The position numbers and the translations under genes were made by a program. The notes under the pieces are model-generated. The model saw only the letters and a list, made by a program, of their open reading frames with translations. It did not search any database and had not been told where the DNA came from. From the NCBI GenBank assembly GCA_009840385.1, contig VXNX01000013.1, forward strand, positions 572,222-636,221: DNA of 64,000 bases, in the 5' to 3' direction. The DNA is from Candidatus Dadabacteria bacterium (GTDB taxonomy: Bacteria > Desulfobacterota_D > UBA1144 > Nemesobacterales > Nemesobacteraceae). Of this stretch, positions 1 through 64,000 are shown one piece after another (position 1 is the first letter of the stretch; each line of letters begins with the position of its first letter).

Positions 1-324
1 CTCTCGAAAACGGGCAAAAAAGCATCTGAATTGCTCTCAGGACTTCCAGAGACTTTCGCGACTCCTGAAATAAGAATCGACTGTCCGGATGAAATCAAGT
101 TTCAGGTTACCGAAGCGGTAAAGAGAAAGCTCGGGGAGCAAAACGAAGTGATCGATATAGACGGGGTCAGGGTCGAGTACCCGGACGGCTGGGGGCTTCT
201 GCGGGCGTCCAACACCCAGCCAGCCCTTGTGCTCCGGTTCGAAGCGCAGACCGAATCCAGGCTCGCGGAAATAAGGGAAACCGTGGAGAGGACGCTTAAA
301 GAAACGATCAGTGAAATTAGCTGA
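1..324 (+). CDS. Phosphomannomutase/phosphoglucomutase, C-terminal fragment (5' end outside window)
   Basis: The reading frame is open from the first base and ends at TGA 322-324, so only about 107 C-terminal residues are present. The visible part is domain IV of the alpha-D-phosphohexomutase family. It contains the phosphate-binding loop pattern R-A-S-N-T-Q-P-A-L-V-L-R-F-E-A, preceded by the D-G-V-R-V-E-Y segment. The family converts hexose-6-phosphate to hexose-1-phosphate for nucleotide-sugar and envelope polysaccharide synthesis. Whether it acts on mannose or glucose cannot be told from this domain. Its stop codon abuts the stop of the convergent DUF35 gene with no gap. Confidence 0.85.
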   Translation, partial: LSKTGKKASELLSGLPETFATPEIRIDCPDEIKFQVTEAVKRKLGEQNEVIDIDGVRVEYPDGWGLLRASNTQPALVLRFEAQTESRLAEIRETVERTLKETISEIS

Positions 325-732
325 TCAGGAACACTCTCTTGCGGGAATGAACTTGTAGGATCTTACATCCGTTCCGTCGGGCGCCGTCTTTATCACACCG
401 ATCGTAACGGCCATCTCCTCGCCGAATTCAAGAGAATCGGGGTCTTCTGTTTCAACCTGTGCCATGACCCTTACCCCTTCCGGAAAATCAACAAGAGCGA
501 GAACATAGGGCACCTTGAATTCCGGCATGCTTCTTCTCACGACCGTAAAGGAATGCAGAACGCCCGTGGGGCTTAGAAACTTCTCCTCCACGTCGTCTGT
601 AAAACTCACGGGGTCCGCAAGGTACTTTGGAAAGGTCCAGTTGTCGGATTCCTTGCAGTAACCCGCGATCAGCCTAATTCTGCCCTCATCGTCGGTTGAA
701 AACAAATCCTGTCTGAAAATATCTTCGCTCAT
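325..732 (-). CDS. DUF35 OB-fold protein (acyl-CoA-associated), zinc ribbon lost
   Basis: A 135-residue protein that looks like the DUF35/ChsH2 family. These are small partners of thiolases, acyl-CoA hydratases and dehydrogenases. Family members normally have an N-terminal rubredoxin-like zinc ribbon with two CxxC pairs, then an OB fold. Here the N-terminal part keeps the W-x-F-P-K segment (about residues 32-36) but only one cysteine (about residue 26), so a metal site is unlikely. The OB-fold part with F-x-V-P-Y-V-L-A-L-V-D-F-P-E-G is well kept. It has a good promoter and a palindromic operator upstream. No thiolase gene lies next to it, so its partner is unknown. Confidence 0.7.
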   Translation of the reverse strand: MSEDIFRQDLFSTDDEGRIRLIAGYCKESDNWTFPKYLADPVSFTDDVEEKFLSPTGVLHSFTVVRRSMPEFKVPYVLALVDFPEGVRVMAQVETEDPDSLEFGEEMAVTIGVIKTAPDGTDVRSYKFIPARECS

Positions 733-745
733 GACACTCTCTCCT

Positions 746-759
746 TAAACGATCGTTTA
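746..759. promoter_or_regulatory. 14-bp perfect palindrome, candidate TetR-type operator of the DUF35 gene
   Basis: The sequence TAAACGATCGTTTA is a perfect palindrome. It lies between the predicted transcription start (about 765) and the ribosome binding site (GGAGAG) of the leftward DUF35 gene. Length and half-site style suit a TetR-family dimer of the sort that controls fatty-acid and acyl-CoA genes. The regulator is not identified. The TetR gene at 26.5-27.1 kb has a different palindrome upstream. Confidence 0.5.
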
Positions 760-771
760 GCGTGAAGGGAA

Positions 772-799
772 ATTATATACAACTGAAAACAGTTTTCAA
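772..799 (-). promoter_or_regulatory. Promoter of the DUF35 gene
   Basis: On the minus strand a -35 box TTGAAA (794-799) is followed after 16 bases by a perfect -10 box TATAAT (772-777). The predicted start near 765 leaves a leader of about 30 bases that contains the palindrome 746-759 and the ribosome binding site. Confidence 0.6.
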
Positions 800-839
800 T
801 TCCCGCAAAATCACATTGAGGCAAAGTCCGCGTCCGGGT

Positions 840-868
840 TTGTAAAACAACGGCCGAATTTGTAGAAT
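840..868 (+). promoter_or_regulatory. Promoter of thiD, start codon at or next to +1
   Basis: TTGTAA (840-845), a 17-base spacer and TAGAAT (863-868) form a sigma70-like promoter. The thiD GTG begins at 875, about seven bases past the -10 box, where transcription should begin. No Shine-Dalgarno sequence fits between them, so the mRNA would be leaderless. Confidence 0.5.
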
Positions 869-874
869 CCTTAC

Positions 875-1669
875 GTGCCGGAAAAAATCCCAAGAGCACT
901 GACCGTAGCCGGGTCCGATTCAAGCGGAGGGGCGGGAATCCAGGCGGACCTTAAAACCTTTACCGCACTGGGAGTATACGGACTTTCCGTGCTCACCTCC
1001 GTTACCGCACAGAACACTGTTGAAGTAAGCGCGATACATGATCTTCCCGAACAGTTCGTGGGGTTGCAGTTCGACGCCGTGATGAGCGATATAGGCTGCG
1101 ACGCGGCGAAACTAGGGATGCTTTCCAACGAAAAAATCGTCGAGACAGTAGCTGAAAAAATAGATCAGTACGGAATCGAAAAACTTGTTGTAGACCCTGT
1201 GATGCGTTCAAAAGGCGGAACCGCTCTTTTAAGGGACTCAACGGAACTTCTGAAGGAGAAGATTCTCCCAAGAGCGCTTATAGTTACCCCAAACATACCC
1301 GAGGCCGAGATACTGAGCTCCGTGAGCATAAGCGACATAAGCGACATGAAGACCGCAGCTGAGAAGATTCACTCGCTCGGAGCGAAGACGGTTCTTGTAA
1401 AAGGCGGACATCTCGCGAAAGACCACCCGGCGGTGGACCTTTTTTTCGATGGGGAGAGTTTTAAAGAGCTGGTTAGCGAGAGAATCGAAACGAAAAACAC
1501 CCACGGGACCGGCTGCACTTTTTCAGCGGCAGTATGCGCTTTTCTGGCAAAAGGAATGTCTCTTTCGGCTTCCTTGGAAAATTCGAAGTCCTTTATCACG
1601 GAGGCAATAAAGAATTCCTTGGAAATAGGAAAAGGCCATGGGCCTCTTAATCACCTCGGAAAGACCTGA
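875..1669 (+). CDS. thiD: Hydroxymethylpyrimidine/phosphomethylpyrimidine kinase
   Basis: A 264-residue ribokinase-fold enzyme, the usual ThiD length. It phosphorylates HMP and HMP-phosphate in thiamine synthesis. The N-terminus [18 protein letters not shown] (about residues 10-27) is the substrate-binding signature. The C-terminal [12 protein letters not shown] motif (near residue 210) holds the anion hole and catalytic base. The GTG start at 875 is chosen because it begins the family's first conserved strand. No TPP riboswitch precedes it. The thiamine-phosphate kinase gene thiL lies at 47.6 kb. Confidence 0.95.
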
Positions 1670-1896
1670 ACCACAAGGCTGACCGATTTTGCCTGCTGCG
1701 CACCGCTACAGCTTTCGCGCCTCTTGCCGATGAACAATTTCAGCAGGGAAGTCAGGTTTTTTCTTGACTATTGTATATAATTCCCCTATCGAAAGTATCC
1801 GTCTGGAGCACGGCAAGTTTGTCCGGAACGTGAGACGCTCCGAAGAGTACAATGTAGCGAGGCGTAACGCCAGGCTTTTTCCGAGGATCAGAACAA

Positions 1897-2631
1897 ATGC
1901 CCGAAAACCGAACCGACCGAGCACACTCCGAACCCGGAGCACCCCAGACCCGGCTGGCAATTTCGGCAGTGCTGTTCACAGTGCTGATTATCGCGACCCT
2001 GACATTGGCAGGCATTGGCGCGCGTTACTGGATCCACGGAGATTTCAACGTTATTCATGCCCTGTTGATTCTGTTCCTTTCGATTAATCTGGTGATCTGC
2101 TATTGGGAAGTATGCCTGTTCCTCAAACGCGACTATATCGAGCTGCGCACCGAATATTGGCGCAAGCGCTGGCGGGAAACGGGCCGAAAACCGGCCACCG
2201 AATTCCTTACCACAAAAGTTCCGTTGACGAGAGTGTTGTCGCCGACGGTATGGGCGGATGTCTGGGCAACCTATTCCCAGTTCGACGGTTCCTACGCAGA
2301 CCGACGCACATACGGTTACACCGTGGATATTGCCAACGGCTTCGCGAGCCCGCTCCCGACGCTGATTCTCTACGTCGCCTTCACCTTCGATATTCTGTCC
2401 GCCCCCGTCGCGGGCATCGTCGGAGTGATGCTGTTCTGGCAGTTGACGTACATAACTTCAGTTTATTGGGTCAGTTTTTTCTCGGCCAATCGGCAAACCC
2501 GGATCAGCCGAGGGGATATGTACATCTACATCTGGGGGATGAATTCTCCATGGGTGCTTTTCGCGTTGCTGGGACTCTACGTCTCCATTCGCCTGATCGT
2601 GAACGGCGACTACAGCGTTCTGGGTTATTGA
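1897..2631 (+). CDS. Uncharacterised multi-spanning membrane protein
   Basis: A 244-residue protein not recognised as a named family. It shows about five hydrophobic segments (roughly residues 22-45, 50-70, 150-168, 172-195 and 210-232). A charged, aromatic loop between segments 2 and 3 is rich in R, W and Y. A conserved-looking stretch W-A-T-Y-S-Q-F-D-G-S-Y follows, then D-I-A-N-G-F, then N-S-P-W-V in the last loop. The arrangement loosely recalls EXPERA/emopamil-binding membrane enzymes, but I cannot support that call. An AGGA about ten bases before the ATG may serve as ribosome binding site. The gene sits with the toxin-antitoxin pair in a small patch between thiD and folD that reads as an insertion. 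Confidence 0.6.
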   Translation: MPENRTDRAHSEPGAPQTRLAISAVLFTVLIIATLTLAGIGARYWIHGDFNVIHALLILFLSINLVICYWEVCLFLKRDYIELRTEYWRKRWRETGRKPATEFLTTKVPLTRVLSPTVWADVWATYSQFDGSYADRRTYGYTVDIANGFASPLPTLILYVAFTFDILSAPVAGIVGVMLFWQLTYITSVYWVSFFSANRQTRISRGDMYIYIWGMNSPWVLFALLGLYVSIRLIVNGDYSVLGY

Positions 2632-2691
2632 TAACGCTTCGGCGAGCAGTCGACCCGATAATTGCCAGCTCCAAAAATCAACAGATTACGT

Positions 2692-3039
2692 TTAACCAGA
2701 CCCAGCAACTGATTTTAAGTATTCCTTAATCCTGGTCCGATCCTCGTTTTCTTTATTTCCCTTGTAATAAATCTCAATGAATTCAACTTTCTCTTCTCGT
2801 TCAAGATACGCGTAAATAACCCGAAGAGACCTGTCGCGAAGCGAGCGACACGCCATGCGCGCTTTTACTATTTTGATAACTTCGGTGGAATGGATAACGG
2901 TAAAATTCTTTCCAAAACCGGTTGGAGAACTTGAGAGAACTTCTTTGAATATTTCCAGATCGTCGTTAAGGGTGCCGTATTTTCGAGAGAGTTTTCTTAA
3001 TTCCCTCCTGAATTCAGGCAGGGAATTAAAGTTCTTCAT
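2692..3039 (-). CDS. RelE/ParE-superfamily toxin of a type II toxin-antitoxin pair
   Basis: A 115-residue basic protein whose C-terminal half, S-L-R-V-I-Y-A-Y-L-E then F-I-E-I-Y-Y-K-G-N-K-E-N-E-D-R-x-R-I-K-E-Y-L, matches the last strands and helix of RelE/ParE-type toxins. RelE-like members cleave mRNA on the ribosome; ParE-like members poison gyrase. The sequence does not decide between these. It overlaps the 3' end of the upstream antitoxin gene by 14 bases, so the two are translationally coupled, antitoxin first. No RNase or gyrase assignment is made. Confidence 0.7.
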   Translation of the reverse strand: MKNFNSLPEFRRELRKLSRKYGTLNDDLEIFKEVLSSSPTGFGKNFTVIHSTEVIKIVKARMACRSLRDRSLRVIYAYLEREEKVEFIEIYYKGNKENEDRTRIKEYLKSVAGSG

Positions 3040-3805
3040 ATTCTCTGACGGAGGTTAACTGGGGACGGTAAAACACATGCTCATACTTTAGTTCCTCCCT
3101 GTCTTCGGCCACGACCCAAGGAGTATCAAGATGGGACAATTCGCTTATTTGCGCAGCAGTCATATTTTCCAATCTGCGTATTTCCCAATTTATATGCTCA
3201 AGTTCCTTGGATGAAAGAGATGATATGTCCAGTTCTTTTGAATTGACCAGATATTTCACTTGGTCGTAGTTGTGAAACTTGGTTTTTACTTTTTCGATCT
3301 TGTCTTCTTTTTCAAGCTCCTCAACGATTTTGGCGAACATTACGGGGCTGGGCCCATAAGTGTTTTTAATATACTTTGCACCGATTAACTGCTCCTCGTA
3401 TTTTTCGTAGTAATCAAAGTCGATAAAATAGAGAATCTTATAGAGCACCGTCTGGCCCATATTTGGCCGGGCGCCTATTTTGGCAAGAATATACAAAAGA
3501 ACCTGTTTGAACTTCTCCATTTTTTCCTGAGGAATGCTGATGCGGATATTGGATTTTTCAGCCGGTTTTTTCTTCTTGGGTTTTTCAATTTCAATCATAG
3601 GAGACGTTTGTTCCCTTTCATTAAGAAAATCCTCAATAGGCATGTCAAAAAATTCCGCAAGCTTTATCGCCTCGCTTACCTTAAGCTCACGCTTCCCAAG
3701 TTCAATCTGCACGTAAGTGGCACGAGATAAGCCGAGTTTCGAAGCAAGATGTTCTTGTGTAATAAGACACTTTTTCCGTTGTTCGCGTATAAAATCTCCT
3801 AACAT
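3026..3805 (-). CDS. Antitoxin: XRE-type HTH fused to a Panacea (DUF4065/SocA-like) domain
   Basis: A 259-residue protein in two parts. Residues 1-65 are an XRE/Cro helix-turn-helix (I-T-Q-E-H-L-A-S-K-L-G-L-S-R-A-T-Y-V-Q-I-E-L-G). After a lysine-rich linker, residues about 105-200 carry the DUF4065 signature: L-Y-K-I-L-Y-F-I-D-F-D-Y-Y-E-K-Y, then G-A-K-Y-I-K-N-T-Y-G-P-S-P. Panacea domains are known as a versatile antitoxin module that neutralises many unrelated toxins, here apparently the adjacent RelE/ParE-like protein. The HTH part probably binds the long palindrome just upstream and represses the operon. The ATG at 3805 lacks a Shine-Dalgarno sequence and lies only nine bases after the predicted -10 box. 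Confidence 0.85.
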   Translation of the reverse strand: MLGDFIREQRKKCLITQEHLASKLGLSRATYVQIELGKRELKVSEAIKLAEFFDMPIEDFLNEREQTSPMIEIEKPKKKKPAEKSNIRISIPQEKMEKFKQVLLYILAKIGARPNMGQTVLYKILYFIDFDYYEKYEEQLIGAKYIKNTYGPSPVMFAKIVEELEKEDKIEKVKTKFHNYDQVKYLVNSKELDISSLSSKELEHINWEIRRLENMTAAQISELSHLDTPWVVAEDREELKYEHVFYRPQLTSVREYEEL

Positions 3806-3814
3806 TTCACTATA

Positions 3815-3842
3815 AACATAAAGAGGTTTGTTTTTTTGTCAA
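3815..3842 (-). promoter_or_regulatory. Promoter of the Panacea toxin-antitoxin operon
   Basis: On the minus strand TTGACA (3837-3842) and TATGTT (3815-3820) are separated by 16 bases. Transcription should begin near 3808, leaving only two or three bases before the ATG at 3805. The -35 box touches the long palindrome 3842-3873, which fits repression by the HTH antitoxin. Confidence 0.55.
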
Positions 3843-3873
3843 TAGAAATGTATGAAATTTAATACATTTCTAT
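3842..3873. promoter_or_regulatory. 32-bp near-perfect palindrome, candidate autoregulatory operator
   Basis: Arms ATAGAAATGTAT (3842-3853) and ATACATTTCTAT (3862-3873) are exact inverted copies. The central eight bases also pair except at one position (3854/3861). It abuts the -35 box of the toxin-antitoxin promoter, so it is the obvious binding site for the antitoxin's HTH domain. Confidence 0.65.
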
Positions 3874-4009
3874 CGCCGCCTAAGTACATAGTTGAGCAAC
3901 CTTGTCTAAACTGTCTAGATAAATCCGGTCCAATGTGGATTAACCCGCCGGAGTCGATTATACTAATAGTTTTCCAACCAGCCATCTTTCGAAAAAAAGG
4001 GAACTGAAC

Positions 4010-4867
4010 ATGTCTAAAATCATGGATGGCAAAAAGGTCTCTCAAGACATTAAAGAATGGATCATCCGAAGGACCCAAGAACTTAAAGACCGCACGGGAG
4101 TAGTGCCCGGTCTTGCTTCCATTCTGGTCGGCGACGATCCCGCGTCCGAAATATACGTGAGGAACAAGAGAAGGGCGTGCGGAAGATGTGGAATGCTTTC
4201 AGAAGAATACAATCTTCCAGAGAAAACCACAGAACAGGAGCTTCTTTCGCTGATCGAGCGCCTCAACTCGGATGAAAAAATTCACGGCATACTGGTACAG
4301 CTTCCCCTTCCGGTCCATATGAACCCGGCAAAAGTGATAAGAACGGTGTCTCCTGACAAAGATGTCGACGGGTTTCATCCCGAGAACATCGGAAAACTGT
4401 TCCAGGAAAACCCTAGCGCCATCTCCTGCACCCCGTACGGAATAGAAAAAATTCTCGATTACTACGGCGTAGAGATATTGGGCAAGCACGTAGTGGTCGT
4501 GGGAAAAAGCAACATAGTTGGAAAACCCGCAGCGGCCTTGATGCTCAACAGGGACGCCACCGTCACCATAGCCCATATCGAAACTCGAAACCTCTCGTCT
4601 ATAACCACCATGGCGGACATACTCATAGTCGCAATAGGGGATCCGCAGTTCATAAAGAAAGAGATGATAAAGGACGGAGCCGTACTAATCGATGTCGGAA
4701 TCAACAGGAGCGAGAGCGGAAAGATCGTCGGCGACATTGACTTTGAGGACGTAAAGGAAAAGGCCTCTTACATAACCCCCGTTCCCGGGGGGGTGGGTCC
4801 GATGACCATAACCATGCTTCTTTGGAACACGCTTGAGGCGGCGGAGATATTCGTGCTGGGCGAGTAG
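4010..4867 (+). CDS. folD: Methylenetetrahydrofolate dehydrogenase/cyclohydrolase
   Basis: A 285-residue bifunctional FolD of normal length that interconverts 5,10-methylene-, methenyl- and 10-formyl-tetrahydrofolate in the cytosol. The catalytic Y-V-R-N-K segment (about residues 50-54) supplies the tyrosine and lysine. Q-L-P-L-P (about 99-103) and D-K-D-V-D-G-F are present. The Rossmann motif is V-V-V-G-K-S-N-I-V-G-K-P (about 163-174), and the C-terminal P-V-P-G-G-V-G-P-M-T signature is complete. The ATG at 4010 follows GGGAACTGAAC. It is convergent with folK. Confidence 0.97.
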   Translation: MSKIMDGKKVSQDIKEWIIRRTQELKDRTGVVPGLASILVGDDPASEIYVRNKRRACGRCGMLSEEYNLPEKTTEQELLSLIERLNSDEKIHGILVQLPLPVHMNPAKVIRTVSPDKDVDGFHPENIGKLFQENPSAISCTPYGIEKILDYYGVEILGKHVVVVGKSNIVGKPAAALMLNRDATVTIAHIETRNLSSITTMADILIVAIGDPQFIKKEMIKDGAVLIDVGINRSESGKIVGDIDFEDVKEKASYITPVPGGVGPMTITMLLWNTLEAAEIFVLGE

Positions 4868-4880
4868 CCCCAAACCGGGG

Positions 4881-5414
4881 TCAGAGAAACACCTCGGGGC
4901 CATCGGTTTTGGAAATCGCCTGCGAATCCCCGAGCCCGGAACATATATCCCTTACCGCCATCTTCTTCGCGGGATGCCAGGCGGCCGGGTCTATCTCGAG
5001 CAGAGGTTCCAGGACAAATCTTCTTTCGTGCGCCCTCGGGTGAGGAATTACCAAGGAATCCGTGCTTATTACGAGATCCCCGTAGAAGATTATGTCAAGA
5101 TCTATCACCCTGGGGCCCCACCTCTTCGTTCTTTTTCTCCCGATCTCCCTTTCGATTGTCTTGAGATAATCAAGAAGCTCAAAAGGGGAGAGTTCCGTTT
5201 CCACCTTAGCGACAGCGTTTGTGAACTTCGGCTGATCCTGCGGTCCCACGGGATCCGATTCATAGAGGGAGGACATCGCCACCACGCGCGCACGCTTTTC
5301 TATACTCCTTAGCGCGCGGGTGAAATTCTCGCGCACGGGGCCGAGGTTGGCTCCAATGCCTATGAAAACAGCGCTTGACGAAACTTCGGATTCATTCAAT
5401 GGAATACTCACCAC
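4881..5414 (-). CDS. folK: 2-amino-4-hydroxy-6-hydroxymethyldihydropteridine pyrophosphokinase
   Basis: A 177-residue HPPK, which transfers pyrophosphate from ATP to hydroxymethyl-dihydropterin in folate synthesis. Seen: F-I-G-I-G-A-N-L-G at the N-terminus, S-S-L-Y-E-S-D-P-V-G, then E-R-E-I-G-R-K-R-T-K-R-W-G-P-R and the metal-binding V-I-D-L-D-I-I-F-Y-G, followed by I-P-H-P-R-A-H-E-R-R-F-V-L-x-P-L. The frame opens with GTG at 5414, and a start a few codons later is possible. Its start region faces phhB, only about 25 bases away. Confidence 0.95.
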   Translation of the reverse strand: MVSIPLNESEVSSSAVFIGIGANLGPVRENFTRALRSIEKRARVVAMSSLYESDPVGPQDQPKFTNAVAKVETELSPFELLDYLKTIEREIGRKRTKRWGPRVIDLDIIFYGDLVISTDSLVIPHPRAHERRFVLEPLLEIDPAAWHPAKKMAVRDICSGLGDSQAISKTDGPEVFL

Positions 5415-5422
5415 GGTTAATA

Positions 5423-5428
5423 TATAAT
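5423..5428 (+). promoter_or_regulatory. -10 box of phhB, very close to the start codon
   Basis: A perfect TATAAT lies 10 bases before the ATG at 5439, so transcription should start about four bases before that codon. A matching -35 box is weak. The upstream ATG at 5427 overlaps this box and is therefore unlikely to be used if the promoter is real. Confidence 0.4.
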
Positions 5429-5438
5429 GAGAAAATAT

Positions 5439-5717
5439 ATGGCACTTCTAACCGAAAAAGAAATTTCTTCCGCGCTTGAAGGTCTTGACGGATGGCAGAG
5501 GAAGGGAGAAGAGATAGAAAAAACCTTCGTTCTCAGAAACTTCGTCGATTCCATGGGGTTTGTTAACAAGGTCGCGCTTCTCTCCGAGATGGCGGACCAT
5601 CACCCAGACATCCTGATCCGCTGGAACAAAGTTTCCATTACGCTTTCCACTCACAGCGAGGGAGGAATCACGGAAAAAGACGTGAGTTTGGCGGGGGAAA
5701 TAGAAGGAGCGCTCTGA
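5439..5717 (+). CDS. phhB: 4a-hydroxytetrahydrobiopterin dehydratase (pterin carbinolamine dehydratase)
   Basis: A 92-residue PCD/DCoH-like protein. The family signature M-A-D-H-H-P-D-I near the middle holds the catalytic histidines. W-N-K-V-S-I-T-L-S-T-H-S-E-G-G-I-T-E-K-D follows and is typical of the fold. The enzyme dehydrates the carbinolamine formed by pterin-dependent hydroxylases. No phenylalanine hydroxylase gene is in the window, so a moonlighting pterin role is possible. The frame also allows an ATG at 5427; 5439 is preferred because TATAAT at 5423-5428 overlaps the upstream codon. Confidence 0.9.
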   Translation: MALLTEKEISSALEGLDGWQRKGEEIEKTFVLRNFVDSMGFVNKVALLSEMADHHPDILIRWNKVSITLSTHSEGGITEKDVSLAGEIEGAL

Positions 5718-5746
5718 TGCCGGCTCCCGCCGCCCTTCGCGGGGAG

Positions 5747-6013
5747 CTAGTCGACGTCCCTTATTTCGTAATCGTCATCGCCTAGGGTAATAGTGTCTCC
5801 CTCGGGCCCGCCGACGCGGGGGCCATCCTTTTTACCCCTGCCTGGAAACAGCTTCCTTAACACCGAAGCACCAGCCCCTAGCACTCCAAGCACAACTAGG
5901 GCCAGAACGCCGAAAAACGCGAAAAGGCAGACGGCCACGACCACGAAAAGCATTATGAAGGGAAGAGAGAAAAGAGGGGCTCTGCCCTTGCGAATGTAGA
6001 TTTTTCCAGCCAT
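5747..6013 (-). CDS. Small hypothetical membrane protein
   Basis: An 88-residue protein with one long or two closely spaced hydrophobic helices (about residues 14-50, rich in V, L, F and A). A basic stretch (R-K-L-F-P-G-R-G-K-K) follows, then an acidic tail ending D-D-D-Y-E-I-R-D-V-D. No family is recognised. It sits 23 bases downstream of secA on the same strand and may be co-transcribed with it. Confidence 0.6.
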   Translation of the reverse strand: MAGKIYIRKGRAPLFSLPFIMLFVVVAVCLFAFFGVLALVVLGVLGAGASVLRKLFPGRGKKDGPRVGGPEGDTITLGDDDYEIRDVD

Positions 6014-6036
6014 TAAAACACCTTATCCTAATATTA

Positions 6037-8892
<2,856 letters not shown>

Positions 8893-8922
8893 GCGCCGAA
8901 ACGGTCTCCTTTACTGCCGGAT

Positions 8923-8937
8923 CCCGGAAAATCCGGG
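8923..8937. other. Short perfect hairpin between smc and secA
   Basis: CCCGGA and TCCGGG flank a 3-base loop. The hairpin lies in the 111-base gap between the smc stop and the secA start, just upstream of the secA ribosome binding site on the transcript. It has no U-run, so it is not a standard terminator. A role in pausing or in secA translation is possible but unproven. Confidence 0.35.
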
Positions 8938-9003
8938 GACAGCTCTCCTAAAACAGTGTAATAATCCGTGGGAAATAGACAAGGGATGTCTCCCGGGGCG
9001 GCT

Positions 9004-12000
9004 TCAGGCGGCATCAAGCTTCACGCTTACCACCCTTGACGCTGCAGTGCCGTCCGTGGTTATGCCTATAAGTGCGTGAGCTTCGTGCATGGTAGTTCTG
9101 TTATGGGTGATGACGGCCACCTGGGAGTGGGTAGAGATCTCGCTGAGGATCTTGTTGAACCTCACGGTGTTCACCTCGTCAAGAGCGGCGTCTATTTCGT
9201 CGAGGAAAACAAAGGGTACGGGCTTTACCAGGCACGCGGAGATTATGACCGCTATGGCCGAGAGCGCCTTTTCTCCCCCCGACAGCAGGTTTATGGGCTG
9301 GAATCTTTTTCCTCCGGGCCTTATCATGACCTCCACACCGGTTTCAAGCATGTTAGCGGGATTCGTAAGCTCAAGGCGAGCCTCCCCGTTTTCGAAAAGC
9401 TTGGCGAAGGTCTCGCTGAACTTCTTGTTCACGGTCTCAAACGCCTCCCGGAACCTCGAAATCGACTCCCTGTCGAGTTTCCTTATCGCGCTCTCAAGGT
9501 AATCAAGCGCCCGGGCGAGATCGTCGGTCTGGCGCTGGAGAAAACTGTTTCTTTCCTCAAGCTGCTCGTGTTCCTCGGGCGCGAGCAGGTTCACGGGACC
9601 GAAATTCTCCACGCGGCGGCGAAGCCCCTTAAGTTCCCTCTCCCCCTCGGGTATCGAAACGGAGGATGGATCCGGCTTCTCGAAGGTGTCGGGAAGCTCT
9701 TCGCCGAATGCCGCGTCATACTGTTCGCTCAGATACTTAAACTCATCTTCCGCGCGCTCAAGCTGCGCCTGCGCCGAGGCAAGCCGCTCCCTGCTCGAGG
9801 AAAGCTCTGCGGAAGCGGCCTCGAACTCCTGCTCGCTTCTCTCAAGCTCCTCCGCGCAACGCGACACTTTTTCCCTGAGCTCCCCGAAGGATTCCTCTCT
9901 TAGGCCGAGGTCGCGGGATATCTTCTCAAATTCCTCTTCCGACTCGCGTTTTGAAAGGGCAAGCGCCTCCCCCTCGCGGTTTTTAAGCTCGATGTCCTTT
10001 TTTCTGAGCGCAAGCTTCTCGTTTATTACGGCCTTTATTCTTTCGGCCTCAGATATCTCGTACTCAAGAGCTCTTTCCCTCTCAAGAACCCCGGCGTTAT
10101 CTATCCTGAGTTTCGTGATTCTCTCCTGAAGCGCGTTCTCCTCCTCGGCAAACTCAAGGACCCGTTTTTCTATCTCCCCGTACTTTGACTCGAGGGCGCC
10201 CCTCTGGGCGTCAAGCTGCTCTATAAGCGACCCCATTTCCTCAACTGTGCGGTTTTTGCTGCCGAGCTTGCGCTCAAGGTCCTCGCGCTGGGCCCCCAGG
10301 CTCTCGATTCTCATCCCAAGCTCCTCTATCCTGGCCTCCACGCTTGAGCGGTCCTTTACATTTTCAACCGAGCTTATCTCGCAGCGCCGGAGAAGCTCCT
10401 CGACTTCCGCGCGACGGCACTCAAGTGTGTCCATCTCCTCGCGAAGCGCCTTGCACGCAGCTTCCGATTCCGCGACATCGGCGGAGAGGATTTGCGTCTG
10501 TTCCTCAAGCTCCCCTATCTCCCTTTTTCTCTCAAACACACCCGCCGAGGATTTCCCGCCGGTTATGGCTCCGTGGGAATCGACGTAGTCTCCTTCAAGG
10601 GTGGCGAAGCACGCGCCGTTGCCCGTGTGTGTCTTAAGATTGATAGCTTCCCTGAGGTCGGAAGTGACGTAGACCTCCTGAAGCATCGAGTCTACAAGGG
10701 CTTTCTCTATCACCTTCACGTCAAGGAGGCTGTTAAGCGACTCGGCGTCCGGCTTGGCATGGGCGTTGCCCGAACCGTTTCCGTTGCCTGCACCGTTTTG
10801 CGCGAACCGGTCCGTGGCCGGTATGAAGGTTCCCCTTCCCGCATCAAATTCCCTCAGAAGCTCAACGGCGGCAACCGCCTCGGTGCTTCCCTCGACCACT
10901 ATCCAGTTAAGTTTTTCCCCGAAAGCCGCCTCTACCGCCCTTTCGTAGCTTCTCGGAACGGAGACGAAGTCGGAAACCACCCCGAGCACGCCTCTCTGCT
11001 TGCGCTCGAGCACGAACTTCCGCGTGGCCTCGGGAAGCCACTCGTAATTGCTCTGTATTCTGTTAAGGGCCTCCATTCTCGAGGCACAGTCTTTTTTGCG
11101 GCCCTCAAAGCTCCTCAGTTCCCCGAGTTTTTTCTCGTGCTCAACCCTGAGGTCGTAAAGGCGTGAATCGACTTCCTCTTTTTCCTTGGCGCTCGAGGTG
11201 AACTCGCTTTTTATTTCTCCCTCCCGGCGGAGAAGCGAGGCGAGTTTCTGTTCGTACTCAAGCTTTTCAACCTCCAGGGCGGAGAGTTCCCCGTCAAGGG
11301 TGTCCTTTTTCTCCGAAAGTTCCTCAAGCTCCTTTGAGAAGGCTCCTACCGTGCTTCCGATCGAGCTTCTCCTGGTCATAACGTCCGAGAGATGGTTCCC
11401 CGTCTCCTCAAGTTCCTTTTTGCTGCGCTCCCATTCGCTTTTAAGGGCCGCGAGGTTCTGCTCCTCCCGCAAAATCTCCTCGGAAGCAGAAAGACGGCTG
11501 CTTTTAAGTTCGCCTGACTGGCGCTCGGCGCGGCTGCTTTTCGCCTCCATGTCCGAGATCTCGCGCCCCAGACTCTCTATCTCGGCTTCTATGTTCTCCA
11601 CGTATCCCGAAATCCCGGCGATCTCCCGTTCAATCGAGGCCCCTCGGTATTCGTTTTCCTTTCTCTGCGCCCGAAGCTCGTATATTTCCCTCTCAAGGGA
11701 TCCAAGTTCCCGGCCCGAAACGGAGTTCCTCTCCCTGGCGCTCTGAAGAGATTCCTGCTTTTCCTCCTTTCCGGCCTCAGCCGAGAATACCACCTGCTCC
11801 GCGCCCCGCTTTTTCTCAAGAAGCGTTTTCCTTCGTCCCTCGGAGTTTGCGAGCTTGGCCGAGAGGATATCGAATTCAAGCGAGCGGGCCCGCCCGGTAA
11901 GCTCCTCGTACTCCCTGGCGCGCTTCGCCTGCAGGGCCACCTCCTCAATGCGGTCCGACACCTCCCGCTTCATATCCAGAACGCGCGTGAGGTTCTCCTT

Positions 12001-12543
12001 GGTCGACTCTATCCTGCTTCGGGTCTCCTTTCTCCTGAGCTTGTACTTTTCGATTCCCGCGACTTCCTCTATGAACTTCCTTTTCTCTTCGGGCTTTGAC
12101 ATGATGAAGGACTCTATCTGGCCCTGCTCGACGATTGAGTAGGCCCTCGCGCCCATTCCGGTGTCGAGAAGCATCTCGGTTATGTCCTTGAGTCGGCACT
12201 TGACCCCGTTTATGCTGTATTCGCTCTCTCCCGAGCGGTAGAGTTTCCTTCGGATCCTGACTTCCTCGAAACCGAAGCCCTCCACCCCTTCAAGCACTAG
12301 GGACACGTCGGCCATGCCCAGGGGCTTGAGCTCCGCGCTCCCGTTGGAGATAACGTCTTCCATGCCCCCTGCGCGCAGCTGTCTCGGATTGTGCTCGCCG
12401 ATTACCCACCTGATGGCGTCCAGGATGTTGGATTTTCCGCAGCCGTTTGGACCGACTATGGCGGTTATACCCTCGGAGAAGTCTATCTTCGTCTTCAGGT
12501 AAAAAGACTTAAAACCTGCTATTTCAAGCGCTTTAATTCTCAT
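9004..12543 (-). CDS. smc: Chromosome segregation SMC ATPase
   Basis: A 1,179-residue SMC, full length. Walker A G-P-N-G-C-G-K-S-N lies near residues 32-40. Two long coiled coils, rich in E, R, L and S, flank a hinge at about 500-660. The C-terminal signature L-L-S-G-G-E-K-A-L-S-A-I-A and Walker B V-F-L-D-E-I-D-A-A-L-D-E complete the ATPase head. The hinge holds an unusual glycine/asparagine-rich spacer (N-G-A-G-N-G-N-G-S-G-N). SMC with ScpAB compacts DNA and is loaded by ParB at parS; two parS sites lie at 24.1 and 25.6 kb. scpA, scpB, parA and parB are not in the window. Confidence 0.98.
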   Translation of the reverse strand: MRIKALEIAGFKSFYLKTKIDFSEGITAIVGPNGCGKSNILDAIRWVIGEHNPRQLRAGGMEDVISNGSAELKPLGMADVSLVLEGVEGFGFEEVRIRRKLYRSGESEYSINGVKCRLKDITEMLLDTGMGARAYSIVEQGQIESFIMSKPEEKRKFIEEVAGIEKYKLRRKETRSRIESTKENLTRVLDMKREVSDRIEEVALQAKRAREYEELTGRARSLEFDILSAKLANSEGRRKTLLEKKRGAEQVVFSAEAGKEEKQESLQSARERNSVSGRELGSLEREIYELRAQRKENEYRGASIEREIAGISGYVENIEAEIESLGREISDMEAKSSRAERQSGELKSSRLSASEEILREEQNLAALKSEWERSKKELEETGNHLSDVMTRRSSIGSTVGAFSKELEELSEKKDTLDGELSALEVEKLEYEQKLASLLRREGEIKSEFTSSAKEKEEVDSRLYDLRVEHEKKLGELRSFEGRKKDCASRMEALNRIQSNYEWLPEATRKFVLERKQRGVLGVVSDFVSVPRSYERAVEAAFGEKLNWIVVEGSTEAVAAVELLREFDAGRGTFIPATDRFAQNGAGNGNGSGNAHAKPDAESLNSLLDVKVIEKALVDSMLQEVYVTSDLREAINLKTHTGNGACFATLEGDYVDSHGAITGGKSSAGVFERKREIGELEEQTQILSADVAESEAACKALREEMDTLECRRAEVEELLRRCEISSVENVKDRSSVEARIEELGMRIESLGAQREDLERKLGSKNRTVEEMGSLIEQLDAQRGALESKYGEIEKRVLEFAEEENALQERITKLRIDNAGVLERERALEYEISEAERIKAVINEKLALRKKDIELKNREGEALALSKRESEEEFEKISRDLGLREESFGELREKVSRCAEELERSEQEFEAASAELSSSRERLASAQAQLERAEDEFKYLSEQYDAAFGEELPDTFEKPDPSSVSIPEGERELKGLRRRVENFGPVNLLAPEEHEQLEERNSFLQRQTDDLARALDYLESAIRKLDRESISRFREAFETVNKKFSETFAKLFENGEARLELTNPANMLETGVEVMIRPGGKRFQPINLLSGGEKALSAIAVIISACLVKPVPFVFLDEIDAALDEVNTVRFNKILSEISTHSQVAVITHNRTTMHEAHALIGITTDGTAASRVVSVKLDAA

Positions 12544-12800
12544 GGGAGAGCCGCGACCCGGTATAGCGACGACATTTACGCGCGTCGCTTCCCGCTTTGC
12601 GTCAAAACCCCTGCCGCAACAGGGAAATTAAAACTCCCGCGTCCATTATAGAAGCCCTGACGGGGCCAGAATCCTGAAGAAGGCCGCCGGGATACATCTT
12701 CGGCGGTTAGGTGAAAAAAGATTCCTTGTCGCCCATGGTCTTCCGGTCAGTACCATTATACCACAAATCCGGAAATATTTACAAATTCTTGGGCGGGAAC

Positions 12801-14390
12801 TCATCCTCCCTGGGAAAGGAGGTTCTTGTTGGGAGAAATTTTGGAGCTTTCTCTCAGCTTCTCAAGCAGGCTTTCGACTACAAGCGCCTTGCGCGCCGAG
12901 ACCTCTTGTCGCCTGAAAGAGTCCTTTTCTAGCCCGAAGGCCCCGCTGTCTACGGGCTTTGTTTCGGCAAGCGACACTATGTAAAAAGTCTCCCCGGACC
13001 TGTAGACGCGATCCATGGTGGGCCGGTTGCTCCTCAGCCCGAAGACATCCGATATGAAATCCCCGGACTCAACCCCAAGAGGGTTCTCCGACCTTGAGAA
13101 AAAGCCGGTCTGCTCCACCACGTGGTCAAGAGACTTAGCGGCCGCCGCGAAGCCTTTGGCAGAAGCCTTTATTTTTCCGAGGTCGCCCCCGGCGGTCTCC
13201 CTGGCCCGCTCGACGGCTTTTTCCTTATTAAGAGCCCTAAGTATCTCCCCGCGCGCGGGCTCAATCCCCGAGCGCCTCGAGCGCTCAACGCGAGTCACCT
13301 CGAAAAACCAGGTGAAATCCCGCAGAACCACGTTCGCGAGCCTGTTTTTCTTAACCGAAAAAGCCTCTCTTCTTATGGCCCCGGGAACGTCTCCGCCCAC
13401 ACCCCCGAGCGTGAACTCCGCGGTTTCCCGCACCTCAAGCGAACTCCTCTCGGAAAGAAGGTCGGACAGGCGTTTTTTCCGAACGAATTCCTCAAGGAAC
13501 CGGTCATAGAGAAGGGAAGCCTTCCCGTCCACAAGCTGCTTCCTTATCTCCTCCCTTACCTCGTCAAGCGGTTTCGGAGTCCCGTCGGAGGCAAACTCCT
13601 CCGGGTACGTCCTGTAGTATGCCTCGATTTCCTCGTCCGAGACCTCGGCATCCCCGGCAAAATCCCCGGGAGAGAGCTTGACGTAGCGAGCCTTTCTTTT
13701 CTCGGGCTCCCAGAAAAGATCGGTGTTCGCCCTGTAGTACCGGGCGATTTCCTCTTCGCTTGCCTTCTGGCCCCCGGTGTAGTCCTCGGCGGCAAACGAG
13801 ACGTAGTAAAGATCGATCTCCTCTTCGCGCATCCTGTAGATGCTTAAAAGCTCCTCGTCGCTTGCCGTTATCGAGCTGTCAAGGACCGAAACAAGCTTCT
13901 CCACCAGCAGGTCTTCCCTGTAGGAATCCTCAAAATCCTTCACGGTGCGGTTAAGCCCCCTAGAGATAAAATCCCTGTAGCGCTCGAAACCCACGAAAGC
14001 TCCGTCCACCTGGAAACCGGGATCGTTTCTTATGGCGTCCGAGAGTTCCTCCTGGCTTACCCTGATCCCGAGCTTCTCCGCCTTCTGGGCAAGCAGTTTC
14101 TTGTTAACCAGTGAATCGATCACCGCAAAATTCACGTATTCCACAAGCTCGTCCGATATTTCCTGGTCGCTTCGGCGCAGGCGGTCAAGCATCGAGTCCC
14201 TGAGGTTATAGAACTGCGCTATGGAAACCTTGTCCCCGTTCACCTCAACCGCTACTCCGCCGCTTGGACCCCGCCCGCCGATGCTTATTCCCCCCACGTA
14301 TCCGAAACCGATAACGAAGGTGAGGGCAAGCAGCAAAAGCAGCGCCCTCGTGAGAAAGTTCTGCTTGTTTTTTATGATATCGAACGACAA
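12801..14390 (-). CDS. PpiD/SurA-like periplasmic folding chaperone
   Basis: A 529-residue protein with a single N-terminal membrane anchor (about residues 14-38). A SurA-N-like domain follows: V-A-V-E-V-N-G-D-K-V-S-I-A-Q-F, then Q-E-E-L-S-D-A-I-R-N-D-P-G-F-Q-V-D-G-A-F. This layout is typical of PpiD, a Sec-associated foldase. I see no clear parvulin active-site signature in the centre, so it may be a chaperone without isomerase activity. The C-terminal half has a second degenerate repeat (G-F-F-S-R-S-E-N-P-L-G). The start is TTG at 14390, with AAGGA eight bases upstream. Confidence 0.8.
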   Translation of the reverse strand: MSFDIIKNKQNFLTRALLLLLALTFVIGFGYVGGISIGGRGPSGGVAVEVNGDKVSIAQFYNLRDSMLDRLRRSDQEISDELVEYVNFAVIDSLVNKKLLAQKAEKLGIRVSQEELSDAIRNDPGFQVDGAFVGFERYRDFISRGLNRTVKDFEDSYREDLLVEKLVSVLDSSITASDEELLSIYRMREEEIDLYYVSFAAEDYTGGQKASEEEIARYYRANTDLFWEPEKRKARYVKLSPGDFAGDAEVSDEEIEAYYRTYPEEFASDGTPKPLDEVREEIRKQLVDGKASLLYDRFLEEFVRKKRLSDLLSERSSLEVRETAEFTLGGVGGDVPGAIRREAFSVKKNRLANVVLRDFTWFFEVTRVERSRRSGIEPARGEILRALNKEKAVERARETAGGDLGKIKASAKGFAAAAKSLDHVVEQTGFFSRSENPLGVESGDFISDVFGLRSNRPTMDRVYRSGETFYIVSLAETKPVDSGAFGLEKDSFRRQEVSARKALVVESLLEKLRESSKISPNKNLLSQGG

Positions 14391-14478
14391 CGGGGTTTTC
14401 CTTGAAAAGACGAACTAAACTCTATACAAGCCGGTATCAACTTTCAAGCCTCCCGCGCGGGCCGCGCGGCCTCCCGGC

Positions 14479-14507
14479 TTGACACGGATAAGGCGCTTAA
14501 ATAGCTT
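14479..14507 (+). promoter_or_regulatory. Probable cofD promoter
   Basis: A perfect TTGACA (14479-14484) is followed after 17 bases by TAGCTT (14502-14507), a weak -10 box. It lies 35 bases upstream of the cofD ATG at 14543. Confidence 0.4.
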
Positions 14508-14542
14508 ACAGGTGAAATGCCCGGGGGCACGACAAAACTCAG

Positions 14543-15496
14543 ATGATAACTGCGCTTGGCGGCGGAAGCGGAGCCGCGAAATTCCTTAAGGGACTCACGG
14601 GGGTAATTCCCCCATCGGAACTCACCGTAATAGTTAACACGGCGGATGACATGGACCTTTACGGAATGAGGGTCTCCCCGGACATAGACACCATAATCTA
14701 CAGGCTTTCGGGAAACATAGACGAGAAAAAAGGGTGGGGGCTCCGCGGCGACACGTTCGAGGTTCTGGGCGCCGCAGCGAGATTCGGCTTTCCGACATGG
14801 TTCGGACTCGGCGACAGGGACCTGGCCACCCACCTGTTCAGAAAGGCAGTAATTGACGCGGGCGGAACCCTGAGCGAATCCACGGCCAGGATAGCGCAGC
14901 GCTTCGGCCTAGGGGAAATGCGCATACTGCCCATGAGCGACGACAGGGTCGAGACGTGGATAGAGACCGACGAGGGCGAGATGCACTTTCAGGAATACTA
15001 CATAAAGCACGCGATGCGTCCCGAGGTGCGGGGGGTCAATATAAAGGGCGCACGCGAGGCCGCTCCCGCCCCGGGAGTTCTCGACTCCATAGATGCCGCA
15101 GAGCTGGTGATCATATGCCCGAGCAACCCCATAATCAGCATAGGGCCCATACTCGAGGTAGGGGGAGTGATGGAAAGGCTCGTCGGCGCACCGGGGCTCA
15201 AGGTGGCCGTAAGCCCCCTCATGCGCGGAAAGCCCCTTAAGGGTCCCGCCGACAAGCTCATGAGAGGATTGGGGATGGAGGCTTCCTCGACGCAGGTGGC
15301 GAGGCTTTACGCCGATTTTCTCGACGTGCTCGTAATCGACCGCTCGGATGCGGCGGAGGCGGCTAGCATAAAACTGCTTGGGGTAAGCGTTTTCGTCACG
15401 GACACGGTGATTCCCGACGAGCAAAGTTCGAAACGCCTTTCGCGGGAAATTCTTGGTTTTACGGAATCTCTGGGGCGGCGGCGCGCTTCGCCCTAG
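14543..15496 (+). CDS. cofD: 2-phospho-L-lactate transferase (coenzyme F420 synthesis)
   Basis: A 317-residue CofD/FbiA-family enzyme. It joins the activated lactyl or enolpyruvyl phosphate nucleotide to the deazaflavin Fo, making F420-0. The signature G-G-G-S-G-A-A-K-F-L-K-G-L is at residues 6-18. V-N-T-A-D-D-M-D-L-Y-G-M-R-V-S-P-D-I-D-T follows near 35-54, and I-I-C-P-S-N-P-I-I-S-I-G-P-I-L near 193. The aspartates that bind the metal and nucleotide are present. The partner nucleotidyltransferase cofC is at 58.5 kb. FbiC/CofGH and CofE are not in the window. Confidence 0.92.
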   Translation: MITALGGGSGAAKFLKGLTGVIPPSELTVIVNTADDMDLYGMRVSPDIDTIIYRLSGNIDEKKGWGLRGDTFEVLGAAARFGFPTWFGLGDRDLATHLFRKAVIDAGGTLSESTARIAQRFGLGEMRILPMSDDRVETWIETDEGEMHFQEYYIKHAMRPEVRGVNIKGAREAAPAPGVLDSIDAAELVIICPSNPIISIGPILEVGGVMERLVGAPGLKVAVSPLMRGKPLKGPADKLMRGLGMEASSTQVARLYADFLDVLVIDRSDAAEAASIKLLGVSVFVTDTVIPDEQSSKRLSREILGFTESLGRRRASP

Positions 15497-15503
15497 GAAA
15501 CGA

Positions 15504-16439
15504 TCAGGAATCCTCTTTTTCTTTTCTCTGCGGCTCGTAGGGCACGATGCTGTAGAAAAAGAACTGGGGTATGCCCTTTACTTCCGATGAATCGCAACTC
15601 GTCCGGATCTTTACGATATGGTTCATGACCACCGTTCCTATGGCGTAAACCGTGGTTTCCCCCTCAACTCCGAACTCAACCGCGGTATAGTCCTCGTTGT
15701 CTTTCTCGAATTCCCACCTTATGTCGTAAATGCCGAGTTTTTTCAGCTCTTTCCTCAAAAAATAGTCGGAAACCTGCGAAGTCTGGGAATAACACGACCT
15801 TCCCCTGAAGCAGTCAAGAAATATTTCGCCGCGAAGGTGAGAGGAAACCACATCACCGAGATTTCCGCCGTTCACCCTCCCGTAATATATCCCCTCGGGA
15901 AGCATGATCATGTTGGCGGCGAAGCGGTGGCCTCCCACATGGCTGGTTCTCCACGCGGAAATCCCCTCTTTCTTTAAAAGCTCCCTGTAGACTTCGGCCC
16001 CTGCGACCGCACAGCATCCGTCGTGGGCTCCGTGGGTGCAGACCAGAACGAGCTTTTCCCCGCAGGAAAATTTCTCTATCTCCCCGGTGCGGACAAGCTC
16101 GGGGAGATCTATCGAGAGGAGATCTTCGTATGTTTCTATCTCGAACCTGTAGAGTTTCGGGGAAAACTCAGAAGAGTGCGCGTAGTAAAAAGCGAGGTTT
16201 CCCTTGCTTGGGCCCGGCCCTCCTATCAGCTGAATCCTAGATTCCTCAAAAGACGAAAGAAGGCCTTCAAGATGCTCTTTTACCTCCGCCGGCAGCGCGC
16301 TTTCTGGAAAAGCATCCCTTTTCCATACCCTAGAGTACTCAAGCAAAAACCAGTTCTTCACCTCAAGAGCGGTTCCGTAGAGATGTTCTCCGCTTTGAAA
16401 AGACCCCTGGGAACATGTAAGTGCTTTTTCGTCGGTCAT
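15504..16439 (-). CDS. Sucrase/ferredoxin-like family protein (Apd1/Aim32-type thioredoxin-like 2Fe-2S)
   Basis: A 311-residue Suc_Fer-like protein. The diagnostic segments are L-V-C-T-H-G-A-H-D-G-C-C-A-V-A-G (about residues 131-146) and the downstream T-S-H-V-G-G-H-R-F-A-A-N (about 165-176). In the yeast Apd1 relatives a [2Fe-2S] cluster is held by two cysteines and two histidines, the latter from an HxGGH-type motif as seen here. The fold is a thioredoxin-like ferredoxin and the substrate is unknown. The ATG at 16439 has a strong GGAGG five bases upstream, which itself overlaps the end of mltA, so the two are probably co-transcribed. Confidence 0.85.
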   Translation of the reverse strand: MTDEKALTCSQGSFQSGEHLYGTALEVKNWFLLEYSRVWKRDAFPESALPAEVKEHLEGLLSSFEESRIQLIGGPGPSKGNLAFYYAHSSEFSPKLYRFEIETYEDLLSIDLPELVRTGEIEKFSCGEKLVLVCTHGAHDGCCAVAGAEVYRELLKKEGISAWRTSHVGGHRFAANMIMLPEGIYYGRVNGGNLGDVVSSHLRGEIFLDCFRGRSCYSQTSQVSDYFLRKELKKLGIYDIRWEFEKDNEDYTAVEFGVEGETTVYAIGTVVMNHIVKIRTSCDSSEVKGIPQFFFYSIVPYEPQRKEKEDS

Positions 16440-16440
16440 T

Positions 16441-17733
16441 TCATCCTCCTTGGCTCTGTCCGCCGTTTTTTTCCCTAAGTACCGTCAGGAATTCCCCCTT
16501 CGGCACCAGATAGAAGAACTTTCCCCAGTTTTTCATCACACCCGCGTGCCGGGAAGCGTCTTTTCCCTCCCCCCAGAAAAGGTCGACGCGCCGGGCCCCT
16601 TTTATAGCCCCCCCGCTGTCGTGGTTAACGACAAAGCGGGAAACCGGTTCCCATTGCGACGGCTCGACCGAAGAGGGAGTTTCGAAGACCGGTCTCTCAA
16701 ACTCCATGAACGCCAGAGCTCCCTTAGGAAAAAAAGCCTTGTCGGTCGCTATGGTTCTGCCGTCAACGACTTCCGTTCCGAAAGAGGTCTCGGGTTTGCC
16801 CGGAAGTCCGCGGAAGAAAATGTAACTCGGGTTTTTGTAAAGGATATTCATCCTCTCCGCGTAGGAGAGGGATCTCAGGTGGCTTTCTATGGCCCAAAGG
16901 CTCATTTTTTCCTTCGGAATCCACTTGAAGAGAAATTTCCCTATTGCCACGTAATCGTGTCCGTTCTGGGCGGCGTAGCCCACGACCCGTTCCTCTCCGT
17001 CTGCGAACCTTACCTTGCCTGAGCCCTGAATCTGAAGAAAAAACGCGTCGACAGGGTCCACCCACGCGATCTCGAGCCTTTTCCCCCGGAGTCTTCCCCC
17101 GGAGTCTATCTCGCTTCGTGAGTAATAGGGAACCAGTTCGGACGTCCTGCCGGGGCCTCCGGGGGCAACCCTGCCGTAAAGGGACTGGAGCTTTCCCCGG
17201 GCGATTTTGTCGTCCTCAAGAAACGAAAATCTCTCGAACCGCTCGACGAACCTGTCTATCCTCAAACGCACCAAGTCGTCGGGAACCCCGTAGAGCGGCT
17301 GGGTGTGCTGCGGCGTCCTGGTCCGGGAAGCGGAGAGCACCGGAGAAAAGTAAGAGGTTATAAAAACCTTGCCCCAGGGTTTTCCCGGAAAGCCGTAGAA
17401 ATCAAAATTCTTCCTCACGTCCTTTATGAAATCGTCCTTGCTAACGCCCGCTTCAAGCCTGGTGAGAAGATAATCGAGCGCCAGAGCGTAATCCCCCGCG
17501 GAGACGGTCTTCTGCCCGAAAACGAGTTGGGAGTTCTTTGTCCGGGAAAGTTTCTCAACGCTTGCGCCTATGGATTCCTTAAGTCCCTCGGGGAAAAGAT
17601 CGTCGTCCATCTCGGGAACGACGGGAATCGGGCGCATGGACCCGGGTTCAGGAATCTCGGGGGGTCTTTCGCAGGAGAGATAGAGAAAAAGCGAAAAGAC
17701 AGCTAAGAGAATGCCCGCGGCTTTTGAGTTCAT
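16441..17733 (-). CDS. mltA: Membrane-bound lytic murein transglycosylase A
   Basis: A 430-residue outer-membrane lipoprotein. The signal peptide ends in a lipobox L-Y-L-S-C (Cys about 20). The MltA double-psi barrel has G-K-V-F-I-T-S-Y-F-S-P-V and P-Q-H-T-Q-P-L-Y-G-V-P near residues 117-145. I-A-W-V-D-P-V-D-A-F-F-L-Q-I-Q-G-S-G-K-V is the active-site region. The C-terminal 3D domain shows R-F-V-V-N-H-D-S-G-G-A-I-K-G-A-R-R-V-D-L-F-W-G. The enzyme cuts peptidoglycan glycan strands to 1,6-anhydro products. Confidence 0.95.
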   Translation of the reverse strand: MNSKAAGILLAVFSLFLYLSCERPPEIPEPGSMRPIPVVPEMDDDLFPEGLKESIGASVEKLSRTKNSQLVFGQKTVSAGDYALALDYLLTRLEAGVSKDDFIKDVRKNFDFYGFPGKPWGKVFITSYFSPVLSASRTRTPQHTQPLYGVPDDLVRLRIDRFVERFERFSFLEDDKIARGKLQSLYGRVAPGGPGRTSELVPYYSRSEIDSGGRLRGKRLEIAWVDPVDAFFLQIQGSGKVRFADGEERVVGYAAQNGHDYVAIGKFLFKWIPKEKMSLWAIESHLRSLSYAERMNILYKNPSYIFFRGLPGKPETSFGTEVVDGRTIATDKAFFPKGALAFMEFERPVFETPSSVEPSQWEPVSRFVVNHDSGGAIKGARRVDLFWGEGKDASRHAGVMKNWGKFFYLVPKGEFLTVLREKNGGQSQGG

Positions 17734-17961
17734 TTCGACCTGTTAGTTACAAAATATGCGACGCGAAACGCCCGCGCATCAGAATAAATTTATACCCTGT
17801 TAGGTGCGGCTTACGCAAAAAACCCCGGGCAGCGGGGAGAAATTCCGCGTCCCGGGCCACCGCCGCGGTCAATATTTTTGCGAAAAGACAGGGTAGAATA
17901 GAGATTTCGGGGCGGTTGGATCGCGGCCGTCCGCAATTTTTCACAGTCTGCAGGCGGAAAA

Positions 17962-18906
17962 ATGAAGCGGAAATTTCTCGGCATAGATATAGGGGGGACC
18001 AATCTCAGGGGAAAAATCATCTCCGAGGAGGGAAACGTGCTCGGGGAGGGAAAAACTCGCTCGGACGCCCATATGGGCATCTCGTCGCTCATGGAGCACT
18101 TGGGCGATTTCATAAAAGGATTCTCCAGAGAAGAGATATCAGCAATAGGGATAGGGGTGCCGGGAACGGTTGACCGAAGAGATGGCATGCTTGTTCATGC
18201 CCCGAATATAGCCAACACGAAGAATTTTCCGTTTACGGAGGCCCTTTTGGAGAGAATCGGGACTGAAACGCCCGTTTTTATCGAAAACGACGCATCCTGC
18301 GCAGCCCTGGGGGAATACCGGGCAGGTGCGGGCAGAGGCTCCGATTCAATGGTAATGATAACCTTGGGAACCGGATTCGGAGGCGGGATAATCCTCAACG
18401 GCAACCTCTGGTCGGGAGAGGACGGCTTTGCCGGGGAACTGGGACACATGACTATTGATCCGTCGGGGCCCGAGTGCGCATGCGGGGGAAGAGGATGTGT
18501 CGAAACCTACGTTTCGCAGGTAGCGATAAAGAGAATCGTCCGCGAGTGCCCGGAGCTTGCCCAAAAACTGGCCGGTACCGAAGAATCGGCCATCCCCGAG
18601 CGCCTGGCGGAGCTTGCCCGCGAAAAAGACCCGGAAGCCGTCTCCGTATGGAACGATTTCGGGGCGAACCTCGGGGTGGGAATATCGATTCTCGTAAACG
18701 TTCTGGACGTAAAAACGGTGGTTGTTGGCGGGGGGCTTTCAAACGCGTGGGAACTATTTATCGGGAAAACCCTCGAGGAAGCCGGAACAAGGTGCCTTAG
18801 CGGGACGGAGAGAAAGCTAGAGATAAAAAGGGCCGCTCTGGGAGACGACTCCGGAGTCCTAGGGGCGTGCTACGTGGCCAAAAGCGGACTCGGAGAGAAC
18901 TCCTAG
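17962..18906 (+). CDS. ROK-family sugar kinase (glucokinase-like)
   Basis: A 314-residue ROK protein. The N-terminal phosphate loop is G-I-D-I-G-G-T-N-L-R-G (about residues 6-16). The catalytic V-F-I-E-N-D-A-S-C-A-A-L-G-E is near 110-123. The second glycine loop is T-L-G-T-G-F-G-G-G-I-I (near 134-144). The zinc motif G-H-x(9)-C-A-C-G-G-R-G-C-V-E follows near 160-180. No DNA-binding domain precedes it, so it is a kinase rather than a ROK repressor. Glucose is the likely substrate, but N-acetylmannosamine or fructose kinases look similar. Its stop codon overlaps the convergent tilS stop by a few bases. Confidence 0.88.
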   Translation: MKRKFLGIDIGGTNLRGKIISEEGNVLGEGKTRSDAHMGISSLMEHLGDFIKGFSREEISAIGIGVPGTVDRRDGMLVHAPNIANTKNFPFTEALLERIGTETPVFIENDASCAALGEYRAGAGRGSDSMVMITLGTGFGGGIILNGNLWSGEDGFAGELGHMTIDPSGPECACGGRGCVETYVSQVAIKRIVRECPELAQKLAGTEESAIPERLAELAREKDPEAVSVWNDFGANLGVGISILVNVLDVKTVVVGGGLSNAWELFIGKTLEEAGTRCLSGTERKLEIKRAALGDDSGVLGACYVAKSGLGENS

Positions 18907-20318
18907 GGCGCTTCCAGGCTTCTAACCGCAAGATCGAGCAACTTCTGCGAAGAACCGCAAATTCTTATCCTAAGCCACGGCCCTTTCGTCTTATCCGCTC
19001 TGAACCTGTTGTCCGTTCTTAACCCGCCCACCCAGATTATTCCGTCTCGGGTTTCAAAAATCGGCACTTTTTTTCTTAGGAATCTCGGTATTTTTTCGTC
19101 AATGAAGAAATCCTTCAGCTTCTTGGCCCCCCTCATTCCGAGCGGAACGAACCTGTCTCCCTCGGAAAAGCTCCTGAGCGTTATGGGAAAACCGACTTTT
19201 TGGGGCGGAAAATATCCGACGTCGGCCTCGCCCCACAGAGAGACGTCGTCTGTAAGCTCAACTGTGACCTCAAGGTCCGGGGAGACCCGGTGGGTTCCGT
19301 GGCTTTTTATCTCGGTTGGAGGGAACCCGTGGAAATTCTCCTCGCGCGTAAAAAAGAAAACCCCGTGACCCGCGTGAAAAACGACTCCGCCTGGGAGGTT
19401 CACCTCCGCTGAGGAATCGCCCGAGCGCACTACCTCGTCAATCGAGAAGAGATGCTTGGCGGAAACCGAGTTGAGGTCTCCTTTTACGGCAAGAATCGAC
19501 TTTCTCATCACGGAGAACCTGATTGCCGGGGGTTCGCGAAGGAGTTTTTCCGCATCTCCAAGCACGCCTCCTTCCACAACACGGGCGATTTTACCAAACC
19601 TCTTCTCGCCCTCGGCCGAAATAAAATCCGCCTCCGCAGCGCAGACGGCCGCTACCCGGGAGAGAACCTGCTCGACGGCCGGATTGTAGCTCTCAAGCAG
19701 GGGAACAAGTTCGTTTCTTATCCTGTTTCTTAGAAATTCGTCGGAACTGTTGGTCGAATCTTCCCTCCAAGACACGCCTTTTGACTGAAGGTACTCCCTG
19801 GCTTCAAGCTTGGTAACGTTTATCAGGGGACGTATTATGTTGCCGACTGACGGTCTTATCCCGGCAAGACCCTGGGAGCCGCTCCCCCTTATGAGCCTCA
19901 TTATAACGGTCTCCGCCTGATCGTTAAGCGTGTGTGCCGTGGCGATTCTATGAGCCGAGCGTTTCGCGAGAATATCGTTGAAAAAACTGTAGCGAAGCTC
20001 CCTGGCAGCGTCTTCGAGGGAAAGCCCGCGCTTTTTCCTGAAGGCTTCGGTGTCAACCCGCACGCACTCAAACGAAAAGTCGAGCCGCCGCGCCGCTTCT
20101 CTCACGAACTCGGCGTCTTCGTCCGATTCAGCGCCCCTGAGACCGTGATTGACGTGGGAAACCACCACGTCCGTATCTGGATAGAACTCCCGCAGATCCC
20201 AAAGAGCGAACAGAAGCGCCATGGAGTCCGATCCCCCGGACACTCCGGCGACAACCACATCCCCGGGATCAAGCATCCCGAAAGAATCAACCGTTTTTCT
20301 TATCTTGCCCAGAAACAT
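18903..20318 (-). CDS. tilS: tRNA(Ile)-lysidine synthase
   Basis: A 471-residue TilS. The PP-loop motif V-S-G-G-S-D-S-M-A-L-L lies near residues 28-38, with V-S-H-V-N-H-G-L-R-G-A-E-S-D-E-D and A-T-A-H-T-L-N-D-Q-A-E-T downstream. The C-terminal TilS domain includes F-V-P-L-G-M-R-G-A-K-K-L-K-D-F-F-I-D-E-K-I-P. The enzyme converts C34 of the CAU-anticodon isoleucine tRNA to lysidine so that it reads AUA. Its start overlaps the end of the DUF502 gene by 32 bases, and an alternative ATG lies at 20276. It closes the pheT-ihfA-DUF502 operon. Confidence 0.95.
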   Translation of the reverse strand: MFLGKIRKTVDSFGMLDPGDVVVAGVSGGSDSMALLFALWDLREFYPDTDVVVSHVNHGLRGAESDEDAEFVREAARRLDFSFECVRVDTEAFRKKRGLSLEDAARELRYSFFNDILAKRSAHRIATAHTLNDQAETVIMRLIRGSGSQGLAGIRPSVGNIIRPLINVTKLEAREYLQSKGVSWREDSTNSSDEFLRNRIRNELVPLLESYNPAVEQVLSRVAAVCAAEADFISAEGEKRFGKIARVVEGGVLGDAEKLLREPPAIRFSVMRKSILAVKGDLNSVSAKHLFSIDEVVRSGDSSAEVNLPGGVVFHAGHGVFFFTREENFHGFPPTEIKSHGTHRVSPDLEVTVELTDDVSLWGEADVGYFPPQKVGFPITLRSFSEGDRFVPLGMRGAKKLKDFFIDEKIPRFLRKKVPIFETRDGIIWVGGLRTDNRFRADKTKGPWLRIRICGSSQKLLDLAVRSLEAP

Positions 20319-20988
20319 CGGAGTCGCTTTGAGAAATTCCGGCGGAAACTATAAGCCGAAACGCGTCTTCCACGGAAATATCCAGTTCCTGCAGTTCCTC
20401 CTCCGGAACCATTACGTAAATACCGCTTGTCGGATTCGGCGTGGTGGGAACGAACAGGCTGACGAGCTTTTGGTCCGTCATGTTGTGGTTCCTTCCGGCC
20501 TCCGTAACTCCCGTCACGAAAGCTATGGCGCGAACCCCCTTTCTGGGGTACTCGACCAGCACGACCCTTTTCATGCTCTGCATCTGGGAAGTGAAAAAAA
20601 GCGTCTGCACGACCTGCTTCACGCTCACGTAGAAGGCTCTCGCAAGCGGAATCTTCGAGATAAGCGACTCGCCGAACAGAACTATCCTTCTGCCAACGAA
20701 GTTCCGCGTCACGGCTCCCAAAAAAATGATTAGCAGCAGGGTGGCCACTATCCCTATGACAAAAGATATTCCCTGGAACACGTAAGGCGGGACATCTATG
20801 AAGTGGCGGAGTATTCCAGCGGGGCCGGTGCTGAAAAAGAAGAGCATCCACTTTATCAGCTTGTAGAGGACAAAAATTGTTACCCCGAAGGGAACGATAA
20901 TCAGGATGCCGGCAATGAAGCTCTGCTTGAGAAAAGATGATTGGGGCGGTTTCGAGTCTGGTATTTTAATCCCCCCGTTTTTGGTCAA
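20287..20988 (-). CDS. DUF502 family membrane protein
   Basis: A 233-residue protein with two transmembrane helices (about residues 22-45 and 68-95), then a soluble region. The DUF502 hallmarks are I-P-L-A-R-A-F-Y-V-S-V-K-Q-V-V-Q-T and, later, V-S-L-F-V-P-T-T-P-N-P-T-S-G-I-Y-V-M-V-P. The family is widespread in Gram-negative bacteria and plants, and its biochemical role is unknown to me. It overlaps ihfA by 23 bases upstream and tilS by 32 bases downstream, so it is tightly coupled in this operon. Confidence 0.88.
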   Translation of the reverse strand: MTKNGGIKIPDSKPPQSSFLKQSFIAGILIIVPFGVTIFVLYKLIKWMLFFFSTGPAGILRHFIDVPPYVFQGISFVIGIVATLLLIIFLGAVTRNFVGRRIVLFGESLISKIPLARAFYVSVKQVVQTLFFTSQMQSMKRVVLVEYPRKGVRAIAFVTGVTEAGRNHNMTDQKLVSLFVPTTPNPTSGIYVMVPEEELQELDISVEDAFRLIVSAGISQSDSDVSGQDKKNG

Positions 20989-21253
20989 TCTTTTTCCTGA
21001 GAAACCTGCTGGGCTTGAAAACGACCGTGAGGCGGGAAGGTATGTCTACTTCCTCTCCGGTGGAGGGGTTTCTCCCTATTCGTGATTTTCTTCTCGTGAC
21101 CCTGAAGGTTCCGAAACCCGGGAGTTTCACCTCTTCCCCGGCCATAAGCCTCTCTCTCATCAAGTCGAAAAAAAAGTTAACTATTTCCGCGGATTCCCTT
21201 CTTGAAAACCCTATTTCCTTATACAAAACGCCTGCCAGATCCTTCTTTGTCAT
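20966..21253 (-). CDS. ihfA: Integration host factor alpha-like HU/IHF protein
   Basis: A 95-residue HU/IHF-family DNA-bending protein. The body shows E-E-V-K-L-P-G-F-G-T-F-R-V and R-x-G-R-N-P-S-T-G-E-E-V-D-I-P, the beta-arm with the intercalating proline. The last part is V-V-F-K-P-S-R-F-L-R. The position 15 bases after pheT matches the classical pheT-ihfA order, which supports the alpha-subunit call. The residues alone would allow a generic HU. Confidence 0.88.
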   Translation of the reverse strand: MTKKDLAGVLYKEIGFSRRESAEIVNFFFDLMRERLMAGEEVKLPGFGTFRVTRRKSRIGRNPSTGEEVDIPSRLTVVFKPSRFLRKKIDQKRGD

Positions 21254-21268
21254 GAAAACCCCCCTTTC

Positions 21269-23683
21269 TTAAACCGAACGCAACTCAGCCCCTATTGTCT
21301 TTTCCAAACTCTTGAGAACATCCTGCTGAACCCTGTTAGCATCCTCATCGGTAAGGGTTCTTTCCCTGTTTCGAAGAATAAGGGAAAGCGCGACGCTCTT
21401 TTTTCCTTTCTCAAGGGAATTTCCCTTGTAGACATCAAACACCCACGCATTTTCTATTATACCAGAATCAGCCTTTTTTATAACCGAAAGAATCTCCCTC
21501 ACCGGAACCGCGTCATCAACCACAAGCGCGATGTCGCGACGAAGGGAGGGAAACTTGGGAAGCGGGGAAAACTTTCTCTCGAAACTCGTGTAGACAACCG
21601 ACAGGAGGGATAGGTCGAGTTCGAGCACGTACACGCTCTCGCTTATCTCGAGTTTTTCCAGAAGATGCGGGTGAAGCTCCCCTACCACTCCCAGAACATT
21701 CCCGTCAACCAGCACGGCGGAAGATTTTCCCGGCCACAAAAATCCATGGTCGGGAGAAATGGACTCGAAGTCTATCCTGGAATCCACGGAAAGAACCTCA
21801 AGGCTTCTTTCAAGCACGCTTTTGATGTCAAAGAAATCGAATTTTTCCCCATCCCATATCTCAGGGGCCCTTTTTCCGGTCGCAATTGCGGCGAACTTTT
21901 TCACTTCGTTTGGCAACTGGTCCATGTCCTTGGGGTAAAAAACCTTTCCGGACTCGAAGAGTCTCACGTCCTGGTTCTGCCTTGAGAGATTGAGTCTCAC
22001 GTTTTTCACCAGAGAGGGAAGAAGGCTCATCCTCATTTCCGAAAGCTCCCGCGATATGGGGTTCATAATGTGGATCGACTCTTCAAAACCGAAAGTTCTT
22101 AGAAGTTCGGGAGACTCGAAACTGTAGTTTATAGCCTCGAGAAAACCGTAGGAAACGAAAATATCCCTGAGCCTTTTTTCCATGACGGTTATCACGTTGG
22201 GCTTTTTGGCTACCATCGGAACCTCCGGCAAGACGGAGGGAATGTTGTCATAACCCAGAAGACGCGCGACTTCCTCAACGATATCCACCTCGCGCTCTAT
22301 ATCCACCCTGAAAGTCGGAACCCGAAGCAAAAGCGCGTCGTCGGAGAGGCTGAGAACCTCAAACTCAAGGCCTTCAAGAAGCCCCGCTATCTCGTGGGAA
22401 TCGGTGGATATGCCGACTAGGTCGCAGACCCTGTCAACCGAAAGGGAAATCTCCCTTGGGCTGACGGGGTCGGGATAGACATCGATGAGGCCTTGGGCGA
22501 CCGTTCCTCCGGACAAACGGCTTATAAGCTCGGCTGCGCGGTCAAGCGCAAACAAAACATTGTTTATGTCGACCCCTTTTTCAAACCTGCTCGAGGATTC
22601 ACTCTTAAGACCATTGCGCCTGGATGTCTTCCTTATGCCCACGGGAGAAAAGTAAGCGGCCTCAAGCAGAACGCTGCTTGTCGCGTCATCTATTTCGGAG
22701 TCGGCACCACCCATAATTCCGGCAAGCGCGACGGGGCGGTCCCCGCTGCAGATAACCAGATCTTCAACGAGCAGTTCCCTCCCGATGCCGTCAAGCGTTT
22801 CTATCGTTTCCCCTTCCCCGGCCTTTCTGACTGAAATGCTGCCCCGATCAAGCTTGTCGCAGTCAAAAGCGTGAAGCGGCTGTCCCTGTTCAAGCAGAAC
22901 GAAGTTCGTAACGTCAACAACGTTGTTAACGGAGCGGATTCCGCAGTGCTCAAGCCTTTCCCGAAGCCATGAGGGAGAAGGTTCAATTCTGACTCCTTCA
23001 ATCAGCCGGCAGCAGTACCTAGGACACGCCTCCGTATCCTCAAGCTCTACCGTCACCCTTTCCGAAATGCCCTTTTCTCCCTCTTTTATGGAGAAGCTGG
23101 GTTTCTGAAGGTTCTCCCCCAGTATTGCCGATACTTCCCTTGCAATTCCGAAAATGCTCATGCAGTCAGGGCGGTTGGGAGTAATTCCAACCTCGAAAAT
23201 GACACCGTCGTAGCCGATCTGGTCGCTCATGCTGGTTCCAAGCTCGGCCTTGGAAGAGAGAATCATTATTCCGTCCTCGCCGCCCGAGAGACCCATTTCA
23301 TCGGCGGAACACAGCATTCCCTCCGAATCTTCGCCACGGATCTTAGAGCGCTTTATCTTGACGCCTTCGGGGAACTTGGACGTAGCGGGAAGAACCGTTC
23401 CCGCCTTGGCGAAAGCGACCTTGTCCCCTTCCTTCATGTTGTCCGCCCCGCAGACAACCGCGTAGCGGTCCTGGCCGTCGGTAATCTCGCAGACACTCAG
23501 CCTGTCGGCGTTCGGGTGCTTCTCTATACTGTTTATCTGGGCGACGCAGACATCCCCAAGAGCCTTGCCCTTGTCTTCGAGGGCCTCAAGCTCCAAGCCT
23601 GCCATGGTAAGCATTTCTCCCAGTTCTTCTGCGGAAACGTCGATTTTCAGGTAGTCAGTAAGCCATCCAAGAGGAAAAATCAT
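21269..23683 (-). CDS. pheT: Phenylalanyl-tRNA synthetase beta chain
   Basis: An 804-residue PheT, full length. It has the N-terminal tRNA-binding domain (V-A-Q-I-N-S-I-E-K-H-P-N-A-D-R-L-S-V-C near residue 40), B3/4 editing domain, B5 domain, a central inactive synthetase fold and a C-terminal FDX-ACB anticodon-binding domain (F-S-P-L-P-K-F-P-S-L-R-R-D-I-A-L-V-V). The frame extends upstream to a TTG at 23698, but the ATG at 23683, preceded by GGGTGA, starts the conserved first strand. The alpha-chain gene pheS, normally directly upstream, is missing here. Confidence 0.97.
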   Translation of the reverse strand: MIFPLGWLTDYLKIDVSAEELGEMLTMAGLELEALEDKGKALGDVCVAQINSIEKHPNADRLSVCEITDGQDRYAVVCGADNMKEGDKVAFAKAGTVLPATSKFPEGVKIKRSKIRGEDSEGMLCSADEMGLSGGEDGIMILSSKAELGTSMSDQIGYDGVIFEVGITPNRPDCMSIFGIAREVSAILGENLQKPSFSIKEGEKGISERVTVELEDTEACPRYCCRLIEGVRIEPSPSWLRERLEHCGIRSVNNVVDVTNFVLLEQGQPLHAFDCDKLDRGSISVRKAGEGETIETLDGIGRELLVEDLVICSGDRPVALAGIMGGADSEIDDATSSVLLEAAYFSPVGIRKTSRRNGLKSESSSRFEKGVDINNVLFALDRAAELISRLSGGTVAQGLIDVYPDPVSPREISLSVDRVCDLVGISTDSHEIAGLLEGLEFEVLSLSDDALLLRVPTFRVDIEREVDIVEEVARLLGYDNIPSVLPEVPMVAKKPNVITVMEKRLRDIFVSYGFLEAINYSFESPELLRTFGFEESIHIMNPISRELSEMRMSLLPSLVKNVRLNLSRQNQDVRLFESGKVFYPKDMDQLPNEVKKFAAIATGKRAPEIWDGEKFDFFDIKSVLERSLEVLSVDSRIDFESISPDHGFLWPGKSSAVLVDGNVLGVVGELHPHLLEKLEISESVYVLELDLSLLSVVYTSFERKFSPLPKFPSLRRDIALVVDDAVPVREILSVIKKADSGIIENAWVFDVYKGNSLEKGKKSVALSLILRNRERTLTDEDANRVQQDVLKSLEKTIGAELRSV

Positions 23684-24144
23684 AAGTTCACCCGGCAAGT
23701 TAGGTTACACGCTATAAAAAACTGGTCAACAGTTAACCCGCTGAAAATAAAAGACTATTTAAGAAAACGCAGGCAACCCTCGAACAGCCCCGACGAGAAT
23801 CCGAGTGACTGCAGGATCAGTTCCGCCGGCACACCGGTTTTTAATCGGCCATAGGGACAAAAAGCCGACTTTCCCGGGATGGGAAAAGCGTGCGTACGCG
23901 AGAAATCCCTACAGAGGTTCTGCTATTGTTAATAAATCATTAAAAATTCGTTTGAAATTCCTTAATTAACTGATATGAAACACTTTTTCTTGTCGATAAA
24001 TTGTGAATGGAATTTTCCGAATGACACAGGGTATAACTTAACTGCCTTAAATCATTGAATAATTTTAAAAGCAGCCCGTCCCTTCCTTTTTATCCCGCAA
24101 AGCACTCTGTGAAATGTTTCACGTGAAACATTCTGTCCCTGATA
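23684..24144. other. Intergenic region between pheT and mnmE: AT-rich tract and first parS
   Basis: This 461-base gap holds no convincing gene. Its middle (about 23925-24065) is clearly more AT-rich than its surroundings. A consensus parS lies at 24115-24130, near the mnmE stop. I found no pheS remnant, T-box or Phe-rich leader peptide. The pheT promoter must lie here, but no strong -35/-10 pair stands out. Confidence 0.5.
24115..24130. other. parS centromere site 1
   Basis: TGTTTCACGTGAAACA is the 16-base consensus parS bound by ParB. Here it is extended to a 20-base perfect palindrome (24113-24132). It lies 15 bases past the mnmE stop. The same extended core occurs again at 25599-25618. 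Confidence 0.92.
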
Positions 24145-25539
24145 TTACTTTCCGATACAGAATCTGGAGAAAATTCTGCCCAGAAGATCTTCCGTGGTTA
24201 TTTCTCCCGTGATTTCGCCAAGCGAGTCCATGGAGTTGCGAAGCTCTATCGAGAGGATCTCCAGATACTCGTTCCGCTCAAGAAGCCTGAGAAACATGCG
24301 CAGCTGGTCTCGGGCCTTTTCCATCGATTTCTTATGGCGGAGATTAGTCAGCACAAGTTCCGAGGCATCCGTGCCGCGGGGCGAGCCCGCCAGGGTCTCG
24401 AACATTGTTTGCCTAAGCCGCTCTATTCCCTCTTTTGTAAGCGCCGAGGTTTTCACCGGCTCTTTCCCCTCGAGAATCTTCTGCAGCTTCGACTCTTCGA
24501 GCCTTTCCTCAAGATCCATCTTGTTGATTACGACAAGATGTTTCTTTTTGGCGGCAGTTTCGAGGATTTTTCTATCCAGGGAATCGAGTTCGGTGCTCTG
24601 GTCCAAGACGACGAGCACAAGCTCGGATTCCTCGGCTTTTTTGAGAGAAAGTTCCACCCCGAGTCTTTCTATCCGGTCTTTCGTGTCTCTTATGCCGGCC
24701 GTATCCGTTATAACGAGGGGAATCCCTCCAACATTTATCTTTTCTTCAATAAAATCTCTCGTGGTTCCGGCTACCGGGCTCACTATAGCCCTTTGGGCCT
24801 CGAGCAGGCAGTTAAGTATGCTCGATTTCCCGACGTTGGGCTTGCCCAGTATCACCATCGTCACTCCGTCTCTGAACATTCTGCCAGTATCGTAGCTCTC
24901 GATGAGGGTCGAAAGTTCTTTTTCCACGGATTCAGACGTTTCCTTGAGGCGGTTTTTCGCAACAGGATCTATATCTTCTTCGGGAAAATCGAGGTTCGCC
25001 TCTATTTCCGCCAGAATGTCGAGGATTTGATCTTTAAGCGCGTTCACCTTGCCCGAAAGGACTCCTTCGAGCTGCGCCTCGGCGTACCGAAGGCTCTGCT
25101 CAGTCTGGGCGTTTATGATGTCAGAGACCGCCTCGGCCTGGGCCAAGTCCATTTTCCCGTTAAGAAACGCCCTCTGGGTAAATTCCCCCGGGGCGGCAAG
25201 GGTCGCCCCGAGGCCGATTAGGATTTCAAGTATCTTCCGGGGAACGATATGCCCCCCGTGAGAGTGTATTTCGGCTACGTTCTCGCCCGTATAGGTATCA
25301 GGAGAGTTCATAACGACGCAGAGGACCTCGTCCACGGTTTCATCGGTTTGGGGATTGACTATTTTTCCGAAACAAAGTTTTCTCTCGGAAAACCCCGAAT
25401 TTCCGGCAGGAACGAAGATTTTCCTTGCGATCGCGTGAGATTGCGCGCCACTTATGCGGATTACGGCCACTCCTCCCTCTCCAGGGGGGGTGGAAATGGC
25501 GGCTATGGTGCTTTCGCGTTCGGGCACAAGTGACGACAT
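24145..25539 (-). CDS. mnmE: tRNA modification GTPase MnmE (TrmE)
   Basis: A 464-residue MnmE. With MnmG it installs the (carboxymethyl)aminomethyl group at wobble uridine 34. The N-terminal folate-binding domain begins T-I-A-A-I-S-T-P-P-G-E-G-G-V-A-V-I-R-I-S-G. The inserted G domain has G1 G-K-P-N-V-G-K-S-S (about residues 226-234), G2 with A-G-T-T-R-D, G3 D-T-A-G-I-R and G4 N-K-M-D. The tail ends F-C-I-G-K, the family's catalytic cysteine motif. mnmG, rsmG and parAB, its frequent neighbours, are absent. The gene is bracketed by two parS sites. Confidence 0.97.
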   Translation of the reverse strand: MSSLVPERESTIAAISTPPGEGGVAVIRISGAQSHAIARKIFVPAGNSGFSERKLCFGKIVNPQTDETVDEVLCVVMNSPDTYTGENVAEIHSHGGHIVPRKILEILIGLGATLAAPGEFTQRAFLNGKMDLAQAEAVSDIINAQTEQSLRYAEAQLEGVLSGKVNALKDQILDILAEIEANLDFPEEDIDPVAKNRLKETSESVEKELSTLIESYDTGRMFRDGVTMVILGKPNVGKSSILNCLLEAQRAIVSPVAGTTRDFIEEKINVGGIPLVITDTAGIRDTKDRIERLGVELSLKKAEESELVLVVLDQSTELDSLDRKILETAAKKKHLVVINKMDLEERLEESKLQKILEGKEPVKTSALTKEGIERLRQTMFETLAGSPRGTDASELVLTNLRHKKSMEKARDQLRMFLRLLERNEYLEILSIELRNSMDSLGEITGEITTEDLLGRIFSRFCIGK

Positions 25540-25592
25540 GAAAGAGAATCTACCATATAAAGCCGCATTCGGTCAGAGGAAAAAGCTAAAAA

Positions 25593-25624
25593 ACCCCGAA
25601 TGTTTCACGTGAAACATTCGGGGT
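25593..25624 (-). terminator. 32-bp palindromic hairpin with U-run: terminator that contains parS
   Basis: The perfect palindrome spans 25593-25624, with CCCCGAA arms around the parS core. Read on the minus strand it is followed directly by TTTTTTAGCTTTTT. It lies 34 bases past the stop of the leftward CMD-family gene. GC-rich outer stem plus U-run is the usual layout of a Rho-independent terminator. Confidence 0.75.
25601..25616. other. parS centromere site 2, inside a terminator stem
   Basis: A second exact TGTTTCACGTGAAACA, 1,486 bases from site 1 on the other side of mnmE. Two exact copies so close together, near dnaA, make chance very unlikely. ParB bound here would spread and load SMC. 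Confidence 0.92.
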
Positions 25625-25657
25625 AAATGAGGAGGATTTTCAAAAAAACCGTTAAAG

Positions 25658-26341
25658 CTATTTCTCGAGACTCTTAAGCGTGTCCATGGCGATGCTGGTG
25701 TGCGCATAACAGGAACCGGCGGTCATGACCATGGCAACGTTTATGGCCTCAGCCATCTGCTCCGCAGTTACGCCGTCGGTATGCGCGTCCTTCACGGTTC
25801 CCCTTATACAATAAGGACATTTGGTCGCATGAGCGCAGGCAAGACCTATTATGCCCCTTTTCATTGTTTTGCTGAGGGCTCCGTCGGCAAAAATTTTCTT
25901 GTGAAGCTCCATGAAATGGGGAGAAATATCGCCGCTGCATTCTCTGAAACTGGCAATTTCCTTTGCTATGTCCTTTTTGAAGAAATGCCCCTCGGTAAGC
26001 GGGATGCCGCTTTCGAGGGTGTCCCAGGCTTCAAAAGCCAAGCTTGAAAACGCGAAAGGGCCACCCATGTTGAGCCTAAGTCCCACGTATATCGATTCGA
26101 CTATTTCCTGGTCGCTCGCTCCCTCTTTTTTGCTGGCGCGGACCCTTGACCTTATGCAGTAGGGACAAGCCGTAATATGCGCTACGGCTACCGCAATGAG
26201 CTGTTTTTCCTTTGCGCTAAGGGCTCCGTCGGCAAATACAGAATCATGATAAGCCATCCAAGAATCGTAAAGATCCGGGTTCAGTTTTCTAAGATGAGCT
26301 ATATCCCCGCCGATCTGGGCCTTCATTATAGTATCAGACAT
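25658..26341 (-). CDS. Tandem carboxymuconolactone decarboxylase (AhpD-like) domain protein
   Basis: A 227-residue protein with two copies of the CMD/AhpD fold. Each copy has a redox CxxC helix: A-C-P-Y-C-I-R-S-R-V near residues 58-67 and K-C-P-Y-C-I-R-G-T-V near 172-181. Both are preceded by an F-A-D-G-A-L-S element. AhpD-type proteins use the CxxC pair for disulfide or alkylperoxide reduction. The substrate here is unknown. A decarboxylase role is unlikely because the cysteine pairs mark the AhpD branch. The ATG has AAGGAGAGG upstream. The divergent-looking gap to the TetR gene suggests, but does not prove, shared control. Confidence 0.85.
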   Translation of the reverse strand: MSDTIMKAQIGGDIAHLRKLNPDLYDSWMAYHDSVFADGALSAKEKQLIAVAVAHITACPYCIRSRVRASKKEGASDQEIVESIYVGLRLNMGGPFAFSSLAFEAWDTLESGIPLTEGHFFKKDIAKEIASFRECSGDISPHFMELHKKIFADGALSKTMKRGIIGLACAHATKCPYCIRGTVKDAHTDGVTAEQMAEAINVAMVMTAGSCYAHTSIAMDTLKSLEK

Positions 26342-26510
26342 ACCGATTATACCTCTCCTTGATTATTATTTCCCCGTCTTTCAAAGAACTGCGCTTGACC
26401 AAAGCACAGAAACCTCAAATCCTCGGGCATAGAGTAACTGCTTCGGACAGGAAAATCAACAGGTTGGGTACCAATGGAAACAGGTTTTGCCTGGATAGCG
26501 AGGATGCGAG

Positions 26511-27140
26511 TTAGGTTTCATCGATTAAGCGCATCCACTCATCAGCTAAGTGTATCCACTCGTCTCTAAAAAGGAGGTATTTCCCCTGCCGGATTACATC
26601 TTTTATAGGAGAAAGGGATTTCCTGGCTTTAGTCAGAAGCACGGCTCCTTCGAACTGAGAAACCATGAATCTGGCCAATTCCTTCGGATCAATATCCTCT
26701 TTAAAAAACCCCTGTTCCATTCCTCTTCTCAAACCTTCCTCAATCAGAGCTTCGCATTCCTGGAAATACTTATCCAGAAGAGAACGGAATTTCTCGTTGA
26801 TGGAACTCTGTTCCAAGGCAATGTTTCCGAAAAAAGAACCTGGGTATATGGGCCGCTTGAGAAGACTGCTGTGAGAAGTAAACGACATCTTGTATACTTC
26901 CATAAACTGTTCATGAGCATTGAGATCAGTCTGCATGGCTTCCGAGAACTGACGGACATGCTCATCGGCAAGTTTTGTGAGAACACTTAATCCCAGCTCT
27001 TCTTTGCCTTCGAAGTAGTAGTAGAAATTGCTCTTGGAAACGCCCGCTTTCTTTATGAGCATATCTATGGAAGTTCCGTCATACCCGTAGAGATGGAAAA
27101 GCTCGGTGGCGGCCTCCATAATTCTATCTTTATTGCTCAT
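26511..27140 (-). CDS. TetR/AcrR-family transcriptional regulator
   Basis: A 209-residue regulator. The N-terminal helix-turn-helix reads I-M-E-A-A-T-E-L-F-H-L-Y-G-Y-D-G-T-S-I-D-M-L-I, then K-A-G-V-S-K-S-N-F-Y-Y-Y-F-E-G-K-E-E-L (residues about 7-50). The C-terminal part resembles the TetR_C_11/16 type seen in regulators that respond to fatty acids or xenobiotics. A 7-3-7 palindrome overlaps its own -10 box, so autorepression is likely. Its targets are unknown; the neighbouring CMD-family gene is one candidate. Confidence 0.9.
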   Translation of the reverse strand: MSNKDRIMEAATELFHLYGYDGTSIDMLIKKAGVSKSNFYYYFEGKEELGLSVLTKLADEHVRQFSEAMQTDLNAHEQFMEVYKMSFTSHSSLLKRPIYPGSFFGNIALEQSSINEKFRSLLDKYFQECEALIEEGLRRGMEQGFFKEDIDPKELARFMVSQFEGAVLLTKARKSLSPIKDVIRQGKYLLFRDEWIHLADEWMRLIDET

Positions 27141-27156
27141 AACGCTTAGTTGCCCC

Positions 27157-27173
27157 TAGTACTAAGAGTACTA
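27157..27173. promoter_or_regulatory. Palindromic operator of the TetR gene
   Basis: TAGTACT-AAG-AGTACTA is a perfect 7-3-7 inverted repeat, 17 bases upstream of the TetR ATG. It overlaps the predicted -10 box. Confidence 0.6.
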
Positions 27174-27198
27174 AACCTTTAAAAAAATCCGTTGTCAA
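27170..27198 (-). promoter_or_regulatory. Promoter of the TetR gene
   Basis: On the minus strand TTGACA (27193-27198), a 17-base spacer and TTTAGT (27170-27175) form a sigma70-like promoter, overlapped by the palindrome 27157-27173. Confidence 0.5.
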
Positions 27199-27225
27199 GA
27201 GCGGTTCAAGCGAATCTAGGAGTCA

Positions 27226-28353
27226 TTACAAAGTAATACGGAACGATCGGTCCTTATCGAGCCCAGCCAGTTCTTCGGGTGAAAGACCCTTTGACTGGAG
27301 CAGAACCTTGAATTTCCTCCCCATGAATTCAGGCATAAAAAGCGTCTTGGCCGCAAGACGGTCTCCCTGGTCCTGGGGCTTGTCGTATGTCTTGAAAATT
27401 TCGAGAATTCCCCAGTCAACAAGGAACTGCCCCTGCGTTGTATACTCGACAGTGGCAAGACCCGAGACATCCCCGACCCTCATAAGTTCGGAAAAATTAA
27501 CGTCAGCTGTTATATCCTGCTCTCCAACTCTCATGTAGGGGTCGAAACTCAGTTCATGGCGATAAAAGCACCTGAAGGTACCTTTTCGTCTTCCGGGGGA
27601 GTAAAGATCGGGAGCGAGAGATCCATAATCAATGCATAGAACAAACCCTTTTTGAAGCGCTTTTCCCACCTCGGCAAGCCATTTTCCCGCCAGCGGACAA
27701 GCTTCCGCCTCTTCGCCCTGAGCGTATCCGTCCAGATACCGTTTCGAAAACTCATGGACATCTTCGGTTTCAGGATCCCGGAGAACCTCCTCGATTTCCC
27801 CGTCGCGAAGGGAAAGAAAAACCTCGCGCATCTTCCCCCCATCCGATTTCAGCCTGTGGAAAGGCAAAGAATCAAGAAACTCGTTCGCGATTACCACTCC
27901 GCAGAAGCCGTCTCTTTCGATTTTTCGCAGGTCGTCCGTCCACCGCACTTTTTCGCGGTGTCCCTCCAAAGTTTTTTTCGCCGCCTGTCTCGCCACAGGG
28001 CTTATTTCGCTTATAACGTAATCGGTTCTCGAGTAGAGGTCCGGGTGGGTTTCACGAAGAGCTTCGAGTATGTCGAATGCAAGCTGACCGTTTGAGGCCC
28101 CGAACTCCACGACCGTGAACTTTCCGCCTCCAAGAAGAAGCGAAGCCTTGGCAAGCAACCGCGAGAGGGTCTCCCCGAAAGAGCGGTGAACCGACGGGGC
28201 GGTGTAAAAATCGCCCTTCTTTCCGATTCTCGCGTTCCCCGACGAATAGTAGCCCTGCTCAGGGTGAAAAAGGGAAAGTTCGACAAACTTCCGGAAAGAA
28301 ATCGAGCCGGATTCCCGTATTTCCTCCTTTATGATTTCCAAAAGCGTACGCAT
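27226..28353 (-). CDS. SAM-dependent methyltransferase, MidA/NDUFAF7 family (DUF185)
   Basis: A 375-residue protein. The family start is G-S-I-S-F-R-K-F-V-E-L-S-L-F-H-P-E-Q-G-Y-Y-S-S, then G-K-K-G-D-F-Y-T-A-P-S-V-H-R-S-F-G-E. The SAM-binding loop is V-V-E-F-G-A-S-N-G-Q-L-A-F-D-I-L (near 83-98). N-E-F-L-D-S-L-P-F-H-R is the conserved acidic segment. The mitochondrial member methylates an arginine of a complex I subunit. The bacterial substrate is not established. The gene stands alone between TetR and folE2. Confidence 0.9.
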   Translation of the reverse strand: MRTLLEIIKEEIRESGSISFRKFVELSLFHPEQGYYSSGNARIGKKGDFYTAPSVHRSFGETLSRLLAKASLLLGGGKFTVVEFGASNGQLAFDILEALRETHPDLYSRTDYVISEISPVARQAAKKTLEGHREKVRWTDDLRKIERDGFCGVVIANEFLDSLPFHRLKSDGGKMREVFLSLRDGEIEEVLRDPETEDVHEFSKRYLDGYAQGEEAEACPLAGKWLAEVGKALQKGFVLCIDYGSLAPDLYSPGRRKGTFRCFYRHELSFDPYMRVGEQDITADVNFSELMRVGDVSGLATVEYTTQGQFLVDWGILEIFKTYDKPQDQGDRLAAKTLFMPEFMGRKFKVLLQSKGLSPEELAGLDKDRSFRITL

Positions 28354-28805
28354 TTTTTCTCCGCCGCAGAAAACAACAGCCCAGAGATTAAATTACACAG
28401 CTTTTTGAGGTTTTAAAAACGGGGAGAAATCCTCCTGAACCGCCTGAAAAATAAAGGGAAAGAAGAACTTTCGCACGGATAAAAACGGTGTTTGCTCCGG
28501 GCGGGCATTTCACAGAACGCTAAAAGAACCCTCGTTGAGCCTAAAAAATTTATCAAGTGATTTCAGGGAATTACCTCTTTCGAACTGGGTCTAATCAAAA
28601 CATTCCACAATCTATCAACAGAAAAAAATTGTTTGATATCAAGTAATTACGAAAACACGAGGCCCTCTTTCGGCTTCCTCCGCGACACGGAACGCAAAAG
28701 TTGCCGAAGGAGTCAGTTTACGTCCATTATCAACTGGGAAATCCAAGGCGGATTATGCCCGAAAAACACCTGGAAACCGGCACAAACCCTATGGTTTCCG
28801 TCGGT
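28354..28805. other. 452-base intergenic region with two inverted repeats, no gene
   Basis: No convincing coding frame. A 10-bp stem (28665-28674 with 28703-28712, one G-U pair) encloses a 28-base loop with a further TTCC/GGAA pairing, so either strand could fold. A second stem next to the folE2 stop is listed as a terminator. A 10-bp palindrome TTGATATCAA lies at 28633-28642. No known riboswitch signature was recognised. Confidence 0.4.
28772..28799 (-). terminator. Possible folE2 terminator
   Basis: GGAAACC and GGTTTCC pair across a 14-base loop seven bases past the folE2 stop. On the minus strand GTGTTTTTC follows a few bases later. The stem is only seven pairs and the loop is long, so the call is weak. 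Confidence 0.35.
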
Positions 28806-29636
28806 CTACTTGTTTGAGGATCTTTTGCCGATGCTGGCAAAGGCGTTATGGCTGTGAATGCTCTCGTAGTTAAGAACCCTGAGTTCGTAAGAGTCGAAAC
28901 TGGGGTTGCCGTGAAGCTCCGAGGCTATGTTTCTCACGACATCCTCCACGAAGCAAGGCTTGTTGTAGGCACTCATCGTGACATGGCGCTCGTCTTCTCT
29001 TTTTAAAAGCGGGTAAAGCGGGGAAGATGCCCCTCTTTCGGCGATCCCTATGATTTCCTCAAGGCATATGTCTATCGGGTCGCTTTCCTTCTTGTTTTCG
29101 TGCGTGATGGTTATGAAAACCTTGGAACGCTGGTTGTGAGCCCCGTAATCGCTTATCTCCTTGCTGCAGGGACAGAGGGTCTTTACCGGAACCACCACGC
29201 TCTGGGTGAGGCGTATGCCCTCCGGGTGCATTTCGCCGTGGTACGTGCATTTATAGGGCTGGGGGGATATCTTGCCGCTCACAGGGGCGTGCCGGTTGAA
29301 AAAGTAATCAAATTCTATTTTGACGTCGGAATCCTCCGAACCCTGTCTGTCGCAGAGAGCAATCAGAAAAGAAGCCATATTCTCCAAGGAAAAGGCTCCG
29401 TTGAAATCAAGAGCCGTTTCAAGCAATCGGCTCATGTGAATCCCCTTCTGGTCGGGATTCAGGTTGACGCTCAGGCTCAGGGAAGCCTGGACGCTTTGGT
29501 CTCTCTCCGAATCGATTTCGCAGCCTTTTAGCTTGAGCGGAATCTTGAGGTCGCAGACGCCGACTCTGTCTATGGAGATATTCCTGTAGTCTTTTCTCGC
29601 CTGTATGTCTTCAATGGGCTTTTCTTCCAATTTCAT
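28806..29636 (-). CDS. folE2: GTP cyclohydrolase IB (FolE2/MptA family)
   Basis: A 276-residue enzyme that converts GTP to dihydroneopterin triphosphate for folate and deazapurine synthesis. FolE2 is unrelated in sequence to zinc-dependent FolE and is often used under zinc shortage. The catalytic region is L-C-P-C-S-K-E-I-S-D-Y-G-A-H-N-Q-R-S (about residues 146-163), with the metal-binding cysteine and histidine. H-G-E-M-H-P-E-G precedes it. The frame opens with TTG at 29642; the ATG at 29636 is preferred. Its product also feeds the queuosine route, and queF is at the right edge of the window. Confidence 0.95.
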   Translation of the reverse strand: MKLEEKPIEDIQARKDYRNISIDRVGVCDLKIPLKLKGCEIDSERDQSVQASLSLSVNLNPDQKGIHMSRLLETALDFNGAFSLENMASFLIALCDRQGSEDSDVKIEFDYFFNRHAPVSGKISPQPYKCTYHGEMHPEGIRLTQSVVVPVKTLCPCSKEISDYGAHNQRSKVFITITHENKKESDPIDICLEEIIGIAERGASSPLYPLLKREDERHVTMSAYNKPCFVEDVVRNIASELHGNPSFDSYELRVLNYESIHSHNAFASIGKRSSNK

Positions 29637-29763
29637 TTTCAAAGTACTTTTCCTCTTTCTTCGATAGAGTAACCGCCGCTGATCAAAGGCGGATTCTTCT
29701 CAGGACGGGGAAGGATACCACAACAAGAGACCTTTGCAACAACCAGAACAATGGCAAGGGGCT

Positions 29764-30102
29764 TCAGCGAAGTTTGGGATTATCCGCGTGCCGTTTCCCG
29801 TCCCTATGCGTTTTCTTCTCAAAGTTCTTTCTCAAAACCTCCGTAAGATCAACTCCCGTCTGATTCGCTATGCATGTCAAGACGAAGAAGACATCGGCAA
29901 GCTCGTCCCCAAGCTCCCGGCGATCCTCATCCCCCTTGAAGCTCTGCTCCCCGTAGGTCCTGGACATGATCCTCGCAACTTCGCCCACCTCCTCGACAAG
30001 CTGCGCGAGATTGGTAAGCTCAGAGAAGTACCGCACCCCCACTTTGCTTATCCATTCGTCAACTTCCCTCTGATACTCACTGACCGTTATCTCGCTGGAC
30101 AT
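29764..30102 (-). CDS. MazG-like nucleotide pyrophosphohydrolase
   Basis: A 112-residue all-alpha NTP-PPase. The metal-binding helices show L-V-E-E-V-G-E-V-A-R (about residues 35-44) and E-L-G-D-E-L-A-D-V-F-F-V-L (about 63-75), the EExxE/ExxD pattern of MazG, MazG-like and dUTPase-like proteins. The single domain suggests a house-cleaning enzyme for non-canonical nucleotides. The exact substrate cannot be inferred. Confidence 0.88.
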   Translation of the reverse strand: MSSEITVSEYQREVDEWISKVGVRYFSELTNLAQLVEEVGEVARIMSRTYGEQSFKGDEDRRELGDELADVFFVLTCIANQTGVDLTEVLRKNFEKKTHRDGKRHADNPKLR

Positions 30103-30163
30103 AAAACCACCCTCGGCTTCTTAGCGACCGCAACAAGCTCGAAAAAATCTTCTTCTCTTAATT

Positions 30164-30973
30164 CTACCACCCAAACCTCAAAAGAAGCGATTCCCTCATA
30201 ATCCGGTAACTCTTGGGAACCGAAGGCATCGCTTCGCCGTCCACCCCGCTTACGTAAACAATACCCGCAACTGCATTCGTAAGAAAAGCGTAATCGCTTG
30301 AGAGAATATCCTCAAGGGAAAAACTCCCGCAGACGGCCTCGTGGCCCAGCTGCTCGGCCGAGCGCAAAACAATCTCCCTTGTCACTCCCGGCAGAACGGG
30401 GCACTCAGAAGACGGGGTAAAAAGCTTCTCTCCCTTGACCCAGAAAACATTATGGCACGAGGTCTCGGCCACCCCGCCGTCCGTATCGAGGAAAAGGGCC
30501 TCGTCAAACCCTTTCTCAAGAGCCTCTCTTCTCGCCAAAATGTTTCCCAGGTAGTTAAGGGTCTTGTGCGAAAAAAGACGGTTCCGTCGAGACCTCCTCT
30601 CCCCGCAGACCCAAAGAGAGACGGCCTCGGGGCTCTTTGCGCGGGGCTTTACGGACACAAGAAGCGAAGCCTCCCGGGGTCGCGAGTGAAAAACCACGTC
30701 CCCTTCTCCAAAAAGACATGCCTTTACGTGAAGATCGTCTCCCGCGGCTTTTCCCACGGCATCTTCGATCCGAAGCCTCACCCGGGCTTCTCCGGGAAAC
30801 GGTATGCCGAGAAACTCGGCTCCTCTTTTCATTCTCTCAAGGTGCATGGAGAGGAAAACAGGAGGCGCGCCCTTCCACGTGAAGCTCTCAAAGACCCCCT
30901 CTCCGTAAAAAAGAGCGCGGAGCGCGGGCGGGTCTTCAAGCCTTTTTCCGTTAAGAAAGAAAAGTTCCTCCAT
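30164..30973 (-). CDS. pabC: Aminodeoxychorismate lyase (class IV PLP enzyme)
   Basis: A 269-residue class IV aminotransferase-fold protein. It makes 4-aminobenzoate from aminodeoxychorismate. The PLP lysine lies in H-K-T-L-N-Y-L-G-N (about residues 138-146). The conserved E-T-S-C-H-N-V-F-W and P-V-L-P-G-V-T-R-E motifs follow. The ATG is nine bases after the pabB stop. Branched-chain aminotransferases share the fold, but the pabB neighbour and the short length favour PabC. Confidence 0.88.
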   Translation of the reverse strand: MEELFFLNGKRLEDPPALRALFYGEGVFESFTWKGAPPVFLSMHLERMKRGAEFLGIPFPGEARVRLRIEDAVGKAAGDDLHVKACLFGEGDVVFHSRPREASLLVSVKPRAKSPEAVSLWVCGERRSRRNRLFSHKTLNYLGNILARREALEKGFDEALFLDTDGGVAETSCHNVFWVKGEKLFTPSSECPVLPGVTREIVLRSAEQLGHEAVCGSFSLEDILSSDYAFLTNAVAGIVYVSGVDGEAMPSVPKSYRIMRESLLLRFGW

Positions 30974-30982
30974 GGCCGATGA

Positions 30983-32209
30983 TTATATCACCTGTCGGGA
31001 CGCGACCGACGCAAGCGCCTTTGCCTTGAGTTCCGTCTCCCCGTATTCCTCTTCCGCTCTCGAATCCCACACGATTCCGCCTCCGAACCAGAAGTCCGCA
31101 CCTTCGGGACGGTTAACCCCAGTGCGGATCGCGACGCTCATGGTGAAATTCCCGTCCGGGGGGAAAAGACAGATCGCCCCGCAGTAAGGACCCCTGAGAT
31201 GGGGCTCGAGGCTGTCTATTATGCTAAGAGCCTCTCTTTTCGGGGCGCCGGTAACGGACCCCGGGGGAAAGGTGCTGGCAATTATCTGGGAGAATCCGAC
31301 TCCGGGGCGGAGGCGTCCCTCGATTTCCGACTCCATCTGGAAAAGGGTGCTGTAGGGCCTGACGGCGAAAAGCTGCCTCACCCCTATGGAACCGTAACCG
31401 CATATTCTCCCGAGGTCGTTTCTCATGAGATCAACTATCATGAGGTTCTCGGCCCGCTCCTTGGGGCTTTTTCCGAGCGTCTCGGCAAGTTCCCTGTCGC
31501 GGCGGGGGTCCGGGTCCCTGCGGATCGTCCCCTTTATGGGCCTTGTGGTAATCCTGTCTCCCCTTTTCCTGAGAAAAAGCTCCATAGAACCGCTTACGAG
31601 ATCAAAACCCGGAAAACTGATAAGGGCGGCGAAAGGAACGGGCTGAGCGCGGTAAAAATCCGCAAACCACGAAAGCGATTCGCCCAGGGGCTCGAAGCGG
31701 AACTTGCGCGAAAGGTTCACCTGGTAAACGTCTCCGGCGGCTATGTGCTCCTTTATCGCGGAAATCTTCCGGGCGTACTCCTCCTTCCTGATGTTCGGGC
31801 GCGGAGCGCCCCCGGGGCAGTTCTCCGCGGAGGAAGCGGGGACAGAGAGCGCCTCCTCGCAGGAACCGACGTAAAAGCCGCTCTGCTCGTAGAAGTGGAA
31901 AAACACGAGGGGGAGCTTTTCTTCTCCCTTTCTCTCCGAGGTCCTAACCCCGGGAGTCGTGTACCGAAAGTATTCGTAGCTTATGTAGCCGAGCGCGGTG
32001 TATCCCTCGGCGGCCAGGCGCTCGACGAAGCGGAGGGGGTCTTCGGAAGAGGTTTCCTCCGTGGAATCGGAGAACATTCTGGTCTTTCCGCCTGAGAAGC
32101 AGAGAGTTAAAACGGGATCGCCGAAAACTCCGGCCATGGGAGAGGAACCCGAGTCGAACCATCCTCCGCCCGAGTCTATCAAAAGGGACCTTGGCTTGTA
32201 AGACTTCAT
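30983..32209 (-). CDS. pabB: Aminodeoxychorismate synthase component I
   Basis: A 408-residue chorismate-binding enzyme. The motif T-R-P-I-K-G-T-I-R-R (about residues 229-238) contains the PIKGT lysine that separates PabB from anthranilate synthase TrpE, which has alanine there. E-N-L-M-I-V-D-L-M-R-N-D-L-G-R and F-P-P-G-S-V-T-G-A-P-K follow. AGGAGG precedes the ATG. The glutaminase pabA is not adjacent. With pabC it forms a two-gene operon for 4-aminobenzoate. Confidence 0.93.
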   Translation of the reverse strand: MKSYKPRSLLIDSGGGWFDSGSSPMAGVFGDPVLTLCFSGGKTRMFSDSTEETSSEDPLRFVERLAAEGYTALGYISYEYFRYTTPGVRTSERKGEEKLPLVFFHFYEQSGFYVGSCEEALSVPASSAENCPGGAPRPNIRKEEYARKISAIKEHIAAGDVYQVNLSRKFRFEPLGESLSWFADFYRAQPVPFAALISFPGFDLVSGSMELFLRKRGDRITTRPIKGTIRRDPDPRRDRELAETLGKSPKERAENLMIVDLMRNDLGRICGYGSIGVRQLFAVRPYSTLFQMESEIEGRLRPGVGFSQIIASTFPPGSVTGAPKREALSIIDSLEPHLRGPYCGAICLFPPDGNFTMSVAIRTGVNRPEGADFWFGGGIVWDSRAEEEYGETELKAKALASVASRQVI

Positions 32210-32263
32210 CGGCTCCTCCTTCTGAGACTCAACACCCGGTCAGGCAGGCGCGCGGGAACCTGT

Positions 32264-34267
32264 TTACGACGGGGGCGAAGCATCCGCACCGTCGACCGAG
32301 CGGCGAAGGATCTCGGCTATGTCCTGAATGCCGATATCCTCCTCCTTGCCCTTGAACCTGGCGGCGTCGTCAAACATCGTGTTGCAGAAGTAGCACGCGG
32401 TCGCCAAGGTGTCCGGGTTAATCTCCGCCGCCTCATCGAAGCGGTTCCAGTTAACCCTAGGAGCCTCTTCCTCCATCCATATCTTTCCGCCCCCGGCGCC
32501 GCAGCAGAAGCTCTTGGTCCTGTTCCTTTTCATCTCCACGAGATCAATCCCCGGGATGCTTTTCAGTATTTCCCTCGGGGAGTCGTAAACATTGTTGTAG
32601 CGGCCGATGTAGCAGGAATCGTGGTAGGTTATCTTCTCGTCGATCGGGGCGTCGGGATTAAGTTTTCCGTCCTGGATGAGCTGCAGGAGAAAATCGGTGT
32701 GGTGAACGACTTCGTAGTGCCCGCCGAACTGGGGATACTCGTTCTTTATGGTGTTGAAGCAGTGCGGGCAGTTCGCGAGAATCTTCTTTACCTTAAGCTC
32801 GTTCATAGTCTCGATGTTCTGGACGGCGAGCATCTGATAGAGGGCCTCCTCCCCGAGCCTTCTCGCGGGATCTCCCGTGCAGGTCTCCCCGGGACCCATA
32901 ACGGCGAAATTTACCCCCGCGATCTTAAGCAGGGTCACTATAGCCTTCGATACTTCCTGCCCCCTGGGGTCGTAGCCCCCGAAACATCCCGTCCAGTAGA
33001 TCACGTCGAATTCGCTTGCGTTCTCGGCGGAAACGCCCAGGATGGGAACTTCCATCTCAGAGAGCCACGAGCCGCGGTCCGCCTCCGGGAACCCCCAGGG
33101 GTTTCCGTTGTTCTGAAGCTTCTGAAGAGTTCTGGTCGCGGTTCCGCTCAGTCGGCCCTCAAGCGTAAGGAATCTTCTCATGTCCATTATCTTGCCCATC
33201 TGATCGATAAAAAGCGGGCACTGCTCCACACAGGCATTACAAGTGGTGCACGCCCAGAGCTCATCTGGAGTCACCCACTCGGTGTCGGGAAGGTCGGGCT
33301 GCTCTTCCAGGGGCTTTCCGGCGAGTATGTCCTTCCCCTCGCTTGAGACGTAATGGCGAAGCTTGACAACGATGTCCCTGGGAGAGAGAACCTTCTCGGT
33401 GTTCCACGCCGGGCAGTTGTCCGTGCACCTTCCGCACTCGGTGCAGGTATAGGCGTCAAGTATGTCTTTCCAGCTGAAATCGGCTACCTTCGAGGAGCCA
33501 AAGTGGTCAAGGTCCTCGGGGATCTCCTCGAAATCAAGCTTCGAGAGCTGCCCGCGGGGCTTTAGGCTCTGGAAAAAAACGTTAAAAACCGCCGTCAGCA
33601 CGTGGCTGTGCTTCGAATAGGGAAGGTAATTGAGGAACGAAAGCACTATCAGGACGTGGAACCACCAGAAAAACTCCTTCCAGAAAAAGGTGCTCCCGGC
33701 GCTCATGCCGTCGTAGAGCCCGGAGAAGGCGCCGGACACCGGCAGCATGGCGGGGCTTGCCTCGGCAAGCGCGATCCTTGCTCCCGTGGTGAGAAAGGCG
33801 GTGATCATGAGGCCGAATATAAGACCCAGTATCACGACCGCGTCGGGTCCGTTAACCTCCCTTCTTCTGCCTATGGTGAGCCTGTTTATTATGCCCATGG
33901 CTATGGCGACCAGAACCAGGGCCTGCACTACGTCGAGGATCAGCTCGTAGATTCCCCCCAGAGTTCCCGGGAAAACGTGAAATCCGGGAATAACGCCGCT
34001 TATCAGCATCTCAACCGTCCCCACCGTTATTATGACGAAACCCCAGAAGATCATGGCGTGCTCTATGCCGGCGAAACGGTACTTGAAAAGCCTTCTTTGC
34101 CCGAACACGTAGATGATGACCTTCTTTATCCTCTCGGGAATGTTGTCAAACCTGTTGTCTTCCTTTTTGCCGAGAGTAACGAGCCTTATGAGCAGGCGGA
34201 TGTTGTAGGCGAAAAAACCGAAAGCTGCCACAAGCACCAGAAGCATTATCGCGGATTTGGGGTTCAT
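32264..34267 (-). CDS. Membrane-anchored HdrD-like Fe-S oxidoreductase (probable ETF:quinone oxidoreductase type)
   Basis: A 667-residue protein in three parts. The N-terminal part (about residues 1-230) has several transmembrane helices like nitrate reductase gamma/HdrE. The middle has two [4Fe-4S] motifs, C-T-E-C-G-R-C-T-D-N-C-P (about 270) and C-T-T-C-N-A-C-V-E-Q-C-P (about 340). The C-terminal part has two CCG domains (W-T-G-C-F-G-G-Y-D; later F-C-C-G-A-G-G-G-K-I-W-M-E-E). This layout matches oxidoreductases proposed to pass electrons from electron-transfer flavoprotein to menaquinone in acyl-CoA oxidation. etfAB and acyl-CoA dehydrogenase are not in the window. The ATG at 34267 with CGGAG upstream is preferred over the TTG at 34285. 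Confidence 0.85.
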   Translation of the reverse strand: MNPKSAIMLLVLVAAFGFFAYNIRLLIRLVTLGKKEDNRFDNIPERIKKVIIYVFGQRRLFKYRFAGIEHAMIFWGFVIITVGTVEMLISGVIPGFHVFPGTLGGIYELILDVVQALVLVAIAMGIINRLTIGRRREVNGPDAVVILGLIFGLMITAFLTTGARIALAEASPAMLPVSGAFSGLYDGMSAGSTFFWKEFFWWFHVLIVLSFLNYLPYSKHSHVLTAVFNVFFQSLKPRGQLSKLDFEEIPEDLDHFGSSKVADFSWKDILDAYTCTECGRCTDNCPAWNTEKVLSPRDIVVKLRHYVSSEGKDILAGKPLEEQPDLPDTEWVTPDELWACTTCNACVEQCPLFIDQMGKIMDMRRFLTLEGRLSGTATRTLQKLQNNGNPWGFPEADRGSWLSEMEVPILGVSAENASEFDVIYWTGCFGGYDPRGQEVSKAIVTLLKIAGVNFAVMGPGETCTGDPARRLGEEALYQMLAVQNIETMNELKVKKILANCPHCFNTIKNEYPQFGGHYEVVHHTDFLLQLIQDGKLNPDAPIDEKITYHDSCYIGRYNNVYDSPREILKSIPGIDLVEMKRNRTKSFCCGAGGGKIWMEEEAPRVNWNRFDEAAEINPDTLATACYFCNTMFDDAARFKGKEEDIGIQDIAEILRRSVDGADASPPS

Positions 34268-34500
34268 ACAGTTTCTCCGAAGCAAGACTATGGAAAAAAG
34301 CAGGATGAATTATATTGAATCCGCGGGGTTTAATCAAGCCGGGAGGAGAGCGCCGGTCTCATCTGCCACTCAAGCGTCGAGGCACGCTCGCCGGGAATAA
34401 AAACCGCCTCTTTCACGGTGCCGAAGAGGCAGCGCTCGACTCTGTTCGGCAAAAAAAGTTTCCCTGTTCCGCTGCCCGCGGCGCGTTCGCTCAGACAAGG

Positions 34501-35991
34501 TCAGCTTTTCCGGCTCCTGTCCTTCCGCCGCGCCCGCAGATCCCAGGTCAGAAGCTTTTCGCCCGGGCGGCTTTTCCCCGAGGTCGCCAGAAACAGAACC
34601 GCAGTGATTAAAAACAGGCCGAAAGCCGAAACTTCAAGCCCGTTCCCGCTCCCGGAAGCAATCGCGCATCCTCCAGCTCCGCCCCCGCCCCTATGGGGCC
34701 TCGGATAAATGCCGGAACCGAGGATATAGTCGGTATCTCCTTCTATGCCGAAGTCTGTCAGCATGAAGTACCCGCGCTTAACCGAGGTGCCGAGGGCCCT
34801 GCCGGGGATAGGTCCTCCCTCGTCGCAGAAGAGCATCTGTTCATCTTCGTCCCCGCCTTCATCCTCCAAGGGGGACGCAACAGGAACAAATCCCGTCTCC
34901 CTGCAGAGCACCTCGTCGCCGTCGACAGACGGATCGTCCCAAAGGTAAGTGAGAAAGCCCTCGCCCGGGGTATCGTCCTGTTTGCGCAGTTCTTCCAGCA
35001 CGGCCCGGGCAATGTTGAGACCGTTGTCGTCTATGACATGGAATGCCGTATCCTGAGATGCCGGGTTGTGTCCGTTAAAAATCGCAAACCGCTTATCCGT
35101 ATAAGTGAATATAAAGAAATATATGGAACCCGATTTCCAAGGCCCGTTTTCATCCCTCCAGCAGGGCATAAGCTGAATCATTCTCACCAGAGGAAACCTT
35201 CCCTGCGCGTTATTGGCGGGAACCTCGGCAAGCTCACCAGTAACGTGCTCGTTTACCGTTTTCACGTAATTCTCAAGACTCTCCTCGTCGCGGACCATAT
35301 CGGCCCTTGTGCGTTTGAACTGTTCTCCGTTGGGGCCTGTTCCGGGTTCGTTAAAGTACTCGGGGCCGAGATCGGGGCACCGGACCTTGGAAAAATCCAC
35401 TTTATCCCGTTCATGATTAAAACCCGCGACTGTATAAACGATATTTTGGGCTCCTGTCTGGCTTGTAATGATAGTTTGAACGGCGCAGACACGGTTGCCG
35501 TATTTCTTCTCCTCCTCGTTTTGAGCTTGAACGCAGACCGCCTCTTCACCTGCCCCTTCTGCCCTGGTCATAAGTCGCTCGAAAATTGCGAAGTTCCTCA
35601 AAGACCCGCTTCCGGCGGAAGGATGTTTCCCATGAAAAAACACGATATCGCCTGACTGAGCGGAAGCGTCGGTCTGTTGCCCGCCGCCTGCTTTATTAAC
35701 GGTAATTACGTACATGTCGCCATGCCTCCACACTCCGTTACTGTTTCTCATGGCGTTGCGGAAATCCGCGTGCTCATCGTAGCTTCTGCGTTGCTCCTGA
35801 TGCTCTTTTACGTGCAGTACGAAATCCTTCACCGCCCTCTCGGCTTCCCGATCATCGTTTCCCATATTCGCGTCACTCGCCTCTTCGGCAGTTGTTGTAT
35901 ACATCCCTTCGTCATGCGCAGAAGCGGGAGGGGCGGCGGAAAAAACGATTACACAGAAGAAAAACAGGGTGAGCGCCGGAAATTTTTTCAT
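34501..35991 (-). CDS. Secreted protein with two Cache-like domains and a C-terminal Gly-Gly-Cys membrane anchor
   Basis: A 496-residue exported protein. The signal peptide runs to about residue 25 (A-S-A). The region about 290-430 reads like a Cache sensor domain: F-A-I-F-N-G-H-N-P, V-I-D-D-N-G, G-E-G-F-L-T-Y-L-W-D-D-P, then T-D-Y-I-L-G-S-G-I-Y-P. Residues about 40-200 are a degenerate copy: M-Y-V-I-T-V-N, V-F-F-H-G-K-H-P, Y-T-V-A-G-F. The tail has G-G-G-G-A-G-G-C (Cys about 442), a transmembrane helix (about 453-470) and a basic 26-residue end. That resembles CTERM-type sorting signals, although the end is longer than usual. There is no cytoplasmic signalling domain. It faces the TonB-dependent receptor gene. 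Confidence 0.7.
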   Translation of the reverse strand: MKKFPALTLFFFCVIVFSAAPPASAHDEGMYTTTAEEASDANMGNDDREAERAVKDFVLHVKEHQEQRRSYDEHADFRNAMRNSNGVWRHGDMYVITVNKAGGGQQTDASAQSGDIVFFHGKHPSAGSGSLRNFAIFERLMTRAEGAGEEAVCVQAQNEEEKKYGNRVCAVQTIITSQTGAQNIVYTVAGFNHERDKVDFSKVRCPDLGPEYFNEPGTGPNGEQFKRTRADMVRDEESLENYVKTVNEHVTGELAEVPANNAQGRFPLVRMIQLMPCWRDENGPWKSGSIYFFIFTYTDKRFAIFNGHNPASQDTAFHVIDDNGLNIARAVLEELRKQDDTPGEGFLTYLWDDPSVDGDEVLCRETGFVPVASPLEDEGGDEDEQMLFCDEGGPIPGRALGTSVKRGYFMLTDFGIEGDTDYILGSGIYPRPHRGGGGAGGCAIASGSGNGLEVSAFGLFLITAVLFLATSGKSRPGEKLLTWDLRARRKDRSRKS

Positions 35992-36277
35992 GATTTAAAA
36001 TCCCTCCCTTTTCGCCGATTAAGAGAGAAGTTCGAGCTTAACTGCAGGTTTTGATTCTTTATCGAACTGATAATACCTAGTTGGCGCTAAAAACGAAATT
36101 GGGATAAAGTAATTTTCATAATTCGGATTCCTGCCCGATTAGATTCATGAATGCCGGGATTTTACAAAGTCCGCCGGTTTTGCGACGATTTCCGGGAAGT
36201 GAGCGGATTCAGGTATCTAGAAACGCCATCATCAGACGGGGTCTGGAAGCTCAAGCGGCAAAAAGGAGTAACAAAAA

Positions 36278-38821
36278 ATGATTCATAAGTTTTATGAGGC
36301 AATTAACCAAGCTGCGTCCCGGAATATTATTTTCGCGCTGCTTGTCCTGGCGACGGGCCACCCCATGGCCTGGGATGCAGCCGCAACAGAAGGGAATCTT
36401 GTCGGCAATCGGCCGTATTTCGAAGCGATATCCGGAAGCCTGCACCCCGTGAAAGTTATCACCCTACGGGACATTGAACTCTCAGGCGTAAAAAGGATAA
36501 CTGACCTGTTGGGTCGGCGGGCTTTTAACAATTTCGGTCTTCAAAGGCCGTTCGTTCTTGGAGGAAGCCGTACTCTGATCCTGATTAACGGGCGACGGGT
36601 CTCAGACTCCGGAGTTGACCTAGACGCCATCCCGATCGCGGCTGTCCAGCGCATTGAAATCTTCAGTGACAGCACAAGCGCCCTGCATGGCGGGGAAGCG
36701 ATCGGCGGCACCATAAATATAGTTTTGAAAAAAGACTATAAAGGTCTTGATATCCAGCTAAACGCCGGGCGTCCCCGCGGTGAGGGCGCCGATTCCGAGC
36801 ACCTAAGCGTTCTCTGGGGCACAAGCGTCGGAGAGGGAAATCTTACTGTCGGGGCGGATATATTCCGGCGGGACGAGGTACGCGACGCCGACCGAGATTA
36901 CAGCCGCGCCAGATATGAAGCCGGAGGTTCCTTCGCCGACACCGAAGGAGTGTCGTCTCTCGGCAACACGGTTTTCGTGAGAAAAAGTGACGGAGGATCC
37001 GTCTCGGGACCGCTGGGCGACTGCGACGAGAGCGTGTATACGGGAGAACTCACGGACCCCCCGGGCGGATTTTTCGGCACCGTCTGCGGGTTTGCCTATG
37101 CGGATATCGCGTGGCACTTGTGGCGCAGGCAAAATGACAGCGCGTTTGTGAATTTCAGTTATCCGCTCGCCGACGCGGCCGAAATATACGTTGAAGGACG
37201 CGTGACCAAGGAAGAACGAAGGCTGCTGTATGCGCCAGACCCTAACCTTTTTCGCCTCGCGCCGGACGAGACGCTGAGAAACAGCCTGATTGAAAGTGGA
37301 AACTTCGAAGGTCTTGACGAAAGCAATTTCCCCGAACGTATCACGGTCGGCCACCGTTTCCTGGGACACGGAAACCGCCAGTGGGACTCGGACCTTGAAG
37401 AATATGACGTTGCGCTGGGGCTGCGGGGGAATATTAAAGACAACATAAGATACGACGGCTATGTTCACTACAATCGCTGGGACTATGGCGAAGATGGCCG
37501 CACGTTCATTAATGAACCCATAATAAACGCCGCCATCGAAAGCGGAGATTACAACCTCCAGAATCCTCTTTCCGACGACGAAAGGCATAGGGCCGCAATC
37601 AGGGAAAGCAGCGTGCGGAGCGAAGAGAAAGGCAAAACCGAGTATGTTGACGCCGGGGTGGAACTTGACGGCCCGCTGTTTGAGCTTATGGGCAACAGGA
37701 TTCGCTGGAGCGCCGGTCTGCAGGTCGCCAAAGAAGATATAAGCTTTTCCGAGGAAAATTTCAATCTTAGCGGCGAACCGGTTGACGCGGATGATGTCTT
37801 GGGGGGAGCTTCGCTGTCGCTGACGGCCGATCGTCGACGCCTGTCGGCTTTCGGCGATATTCTGGTGCCCCTGGGGGACGCGCTGGACGTGTCGTTTGCC
37901 CTTCGCCACGACGACTTTGACGACGTCGGGGGAGCGTTTTCGCACAGGATAGCGACGCTTTACCGCGTAATCCCCAATATCGCGCTACGGGCATCATGGA
38001 GCGGGGGCGCGCGGGCGCCCGGCCTTGCATTGCTACATGCAGAGGAATTTGTTTATTACCCGTATGTATGCGACGCTGACACGCCGACTTCCGACTGTCC
38101 CAGGGAACAGGTACGGGTGGTCACGAGCAGCAACCCGGAACTTAAACCGGACGAGGCTGAAAGCTTCGGCACCGGCGTCTCCGCGGGCTGGGGTCCGCTT
38201 TCGGCCGACTTTGACTGGTTCCGCCTCCGTCTTCAGGGAACGCCCACCACGCTGAGCACGCAGTTCGTCGTCAGCCTGGAAAGAAGCGGAAGGCTTAGCG
38301 AATATCCGGGACTGAGCGTTACACGTTCCGACGGTCGATTGGCAGAAATCCGCAATCCGCTGACCAACAGCGGAGAGACTGATATGGACGGGTTCACAGC
38401 CCGGCTCGGCGGCGACCTGAAAACCGACCTGGCGAATTTCATGCTCAATGCCAACTGGATCAGGATAACGAATTACGAAAGACGCGTAGGAGTAGAGACG
38501 CAGCCAGGAGATATTCCGCGCAACCGTATTCACGTTCTGCTCCGCGCAGACCGCAACGACCTGTCCGTGCAGTGGAACACGCACGCGGTTACGTCTTTTT
38601 GGAACAGCACCAGAACCAAACGCTTCAGAAAATGGGTGGGACACGATATCGCTCTTAACTGGAGAAACGCTTTCGGCTTTAACTGGTTTGAACTCACGGG
38701 AGGCGTTTTGAATGTCGGCAACGAGGGACAGTCCCGCCCTGGTTCTGATGAGGATCACATATTGTATACGGATTCGATTCTGGGGCGCACGCTGTTTCTG
38801 ACTGCAAAGTTTGGGATCTAG
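36278..38821 (+). CDS. TonB-dependent outer-membrane receptor
   Basis: An 847-residue receptor. After a signal-like N-terminus (to about residue 35) comes the plug: L-R-D-I-E-L-S-G-V-K-R-I-T-D-L-L-G, then L-I-L-I-N-G-R-R-V-S-D-S-G-V-D-L-D-A-I-P and A-L-H-G-G-E-A-I-G-G-T-I-N-I-V-L-K. The remainder is an amphipathic beta-barrel rich in aromatic and charged residues, ending L-F-L-T-A-K-F-G-I. The receptor imports an unknown large substrate. No cobalamin riboswitch, Fur box or specific transport neighbour was seen. AAGGAG precedes the ATG. Its divergent neighbour is the Cache-like surface protein. Confidence 0.9.
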   Translation: MIHKFYEAINQAASRNIIFALLVLATGHPMAWDAAATEGNLVGNRPYFEAISGSLHPVKVITLRDIELSGVKRITDLLGRRAFNNFGLQRPFVLGGSRTLILINGRRVSDSGVDLDAIPIAAVQRIEIFSDSTSALHGGEAIGGTINIVLKKDYKGLDIQLNAGRPRGEGADSEHLSVLWGTSVGEGNLTVGADIFRRDEVRDADRDYSRARYEAGGSFADTEGVSSLGNTVFVRKSDGGSVSGPLGDCDESVYTGELTDPPGGFFGTVCGFAYADIAWHLWRRQNDSAFVNFSYPLADAAEIYVEGRVTKEERRLLYAPDPNLFRLAPDETLRNSLIESGNFEGLDESNFPERITVGHRFLGHGNRQWDSDLEEYDVALGLRGNIKDNIRYDGYVHYNRWDYGEDGRTFINEPIINAAIESGDYNLQNPLSDDERHRAAIRESSVRSEEKGKTEYVDAGVELDGPLFELMGNRIRWSAGLQVAKEDISFSEENFNLSGEPVDADDVLGGASLSLTADRRRLSAFGDILVPLGDALDVSFALRHDDFDDVGGAFSHRIATLYRVIPNIALRASWSGGARAPGLALLHAEEFVYYPYVCDADTPTSDCPREQVRVVTSSNPELKPDEAESFGTGVSAGWGPLSADFDWFRLRLQGTPTTLSTQFVVSLERSGRLSEYPGLSVTRSDGRLAEIRNPLTNSGETDMDGFTARLGGDLKTDLANFMLNANWIRITNYERRVGVETQPGDIPRNRIHVLLRADRNDLSVQWNTHAVTSFWNSTRTKRFRKWVGHDIALNWRNAFGFNWFELTGGVLNVGNEGQSRPGSDEDHILYTDSILGRTLFLTAKFGI

Positions 38822-38917
38822 TGCATACGGTCATTCCTGACGAATAGAAAGACCTGACCCTATACAGAAACCTTTTTCTTTCGGAAAAAACCGCGTTCCG
38901 GTATCCTTAAGGGGAAC

Positions 38918-39517
38918 GTGAATATCCTCCTCTACTACGACTACATCTGCCCCTTCTGCTTTCTGGCCACCGAAAGGGTGCTCGGCCTGACAGAGGAGTT
39001 CGGCCTCGAAGCGAAGTGGCTCGGCGTGGAGATTCACCCCGAATACCCGGCCGAGGGAAAAAGGCGGAGAAAAACGGAGAGAACCGTCCGCGTCTCGAAG
39101 ACGCTTGAGAACGTAGCCGCCGAGGCCGGGGTGGAAATAAAGCTCCCGGGATTCGTAACCAACTCGAGGCTCTGCCTTGAGGGAGCGGAATTCGCAAAGC
39201 AAAAAAACAGGTTCATGGAGTTTCACAAGGCCTGCTACGCAGCCTACTTTCGGGAGGGCAAAAACATAGGCCTTCTGGAAACCGTTCTCGAGGCGGGCGA
39301 GAGAGCAGGGCTCTGTTCCGAGGAACTCTCAGAGTCTCTTCGGGAAAGAAGCTTTTCGGAAAAAATAGAGGAGAACATGGAAAGCGCCAGGGAAAACATG
39401 GTCTTCGGCGTTCCCACCCTCTACCTCGGCGAATTGAGGATACACGGAATCCAGCCGCTTGAATCATACAGACAACTGATAGCGAAAGAACTCGGCAGGG
39501 GAGAGTCGCTGCACTGA
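38918..39517 (+). CDS. DsbA-family oxidoreductase (FrnE/2-hydroxychromene-2-carboxylate isomerase-like)
   Basis: A 199-residue thioredoxin-fold protein with an inserted helical domain. The active site is Y-D-Y-I-C-P-F-C-F-L-A-T-E (Cys 11 and Cys 14). The cis-proline loop is V-F-G-V-P-T-L-Y-L near residue 163. No signal peptide is seen, so it is cytoplasmic, like FrnE and the HCCA isomerase branch. The CxxC motif favours a redox role. The exact substrate is unknown. The GTG or ATG choice is uncertain by a codon or two. Confidence 0.87.
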   Translation: MNILLYYDYICPFCFLATERVLGLTEEFGLEAKWLGVEIHPEYPAEGKRRRKTERTVRVSKTLENVAAEAGVEIKLPGFVTNSRLCLEGAEFAKQKNRFMEFHKACYAAYFREGKNIGLLETVLEAGERAGLCSEELSESLRERSFSEKIEENMESARENMVFGVPTLYLGELRIHGIQPLESYRQLIAKELGRGESLH

Positions 39518-39527
39518 GGCCATCTAG

Positions 39528-41483
39528 TCATTTCCGCTTCGGGGCAAGCTCCCTGGCGCGACGCAGGTGTCTTTCGGCCTCATCGTGGCGACCCATTTTC
39601 TCAAGCGCCTTTGCTGTAAGAAAATGAAGTCCTGGGGCTATAGGCAAATCAGGTTTGAGCAAAAGAGCCCTCTTCATGCTGGAGACGACCTCATCGTAGC
39701 GCTTGAGCTCGAAAAACACGTAGCCCATTCCGACATAAGGAAGCGGGTAGTCCGGATCTATCCTGACCGCAGCCAGATACGCCTCAAGCGCCTCTTCGTA
39801 ACGTCCCCGAACCCTGAAACTTTCTCCGAGGTTCAAAAAGGCCGGCGCATAGCGGGAATTCAGTTCAATGGCCCTGCGCAAGTGCTCCTCCGCCTCTTCA
39901 TACCGCCCCAGTTTCGACAACGCCAGCCCCAGAACATTATGGGAATTGTAATAAAGAGGACGCTTCTTTACGGCAATGCGGGCGGCGGCGAGAGCTTCTT
40001 CCGATCCGCCCTTGCTGTGGATCAACGCGTATGCAAGGTTAAGGTGAGCCGTGCGAGCGTCCGGATTAAGAGAAATAATGTGCCTGAACAAGGTGACCTC
40101 GTCCTTGTAAACACCCGCCTGATTCCATGTCGCCGCCCCAAGCAGAACGAGCAGCGCCAAGGCGGTTCCCCTTGCGACCTTTCCCGGCAGATCCGGCAGT
40201 TTCCCTGTTCCCCGGGCCGCGGCGGCGGCAAAAAACACGATTAGGCCGATGCCCGCAAGATACTGGTAGCGGTCGGCGACAAACGAATAGCGCATGTAGC
40301 CGTAGTCAATGAAACCAAGAGTGGGGGACAGCATGGCCGCGAAAAACAGGGCGCAGGAGAGGGGTCCCCGCCCGATCCTGCGGCGAAGAAACCACAACGC
40401 CGCGGCTACGGCAACTGTAGCGACGACATATACCCAACCCACGGGATCAGCAATGTTTACATCCCAGTGCGGATAGATAACCGCCAGATCTGTCGGCCAA
40501 AGAAGCTTGCCCGCGTAGAACCAGAGAGCCTGCGCCGCTATAAGCACCCTCTCAACCATCGAGTAACCAAAAGAAATATGTTGTACGCCTTGGTAAAACA
40601 ACAGGTCCCCAGCCGCTATAGCAAGTCCCACGAGGAAAAACGGTGCCGTCCGCAGCAAATCTCCCCGGGTGATGCGACCATCTCCCCACCACTGAAGGAT
40701 CAGCAGAGCGGCCGGAAAGACGACCACGACCGACTTTGAGAGCATGGCGGCCGCAAACAGCAGAAGTGCTCCCGCGTAGCGTCCCCGGCTTGGTGACTCG
40801 GCGAAGCGAAGCCACAGCAAAAGCGAGGAAAGGCAGAACAGGGTTGCGAGCATGTCCTTCCTTGCCATTATCCAAGCGACGGATTCCGCGTGCAATGGAT
40901 GCACGGCGAACACCGCGGCCGCAAACCAGGCGCCAGGAACCGCAAGGCGCGAAAGCACGCGCCAGAGCAGCACGGTGTTTGCGAAGTGAATCAGAATATT
41001 AACTATGTGATAGCCCGCGGGAGAAAAGCCCCAGAGCTTGTGCTCAAGCCAGAAGGTCGTATAGAGAAGAGGCCAGTAGTGTCCTTCCTTCCGCGTGCCC
41101 CCCTCAAGATAAGCACCTACGGGATCAAACCAGATCTCCCAGATTCCTCCCCATGTCGAAACGGCCACAAGATTCCTCATTATGACGTCGTCCCAGACAA
41201 ATCCCGCCTGGGTGGCCGGAAAGTAAATGACGGCTACAAGCACACCGAGGACTAGGGTGGCGAAAGCATCCCGCCGGGAAATCCTCATCCGAGACGACAG
41301 TTGCACATGTGAAGTCTCAAGATATTTTGGCCTGCTTCCCGTTGCGTCTGTCGGTGGAGTAGTCCTAGATCTGCTAGAACCTCTTTTTTTCTTTCCGGTC
41401 ATCATTTCCGTAACTGGACTTAATTGCAAAATACAGCAATCAGGTCGTTCCGAAGGGTACATGATCCCTTGTTCTGAAGCCAA
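39528..41483 (-). CDS. TMTC-like membrane glycosyltransferase with C-terminal TPR repeats
   Basis: A protein of up to 651 residues. About ten hydrophobic helices begin near residue 75. Early loop motifs are F-V-W-D-D-V and V-H-P-L-H-A-E-S-V-A-W-I-M-A-R-K-D, characteristic of the eukaryotic TMTC O-mannosyltransferases and their bacterial relatives. From about residue 455 to the end there are at least five TPR units (for example Y-A-P-A-F-L-N-L-G-E-S). Such proteins transfer a sugar from a lipid carrier to exported proteins. The first 70 residues are low in conservation, and the frame opens with TTG, so the true start is probably at one of the ATGs within them. It lies divergent from the Dpm1-like gene. 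Confidence 0.8.
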   Translation of the reverse strand: MASEQGIMYPSERPDCCILQLSPVTEMMTGKKKRGSSRSRTTPPTDATGSRPKYLETSHVQLSSRMRISRRDAFATLVLGVLVAVIYFPATQAGFVWDDVIMRNLVAVSTWGGIWEIWFDPVGAYLEGGTRKEGHYWPLLYTTFWLEHKLWGFSPAGYHIVNILIHFANTVLLWRVLSRLAVPGAWFAAAVFAVHPLHAESVAWIMARKDMLATLFCLSSLLLWLRFAESPSRGRYAGALLLFAAAMLSKSVVVVFPAALLILQWWGDGRITRGDLLRTAPFFLVGLAIAAGDLLFYQGVQHISFGYSMVERVLIAAQALWFYAGKLLWPTDLAVIYPHWDVNIADPVGWVYVVATVAVAAALWFLRRRIGRGPLSCALFFAAMLSPTLGFIDYGYMRYSFVADRYQYLAGIGLIVFFAAAAARGTGKLPDLPGKVARGTALALLVLLGAATWNQAGVYKDEVTLFRHIISLNPDARTAHLNLAYALIHSKGGSEEALAAARIAVKKRPLYYNSHNVLGLALSKLGRYEEAEEHLRRAIELNSRYAPAFLNLGESFRVRGRYEEALEAYLAAVRIDPDYPLPYVGMGYVFFELKRYDEVVSSMKRALLLKPDLPIAPGLHFLTAKALEKMGRHDEAERHLRRARELAPKRK

Positions 41484-41761
41484 GACATTTTCGCGGTCGA
41501 TTATTCAGTTCGTCCTTGATGAACCAGCTGGTGACTTACGAACCGGCCTTCGTCGTCCGCTAGTTTCCAAACCTTCCCAAACCACGTATCTTTTCTCGCA
41601 AACAAACTGGTAGTGTTTATTGAACAAGTGTTCCTCTGGTTCGACATTCCCCGATATAGCTTTGACAGAAAGTTTTTGTCTAGAACAAGGAAAAATATGC
41701 TGTTGTTGTATCCTTTTATAAATATGTGTTGTGCAGCGAGGTCGTCCAGTTGAATCAAGAT

Positions 41762-42877
41762 ATGCGTGGCGAAAAAATATGCTTCGTTATCCCCACGTAC
41801 AACGAGGCGTTGAACGTAAATCCGCTGTTGCGTCAACTCACTGAACTCTATAGAAACCCGGACGTTGCGTTTCTTGTCGTCGACGACGAAAGTCCCGACG
41901 GCACGGCTCATTTGGTCAGAGAGTTTATGGAAAAGGTTGACGGTCGCGTACGCCTGCTTCAAGGCAAGCGACGCGGACTGGGAGACGCCTACGTACGGGG
42001 AATCACCTATGCCATCAACAACCTCGGTGCTGACATCATAGTACAGATGGATGCCGATTTCTCGCATGATCCCGCCGCCGCGGGCAGACTGCTTGACCGC
42101 ATTGCAGGCGGGGCGGATGTAGCCATAGGAAGCCGTTATGTCGCGGGCGGGTCGCTTGATGAACGATGGCACGTCAGGAGACGACTGTTGTCCCGCTGGG
42201 GAAATCGCCTGGCCAGATGGATCGGCGGTCTGAAAGGGGTTTCGGATTGCACCGCGGGGTTTAAGGCAATAAGAGCGGACAAGTTAAGAGAAGCAAAAAT
42301 TGAGAGCATCCAGGCCCGGGGTTATGTGTTTCAGGTAGAACTCCTGCACCGACTGATCCGCTGCGGGGCACGGGTCGTTGAAGAACCAATTCATTTCCGC
42401 GACCGCGAGCGCGGAGAAACCAAGCTCGGTATGTTTAACATGCTTGAATTTTTCTTCAACGTACTGCTGCTGCGCCTGAGAAGCCACCTTACCTTCATCA
42501 AGTTTTCCCTGACGGGAATTTGCGGGGTCTTTGTCAACCTCGGCTCCTTCTTCATTCTCACTGAGTTGGGGCTTCACAAATTCCTTGCGTCGCCGATAGC
42601 CATATTGGCTTCTATCATTTCAAACTTCCTGATGAATAACCACTGGACTTTCGGTGACCGCGTTATGACCAGCCGCAAGTCCGTAAGGGGCTTTAAATTC
42701 ATAGTCGTTTCTCTAACGACGCTGTTGCTCAGCTACACGGTCTTTGTTGTCCTATCAATGCTTTTTCCGAAAGTTTTACCCTTACTGCTTCAGGCAGCGG
42801 GCATCGTCCCGGGTGCTTTGCTTAACTATTACCTGAACTCCCGCTGGACCTTTCGCGAGGCATCCCGCGAGGGGTGA
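41762..42877 (+). CDS. Polyprenol-phosphate mannosyltransferase (Dpm1-like GT2) fused to a GtrA membrane domain
   Basis: A 371-residue two-domain enzyme. The GT2 half begins V-I-P-T-Y-N-E-A-L-N, with D-D-E-S-P-D-G-T and Q-M-D-A-D-F-S-H-D-P (nucleotide-sugar and metal-binding DxD). The C-terminal half (from about residue 240) is a four-helix GtrA domain: F-S-L-T-G-I-C-G-V-F-V-N-L-G, then L-M-N-N-H-W-T-F. The reaction is sugar transfer from GDP-mannose or UDP-glucose to undecaprenyl phosphate, giving donor for the TMTC-like and DUF2723 enzymes next door. The frame opens upstream at 41726; the ATG at 41762 begins just before the fold's first strand. Confidence 0.9.
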   Translation: MRGEKICFVIPTYNEALNVNPLLRQLTELYRNPDVAFLVVDDESPDGTAHLVREFMEKVDGRVRLLQGKRRGLGDAYVRGITYAINNLGADIIVQMDADFSHDPAAAGRLLDRIAGGADVAIGSRYVAGGSLDERWHVRRRLLSRWGNRLARWIGGLKGVSDCTAGFKAIRADKLREAKIESIQARGYVFQVELLHRLIRCGARVVEEPIHFRDRERGETKLGMFNMLEFFFNVLLLRLRSHLTFIKFSLTGICGVFVNLGSFFILTELGLHKFLASPIAILASIISNFLMNNHWTFGDRVMTSRKSVRGFKFIVVSLTTLLLSYTVFVVLSMLFPKVLPLLLQAAGIVPGALLNYYLNSRWTFREASREG

Positions 42878-42954
42878 CGGCTTTCAAACCAGAGTTTTCC
42901 GTAAAAACGCCGAGCTTTCTTGGGGAGTCGGTGTCTTTGGTTAATGATGACGGG

Positions 42955-45012
42955 TCATTGATCGGCGGTTCCTTCGAGTTTCTTGAGCATCTTTTTGGAC
43001 CTGTTCTCCGGGTTATTGTAGACGGCTACCGATTCTCTGAACACCGAGACGGCGGCTTCTTTTTCACCGCTTTGAAAAAGCACAAATCCTTTAAGATAAA
43101 GAAACTTGGCCTCGTCATCCCTTTTCAATAAAGTGTGGGGGCGCAGGTATTCTGCCTGCTTCACCCAGCCTTTAGCCTGCTCAAGGTATCTCGCGTTCCA
43201 CCGACGGAATACCGTTTCCATCATGCTCGTGAGGCTATAGAAATCCTGCTCCGCAAGCTGTATCAGGTGTTCTGCCCGCCCCCGCAACTTCGGGTTGTTG
43301 GAAATGATGAATTTGCCAAGGTAGTCTCCGTAAAGTCTGAACAGATTGTTTCTCGTGTAACGCTCCCAGGCATCGGCAGGCTCGCGCGACAATAACTCCT
43401 TGAAGTATCGTTCTCCTTCAGAACTATACAGCAGACGCTCTGTGCGCGGAGTTCCGTCCCTTATGACTTTCTTTATGAATCCGTAATTCCTCACTTCGCA
43501 ACCTGGGCAGAAATCCCGACGGGTCCCGGAGGAAAAAAAGACCGGGCCGTCAGTTTTGCTGATAAACTCCCGCAGGATTCCTCGTTTTTCTTTCTGGGGC
43601 ATGCGAGGTCGGTTGGACTTGCTATTGTAAACTAACCCTGACCGATGCAGAAGAGTGATGTCGGGACGGCGGTTCTCGACAAAGCGGTAATAGCCGAGCA
43701 CCCCGGTTTCCACATCGTTGGATACCAGCATTATCGCACCCGGCTCCATATGACCGAACATCATATCCGCATACTCTTTTGCGAAACCACTTGAGGACCG
43801 ACCGCTTTTCTGCCAGTTCCCCTGTACGGAAAAAACCACCATCGCCAGACTTAAAACGGCGGCCAAGGCGATATGAAGAACCGGTTTGCGTCCCTGATCC
43901 GTGTGTAACCGCAGACGCAAATAATCCATAAGCAACTGAAACCCCACCGCTGACCATATCGCCAGCAGTCCGTAGCAGACAAGCGAGTAGGGACGGAAAA
44001 TTCCAATCTGTATATAGTTGAAACTGAAGTTCGTCAGGATGATTAGAACGATGCTTTGCCCGAAAAACACTAATAGCCCCGAACCGGCTTCCGCCAACTG
44101 CCGCCTGCGTAGCAGAACTACAAGCCCCAGCACGGCCAGCAGGAAAGCCGGAAGGGTCAACTGCCACGTGATTTCCCCGGCGAACCACCGCAGAAACTCA
44201 AAATTGTCACCCCATTTAGGAGCAGAACCGTAGAAATGGGAGTAGCCCTTGCGACTGATGTGATACCAGAGGTCGCCCCAGCCGTTCATGGAACCGTAGA
44301 AGCTGATCTTGGGGTTCTGCTGGGCCCGCAGAAACATCCAAGCGTAGGGAACAGCCGCCCCCAGAGCAGCAACGCCGGAAAGCATCGGCAGCCTGCAAAA
44401 CATTGCCTTTCTGGCAGGAAGAATCAGAAGAAACAAACCAGGTGCCGCCAGTACCATAAGCGGCCAGTGATTCGCAAGGCTCATGCCGTAACACGCCGCC
44501 GCCAGAATCCAGACCCAAAGACGCTGCTGACCTCTTAAGCCATAGAGAAGAAGCGCATAGACTGCAAAGAAAAACAACGAGTTAAAGGCATAAACCTCGG
44601 CTATTGTGGACTGGGACCACACGTGTTCCGAGGCGCCGAAAAGCCACGCGGCGGCAAGAGCGGGAAGCGCGGCTGCGCCAAGCAGTCTCGCACAGAGGTA
44701 AACCCCTCCGCAGGCGAGCGCTCCCAGAACAGCGCTTGAAAGGTGTCCCAGAAAGGCCGGAGTCCCAAAGGGCAGTTGCATGAACAGGTGAAGAATAAGA
44801 GTATAGATCGGGTAACCCGGAGGGTGAGCTATGCCTAGGTGGGCACCCGCCATGAGAAATAACCCGTCGTCTTCAAGGGCCACGGTGTGGGATAAAGTGA
44901 GTATGTAGACCGCAAGCGGTCCCAGCACCGCTGCGGCAAGCGCCAGCGAATCGGTTACGCAGAACCCTGTCCGGGGCAGAACCAATGCATTTATGCGCGA
45001 TTTATTCCCCAT
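42955..45012 (-). CDS. DUF2723 protein O-mannosyltransferase-like membrane protein
   Basis: A 685-residue membrane protein of the DUF2723 family, a GT-C relative of protein O-mannosyltransferases. It begins with helices and the hallmark L-G-I-A-H-P-P-G-Y-P-I-Y-T-L (about residues 58-71). W-S-Q-S-T-I-A-E-V-Y-A-F-N follows near 130. About ten helices reach residue 400. The soluble C-terminal part (about 400-685) looks helical and TPR-like near its end. Similar proteins in Bacteroidetes take part in surface protein glycosylation. Together with the adjacent Dpm1-GtrA and TMTC-like genes it makes a coherent glycosylation block. Confidence 0.85.
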   Translation of the reverse strand: MGNKSRINALVLPRTGFCVTDSLALAAAVLGPLAVYILTLSHTVALEDDGLFLMAGAHLGIAHPPGYPIYTLILHLFMQLPFGTPAFLGHLSSAVLGALACGGVYLCARLLGAAALPALAAAWLFGASEHVWSQSTIAEVYAFNSLFFFAVYALLLYGLRGQQRLWVWILAAACYGMSLANHWPLMVLAAPGLFLLILPARKAMFCRLPMLSGVAALGAAVPYAWMFLRAQQNPKISFYGSMNGWGDLWYHISRKGYSHFYGSAPKWGDNFEFLRWFAGEITWQLTLPAFLLAVLGLVVLLRRRQLAEAGSGLLVFFGQSIVLIILTNFSFNYIQIGIFRPYSLVCYGLLAIWSAVGFQLLMDYLRLRLHTDQGRKPVLHIALAAVLSLAMVVFSVQGNWQKSGRSSSGFAKEYADMMFGHMEPGAIMLVSNDVETGVLGYYRFVENRRPDITLLHRSGLVYNSKSNRPRMPQKEKRGILREFISKTDGPVFFSSGTRRDFCPGCEVRNYGFIKKVIRDGTPRTERLLYSSEGERYFKELLSREPADAWERYTRNNLFRLYGDYLGKFIISNNPKLRGRAEHLIQLAEQDFYSLTSMMETVFRRWNARYLEQAKGWVKQAEYLRPHTLLKRDDEAKFLYLKGFVLFQSGEKEAAVSVFRESVAVYNNPENRSKKMLKKLEGTADQ

Positions 45013-45068
45013 CCGCTTTTGTTATTCTCCACATCGGCTTTCGGAAGCGAAAAACCCGGAAAAGGATG

Positions 45069-46277
45069 TTATTTTTCCACCCGCAGATGAACTTCGTTTA
45101 TCATCCTAACGGTCGAAGAAACCACTGTAAACGTTTTTTTCCCGAAAACTATCACGGTTCCGGGAGCGGGAATCGACCCGTACCTGTAAAGAAGAAACCC
45201 TCCGAGCGTCTCGTAATCTTCTCCCTCGGGAATAGCCAGCCCGAGGCCATCGTTAAGCCGCTCTATCTCGACTGTGGGGTCTATAAGGTACTGCCCGGCG
45301 CCCAGATTTCTCCACGGGGTCTGCCCCGTATCATACTCGTCCTCTATTTCCCCCACCACCTCTTCAATTATGTCCTCGAGGGTTATGATCCCGACTGACC
45401 CTCCGTACTCGTCGACCACGACAGCCATTCCTGCGCGTCCCCCTTTCATCTCGTCCATAAGCTCGTTCACGAGCTTTGACTCCGGAACGTAGAAGGGGGG
45501 TCGGGCGTACTGCTCCACGCTTTTGTCAAGATCCTGTTCCCCGAGAACATAAAACGAGTTGAGTATGCCGGTTATGTTGTCGACCCGGTCGCTGAAAATC
45601 GGGATCCTCGAGTGGCTTTTCTCCGCTATGAGCCTCTTTACGTCCCGAAGCGTGGATTTTCTCTCAAGCGCGTCCACCTTCACGAGGGGAATCATTATCT
45701 CTCCCACGGTGGTCTCCGAGTACCCGAAGATCCTGCGGAGAACCCTTCTTTTGTAGTCCGCGCTCGGCTTGTTCTTGTCCTCCTCCACCACGCCCTCGAG
45801 CTCCTCGCGGGTTATGGAACTCATCTTCATTCCCCGGGTGAAGAGACCGACGAAGAAAAGCACCGGATAGAAAAGCTTGGAGAAAACCCAGAGGGGATAG
45901 ATCACCCAGAGCACTATTGAATTCCTCTTGCTCTCGAAAACCGCCTTGGGGACCACCTGGCCGAAAACTACTATGAGCGGAGAGAGCAAGGCCACAGTGT
46001 AGATGCCGCTTCGCTGCCCGAACGTCTCCTCGAAATAAAAGGTGAGCACGAGGGTGTTTATTATGAGCGAGAGGTTAACCCCTATGAGCGTGGTGCCGAT
46101 GAAGCTTTCGATCTTCGAGTAGGCGTCGAGAACGAGCCCAGCGGCGGCCGAGCCATCCTCGGCAAGGGATCTCATCTTTATCTTGTCGCAGGAGATAAGC
46201 GCTATCTCGGAACCGGCGAAAAAGGCCTGGAGAACCAGAAACAGCAAAACCAGCAGAACCACAATCTCAATGGACAT
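45069..46277 (-). CDS. CNNM/CorC-type membrane protein with CBS pair (paralogue 2)
   Basis: A 402-residue HlyC/CorC protein. It has an N-terminal DUF21/CNNM transmembrane domain (F-F-A-G-S-E-I-A-L-I-S near residue 20), then a tandem CBS module with S-R-I-P-I-F-S-D-R-V-D-N-I and V-V-D-E-Y-G-G-S-V-G-I-I-T-L-E-D-I-I-E-E-V-V-G-E-I. A C-terminal CorC_HlyC domain follows. The family is linked to magnesium or cobalt export; the old name haemolysin is misleading. The ATG at 46277 lies 11 bases inside the end of the upstream paralogue; the frame could extend to 46343, but the added residues are not membrane-like. Confidence 0.92.
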   Translation of the reverse strand: MSIEIVVLLVLLFLVLQAFFAGSEIALISCDKIKMRSLAEDGSAAAGLVLDAYSKIESFIGTTLIGVNLSLIINTLVLTFYFEETFGQRSGIYTVALLSPLIVVFGQVVPKAVFESKRNSIVLWVIYPLWVFSKLFYPVLFFVGLFTRGMKMSSITREELEGVVEEDKNKPSADYKRRVLRRIFGYSETTVGEIMIPLVKVDALERKSTLRDVKRLIAEKSHSRIPIFSDRVDNITGILNSFYVLGEQDLDKSVEQYARPPFYVPESKLVNELMDEMKGGRAGMAVVVDEYGGSVGIITLEDIIEEVVGEIEDEYDTGQTPWRNLGAGQYLIDPTVEIERLNDGLGLAIPEGEDYETLGGFLLYRYGSIPAPGTVIVFGKKTFTVVSSTVRMINEVHLRVEK

Positions 46278-47607
46278 CGCCCCGGACCTCCTTGCTGACG
46301 CCAACCCGTATCTCTGAAATTCTTTTCCCTTCCTTGCCCTCAACCGTGAAAACCAGCCCGCCGAAACCTATTTTCTCCCCTTCCGCGGGCAGCCTCCCGA
46401 AAAGATCAAACACGAAGCCGCCCATCGTCTCGTTCTCCATCCGAAGCGGGATCACGCTCTCCTCCAGTATCTCTCCCAGGTTCTCGAGTCCAGCCGAGCG
46501 GGCGACCGAGAAAAGATAGTCGTCGTTAAATTCCTCTATTCTCATCCCCCCGGGAATCGTAATGGCGCCCCCGCGGACCGCGGGAGCGGCCTTCTTGAGT
46601 ACCGAGCGCTCATCCTCTATTTCTCCGAAAAGCTCCTCCAGTATGTCCTCCATGGTCACGAGCCCGTCAAATCTTCCGTACTCGTCAACCACTATCGCTA
46701 TGTGGATCCTGTGCATCTGGAATTCGCGCAAAAGCGCCCCCGCGGGCTTGGAGCGGGGGATGAAATAAGGGCTCCTGAGACACTCGCTCACTGCGGCGGC
46801 CGAGTTCTGCTCGGTGAAGTCCCACTTGAGAAGATCCTTGCTGTAGAGAACGCCGGCTATGTTGTCCCGTCCCTCCTCGTAAACCGGGATGCGGGAGTGA
46901 CCCATCTGGCGGACCCGCCCCACAGCCGCCTCCACGCTTATGTCGTGGGGAAGAGTGAAACAGTCTATGGCGGGGGTCATTATCCTGTGGGCGGGCAGGT
47001 CCTCGAGATTGAAAAAGCCGTCGGCGAGATACTTCTCGACCTCGTTCAGCACCCCTTCGTCCCTTCCCATGCCCACGAGAATCTCAAGCTCATCGGAGGA
47101 GATGTCATTCCCCTGGGCACGGTGGCCGAGATCCGCACCAAAGGCCCTTATGAAAAAACCCGAGACAAACATGATCGCCCACCTAAGCGGGGTGACCGCA
47201 ACGTGGAAAAAGTAAAGGGGAAGCGCAACGGCCTTGGATATGGTTCTCGGGGACTTTACCCCGGCGGTCTTGGGAATAATCTCCCCGAAAACAAGGAGCG
47301 TGGGGGACGCTATGGCCAGGGAGATAAGGGCAACTGTCTGCTCCGGGGTGTCCTGGAGGTATTTTCTCGCCGTGAGACCTATGACGCTTGAGTAAGCTAT
47401 GTTGAAGACTTCGTCGGCCAGCAGGACCGTGGTTATCAGCTTGTGGGAATTTGAGAGAAGTTTCTCTATAGCCGCCGAAACCCTGCCCCCCTGCTTCGAT
47501 ATGCTCTCCCTCTGGGGACGGCTCAGGGAAAAAAGAGCCCCCTCGCTGAAGCAGAAAAACGCCGAGCAGCAAAGCAGAAAGAGAATCAGAATAAAATTTT
47601 CGCCCAA
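46267..47607 (-). CDS. CNNM/CorC-type membrane protein with CBS pair (paralogue 1)
   Basis: A 446-residue paralogue of the downstream protein. The DUF21 domain carries F-C-F-S-E-G-A-L-F-S-L-S near residue 20 and V-F-G-E-I-I-P-K-T (about 105-113). The CBS pair has H-R-I-M-T-P, G-H-S-R-I-P-V-Y-E-E-G-R-D-N-I-A-G-V-L and V-D-E-Y-G-R-F-D-G-L-V-T-M-E-D-I-L-E-E-L-F-G-E-I. The C-terminal CorC_HlyC domain is present. Two overlapping, diverged copies suggest a heteromeric pair for divalent cation transport. Confidence 0.92.
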   Translation of the reverse strand: MGENFILILFLLCCSAFFCFSEGALFSLSRPQRESISKQGGRVSAAIEKLLSNSHKLITTVLLADEVFNIAYSSVIGLTARKYLQDTPEQTVALISLAIASPTLLVFGEIIPKTAGVKSPRTISKAVALPLYFFHVAVTPLRWAIMFVSGFFIRAFGADLGHRAQGNDISSDELEILVGMGRDEGVLNEVEKYLADGFFNLEDLPAHRIMTPAIDCFTLPHDISVEAAVGRVRQMGHSRIPVYEEGRDNIAGVLYSKDLLKWDFTEQNSAAAVSECLRSPYFIPRSKPAGALLREFQMHRIHIAIVVDEYGRFDGLVTMEDILEELFGEIEDERSVLKKAAPAVRGGAITIPGGMRIEEFNDDYLFSVARSAGLENLGEILEESVIPLRMENETMGGFVFDLFGRLPAEGEKIGFGGLVFTVEGKEGKRISEIRVGVSKEVRGDVH

Positions 47608-47631
47608 AAGAATCTATCTCCCGCGGAGGAG

Positions 47632-48609
47632 TCAGCAGAAATGCTCAAACCCCCCGGTATCGTAAAAAACCTCCTCCCCACCTTCGTCAAAAAACCTTAC
47701 TCCCCGCCCTCCGGTAACGGATCCGATCTTCGAGATCGCGACCCCGCAGAGGCGGGAAACCTCATCCACCGCAATGCGCTTGTCCTCAGGCGAGGTGAAA
47801 AGAAGCTCGTAGTCCTCCCCGCCCGAAACCGCGAGGAGGTAGACATCCTCGCAAAACCTTGCGGAGAGGGAGAGAAAACACCGAGAGAGCGGAAGGCTCC
47901 CGAGGTTCACTTCGGCACCCAGCCCGCGCTCGGAGGTAAGTTTCTCAAGATCGCAGAAAAGCCCGTCGCTTATGTCTATCATAGATGTGGCTATCCCGCG
48001 CTCCGCCACCATCCGGCCCACGGCAAGGCGCGGCGTGGGTTCAATATGTCTCGAGACGGCAATCTCGCCCCCGTCAATCCCAGGATCGCTTGAAAGAATC
48101 CTGAGGCCCAAGGCGGAATCCCCGAGGGTCCCGGTCACGTATATGCCGTCTCCCTCCGCCGCTCCGGAGCGGAGAACCATGTCGTCCCCCACCACCTCTC
48201 CAAGCGCCGTCATGTTTACGAAAATGGTCTGCGATTCGGAGAGGTTCCCCCCGACTAAAGAGACATCGAACTCCCGGCAGCCATCCTCGACCCCCCGCGA
48301 GAACTCCTCAATGAACTCCCCCGCGCCCGCGCCCCGACAGCCCAAGGAGCAGAGCAGGTACCTCGGCACGGCTCCCATCGCCCCTATGTCGCTTACGGCC
48401 ACGCAGACCGCCTTTTTGCCCAGCTGCCTCGGGGTCTGGGTTTCAGCACGGAAGTGAACGCCTTCAACCAGAGTGTCAGTCGAGGCGACAAGACAGGTTT
48501 TGTCTCTGAGTTTTAAAACAGCGGAATCGTCCCCTATCCCCATCAAAACTTCTTTCTGAGTAGCCTTGAACCTATCAGCTAAAAATCTCAAGGCGTCTTC
48601 TTCACCCAT
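47632..48609 (-). CDS. thiL: Thiamine-monophosphate kinase
   Basis: A 325-residue ThiL of usual length. It phosphorylates thiamine phosphate to the active diphosphate. G-I-G-D-D-S-A-V-L is near residues 23-31. S-T-D-T-L-V-E-G-V-H-F follows near 42-52, and D-I-S-D-G-L-F-C-D-L is in the middle. The frame stays open far upstream (to 48882), but that extension is basic and unlike the family and overlaps the dnaA promoter, so the ATG at 48609 is chosen. It is divergent from dnaA. Confidence 0.95.
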   Translation of the reverse strand: MGEEDALRFLADRFKATQKEVLMGIGDDSAVLKLRDKTCLVASTDTLVEGVHFRAETQTPRQLGKKAVCVAVSDIGAMGAVPRYLLCSLGCRGAGAGEFIEEFSRGVEDGCREFDVSLVGGNLSESQTIFVNMTALGEVVGDDMVLRSGAAEGDGIYVTGTLGDSALGLRILSSDPGIDGGEIAVSRHIEPTPRLAVGRMVAERGIATSMIDISDGLFCDLEKLTSERGLGAEVNLGSLPLSRCFLSLSARFCEDVYLLAVSGGEDYELLFTSPEDKRIAVDEVSRLCGVAISKIGSVTGGRGVRFFDEGGEEVFYDTGGFEHFC

Positions 48610-48735
48610 TTGTGCTTGAAAAGTGTATTGTAAACGCGGTTGGGTGTCAATTTGGCCGTAGCGGGCGAAAAAATTTTTTCTCCCCTTCCCACAAGCACAA
48701 AAACCGGGTTTCGCCCCGGGAAAAACCGTTTTTTC

Positions 48736-48764
48736 TTGACACGAAAAACCGATGTAATTAGAAT
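48736..48764 (+). promoter_or_regulatory. Promoter of dnaA
   Basis: A perfect TTGACA (48736-48741), 17-base spacer and TAGAAT (48759-48764) make a strong sigma70-type promoter. It leaves a leader of about 80 bases before the TTG at 48851. No clear DnaA box is seen in this leader. Confidence 0.7.
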
Positions 48765-48850
48765 TAAATTCCACTTTCCGAAGGGTGGGCTGGACTTTTT
48801 TCTGAAGTACCTGTTTTTGGGTGGTTTTTTGCTTTTCTGGAGAAGCACTG

Positions 48851-50272
48851 TTGAAAAAGGCAGAGGATGTTGCGCACGGCAACCTGGCTACTGAAACCGA
48901 CCAACTGAATCAAGAAATAGAGTTTGACTGGGACGCAGTTCTCGACTGCGTCAAAAAGGATCTTTACTTTCCCCCCTCATGGCTGTTTTCCATAAAAGTC
49001 GCGAAGATCGAAGGCAGGCTGGTAACGCTTGAGGCTAAGAGTCACTTCCAGGCCCTGTGGGTGAAAAACCACTATCTTCAGTTGATAAACGAAACCGCCC
49101 AGAGCCTCTACGGAGTGGGCCGCTTCCAAGTAACGATAGATGAGCGCGAGAGGAATTCCGTGGCGGACGGAGCGAAAAAAAACAACGCCGCGGAATTCAA
49201 GGCGGGGGACCGGTCGCACGATCCCCAGTCCGTAAGCTTTTTCAGTTCAACCAACACGTTTGAGAACTTCGTCGTCGGACCGAGCAACCAGTTCGCCCAC
49301 GCGGCATCCTACGCAATCGCCGAGAACCCCGGCATGGCGTACAACCCGCTTTTCATACACAGCGGCGTGGGGCTCGGGAAAACCCACCTCCTCCACTCAA
49401 TAGGGAATCACATACTCCAAAAATACGGAAACCGCCTGAACACCCTCTGCATCTCGGCCGAGCACTTCACAAACGGAGTGGTGCAGAGCATAAAAACGGG
49501 TTCCATGGACAAGTTCAGAAACCTCTACAGGTTTAACTGCGACGTTCTGCTCATAGACGACATCCAGTTTATCGCCGGAAAGGACAGCACCCAAGAGGAG
49601 TTCTTCCACACCTTTAACTCCCTCTACACCGCAAAAAAGCAGATAGTAATAACCAGCGACAAGCCTCCGAGCGTGATGAAGAACTTCGAGGAGCGCCTCA
49701 AGTCAAGATTCGAGTGGGGGCTCACGGCGGACATACAGCCGCCAGAAGTGGAAACCAAGATAGCCATCATAGAGAAAAAGGCCGAGGAGGAACAGATAGA
49801 GATCCCCGGCGACGTGGCCTCATTCATAGCGCAGAACGTCCTCTCCAATATAAGGGAGCTCGAAGGCTCGGTGAACAAGCTGTTCGCCTACTCGAGAATG
49901 TTCAGAGAGAGAATAACTCTCGAGCTGGCAAAGCAACTCCTCAAGCATCTGGTGAGAAAAGAGACCCCGAAGATTATAACCATAGAGTTCATTCAGAAAG
50001 AGGTGGGATCGTTTTTCGATCTTTCGGTAAAGGACCTGAAATCCAATCAGAAGCAGAAAAAAGTCTCTGAACCCAGGCAGATAGCGATGTTCCTCTCAAG
50101 AAAGTACACCTCGTCCTCGTTCCCCGAGATCGGGAGCAAGTTCGGCGGAAAGAACCATTCCACCGTGGTTCATGCGGTAAAGAACATCGAAAAGAAAACC
50201 GACAAGGATCCGAACGTATCAAACGCCGTCGCGGCGATCTCCGCAACCCTAGAGAAGTTCATCACATCCTGA
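48851..50272 (+). CDS. dnaA: Chromosomal replication initiator DnaA
   Basis: A 473-residue DnaA. Domain I is W-D-A-V-L-D-C-V-K-K-D-L-Y-F-P-P-S-W. Domain II is a short linker. Domain III is AAA+ with N-P-L-F-I-H-S-G-V-G-L-G-K-T-H-L-L-H (Walker A) and L-L-I-D-D-I-Q-F-I-A-G-K (Walker B). Domain IV ends with the DNA-binding R-Q-I-A-M-F-L-S-R-K-Y-T-S-S-S-F-P-E-I-G and G-G-K-N-H-S-T-V-V-H-A signature. The start is chosen as TTG 48851 because GGAG lies eight bases upstream. A GTG at 48821 would add ten residues. Confidence 0.97.
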   Translation: MKKAEDVAHGNLATETDQLNQEIEFDWDAVLDCVKKDLYFPPSWLFSIKVAKIEGRLVTLEAKSHFQALWVKNHYLQLINETAQSLYGVGRFQVTIDERERNSVADGAKKNNAAEFKAGDRSHDPQSVSFFSSTNTFENFVVGPSNQFAHAASYAIAENPGMAYNPLFIHSGVGLGKTHLLHSIGNHILQKYGNRLNTLCISAEHFTNGVVQSIKTGSMDKFRNLYRFNCDVLLIDDIQFIAGKDSTQEEFFHTFNSLYTAKKQIVITSDKPPSVMKNFEERLKSRFEWGLTADIQPPEVETKIAIIEKKAEEEQIEIPGDVASFIAQNVLSNIRELEGSVNKLFAYSRMFRERITLELAKQLLKHLVRKETPKIITIEFIQKEVGSFFDLSVKDLKSNQKQKKVSEPRQIAMFLSRKYTSSSFPEIGSKFGGKNHSTVVHAVKNIEKKTDKDPNVSNAVAAISATLEKFITS

Positions 50273-50619
50273 GGCCAGACCGAGGCACAGCCTGTTAGAA
50301 AAGAACCGAAAAAGCTGTGCAGTGATTTTTGTTTCCCGCCAGCACGGCCACACCAAGAAAAAATGTGTGACTTTCTGTTAGTAAAAAGAAAAGCTGTGAA
50401 CACGCCGTCGCCGGAAAAAGAAAAGGGTTTTAGGCAATTTCACACATTTCACCCTTTTCACAGCAACTACTATTACTGCTACTGAGAAAAGTTTTTAAAT
50501 ACAGATAGAAGTAACAGTAGAAAGAACAGCAATGTTTGCGGATTATGGTTTTGTAGCCAAAAAATGGTTATTATCCCTATGATAGACATGTTTTCACACG
50601 ACAGGAGGTTTTTCCTCAG
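50273..50619. other. oriC: Probable replication origin (oriC) between dnaA and dnaN
   Basis: This 347-base non-coding stretch lies in the classical origin position. It holds several near-consensus DnaA boxes: TTTTCACAG 50455-50463, TTTCACACA 50438-50446, TTTTCACAC 50591-50599. An exact 10-base inverted pair is at 50361-50370 and 50440-50449, and AAGCTGTG occurs at 50312-50319 and 50391-50398. Three bases after the box at 50455 there is a DnaA-trio-like tract. The next 100 bases are AT-rich, as expected for the unwinding element. Perfect TTATCCACA boxes are absent, so the box set is unusual. Confidence 0.75.
50467..50484. other. DnaA-trio-like tract (origin unwinding element)
   Basis: Six trinucleotides in a row, CTA CTA TTA CTG CTA CTG, whose complement reads TAG/TAA/CAG. 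Four of six fit the DnaA-trio consensus 3'-[G/A]A[T/A]-5'. It directly follows the box TTTTCACAG. A partial inverted copy lies at 50510-50520 (AGTAACAGTAG, 10 of 11 complementary to 50467-50477). Confidence 0.6.
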
Positions 50620-51780
50620 ATGATGTTTAAAATCAAGGTCGGGGATTTTTCAAGGAAGCTCGGAATGATTCAGGGAGTTGTTGAGAAAAGAACGACCATG
50701 CCTATTCTCTCCCATGTCCTTATGAGTTCTACGGACAAAGGCCTTCTGTTGGAAGCCACCGATCTTGAAAACACCGCTACCGTTTTTTGCGACGCTCAGA
50801 CGGAGGGAGAATTCAAAATAGCGGTTCCCGCCGGAATACTTTCCGACCTCGTAAGGGAAATGCGCGAAGAAGAGGAAATTTCGGTTACCGCCGCCGAGAA
50901 CAACTGGATCGAGGTGGTAACAAGCTCCGGTTCCTTTAAGATAGCCGGGCTTGCGGCCGATGATTTCCCGAGAATCCCTGAGATTTCCTCCGAGGATCTC
51001 TTCCAGGTTTCTTCTGAGGCGCTTGAGGAAATGATATCCAAGACGGTTTTCTCCGTATCGGACGATGAGATGAGAAGGAGTCTCTCCGGGGTGTTTTTTG
51101 AAAAAAGGGGAGAGCAAACCCTGAGGCTGGTCGCTACCGACGGCCACAGGCTAAGCTTCGTCGACCGAAAAATAGAGGGTCTTAATCTCTCAAAAGACAT
51201 ACTGGTTCCCAAAAAGGCGGTCATGGAGATAAGAAGGCTTCTTCGTCTCTCAAAAGAGGTCAGAATCGGTAGCAGCGGCAATTTCTTCGTTTTTGAACTC
51301 GGGGACGAAAACTTGGTTTTCATCTCAAGGGTGATCGATGCCGAATTTCCAGACTACATGCAGGTAGTTCCGGTCTCGACGAAAAACACGGTCAAGGTTG
51401 ACGCTGCCAGCCTACTGCTTGCGCTTCGGAGGGTTTCCCTCTTTTCCGCCGACAACGTAAGGGGCGGAGGCAGGTTTGTCGAGATGGCTTTTGGGGAAGG
51501 AAGCATGCTCCTTGGCGCCTATCTTAACACCGGCGAGGGAAGGGAGAGTATCCCGATCGAGTATTCTGGGGAAGAGGTCAGGCTGGGTTTTAACTTCACC
51601 TACTTTCAGGATGTTCTCGACGCGGTCGGGTCGCCCGAGGTCATAATCGGTTTTTCCGGCCACAAAAACCCGGTGTACGTGGTTCCCTGCGAGGAGGGAG
51701 AGAAGCAGGACGGCTACGTGAACGTCATAATGCCAATGGAGCTTGACGCCAGAGCGGCGGAAGGGCAGGCAAGGGGATAA
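50620..51780 (+). CDS. dnaN: DNA polymerase III sliding clamp (beta subunit)
   Basis: A 386-residue clamp with the three-fold repeat of the beta family. N-terminal V-E-K-R-T-T-M-P-I-L-S-H-V-L then A-T-D-L-E-N are the domain I marks. V-A-T-D-G-H-R-L-S-F lies in domain II, and the C-terminus has Y-V-V-P-C before a short acidic-basic tail. The usual C-terminal M-P-M-R-L is replaced by I-M-P-M-E-L-D-A-R-A-A-E with extra residues. AGGAGG lies 11 bases before the ATG; a second ATG follows immediately. It is the second gene of the dnaA-dnaN origin pair. Confidence 0.97.
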   Translation: MMFKIKVGDFSRKLGMIQGVVEKRTTMPILSHVLMSSTDKGLLLEATDLENTATVFCDAQTEGEFKIAVPAGILSDLVREMREEEEISVTAAENNWIEVVTSSGSFKIAGLAADDFPRIPEISSEDLFQVSSEALEEMISKTVFSVSDDEMRRSLSGVFFEKRGEQTLRLVATDGHRLSFVDRKIEGLNLSKDILVPKKAVMEIRRLLRLSKEVRIGSSGNFFVFELGDENLVFISRVIDAEFPDYMQVVPVSTKNTVKVDAASLLLALRRVSLFSADNVRGGGRFVEMAFGEGSMLLGAYLNTGEGRESIPIEYSGEEVRLGFNFTYFQDVLDAVGSPEVIIGFSGHKNPVYVVPCEEGEKQDGYVNVIMPMELDARAAEGQARG

Positions 51781-51795
51781 TTCTCGTACCTTAAG

Positions 51796-53262
51796 ATGCT
51801 AGGTGGATTCATCGGAGTCGATTTTTCCGGCGGAGGCGTCAGGACCGTAACCGTAAGAAGGGGGCTCAAGGGAACTGAAGTTCGCAAGGCCTCTTTTGAC
51901 GGGAAATCTGGGAGCGACGATACGGTTGCCTTTCTCCAAGGAGAAATTTCTCTTGGAACGCGGGCGGTCACGGGGATAAGCTTTTCGCCACTTCTCCTCA
52001 GGGTGCTCAAATTTCCGTTTTCAGACTCAAAAAAACTCCAGAGGGTCTACCGCTTCGAGCTTGAGAACTCCACCGGGTTTTCCCTAGGGGACGATGTTCT
52101 GTCCGACTACCACGAAGTAAGGAGGCCAGAAGGGGCAGAACTTATAGTCCCGGCCTTTGAGAGGGAAGCGTTTGAAACCTATCTTGGTTCCATGCGGGAA
52201 TCCGGCGTGGATCCCGACCAAGTGACTTTTTCCCCCGTTGCGTTTTCTTCTTTGGGGGATTTCCTCGGGGAGCAGAGACCTCTTCTTCTGGTGGACATGG
52301 ACCAGGGCCACCTCAACTTCTCGTTTTTTGATGAGGGAGGGTTAAGCAGGGTCAGAAACTGCGACGACGCCGTGGAGAGAGTTAAAAAGGCCCTCTCCGT
52401 GGACGCCCTTGACTTTCGGGAGATAAACGCGAGCGAGGAAAGAAGAAAAGCCTTTTTCGAAAGCTCTCGCTTCATCGCCGAGGAGATAAGAAACACCTCC
52501 CGCTACTTTGAGGGCGAGACCGGTGAGGGGATAGAAGCCGTTGTTCTTACGGGCGGGATCTGCGAGGTTGAGGGGATCGCGGAAAAACTGGGAGAGCAGC
52601 TCGGCCGGGAAGTAGAAACGATTTTCATACCGCAGCTCGGCCGGGAAGATTCCCCCTTGTTCGCCAAGGCGTACGCACTGGCTCTCTATGGGGGTTCTTC
52701 GGGCAGGGGCGCGAGACTTAACCTTAGAAGGGACGGGTACAGGCCGCGCGGAATCGTGAAGGATCTTCTGAAGGAATTTAGGGTTCCGGTAGCTCTGTGC
52801 GCAGCCCTTCTGCTGATAGTGGTTCTCGGGCGCGTAACAGAAACTGTCTCCGCCAAGAGCAAGATGAGTTCCCTGCGCTCCGAGATGGAAAGAGATCTCA
52901 GGGAGGAGTTTCCCGAGGCCGCCGGAACCCAAGACCCGGTTGCTTTTTACAGTGGGAAGCTTGAGATCATCAATCGCAAACTGGACATACTGAAGCAGGT
53001 AAGGGGCGCCCACAGCCCGCTTGAGGTGCTGACGGCGGTTTCGGAAGCCGTTCCCAAGGACGTAAGCTTCTCGATTGACGAGATAAGGATCGAGGACGGG
53101 GGCAAGGCCAAGATATGGGGCAGGGGCGATTCCTACGAGGAGATAGCGTCCATAGAGAAGGCCTTCTCCGAGTCGGGGAGTTTCACCCAGGTAAAGATGG
53201 GACAGGTAAGAAAAGGGGTTAACAACAGCTTGAAATTCGAGATTTCAATGGTCGTCAGGTGA
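51796..53262 (+). CDS. gspL: Type II secretion GspL-like protein (PilM-like actin fold plus PilN-like part)
   Basis: A 488-residue protein. The N-terminal half is an actin-like fold as in PilM/GspL: F-I-G-V-D-F-S-G-G-G-V-R, then L-L-L-V-D-M-D-Q-G-H-L-N-F and V-L-T-G-G-I-C-E-V-E-G-I. A single transmembrane helix (about residues 335-352) follows, then a coiled segment and a ferredoxin-like periplasmic domain, as in GspL or PilN. It anchors the secretion ATPase to the inner membrane. It starts 15 bases after dnaN, so it is probably in the dnaN transcript. The following gspM and gspN genes support type II secretion over type IV pili. Confidence 0.8.
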   Translation: MLGGFIGVDFSGGGVRTVTVRRGLKGTEVRKASFDGKSGSDDTVAFLQGEISLGTRAVTGISFSPLLLRVLKFPFSDSKKLQRVYRFELENSTGFSLGDDVLSDYHEVRRPEGAELIVPAFEREAFETYLGSMRESGVDPDQVTFSPVAFSSLGDFLGEQRPLLLVDMDQGHLNFSFFDEGGLSRVRNCDDAVERVKKALSVDALDFREINASEERRKAFFESSRFIAEEIRNTSRYFEGETGEGIEAVVLTGGICEVEGIAEKLGEQLGREVETIFIPQLGREDSPLFAKAYALALYGGSSGRGARLNLRRDGYRPRGIVKDLLKEFRVPVALCAALLLIVVLGRVTETVSAKSKMSSLRSEMERDLREEFPEAAGTQDPVAFYSGKLEIINRKLDILKQVRGAHSPLEVLTAVSEAVPKDVSFSIDEIRIEDGGKAKIWGRGDSYEEIASIEKAFSESGSFTQVKMGQVRKGVNNSLKFEISMVVR

Positions 53263-53897
53263 AAATGCGGGGACTGATACAAAGACTTTTGCAGGGACTT
53301 AAATCGCTTCTCGGGGTCGTTCGGGAAAAAACCGAACCTTTGGCGCAGAGGGCAAGAGACCTTGTGGGAAGACGGGATTTTTCCCCGAGAGACATCCGCG
53401 CCCTCAAGATAGGCGCCGCGGTCGTCGCGATCCTTATCGTCTTTTCGGTCTACAGGGCGGTCTTTCCCGGGGGCTCCGCCGCAAGAACCGAGGTAAGCCA
53501 GATGAAGCTTCAGCTAAACGAGATAAGGGCCATTAAGGAAGAGTACCGCTACTCAAGGGATCTTCTCGCCAAGGTAAGCGGCTCCATGAAGGAGGAAAAG
53601 GAAGCCCTGATTTCGGTGGCGGAGAAGGTTCTTATCAGAAACGGCATAGACCGCCGCTCCTTTTCAATAAGAGGAATCAACCCGTCGGTGAGGGGGAAGG
53701 GGATAAAGAGGGAAAGGGCCGTTTTGGTCAAAGTAAACAAGGTAGCGGTTCCCAGGGTGCTGAACATCCTCTATTCCTTTCAGAGGAGCAAGACCATACT
53801 CAGGGTGTCGGACCTCAGGATAAAAACCAGATTCGACAACCCGAACCTGACGGATGTTTCCTTCCGCCTGTCGACTTTTTCTTTCAGCGAATCATAA
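53259..53897 (+). CDS. gspM: Type II secretion GspM-like protein
   Basis: A 212-residue protein with one transmembrane helix (about residues 50-68). A coiled segment (about 75-110) and a ferredoxin-like periplasmic domain follow, ending in a strand-rich part (R-V-S-D-L-R-I-K-T-R-F). This is the GspM layout; sequence identity in the family is low, so the call leans on position between gspL and gspN. The GTG start overlaps the gspL stop (GTGA). An ATG at 53265 is an alternative. Confidence 0.7.
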   Translation: MKMRGLIQRLLQGLKSLLGVVREKTEPLAQRARDLVGRRDFSPRDIRALKIGAAVVAILIVFSVYRAVFPGGSAARTEVSQMKLQLNEIRAIKEEYRYSRDLLAKVSGSMKEEKEALISVAEKVLIRNGIDRRSFSIRGINPSVRGKGIKRERAVLVKVNKVAVPRVLNILYSFQRSKTILRVSDLRIKTRFDNPNLTDVSFRLSTFSFSES

Positions 53898-53906
53898 GCG
53901 GGAAAA

Positions 53907-54812
53907 ATGAATATAAGAAACAGGATAAAAATACCGGGAAAAATATCTGTCCCCGCATACGTCGGGATATTCCTCGTGTCCCTTCTGGCTTTTTTGCTCC
54001 TTGGATTTCCCTGGGACTCGGTTGAGAGAAGAGTCGCCTTCGAGATACAGAGCAACTCCCCGGTTCCGGTTCTCATAGGCAGCACGGACCTCAAGGGCAT
54101 TTCCTCGGTCGAGCTTAATGATGTCCGGATTCTGCTTGGGGACAGGGGGATGCTTGTGATTGACAGGGCAAGGGTGAGCGCTGGTCTTTTCTCCGTCATT
54201 TTTTCGGACGACACGCGGGTTTCCTTTTCGGTTGATGCCTACGGGGGGAAAATAGACGGCAAGGTTTCGCAGAACAAGAAGAAAAACAAGGTCACAAGCG
54301 CCGAGGTGGACGTGAATTCCGTCGAGTCCTCGACCGTTTCCCGCCTGTTTCTCGAGGGCGGGGGGATTTCGTTGAGCGGCAAGGTTGACGGAAGCGTGAA
54401 GTTCCTTGGAGAAGGGGAAAGCGGGGGAATTTCCAAGATGGAGTATCTTGTATCTTCACCTTCTCTTTCGGTCGGGGTTGAGGAGGTGCAGGGTTTTAAG
54501 GTGAAGGAGGAGTACAAAAACTTAAGCGTGGTGCTCCGCGGCACCGCTAACCGCTTCGAGTCGCGAGTCGAGAGGTTTTCCCTCACTAACCCCAGGCTGT
54601 CACTTGAGGCGGAGGGAAAGGCTCCGTCTCCGCTCAGGTTCAGAAAGGGAGCCGCCCTCGATCTCTCCGTTACGTTCAGGCCTTCTCCGGACGATAAGAA
54701 GCTTGCTCTTGTCGGCGGTTTTCTAAGCCCCCGCGGGGACGGCAGCTTCTCCGGGAGGATTCAGGGTACGCTCTCAAAACCCAAGATCGTGAGCCCGGAC
54801 GGGGGCGGTTGA
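53907..54812 (+). CDS. gspN: Type II secretion GspN-like protein
   Basis: A 301-residue protein with one N-terminal transmembrane helix (about residues 18-36). A beta-rich periplasmic part follows, with the AsmA/GspN-like repeats V-E-R-R-V-A-F-E-I-Q, G-I-S-S-V-E-L-N-D-V-R-I-L and G-G-K-I-D-G-K-V-S. It matches the long GspN type found in deltaproteobacteria and relatives. The gene is nine bases after gspM. The remaining secretion genes (gspC-K) are not in the window. Confidence 0.72.
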   Translation: MNIRNRIKIPGKISVPAYVGIFLVSLLAFLLLGFPWDSVERRVAFEIQSNSPVPVLIGSTDLKGISSVELNDVRILLGDRGMLVIDRARVSAGLFSVIFSDDTRVSFSVDAYGGKIDGKVSQNKKKNKVTSAEVDVNSVESSTVSRLFLEGGGISLSGKVDGSVKFLGEGESGGISKMEYLVSSPSLSVGVEEVQGFKVKEEYKNLSVVLRGTANRFESRVERFSLTNPRLSLEAEGKAPSPLRFRKGAALDLSVTFRPSPDDKKLALVGGFLSPRGDGSFSGRIQGTLSKPKIVSPDGGG

Positions 54813-54898
54813 GAGGCCCGTTTTTGGCGACTCGGACTATTTGACTTTGCCCTACCCCCTCGCTATTCTTCTCGCAATATTCTCCTTAAGACTGGATA

Positions 54899-55984
54899 AT
54901 GGCTCCCAACAAAGAACTCGCCGCTGTAAGAAAGGAAATAGACGCGCTTGACTCCGAGCTGCTTGAACTTATAAACAAGCGGGCCGAACTCGCGACAGAG
55001 GTAAGCAGGCTCAAGAAAAAAGCTTCCCTGAGAGTTTACGACCTGGACAGAGAGAGGGAGATTGAAGCCAAGATAACGGAGAGCAACTCCGGCCCCCTCT
55101 CGGACGAGGACATCCTTTTAGTTTTCAGGGATATAATATCGCGTTGCAGGTCTCTTCAGCACGATGAGAAAGTCGCCTACCTGGGACCCGAAGGCAGTTT
55201 CTCAAACCAGGCCGCGTTTCGAAGATTCGGCGCTTCCTCCGAGCTTTTGCCCGTGTCGAGCGTCGTGGACGTGTTCGAGGAGGTGCACGGCAAAAGGGCC
55301 GATTTCGGCATAGTGCCCGTCGAGAACTCGGTAGAAGGCTCGGTGGGAGACGTGCTGGACATGTTCCTTGAGTGGGACCTCAGCATTTCCGCAGAGTGTT
55401 TTGAGCGCGTCGAGCACTTTCTGCTTTCCGCAAGCGGCGACATGAAGGATGTAAAGACCGTCGCCTCGCATCCCCAAGCGCTGGGGCAGTGCAAGAGGTG
55501 GATCGCCGCGAACCTCTACGGAGTCAAGCTTCTTGAGACCTCAAGCACCGCGGCGGCGGCGAAGCTTGCCGCGAGGGAAAACGATGTGGCTGCGATCGCA
55601 AGCGAGTTCTCGGGAACCATATACAACCTGAAGACGATCCAGAGCTACATAGAGGACAGCCCGCGCAACATGACCCGGTTCGTGATCGTGGGCAGGGAGA
55701 AGCCTCCCCCGTGCGGAGAGGACAAGACTTCGATTGCCTTTTCCGTCAAGGATGAGCCGGGAGTGCTTTACAGGGCGTTTTTTCTTCCTTTTTCGAAATC
55801 CAACATAAACCTCACCAAGATCGAGTCCAGACCCCTGCGGGACGGGCAGTGGGAGTATGTGTTCTTCGTTGACTTCTCGGGACATCGCGAGGAAGATGCC
55901 GTAAGGGACGCCCTCGAGAAAGTGGAAGCCAACTGCGTTTTTCTAAAGGTGCTCGGATCCTACCCAGTCGGATCGCTGGGCTGA
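54899..55984 (+). CDS. pheA: Bifunctional chorismate mutase/prephenate dehydratase
   Basis: A 361-residue P-protein. The AroQ-type mutase is residues 1-85 (L-A-A-V-R-K-E-I-D-A-L-D-S-E-L-L-E-L-I-N-K-R). The dehydratase domain starts Y-L-G-P-E-G-S-F-S-N-Q-A-A (about 97-109), with V-P-V-E-N-S-V-E-G-S-V. The ACT domain has K-I-E-S-R-P-L-R-D-G-Q-W-E-Y-V-F-F-V-D (about 304-322), the phenylalanine-binding ESRP motif, so feedback inhibition is expected. It heads a pheA-hisC-tyrA-msrB run. Confidence 0.96.
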   Translation: MAPNKELAAVRKEIDALDSELLELINKRAELATEVSRLKKKASLRVYDLDREREIEAKITESNSGPLSDEDILLVFRDIISRCRSLQHDEKVAYLGPEGSFSNQAAFRRFGASSELLPVSSVVDVFEEVHGKRADFGIVPVENSVEGSVGDVLDMFLEWDLSISAECFERVEHFLLSASGDMKDVKTVASHPQALGQCKRWIAANLYGVKLLETSSTAAAAKLAARENDVAAIASEFSGTIYNLKTIQSYIEDSPRNMTRFVIVGREKPPPCGEDKTSIAFSVKDEPGVLYRAFFLPFSKSNINLTKIESRPLRDGQWEYVFFVDFSGHREEDAVRDALEKVEANCVFLKVLGSYPVGSLG

Positions 55985-56008
55985 CGCCGCCTGCCGGGCA
56001 GAACCCCG

Positions 56009-57094
56009 ATGGAACCAAGAGCAAGCGTAAAAAGCCTTATCCCCTACATTCCGGGAAAACCTATCGAGGAACTTGAGCGGGAACTCGGGATCCAAGGCGC
56101 GGCGAAGATGGCTTCGAACGAAAACCCCCTGGGCCCCTCCCCGCTCGCGCAAAAGGCGCTTGCGGAACACGTCTCGAAGGTAAACCTCTACCCGGACGGG
56201 GGCTGTTTCGAACTCAGGCGGAAACTTTCTGAGAAGCTCGGGGTGGCGGAGGACACCATAGTGATCGGCAACGGTTCGAACGAGGTGATAGAAATAGTTG
56301 CCAGGACGTTTCTCGAGCCGGGGGATGAAGCCATATACGGCCGTCACGCGTTTATCGTCTACCCGATCGTTACCCAGTCCCTCGGATGCTCTCACGTCAT
56401 CTCCGAAATGCCGGATCTTACGCATGATCTCGAGGACATGCTTTCTCTGGTGACTCCGAAAACGAAAATCATCTATATCGCGAACCCGAACAACCCCACG
56501 GGGACTATAGTGAGGAGGGACGAGTTCGAGCGGTTCCTCAAGCGGGTGCCCGAGGACGTGATAGTGCTTGTGGACGAAGCCTATTTCGAGTACGTTGACG
56601 ACCCCGAGTATCCGGACACGCTACGCTACCACCACGCTCGCGAATCGCTCGTGACGGTGAGAACCTTCTCCAAGATTTACGGGCTCGCGGGCCTCAGGGT
56701 CGGCTACGGGGTGGCGTCCGCCGAGGCGGTTTCCTACATGGACAGGGTGCGGGAACCGTTTAACGTGAACTCGGCCGCCCAGGCGGCGGCCTGCGCCGCG
56801 CTTGACGACGAGGGCCACGTCGCGCGCTCAAGGGGGCTTAACCGCGAGGGGAAGGAATTTTTCCGCGAGAAACTCGGCGAGCTCGGGGTCGGGTACACTG
56901 AGTCCCATACGAATTTCTTTCTCGTGGACCTTGAGAGGGACCCGATGCCGGTTTACGAGGCGCTTCTTCGCGACGGAGTGATAACGAGGCCCGTGGGCGG
57001 CTACGGACTTAAAACTCATCTCAGGGTAAGCTTCGGTCTCGCGCAGGAAAACGAAAGATTCATCGAATCGCTAAGGAGAATTCTCGGAAGATGA
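56009..57094 (+). CDS. hisC: Histidinol-phosphate/aromatic aminotransferase
   Basis: A 361-residue class II PLP aminotransferase of the HisC type. Seen: M-A-S-N-E-N-P-L-G-P-S near residue 34, V-I-G-N-G-S-N-E-V-I, the N-P-N-N-P-T-G-T segment, V-D-E-A-Y-F-E-Y and the PLP lysine in T-F-S-K-I-Y-G-L-A-G-L-R-V-G-Y-G (about 219-234). Placement between pheA and tyrA suggests that it also transaminates aromatic precursors. Confidence 0.93.
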   Translation: MEPRASVKSLIPYIPGKPIEELERELGIQGAAKMASNENPLGPSPLAQKALAEHVSKVNLYPDGGCFELRRKLSEKLGVAEDTIVIGNGSNEVIEIVARTFLEPGDEAIYGRHAFIVYPIVTQSLGCSHVISEMPDLTHDLEDMLSLVTPKTKIIYIANPNNPTGTIVRRDEFERFLKRVPEDVIVLVDEAYFEYVDDPEYPDTLRYHHARESLVTVRTFSKIYGLAGLRVGYGVASAEAVSYMDRVREPFNVNSAAQAAACAALDDEGHVARSRGLNREGKEFFREKLGELGVGYTESHTNFFLVDLERDPMPVYEALLRDGVITRPVGGYGLKTHLRVSFGLAQENERFIESLRRILGR

Positions 57095-57945
57095 CTTTTA
57101 AAAAGGTGGCGGTGATCGGTTTGGGGCTCATAGGAGGTTCCCTCGCGGCGGCTCTCCGCAACTCAGGAGAGGTGGGGGAGGTCTTCGGGGTCGAAAGGGA
57201 TGCGGAGTCGCTCCGCTTCGCCCTCGAGGGCGGAATCGCGGACGCGGGCTCTTCCGAGATAGGCCCTGGGATATCCGGATCCGAAATAGTCGTCGTCGCA
57301 ACCTATGTAGACGTCATAGCCGGGGTCGCGAAGGAAGCCTCCCGGTTCGTTTCCCCGGACGCGGTCGTTTGCGACACGGGGAGCGTTAAGGCTCCGATAG
57401 TGAGGGAGATGGAAAAGGGTCCCCGGAAGATCCGCTTCGTGGGAGCCCATCCCATCGCGGGAAGGGAAGTGTCCGGGGTAAGGGAGTCTGATCCCGCTCT
57501 TTTCTCCGGAAAAAGATGCGTGGTCACGCCCGTGGAGAGCACGTGTCCCGAGGCTCTCTCCGTGGTCAAGATGCTTTTTTCGCTTGTTGGAAGCGAGGTT
57601 GTGGAGATGGATCCCGAGTCCCACGACGAGGTCTTCTCGCTCGTAAGCCACCTCCCCCACGCGGTCGCCTATTCGCTTGTCGGTGCCGTGGCTTCTTCGG
57701 GAGGCGAGAGAAACCTTTTTGATTTTTCGGGAGGGGGCCTTGCCGACTTCACCAGGGTCGCGGGAAGTTCCCCCGAGATGTGGGCCGGGATTTTCATCGA
57801 GAACCGCGACGCGCTGCTCCGCGCCATCTGTGGTTTCTCGGGGAAGCTCGAGGAAATTGAAAAAGCCCTGGTCTCCGGTAATGTAGAAGAACTGGCGACA
57901 CTTTTGAGGGAAGCCCGGGATTCCAAAAGGGATCTCGGGAAGTGA
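57091..57945 (+). CDS. tyrA: Prephenate (or arogenate) dehydrogenase
   Basis: A 284-residue TyrA. The Rossmann motif is [12 protein letters not shown] near residues 8-19. D-T-G-S-V-K-A-P-I follows, then [15 protein letters not shown] (about 116-130) with the catalytic histidine, and S-H-L-P-H-A-V-A-Y near 188. There is no ACT or mutase domain. The ATG overlaps the hisC stop by four bases (ATGA), so translation is coupled. Confidence 0.95.
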
Positions 57946-57952
57946 GCGGAGA

Positions 57953-58357
57953 ATGTCCGATAAGGTAAAGAAAACGGACGAGCAGTGGCAGCAGCAGCTC
58001 TCCAGCGAGCAGTTTCTGGTCACGAGAAAAGCGGGCACCGAGAGGGCCTTTACCGGAAAGTACCACGACCATCACGAAAAAGGCATGTACAGATGCGTGT
58101 GCTGCGGGCAGAAGCTTTTCCGTTTTTCGGAAAAATTCGATTCCGGAACGGGATGGCCAAGCTTCTGGGAACCCGTCTCGCAGGAGAACGTGACGGAGAA
58201 GGCCGACCACTCCCACGGGATGACGAGAACCGAGGTTCTCTGCTCAAAGTGCGACGCCCATCTGGGCCACGTTTTCCCTGACGGCCCCCAGCCCACCGGG
58301 ATGAGGTACTGCATAAATTCCGCCTCTTTGGATTTTGAGGAAGAAAAAGAGGAGTAG
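57953..58357 (+). CDS. msrB: Peptide-methionine (R)-S-oxide reductase
   Basis: A 134-residue MsrB. It reduces methionine-R-sulfoxide in proteins. Two zinc CxxC pairs are seen (C-V-C-C-G-Q and [16 protein letters not shown]), with [11 protein letters not shown]. The catalytic cysteine lies in [11 protein letters not shown]. No export signal. It starts eight bases after tyrA and probably shares its transcript. Confidence 0.96.
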
Positions 58358-58363
58358 GAAAAG

Positions 58364-58435
58364 TGGCGACGGGTGGGATCGAACCACCGACACAGGCCTT
58401 ATGAGAGCCCCGCTCTACCCCTGAGCTACGCCGCC
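58364..58435 (-). tRNA. tRNA-Met(CAU), elongator type
   Basis: A 72-base cloverleaf on the minus strand. The acceptor stem GGCGGCG pairs with CGTCGCC (one G-U). The anticodon loop is CTCATAA with anticodon CAU, the T arm is GGTGG-TTCGATC-CCACC, and the discriminator is A. CCA is not encoded. A G1-C72 pair and lack of three G-C pairs in the anticodon stem argue against initiator tRNA. A lysidine-modified isoleucine tRNA has the same anticodon and is not fully excluded. Confidence 0.88.
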
Positions 58436-58528
58436 CCAGGAAAAAACAAGGTAGACAGAAAGGCAGCAAATTATACCGGAACTCCGCCAGGATTCAACGC
58501 GCAGATCCACTATCCGGGCTTTTAGCAA

Positions 58529-59203
58529 TCAGCCGGCGGCCGCGCCGTTTTTCTTGGTTTCTTCCCTGATGAGTCCGAGTTCCAGGAGTTTTCTGTAGGT
58601 TCTGGTGTGGGAACCGTAGAGGGAGAAGGTCTCTATGTCGCCGGGTTCGTCAATATCGATGCTGATGTTCAGATTCTTGTAGATGTCGCAGGGCACGTAT
58701 CTCCGTTCGGCTTCCTCCCTGTGTTTCCTGAAGCTGTCGTTGCCGAACATGGATGGTATGGTGTCGGGGGGCTTTCTCAGTATGGCGTTTGTGCCGAGCT
58801 CGTCATCTGAGGGCACCAGGATAACGGACTTTCCCTTTTTTTCCTTCTCAAGGATGAAATCGAGATCCTCGCCGGTTACAAGCGGGGTGTCGCCCGGAAT
58901 CACGAGCACCGATTTGGCGCCCATTTTCCTGCAGACCTGAAGCGCCAGGTCGACCGACCCGCTTTCTCCGAGCGGCTCTTCCTCCCTTATGACGTCAAAC
59001 CCTTCCTCAAGCGCCATTTTCTCCGCCTTCCTGTCAACCGTCACGATAACCTTGTTGTCGGCAAGCTTGGAGCTTCCGACCGCGGAGAACACATCCTCAA
59101 GCATCACGTAGGCAAGCTCGGTCCTCTGTTTTTTGCTGAGCACGGAGGCGAGCCTCTCGTTCGCTCTGGAAAGATCTTTTACCGGAATCAATATGAACTT
59201 CAA
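58529..59203 (-). CDS. cofC: 2-phospho-L-lactate (phosphoenolpyruvate) guanylyltransferase, F420 synthesis
   Basis: A 224-residue CofC/FbiD. It activates phospholactate or phosphoenolpyruvate with GTP for CofD. The start I-L-I-P-V-K-D-L-S-R-A-N-E-R-L-A is typical, with I-P-G-D-T-P-L-V-T (about residues 107-115) and G-T-N-A-I-L-R-K-P (near 143). The metal-binding aspartate of a GT-A-like fold is in P-G-D-T. I-S-I-D-I-D-E-P-G-D-I follows near the end. It is divergent from hisB. With cofD at 14.5 kb it shows that the organism can probably make F420. Confidence 0.92.
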   Translation of the reverse strand: MKFILIPVKDLSRANERLASVLSKKQRTELAYVMLEDVFSAVGSSKLADNKVIVTVDRKAEKMALEEGFDVIREEEPLGESGSVDLALQVCRKMGAKSVLVIPGDTPLVTGEDLDFILEKEKKGKSVILVPSDDELGTNAILRKPPDTIPSMFGNDSFRKHREEAERRYVPCDIYKNLNISIDIDEPGDIETFSLYGSHTRTYRKLLELGLIREETKKNGAAAG

Positions 59204-59308
59204 AATAGCTACCTCACAGTGGTGGGCTTCCGCCCCCGCACTATTCTATCAATAAAACCATCGCTTGAAAAACAAAAAGAAGAGGCGGCTCTTGCCGCAT
59301 CCCGTTTA

Positions 59309-59338
59309 TTGACAATGAAAGATGCCTCTATATAGAAT
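59309..59338 (+). promoter_or_regulatory. Promoter of hisB-hisH
   Basis: TTGACA (59309-59314) is followed by TATAGA after 16 bases (59331-59336) or TAGAAT after 18 (59333-59338). It lies about 50 bases before the hisB ATG. Confidence 0.55.
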
Positions 59339-59387
59339 GATTAGCAGAAATTCGCCGGTAGGCCGCGAAAAAAGGAGCCCAGTTTAA

Positions 59388-59975
59388 ATGACCCGCAAAG
59401 CGGTTTTAAAAAGAAAGACATCCGAAGTGAGCGCCAGCGTAGAACTTGATCTTGACGGAACCGGGAAATTCGACATCTCGACCGGGGTGCCGTTTTTCGA
59501 TCACATGTTGAGCCAGTTCGCAAAGCACGGCTACTTTGACCTGACGGTGAAGGCCGAGGGAGACATTGACGTTGATTTCCACCACACCGTTGAGGACGTC
59601 GGGATAGCGCTCGGCGAAGCTTTCTCTGAAGCCCTCGGAGACAAGAGGGGAATCACGAGGTACGGACACGCCGTAATTCCCTTTGACGACGTGCTTGTCG
59701 TGGTGGCGGTCGATCTAAGCGACAGGCCCTGCTTCGTTTTCAAGGGGGATATCCCGGGGGGCAAGGTCGGGGACTTTGACGCGGAGCTTGCCGAGGAGTT
59801 TTTCAAGTCTCTTACGAACTCGCTTCGCTGCAATCTGCACATCGAGTTTCGCCACGGAACGAACCTGCACCACATAATAGAGGCCATGTTCAAAGCCTTG
59901 GGAAGATCCATGGATGCTGCCTCAGCGCTTGACGGGCGCCGCGACGATATTCCCTCGACCAAGGGGACTCTCTAG
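59388..59975 (+). CDS. hisB: Imidazoleglycerol-phosphate dehydratase
   Basis: A 195-residue monofunctional HisB. The manganese-binding histidines are in G-V-P-F-F-D-H-M-L-S-Q-F (about residues 28-39), D-V-D-F-H-H-T-V-E-D-V-G-I-A-L-G-E (about 61-77) and H-I-E-F-R-H-G-T-N-L-H-H-I-I-E-A (about 150-165). No phosphatase domain is fused. Its stop overlaps the GTG of hisH by one base. Confidence 0.96.
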   Translation: MTRKAVLKRKTSEVSASVELDLDGTGKFDISTGVPFFDHMLSQFAKHGYFDLTVKAEGDIDVDFHHTVEDVGIALGEAFSEALGDKRGITRYGHAVIPFDDVLVVVAVDLSDRPCFVFKGDIPGGKVGDFDAELAEEFFKSLTNSLRCNLHIEFRHGTNLHHIIEAMFKALGRSMDAASALDGRRDDIPSTKGTL

Positions 59976-60595
59976 TGATTTCCATAGTGGATTACGGAAT
60001 GGGGAACCTGAGAAGCGTCGAGAAGGGCTTTACCTCCCAGGGCATTGACGTGCGCGTTACCTCGGATCCGGGCGACATAGAGAGCTCAAGCGGCATCGTG
60101 CTTCCCGGAGTCGGGGCTTTCGGCGACTGCGTAAAGAACCTTCGGGACCGCTCCATGATCGGACCCATAAAGGATTTTGTCGAGAGCGGGCGGCCTTTTT
60201 TGGGAATATGCCTCGGATTTCAGGTGCTGTTTGAGTCAAGCGAAGAGGCGCCGGGGGAGCAGGGGCTCGGGATCTTCAGGGGGAAGGTCGTTCGGTTCCG
60301 CCCCGAGGATAAGAGCATGAAAGTGCCCCACATGGGCTGGAACAGGGTGAGTGCGCCCGAGCGGAATCCCATACTCGAGGGGATACCGCAGCGAAGCTGG
60401 TTTTATTTCGTTCACTCCTACCACGTGGTCTCGGAGCAGGCCGGGGTTGAGGTTCTTGTCTCTGATTACGGAGGCTCCTTTGAGGCGGGGGTCATATCGG
60501 GCAACCTCTCGGCTTTCCAGTTTCACCCTGAAAAAAGCTCTGACTACGGGCTCACGATCTTGAGGAACTTCTCGAAGCTCTGTCTTGAGAACTGA
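59975..60595 (+). CDS. hisH: Imidazole glycerol phosphate synthase glutaminase subunit
   Basis: A 206-residue class I glutamine amidotransferase. The nucleophile cysteine is in F-L-G-I-C-L-G-F-Q-V-L-F-E-S-S-E-E. The catalytic histidine and glutamate are in F-Q-F-H-P-E-K-S. D-Y-G-M-G-N-L-R-S-V starts the protein and V-P-H-M-G-W-N lies in the middle. The GTG start overlaps hisB. The synthase partner hisF is not in the window. The last 52 bases overlap the convergent slt gene. Confidence 0.95.
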   Translation: MISIVDYGMGNLRSVEKGFTSQGIDVRVTSDPGDIESSSGIVLPGVGAFGDCVKNLRDRSMIGPIKDFVESGRPFLGICLGFQVLFESSEEAPGEQGLGIFRGKVVRFRPEDKSMKVPHMGWNRVSAPERNPILEGIPQRSWFYFVHSYHVVSEQAGVEVLVSDYGGSFEAGVISGNLSAFQFHPEKSSDYGLTILRNFSKLCLEN

Positions 60596-62583
60596 TCCTT
60601 CTCCCGTCCGTAAACCGCTTCGTACGCGGCGTAGCTCCTGAGGATTTTCTTCACATAGTTCCTTGACTGCTCAAACGGGATTTCCTCTACGAATTCGTCG
60701 ATGTCGAGAGAGCCGTTTTTCTCGTACCATGTCTTGGCGCTCGTGGGACCGCCGTTATACCCGGCGAGGCTTACGGCGAAATTCCCCTCGAAGATGCTGA
60801 GCAGCCAGCTCAGGTAGTAGCATCCGAGATCAAGGTTTATGTCGGGAGAGAAAAGCTGGGAGGCCTGAAAATTGCTGAGGCCCGCCTTGGGCGCCGCCTC
60901 AAGCGCCGTCGAGGGCAGAAGCTGCATGAGTCCCCTCGCGTCGGAAACGGAAACCGCCTCCTTGTCGAAATGGCTCTCCTCCCTTATGACGGAATAGACA
61001 AGGAACTCATCAAGGGCGTATTTGTGCGAAAAAAGCCTTACCCGCTTCTCAAACCCCTTCGGAAAGGAGAGGCGGAGCGCCTCGGGGGATCCGAGACCGT
61101 CTGCCAGGCTTATGGAGCTTTTGTAGTCGTGCGCCTGCAGGTAAAGCGAGGCGAGATAGATCCGCTGCACTACCGTTTTCGCCCGGGGGCGCAGAAGTTC
61201 CGCCTCCCGTAGCGCGAGATCGTATATCCCGGCCTTTATGAAGAAAAGGAATTTCTCGATCGCGGGATTTTTCCCGAAGGGGTTCCCCGAGTAGGCGGCG
61301 GCCGTGCTCCGAAGCGGGGGCAGGGCCTGCTTGAGCCTGAGTTTGGCGAGGAACGAATAGTAGGTGATTTTCCGCGAGTCGGCTAGCTTTCCAAGCGCGA
61401 AAAGAGCCCCGGGCTTGTCCCCCGCCCGCTCGGCCGCTCTCGCGTACCAGTAAAGAAAGCGCTCCCGCTCGGCGCCGTACGCCCAGGCGCGGTCAGAGAA
61501 AATCTCGACCGCCTTTTCGTACTCCTTTTTCCTGTAGTGGATCCATCCGAGATTCCAGGCGCTTTTCTCGGCCTCCTCCCTCCTGGGATATTTCTCGATG
61601 ATGAGGCGGTAGAGGCGCTCGGCCTCTTCGAATTCTTCGCGCAGGTGGCGGAGCCTCGCGGCCTTAAAAAGCGATTTCACGGCCCAGGGACTTTTCGGGT
61701 TAAGCTTATGGAGAAGCTCGAAAACTCCTATGGCTTCTTTTTCTTTTTCCATGCTCATCAGGGTCACGCCCTTCCAGTAAAAAGCCTTCGGGGAGTCTAT
61801 GGCCGAGAAGACTTCCAAGGCTTCGGGAAACCTCGAGAGCCTGTAGAGGCAGATGCCGGTTTTTATTCTGACCGCTTTTGTCTGGGGAGCCCCGGAGAAG
61901 GCCGAAAGCGCACTCTCCCAGTTTCCGGCTGCGAACATGACTTTCCCTCTTTTTACGAATTGCTGCGGAGAGGGAGTGAAGACCTTTTCGTTTTTTTCGT
62001 GAAGTTCAAACACGTAGTCGGAGAAGCTCACTTCGGGGTGCTCGACCCAAATTCTCTCAAACACCCCCGAGGCCGCGTGAAACAGCCCCTGTCTTTCCTT
62101 TATTTCGCCCAGGTTTTTAAGATGGACGGCTTTTTTCCACCTGCTGTCCGTTTTTCGGGCGAGCTGGGAGTATATTTTCTCCGCCTCCGCGTGGCGATCG
62201 CTTTCAAGGTGGATTTTGGCGAGCTGCTCGTGCGCGTCATGGCCGACCGCCGAATTCGGGTGATGTTTCAGGATTTTAAGGAAAAGCGCTTCCGCTTTTT
62301 CTTTCTGCCCGAGGCCGAGCGCCGCCTCCGCCTCGTAATAGAGCAGGTAATCCTCCATGAAGATGAGCTTGTCCCTTATCTCGGCCAGGATCCCGCGCAC
62401 CTCCGCGTGCTGATCGTTTCGGGCGTGGCAGTGAAGCTTGAGAAACCGCGCCTCGAGGGTTTGCTCGGCGGAGAGCAGGGCTTTTTTGCAGTCGGCGTTG
62501 CTGGCGCGCGCCGCATCCGCGGAGACGGCGACAAGAAGGAAAACAAAAAGAAAAACCCGCAGCGCGGTCTTTTTCGGCCCCAT
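60544..62583 (-). CDS. slt: Soluble lytic murein transglycosylase with TPR-like repeats
   Basis: A 679-residue Slt-type enzyme. The signal peptide ends near A-D-A-A-R-A (about residue 26). A long superhelix of TPR-like units covers about 40-480. The catalytic SLT domain has V-I-R-E-E-S-H-F-D, then S-D-A-R-G-L-M-Q-L-L-P-S-T-A and V-S-L-A-G-Y-N-G-G-P. The frame stays open to 62712, but the ATG at 62583 starts the signal peptide. It overlaps the stop of the upstream permease (TAATG). Confidence 0.92.
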   Translation of the reverse strand: MGPKKTALRVFLFVFLLVAVSADAARASNADCKKALLSAEQTLEARFLKLHCHARNDQHAEVRGILAEIRDKLIFMEDYLLYYEAEAALGLGQKEKAEALFLKILKHHPNSAVGHDAHEQLAKIHLESDRHAEAEKIYSQLARKTDSRWKKAVHLKNLGEIKERQGLFHAASGVFERIWVEHPEVSFSDYVFELHEKNEKVFTPSPQQFVKRGKVMFAAGNWESALSAFSGAPQTKAVRIKTGICLYRLSRFPEALEVFSAIDSPKAFYWKGVTLMSMEKEKEAIGVFELLHKLNPKSPWAVKSLFKAARLRHLREEFEEAERLYRLIIEKYPRREEAEKSAWNLGWIHYRKKEYEKAVEIFSDRAWAYGAERERFLYWYARAAERAGDKPGALFALGKLADSRKITYYSFLAKLRLKQALPPLRSTAAAYSGNPFGKNPAIEKFLFFIKAGIYDLALREAELLRPRAKTVVQRIYLASLYLQAHDYKSSISLADGLGSPEALRLSFPKGFEKRVRLFSHKYALDEFLVYSVIREESHFDKEAVSVSDARGLMQLLPSTALEAAPKAGLSNFQASQLFSPDINLDLGCYYLSWLLSIFEGNFAVSLAGYNGGPTSAKTWYEKNGSLDIDEFVEEIPFEQSRNYVKKILRSYAAYEAVYGREKDQFSRQSFEKFLKIVSP

Positions 62584-63392
62584 TACCTTGAGTTCTCCGA
62601 AGCGAGGAGGTCCCTTATGCCTTCTCCGAAAAGATTGAAAGAAAGCGCCGTTACGAAAATCGCGAGGCTTGGGAACACTATCAGGTGAGGAAATGTCCTT
62701 ATCCCCTGCCATCCGGTGCTCGCAAGCGTTCCCCAGCTTGCCTCGGGAGGGGATATGCCGAGGCCTAGAAAGCTAAGCGTGGATTCCGTTAGGATGGCGT
62801 AGGGAACCGAAAACGTGACGGTGACTATCAGGGGACTGAGCGTGTTGGGAAGAATGTGCCTTATCAGAATGGTCCGGGGGGGTGCCCCGAGCGCCCTTGC
62901 CGACTCAACGTACTCAAACGACTTTATCTGCAAAACGCTTCCCCTAACTATCCTCGCGACCCTCATCCACGACATAACCCCCAGGGATATGACGATGCCC
63001 GTTACCCCGGTTCCGATAACCAGCGTCAGCAGGACGATCAGCAAAAGATCGGGAACGGCGTAGAACACGTCCACCGTGCGCATTATGAGTTCGTCGATTT
63101 TTCCCCCCGCGTATCCCGAGACCGCTCCGAGCACCGTTCCTATGACGAGGGCCATGGCCGCGGTTCCAACGGCGACTGCGATCGATATCCTCGAGCCGTG
63201 GATGACCCTGCTCAGCAGGTCGCGCCCCTCCTGGTCCGTTCCCATGAGGTGCACCGAGTCGGGAGCGCGAAGGGCGTTCGAGAAATTCGTCTGGTCGTAC
63301 TCGTAGGGGGAGAGAGCGGGCGCGAAAATAGCTACCAGAATTATGAGGAGTATTATCGTTCCCGTGATCGCTATCTGGGTTTTTACGTACAT
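62583..63392 (-). CDS. Peptide/nickel-type ABC transporter permease (DppC-like)
   Basis: A 269-residue inner-membrane permease of the DppC/OppC type. The N-terminal OppC_N segment (P-A-L-S-P-Y-E-Y-D-Q) precedes H-L-M-G-T-D-Q-E-G-R-D-L-L-S-R-V-I-H-G-S-R. About five more helices follow. The EAA loop that contacts the ATPase is E-S-A-R-A-L-G-A-P-P-R-T-I-L-I-R-H-I-L-P-N. No DppB, substrate-binding protein or ATPase gene is adjacent. Substrate unknown. Confidence 0.92.
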   Translation of the reverse strand: MYVKTQIAITGTIILLIILVAIFAPALSPYEYDQTNFSNALRAPDSVHLMGTDQEGRDLLSRVIHGSRISIAVAVGTAAMALVIGTVLGAVSGYAGGKIDELIMRTVDVFYAVPDLLLIVLLTLVIGTGVTGIVISLGVMSWMRVARIVRGSVLQIKSFEYVESARALGAPPRTILIRHILPNTLSPLIVTVTFSVPYAILTESTLSFLGLGISPPEASWGTLASTGWQGIRTFPHLIVFPSLAIFVTALSFNLFGEGIRDLLASENSR

Positions 63393-63413
63393 GCTGCCTG
63401 GGACCCCGGAAGT

Positions 63414-63809
63414 TCAGGTGTCCTTTCTGTGTGTGGCCCGGACGACCGTCTTTATTCCGCCGCGGACATTGAAGTCGCCCGTGACCTCGACCGACCTGGG
63501 ATCGCACACGGAAACAAAGTCATTTAGAATCCTGTTTGTCACGTGCTCGTGGAACTCGCCCGTGTTTCTGTAGGAGAACATGTAAAGCTTAAGGGACTTC
63601 AGCTCCACGCAGAGACGGTCGGGGACGTATTTTATGGTGATGGTCGCAAAGTCCGGCTGCCCCGTTTTCGGGCAAACGCAGGTGAACTCGGGACAGGATA
63701 TCTCGATTTCGTAATCCCTCTCCGGGTTTTTGTTCTCGAAAGTCTCGAGGATTTCCGGGTTCGGTTCGTCCATGGGGCAAAAACGCCGCGCGGCCTTCGC
63801 GCACGCCAC
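63414..63809 (-). CDS. queF: NADPH-dependent 7-cyano-7-deazaguanine reductase
   Basis: A unimodular (short type) QueF. It reduces preQ0 to preQ1 in queuosine synthesis. The catalytic region is [19 protein letters not shown], with the active-site cysteine in C-P-K-T-G and the aspartate in P-D-F. The QueF motif [20 protein letters not shown] follows. The start is uncertain: GTG 63809 has GGAG upstream and a TTGATT/TAAATT promoter fit; TTG 63917 and ATG 63773 are alternatives. It is upstream of the dppC-slt pair. Confidence 0.92.
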
Positions 63810-63922
63810 CTCCGTCTCCGCATAATTTATCAGATGTAAGTCGGTAATCAACCCCGGGGGCGGGAGTTTTCCCCGGTTTGACACCTCGGGGTTTAGAGTA
63901 AATAATCTTTTCTCCAATGCTC

Positions 63923-63996
63923 TGGGGCATCGTATAACGGCAGTACAGCGGACTCTGGATCCGCTAGTCTAGGTTCGAATCCTAGTGCCCCAGCCA
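63923..63996 (+). tRNA. tRNA-Gln(CUG)
   Basis: A 74-base cloverleaf with CCA encoded. The acceptor TGGGGCA pairs with TGCCCCA. The anticodon loop CTCTGGA gives CUG. The T arm is CTAGG-TTCGAAT-CCTAG, and the discriminator is G. The weak U1-A72 pair is typical of glutamine tRNAs. Confidence 0.93.
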
Positions 63997-64000
63997 ACTG

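Follow-up and report, generated by a model that had tools for sequence, protein, structure and literature searches.

The 347-bp gap between dnaA and dnaN in a 1.66-Mb draft genome (14 contigs) of a Candidatus Dadabacteria bacterium is very likely the chromosomal replication origin, oriC, built on a DnaA-box/DnaA-trio basal unwinding system (BUS) whose box recognition has probably been retuned in the genus. Within the window, by which we mean the whole 64,000-nucleotide stretch of DNA that was analysed, this gap spans exactly positions 50273–50619, the interval that a preliminary description of the sequence had proposed as oriC. Throughout the genus, a canonical box–spacer–trio anatomy is combined with DnaA boxes that have T at position 5 (T5 boxes) and with a DnaA reading head specific to the genus. 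The BUS anatomy and T5 boxes, the latter from Epsilonproteobacteria, are already known; departures from the norm are the boxes of this genus together with a DnaA residue, and a second trio-like tract of opposed orientation. We compared 58 Dadabacterial genomes, of which 14, our own included, belong to the same genus; the relatives are mostly draft genomes, and the closest named one is a Candidatus Dadabacteria bin with a DnaA identity of 80%. One same-genus genome, G026, consists of a single contig (1,590,246 bp), and its entire chromosome was read. Nitrospirota contributed no usable dnaA–dnaN origins to the cross-phylum comparison, and a search of the literature turned up no experimental study of a Dadabacterial origin.

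Position, conservation and uniqueness of the origin region

The identities of both flanking genes are secure by domain content. The genes and the core elements between them are as follows.

48887–50272, plus strand: dnaA (TIGR00362, 503 bits; Pfam Bac_DnaA and Bac_DnaA_C; homologous in relatives, start codon approximate)
50436–50444, plus strand: DnaA box 1, AATTTCACA, with its TTTCAC core at 50438–50443 (0.67 parsimony changes per core column, 14 genomes)
50445–50453, plus strand: DnaA box 2, CATTTCACC (0.33 changes per core column)
50454–50462, plus strand: DnaA box 3, CTTTTCACA, the closest to the trios (TTTTCACA at 50455–50462 with 0 changes in 14 genomes)
50463–50466, plus strand: 4-nt spacer GCAA, separating box 3 from the trios (genus core alignment)
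50467–50484, minus strand as putative bound strand: six DnaA-trios, reading CTACTATTACTGCTACTG on the plus strand (shuffle p ≤ 0.002)
50485–50505, no strand assigned: AT-rich unwinding stretch, 81% A+T by base composition
50620–51780, plus strand: dnaN (beta clamp; three Pfam DNA_pol3_beta domains)

Origin status rests on position, conservation and uniqueness. The cumulative GC skew of G026 has its minimum at 1107521, inside the dnaA–dnaN gap and 45 bp past the final codon of DnaA (the dnaA match runs to 1107476), and peaks at 204063; the box array of this genome begins at 1107655 and dnaN starts approximately 400 bp beyond the end of the dnaA match. Local GC skew in the window switches sign at about 50000–50500. 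The 1.59-Mb chromosome of G026 has only one triple TTTCAC array and only one 5-trio run, both at the origin locus. Among the 14 genus genomes, parsimony changes per column rise from 0.00 in box 3, 0.33 in the box 2 core and 0.67 in the box 1 core to 1.28 for the trios, 2.76 for the AT-rich stretch and 3.56 for the right flank; the box array and trios rank among the most conserved non-coding columns. Of the checks named in the preliminary description, the GC-skew minimum thus falls in this gap in a same-genus chromosome, and the boxes and trios are kept in close relatives; its assignment of the gap as oriC is backed by both. That replication begins elsewhere and that the motifs are merely regulatory sites of dnaA and dnaN is hardly credible, given that the G026 skew minimum lies inside the gap and that the box–trio array is unique in that chromosome. 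No RNA element was found in the gap (the only Rfam matches in the window are two tRNAs, both outside it), nor was a transcription terminator, and promoter matches are weak.

The core is an array of three contiguous 9-bp boxes arranged head-to-tail (50436–50462), a unit that the earlier description had missed and that is kept in the genus. Tandem boxes of a BUS share one orientation and lie ≤3 bp apart, as do these three contiguous 9-mers, and the array adjoins a stretch of 81% A+T, so that a DnaA-box cluster and an AT-rich region stand side by side as expected of an oriC. The published BUS rule asks for a box (≤2 mismatches, species-specific consensus allowed) 0–16 bp from ≥3 NAN trios (PMC8287927); here box 3 ends at 50462 and the run CTA CTA TTA CTG CTA CTG, six trios in all, starts 4 nt past it at 50467. 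The reading of this run as DnaA-trios followed by an AT-rich stretch, made from the letters alone, is therefore upheld by the shuffle test, the BUS rules and the base composition. TACTAC is enriched over the genus gaps (28 observed vs 1.9 expected), and an equivalent trio tract lies behind the boxes in all Dadabacterial families. Since the box–trio array is unique in G026 and kept in 14 genus members, it is well supported that the trio tract itself and the box/trio unwinding mechanism are ordinary. From work on B. subtilis and H. pylori we infer DnaA binding, filament formation and unwinding: domain IV of DnaA would bind the three head-to-tail T5 boxes (WTTTCAC core, 9-bp spacing), an ATP-DnaA filament would grow from them across the 4-nt spacer onto the minus-strand trios, and the filament would then open the AT-rich stretch.

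DnaA boxes and the DnaA reading head of the genus

A scan of the window gap found no TTATCCACA and no exact TTWTNCACA, which agrees with the earlier statement that consensus box words are absent. The gap instead holds TTTTCACA twice (50455–50462 and 50591–50598; 0.02 expected from window density), TTTCACACA once (50438–50446) and TTTCAC four times (0.25 expected); over the genus gaps TTTCAC was observed 42 times vs 6 expected. Such words had been described on both strands; they are real, but exact TTTTCACA and TTTCACACA occur on the plus strand only, and the minus strand has a single weak box relative, GTGTTCACA, at 50395–50403. TTATCCACA is found in 0/14 genus gaps, and TCCACA is absent altogether from 12/14. 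The array usually takes the form (A/G)ATTTCACT GATTTCACC (C/T)TTTTCACA in the genus relatives, five of which (L082, L083, L089, L091, L092) carry an exact TTTTTCACA; CTTTTCACA has one mismatch to TTTTTCACA and two to TTATTCACA. All three window boxes have TTCAC at positions 4–8, which characterises the T5 type, and in the standard register (CAC at 6–8) they are TTWTTCACA-like with T at position 5. The proposal that DnaA may recognise a shifted box was right in that the boxes form a non-consensus class and a base-contacting residue of DnaA differs from the norm, but the register is normal: we rejected a register shift because CAC remains at positions 6–8 and the change is T5.

Further box-like sites lie outside the core array.

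50293–50301, minus strand: degenerate reverse box-like site TTTCTAACA, TTTTTTGACA-like in most relatives (CTGT unchanged throughout the genus alignment)
50316–50324, minus strand: degenerate reverse box-like site CACTGCACA, TTCTTGCACAG in relatives (genus alignment)
50366–50374, minus strand: degenerate reverse box-like site AAAGTCACA, ATATTCACA in most relatives (genus alignment)
50591–50598, plus strand: isolated TTTTCACA near dnaN, not conserved in the genus alignment

The three reverse-strand sites (50293–50374) end in ACA, lie left of the core array and are kept in some form genus-wide; judged from their sequences, they are probably low-affinity DnaA sites. TGCACA is present in 11/14 genus gaps. 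The isolated TTTTCACAC at 50591 was rejected as a functional box because it is not kept in relatives.

In domain IV of DnaA, all genus members have the motif GGKNHSTVVHA vs GGRDHTTVLHA in E. coli, with two substitutions at the following codons (E. coli numbering).

50153–50155, plus strand: Asn codon at the Asp433 position of E. coli DnaA (Asn in 14/14 genus DnaAs)
50168–50170, plus strand: Val438 codon (Val in 14/14 distinct genus DnaAs)

A survey of 188 distinct DnaA C-termini (14 from the genus, 36 from other Dadabacteria and 138 others) found Asn at position 433 in 14/14 genus members and Asp in 36/36 other Dadabacteria; the 138 non-Dadabacterial proteins have Asp (101), His (36) or Asn (1), so that Asn433 occurs in only 1/174 DnaAs outside the genus. 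That one, L251, comes from a Desulfobacterota relative; its DnaA reads GGRNHTTVIYA, and in its origin TTATCAACA and then AATTTCACA stand ahead of the trios. Residue 438 is Val in all genus members and in 3/138 non-Dadabacterial DnaAs. The His433 form (GGKHHTTV), seen in Acidobacteriota loci such as L057 and L060, marks a further lineage in which the DnaA residue that reads the box has changed; the boxes of that lineage could serve for comparison.

Both the box class and the DnaA reading head thus differ from the norm in this genus. As T5 boxes without TTATCCACA accompany an Asn433/Val438 DnaA, box recognition has probably been retuned, and an altered box preference of the genus DnaA is, from sequence, probable but unproven. 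We did not accept that Asn433 gave rise to T5. The box base that D433 and L438 are reported to contact is the one at position 7 (PMC8235120); the genus boxes retain A there, so Asn433 alone does not explain T5; moreover, a sister genus (L095) combines T5 boxes with Asp433, which suggests that the box change probably preceded the residue change and that the two arose separately. The same sister genus also speaks for a competing account, to which we give somewhat less than even weight, namely that the boxes drifted neutrally within the ordinary tolerance of DnaA (TTWTNCACA) and that Asn433 marks the lineage but leaves specificity unchanged. At position 5, E. coli DnaA accepts all four bases (PMC5043019), and L251, the only non-genus Asn433 protein, has its two box words adjoining its trios; drift is, however, harder to reconcile with the lack of TTATCCACA from 14/14 and of any TCCACA from 12/14 genus gaps, with an invariant TTTTCACA, and with the fixation of Asn433 and Val438 at base-contacting positions, of which 433 is otherwise very conserved. 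Scattered copies of TTATCCACA (14) and TTWTCCACA (52) are still present in the G026 chromosome, and we therefore do not claim that the DnaA of the genus has stopped binding them. Origin-finding programs keyed to TTATCCACA can fail to detect boxes of the type used by this genus.

The opposed trio-like tract and helicase loading

Between the AT-rich stretch and dnaN lie four further elements.

50506–50520, plus strand as putative bound strand: opposed trio-like tract TAG AAG TAA CAG TAG (shuffle p about 0.002–0.012)
50537–50545, minus strand: weakly box-like site TAATCCGCA, replaced by TAATCCACA or TAATTCACA in part of the relatives, a candidate right-hand anchor (sequence and alignment; inconsistently kept)
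50543–50575, plus strand: conserved block TTATGGTTTTGT..AAAA.TGGTTATTATC between the opposed tract and dnaN (1.18 changes per column)
50603–50608, plus strand: dnaN ribosome-binding site AGGAGG (from the sequence)

The partial inverted trio copy first noticed at 50510–50520 is real and slightly longer (50506–50520), reading CTACTGTTACTTCTA on the minus strand. In most genus members it is found 21–31 nt past the forward trios, and with 1.93 changes per column it varies less than the right flank (3.56); its middle-A columns changed 4 times vs 15 and 10 times in the other two phases (permutation p = 0.04). Tracts passing the shuffle test 15–40 nt from the forward trios were found in 25/45 Dadabacterial gaps (genus 7/13, other families of the order 13/23, f8/f5 5/9), 0/29 Firmicute gaps and 5/26 gaps of other phyla (2/6 Desulfobacterota, 2/14 Acidobacteriota, 1/6 Omnitrophota), counts that come from related genomes and are thus not independent trials. 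Opposed trios were accordingly rejected as a general bacterial feature. The preliminary description had suggested two opposed loading tracts and considered them uncommon; the tract is indeed kept in most relatives and uncommon elsewhere, but loading is a reading of sequence conservation. The tract is poor in two members of the comparison set (L094 and L091). Isolated opposed trio-like tracts were also observed outside Dadabacteria, 17–26 nt past the forward trios, in L303 and L320 (Acidobacteriota) and L231 and L235 (Desulfobacterota).

In the remaining families of the order, the corresponding position is approximately 20–33 nt from the forward trios and falls inside the dnaN ribosome-binding site, which is mostly AGGAG-TAG and sometimes has CAG or TAA instead. 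TAG directly follows the dnaN AGGAG in 16/21 other-order gaps that have AGGAG, vs 2/119 at other ORFs in three other-order genomes; the three triplet columns change 3, 1 and 3 times vs 3–7 times in the surrounding columns, the middle A being the most constrained. A ribosome-binding site with an immediate TAG (AGGAGTAG) is seen in most other-family genomes, e.g. L098, L104 and L112.

The 58 Dadabacterial genomes were searched for helicase loaders. DnaD/DnaB_2 (PF07261) matched in 0/58, with the B. subtilis and L. lactis controls alone giving matches, and no DciA was detected, with controls as expected; a DnaD-like or DciA loader was rejected on these grounds. Most of the genomes encode an ATPase of approximately 260–290 aa that matches the IstB/DnaC model. 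The G026 protein (C1:202509–203351; L141:2509–3351) is most like PDB chains named DnaC (3ecc and 3ec2) and shows sub-threshold similarity to DnaI/DnaC models. This DnaC/DnaI-like AAA+ protein has a cysteine-rich N-terminus and is likely the helicase loader.

A second, opposed DnaA loading tract is, from its sequence, possible. It would add to the origin model a second DnaA oligomer on the plus strand at 50506–50520, by which each strand would get its own DnaA filament and a docking site for the helicase and its DnaC-type loader, and two helicases would be placed in opposite directions without DnaD. We consider this addition rather doubtful. The contrast between Dadabacterial and Firmicute gaps in the shuffle test points towards it, as do the excess of TAG after the dnaN AGGAG with its constrained middle A, the position of the genus tract well away from the ribosome-binding site with least variation in its middle-A columns, and the DnaC/DnaI-like ATPase in a group of 58 genomes with no match to DnaD/DnaB_2 or DciA. 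Against it, the genus has only a weak right-hand anchor box, and no DnaA-box-like site was seen beyond the opposed tract in the other Dadabacterial families, so that a filament would have no obvious nucleation from the right; the counts are not independent, the three-phase test reached only p = 0.04, L094 and L091 are without a good tract, and the signal in the order partly overlaps the ribosome-binding site.

That overlap with AGGAG also suits the alternative that the tract is a by-product, be it a purine-rich leader, an old dnaN ribosome-binding site or a dnaN expression element, with no role in replication, for which we see roughly an even chance. NAN triplets form easily in A/G-rich DNA, and the adjoining block at 50543–50575 is conserved and may be regulatory for dnaN; it is possibly the dnaN promoter, although no good sigma-70 match and no good −35 box were found in it. 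A by-product fits less well with Firmicutes, which share the same kind of ribosome-binding sites yet are without the tract, with the rarity of TAG after AGGAG at other genes, and with the genus tract, whose distance from the trios is similar even though at least some 80 nt separate it from the ribosome-binding site downstream. Within the block at 50543–50575 there is also a TTATT, which in E. coli is known as a word of single-strand DnaA sites.

Returning to the opposed-tract reading, its fullest form holds that two opposed trio tracts on either side of one unwinding stretch let DnaA itself mark both strands, on which a DnaC-type loader would place the helicases independently of DnaD, and that one genus additionally retuned its DnaA and T5 boxes; taken as a whole we judge this unlikely. 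How a second helicase is loaded on the opposite strand is stated to be unsolved (PMC10721633; PMC10201434), above all in bacteria without DnaD, and the opposed trio tract may be one possible answer to second-strand marking without that protein. The conserved inverted tract offers a concrete, mutable sequence for testing second-helicase loading.

Comparison with known replication origins

The Dadabacterial locus resembles the B. subtilis BUS (oriC/incC, boxes 6/7 and trios) in its dnaA–dnaN location, same-orientation tandem boxes, short spacer, 5'-CTA-3' trios running away from the boxes and subsequent AT-rich stretch. It differs in that its boxes number three, are spaced 9 bp apart and have T at position 5, in that a trio-like tract of opposed orientation follows on the far side, and in that no DnaD was detected. 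With Epsilonproteobacterial origins (H. pylori, Arcobacter, Wolinella), whose DnaA boxes have a TTCAC core (PMC5043019), it shares this core with T at box position 5, a serine at the E. coli T435 position and, as in H. pylori, a trio tract near the last box. The lineage is, however, unrelated, Asn replaces Asp433 although the 433–434 dyad is described there as highly conserved, and no sign of a bipartite origin was seen here in a non-systematic search.

Other Dadabacterial families of the order have the same gene order, box–spacer–trio order and kind of trios and a similar distance to the opposed tract. Unlike the genus, they have mostly consensus TTATCCACA-type boxes (TGTGGA 69 observed vs 2.4 expected; ≥1 TTATCCACA in most gaps) at 8-bp spacing as in TTATCCACAAATCCACA, Asp433, a shorter gap, and the opposed tract within the dnaN ribosome-binding site. 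In B. subtilis, DnaD at the DRE has been proposed to mark the second strand (PMC10201434). The opposed tract would be like the Firmicute DRE as a proposed signal by which a second helicase is loaded onto the partner of the trio-bound strand. DnaD reads the DRE, which is complementary to the trios; in the present lineage, where no DnaD homologue was detected, the candidate signal is a separate inverted trio tract.
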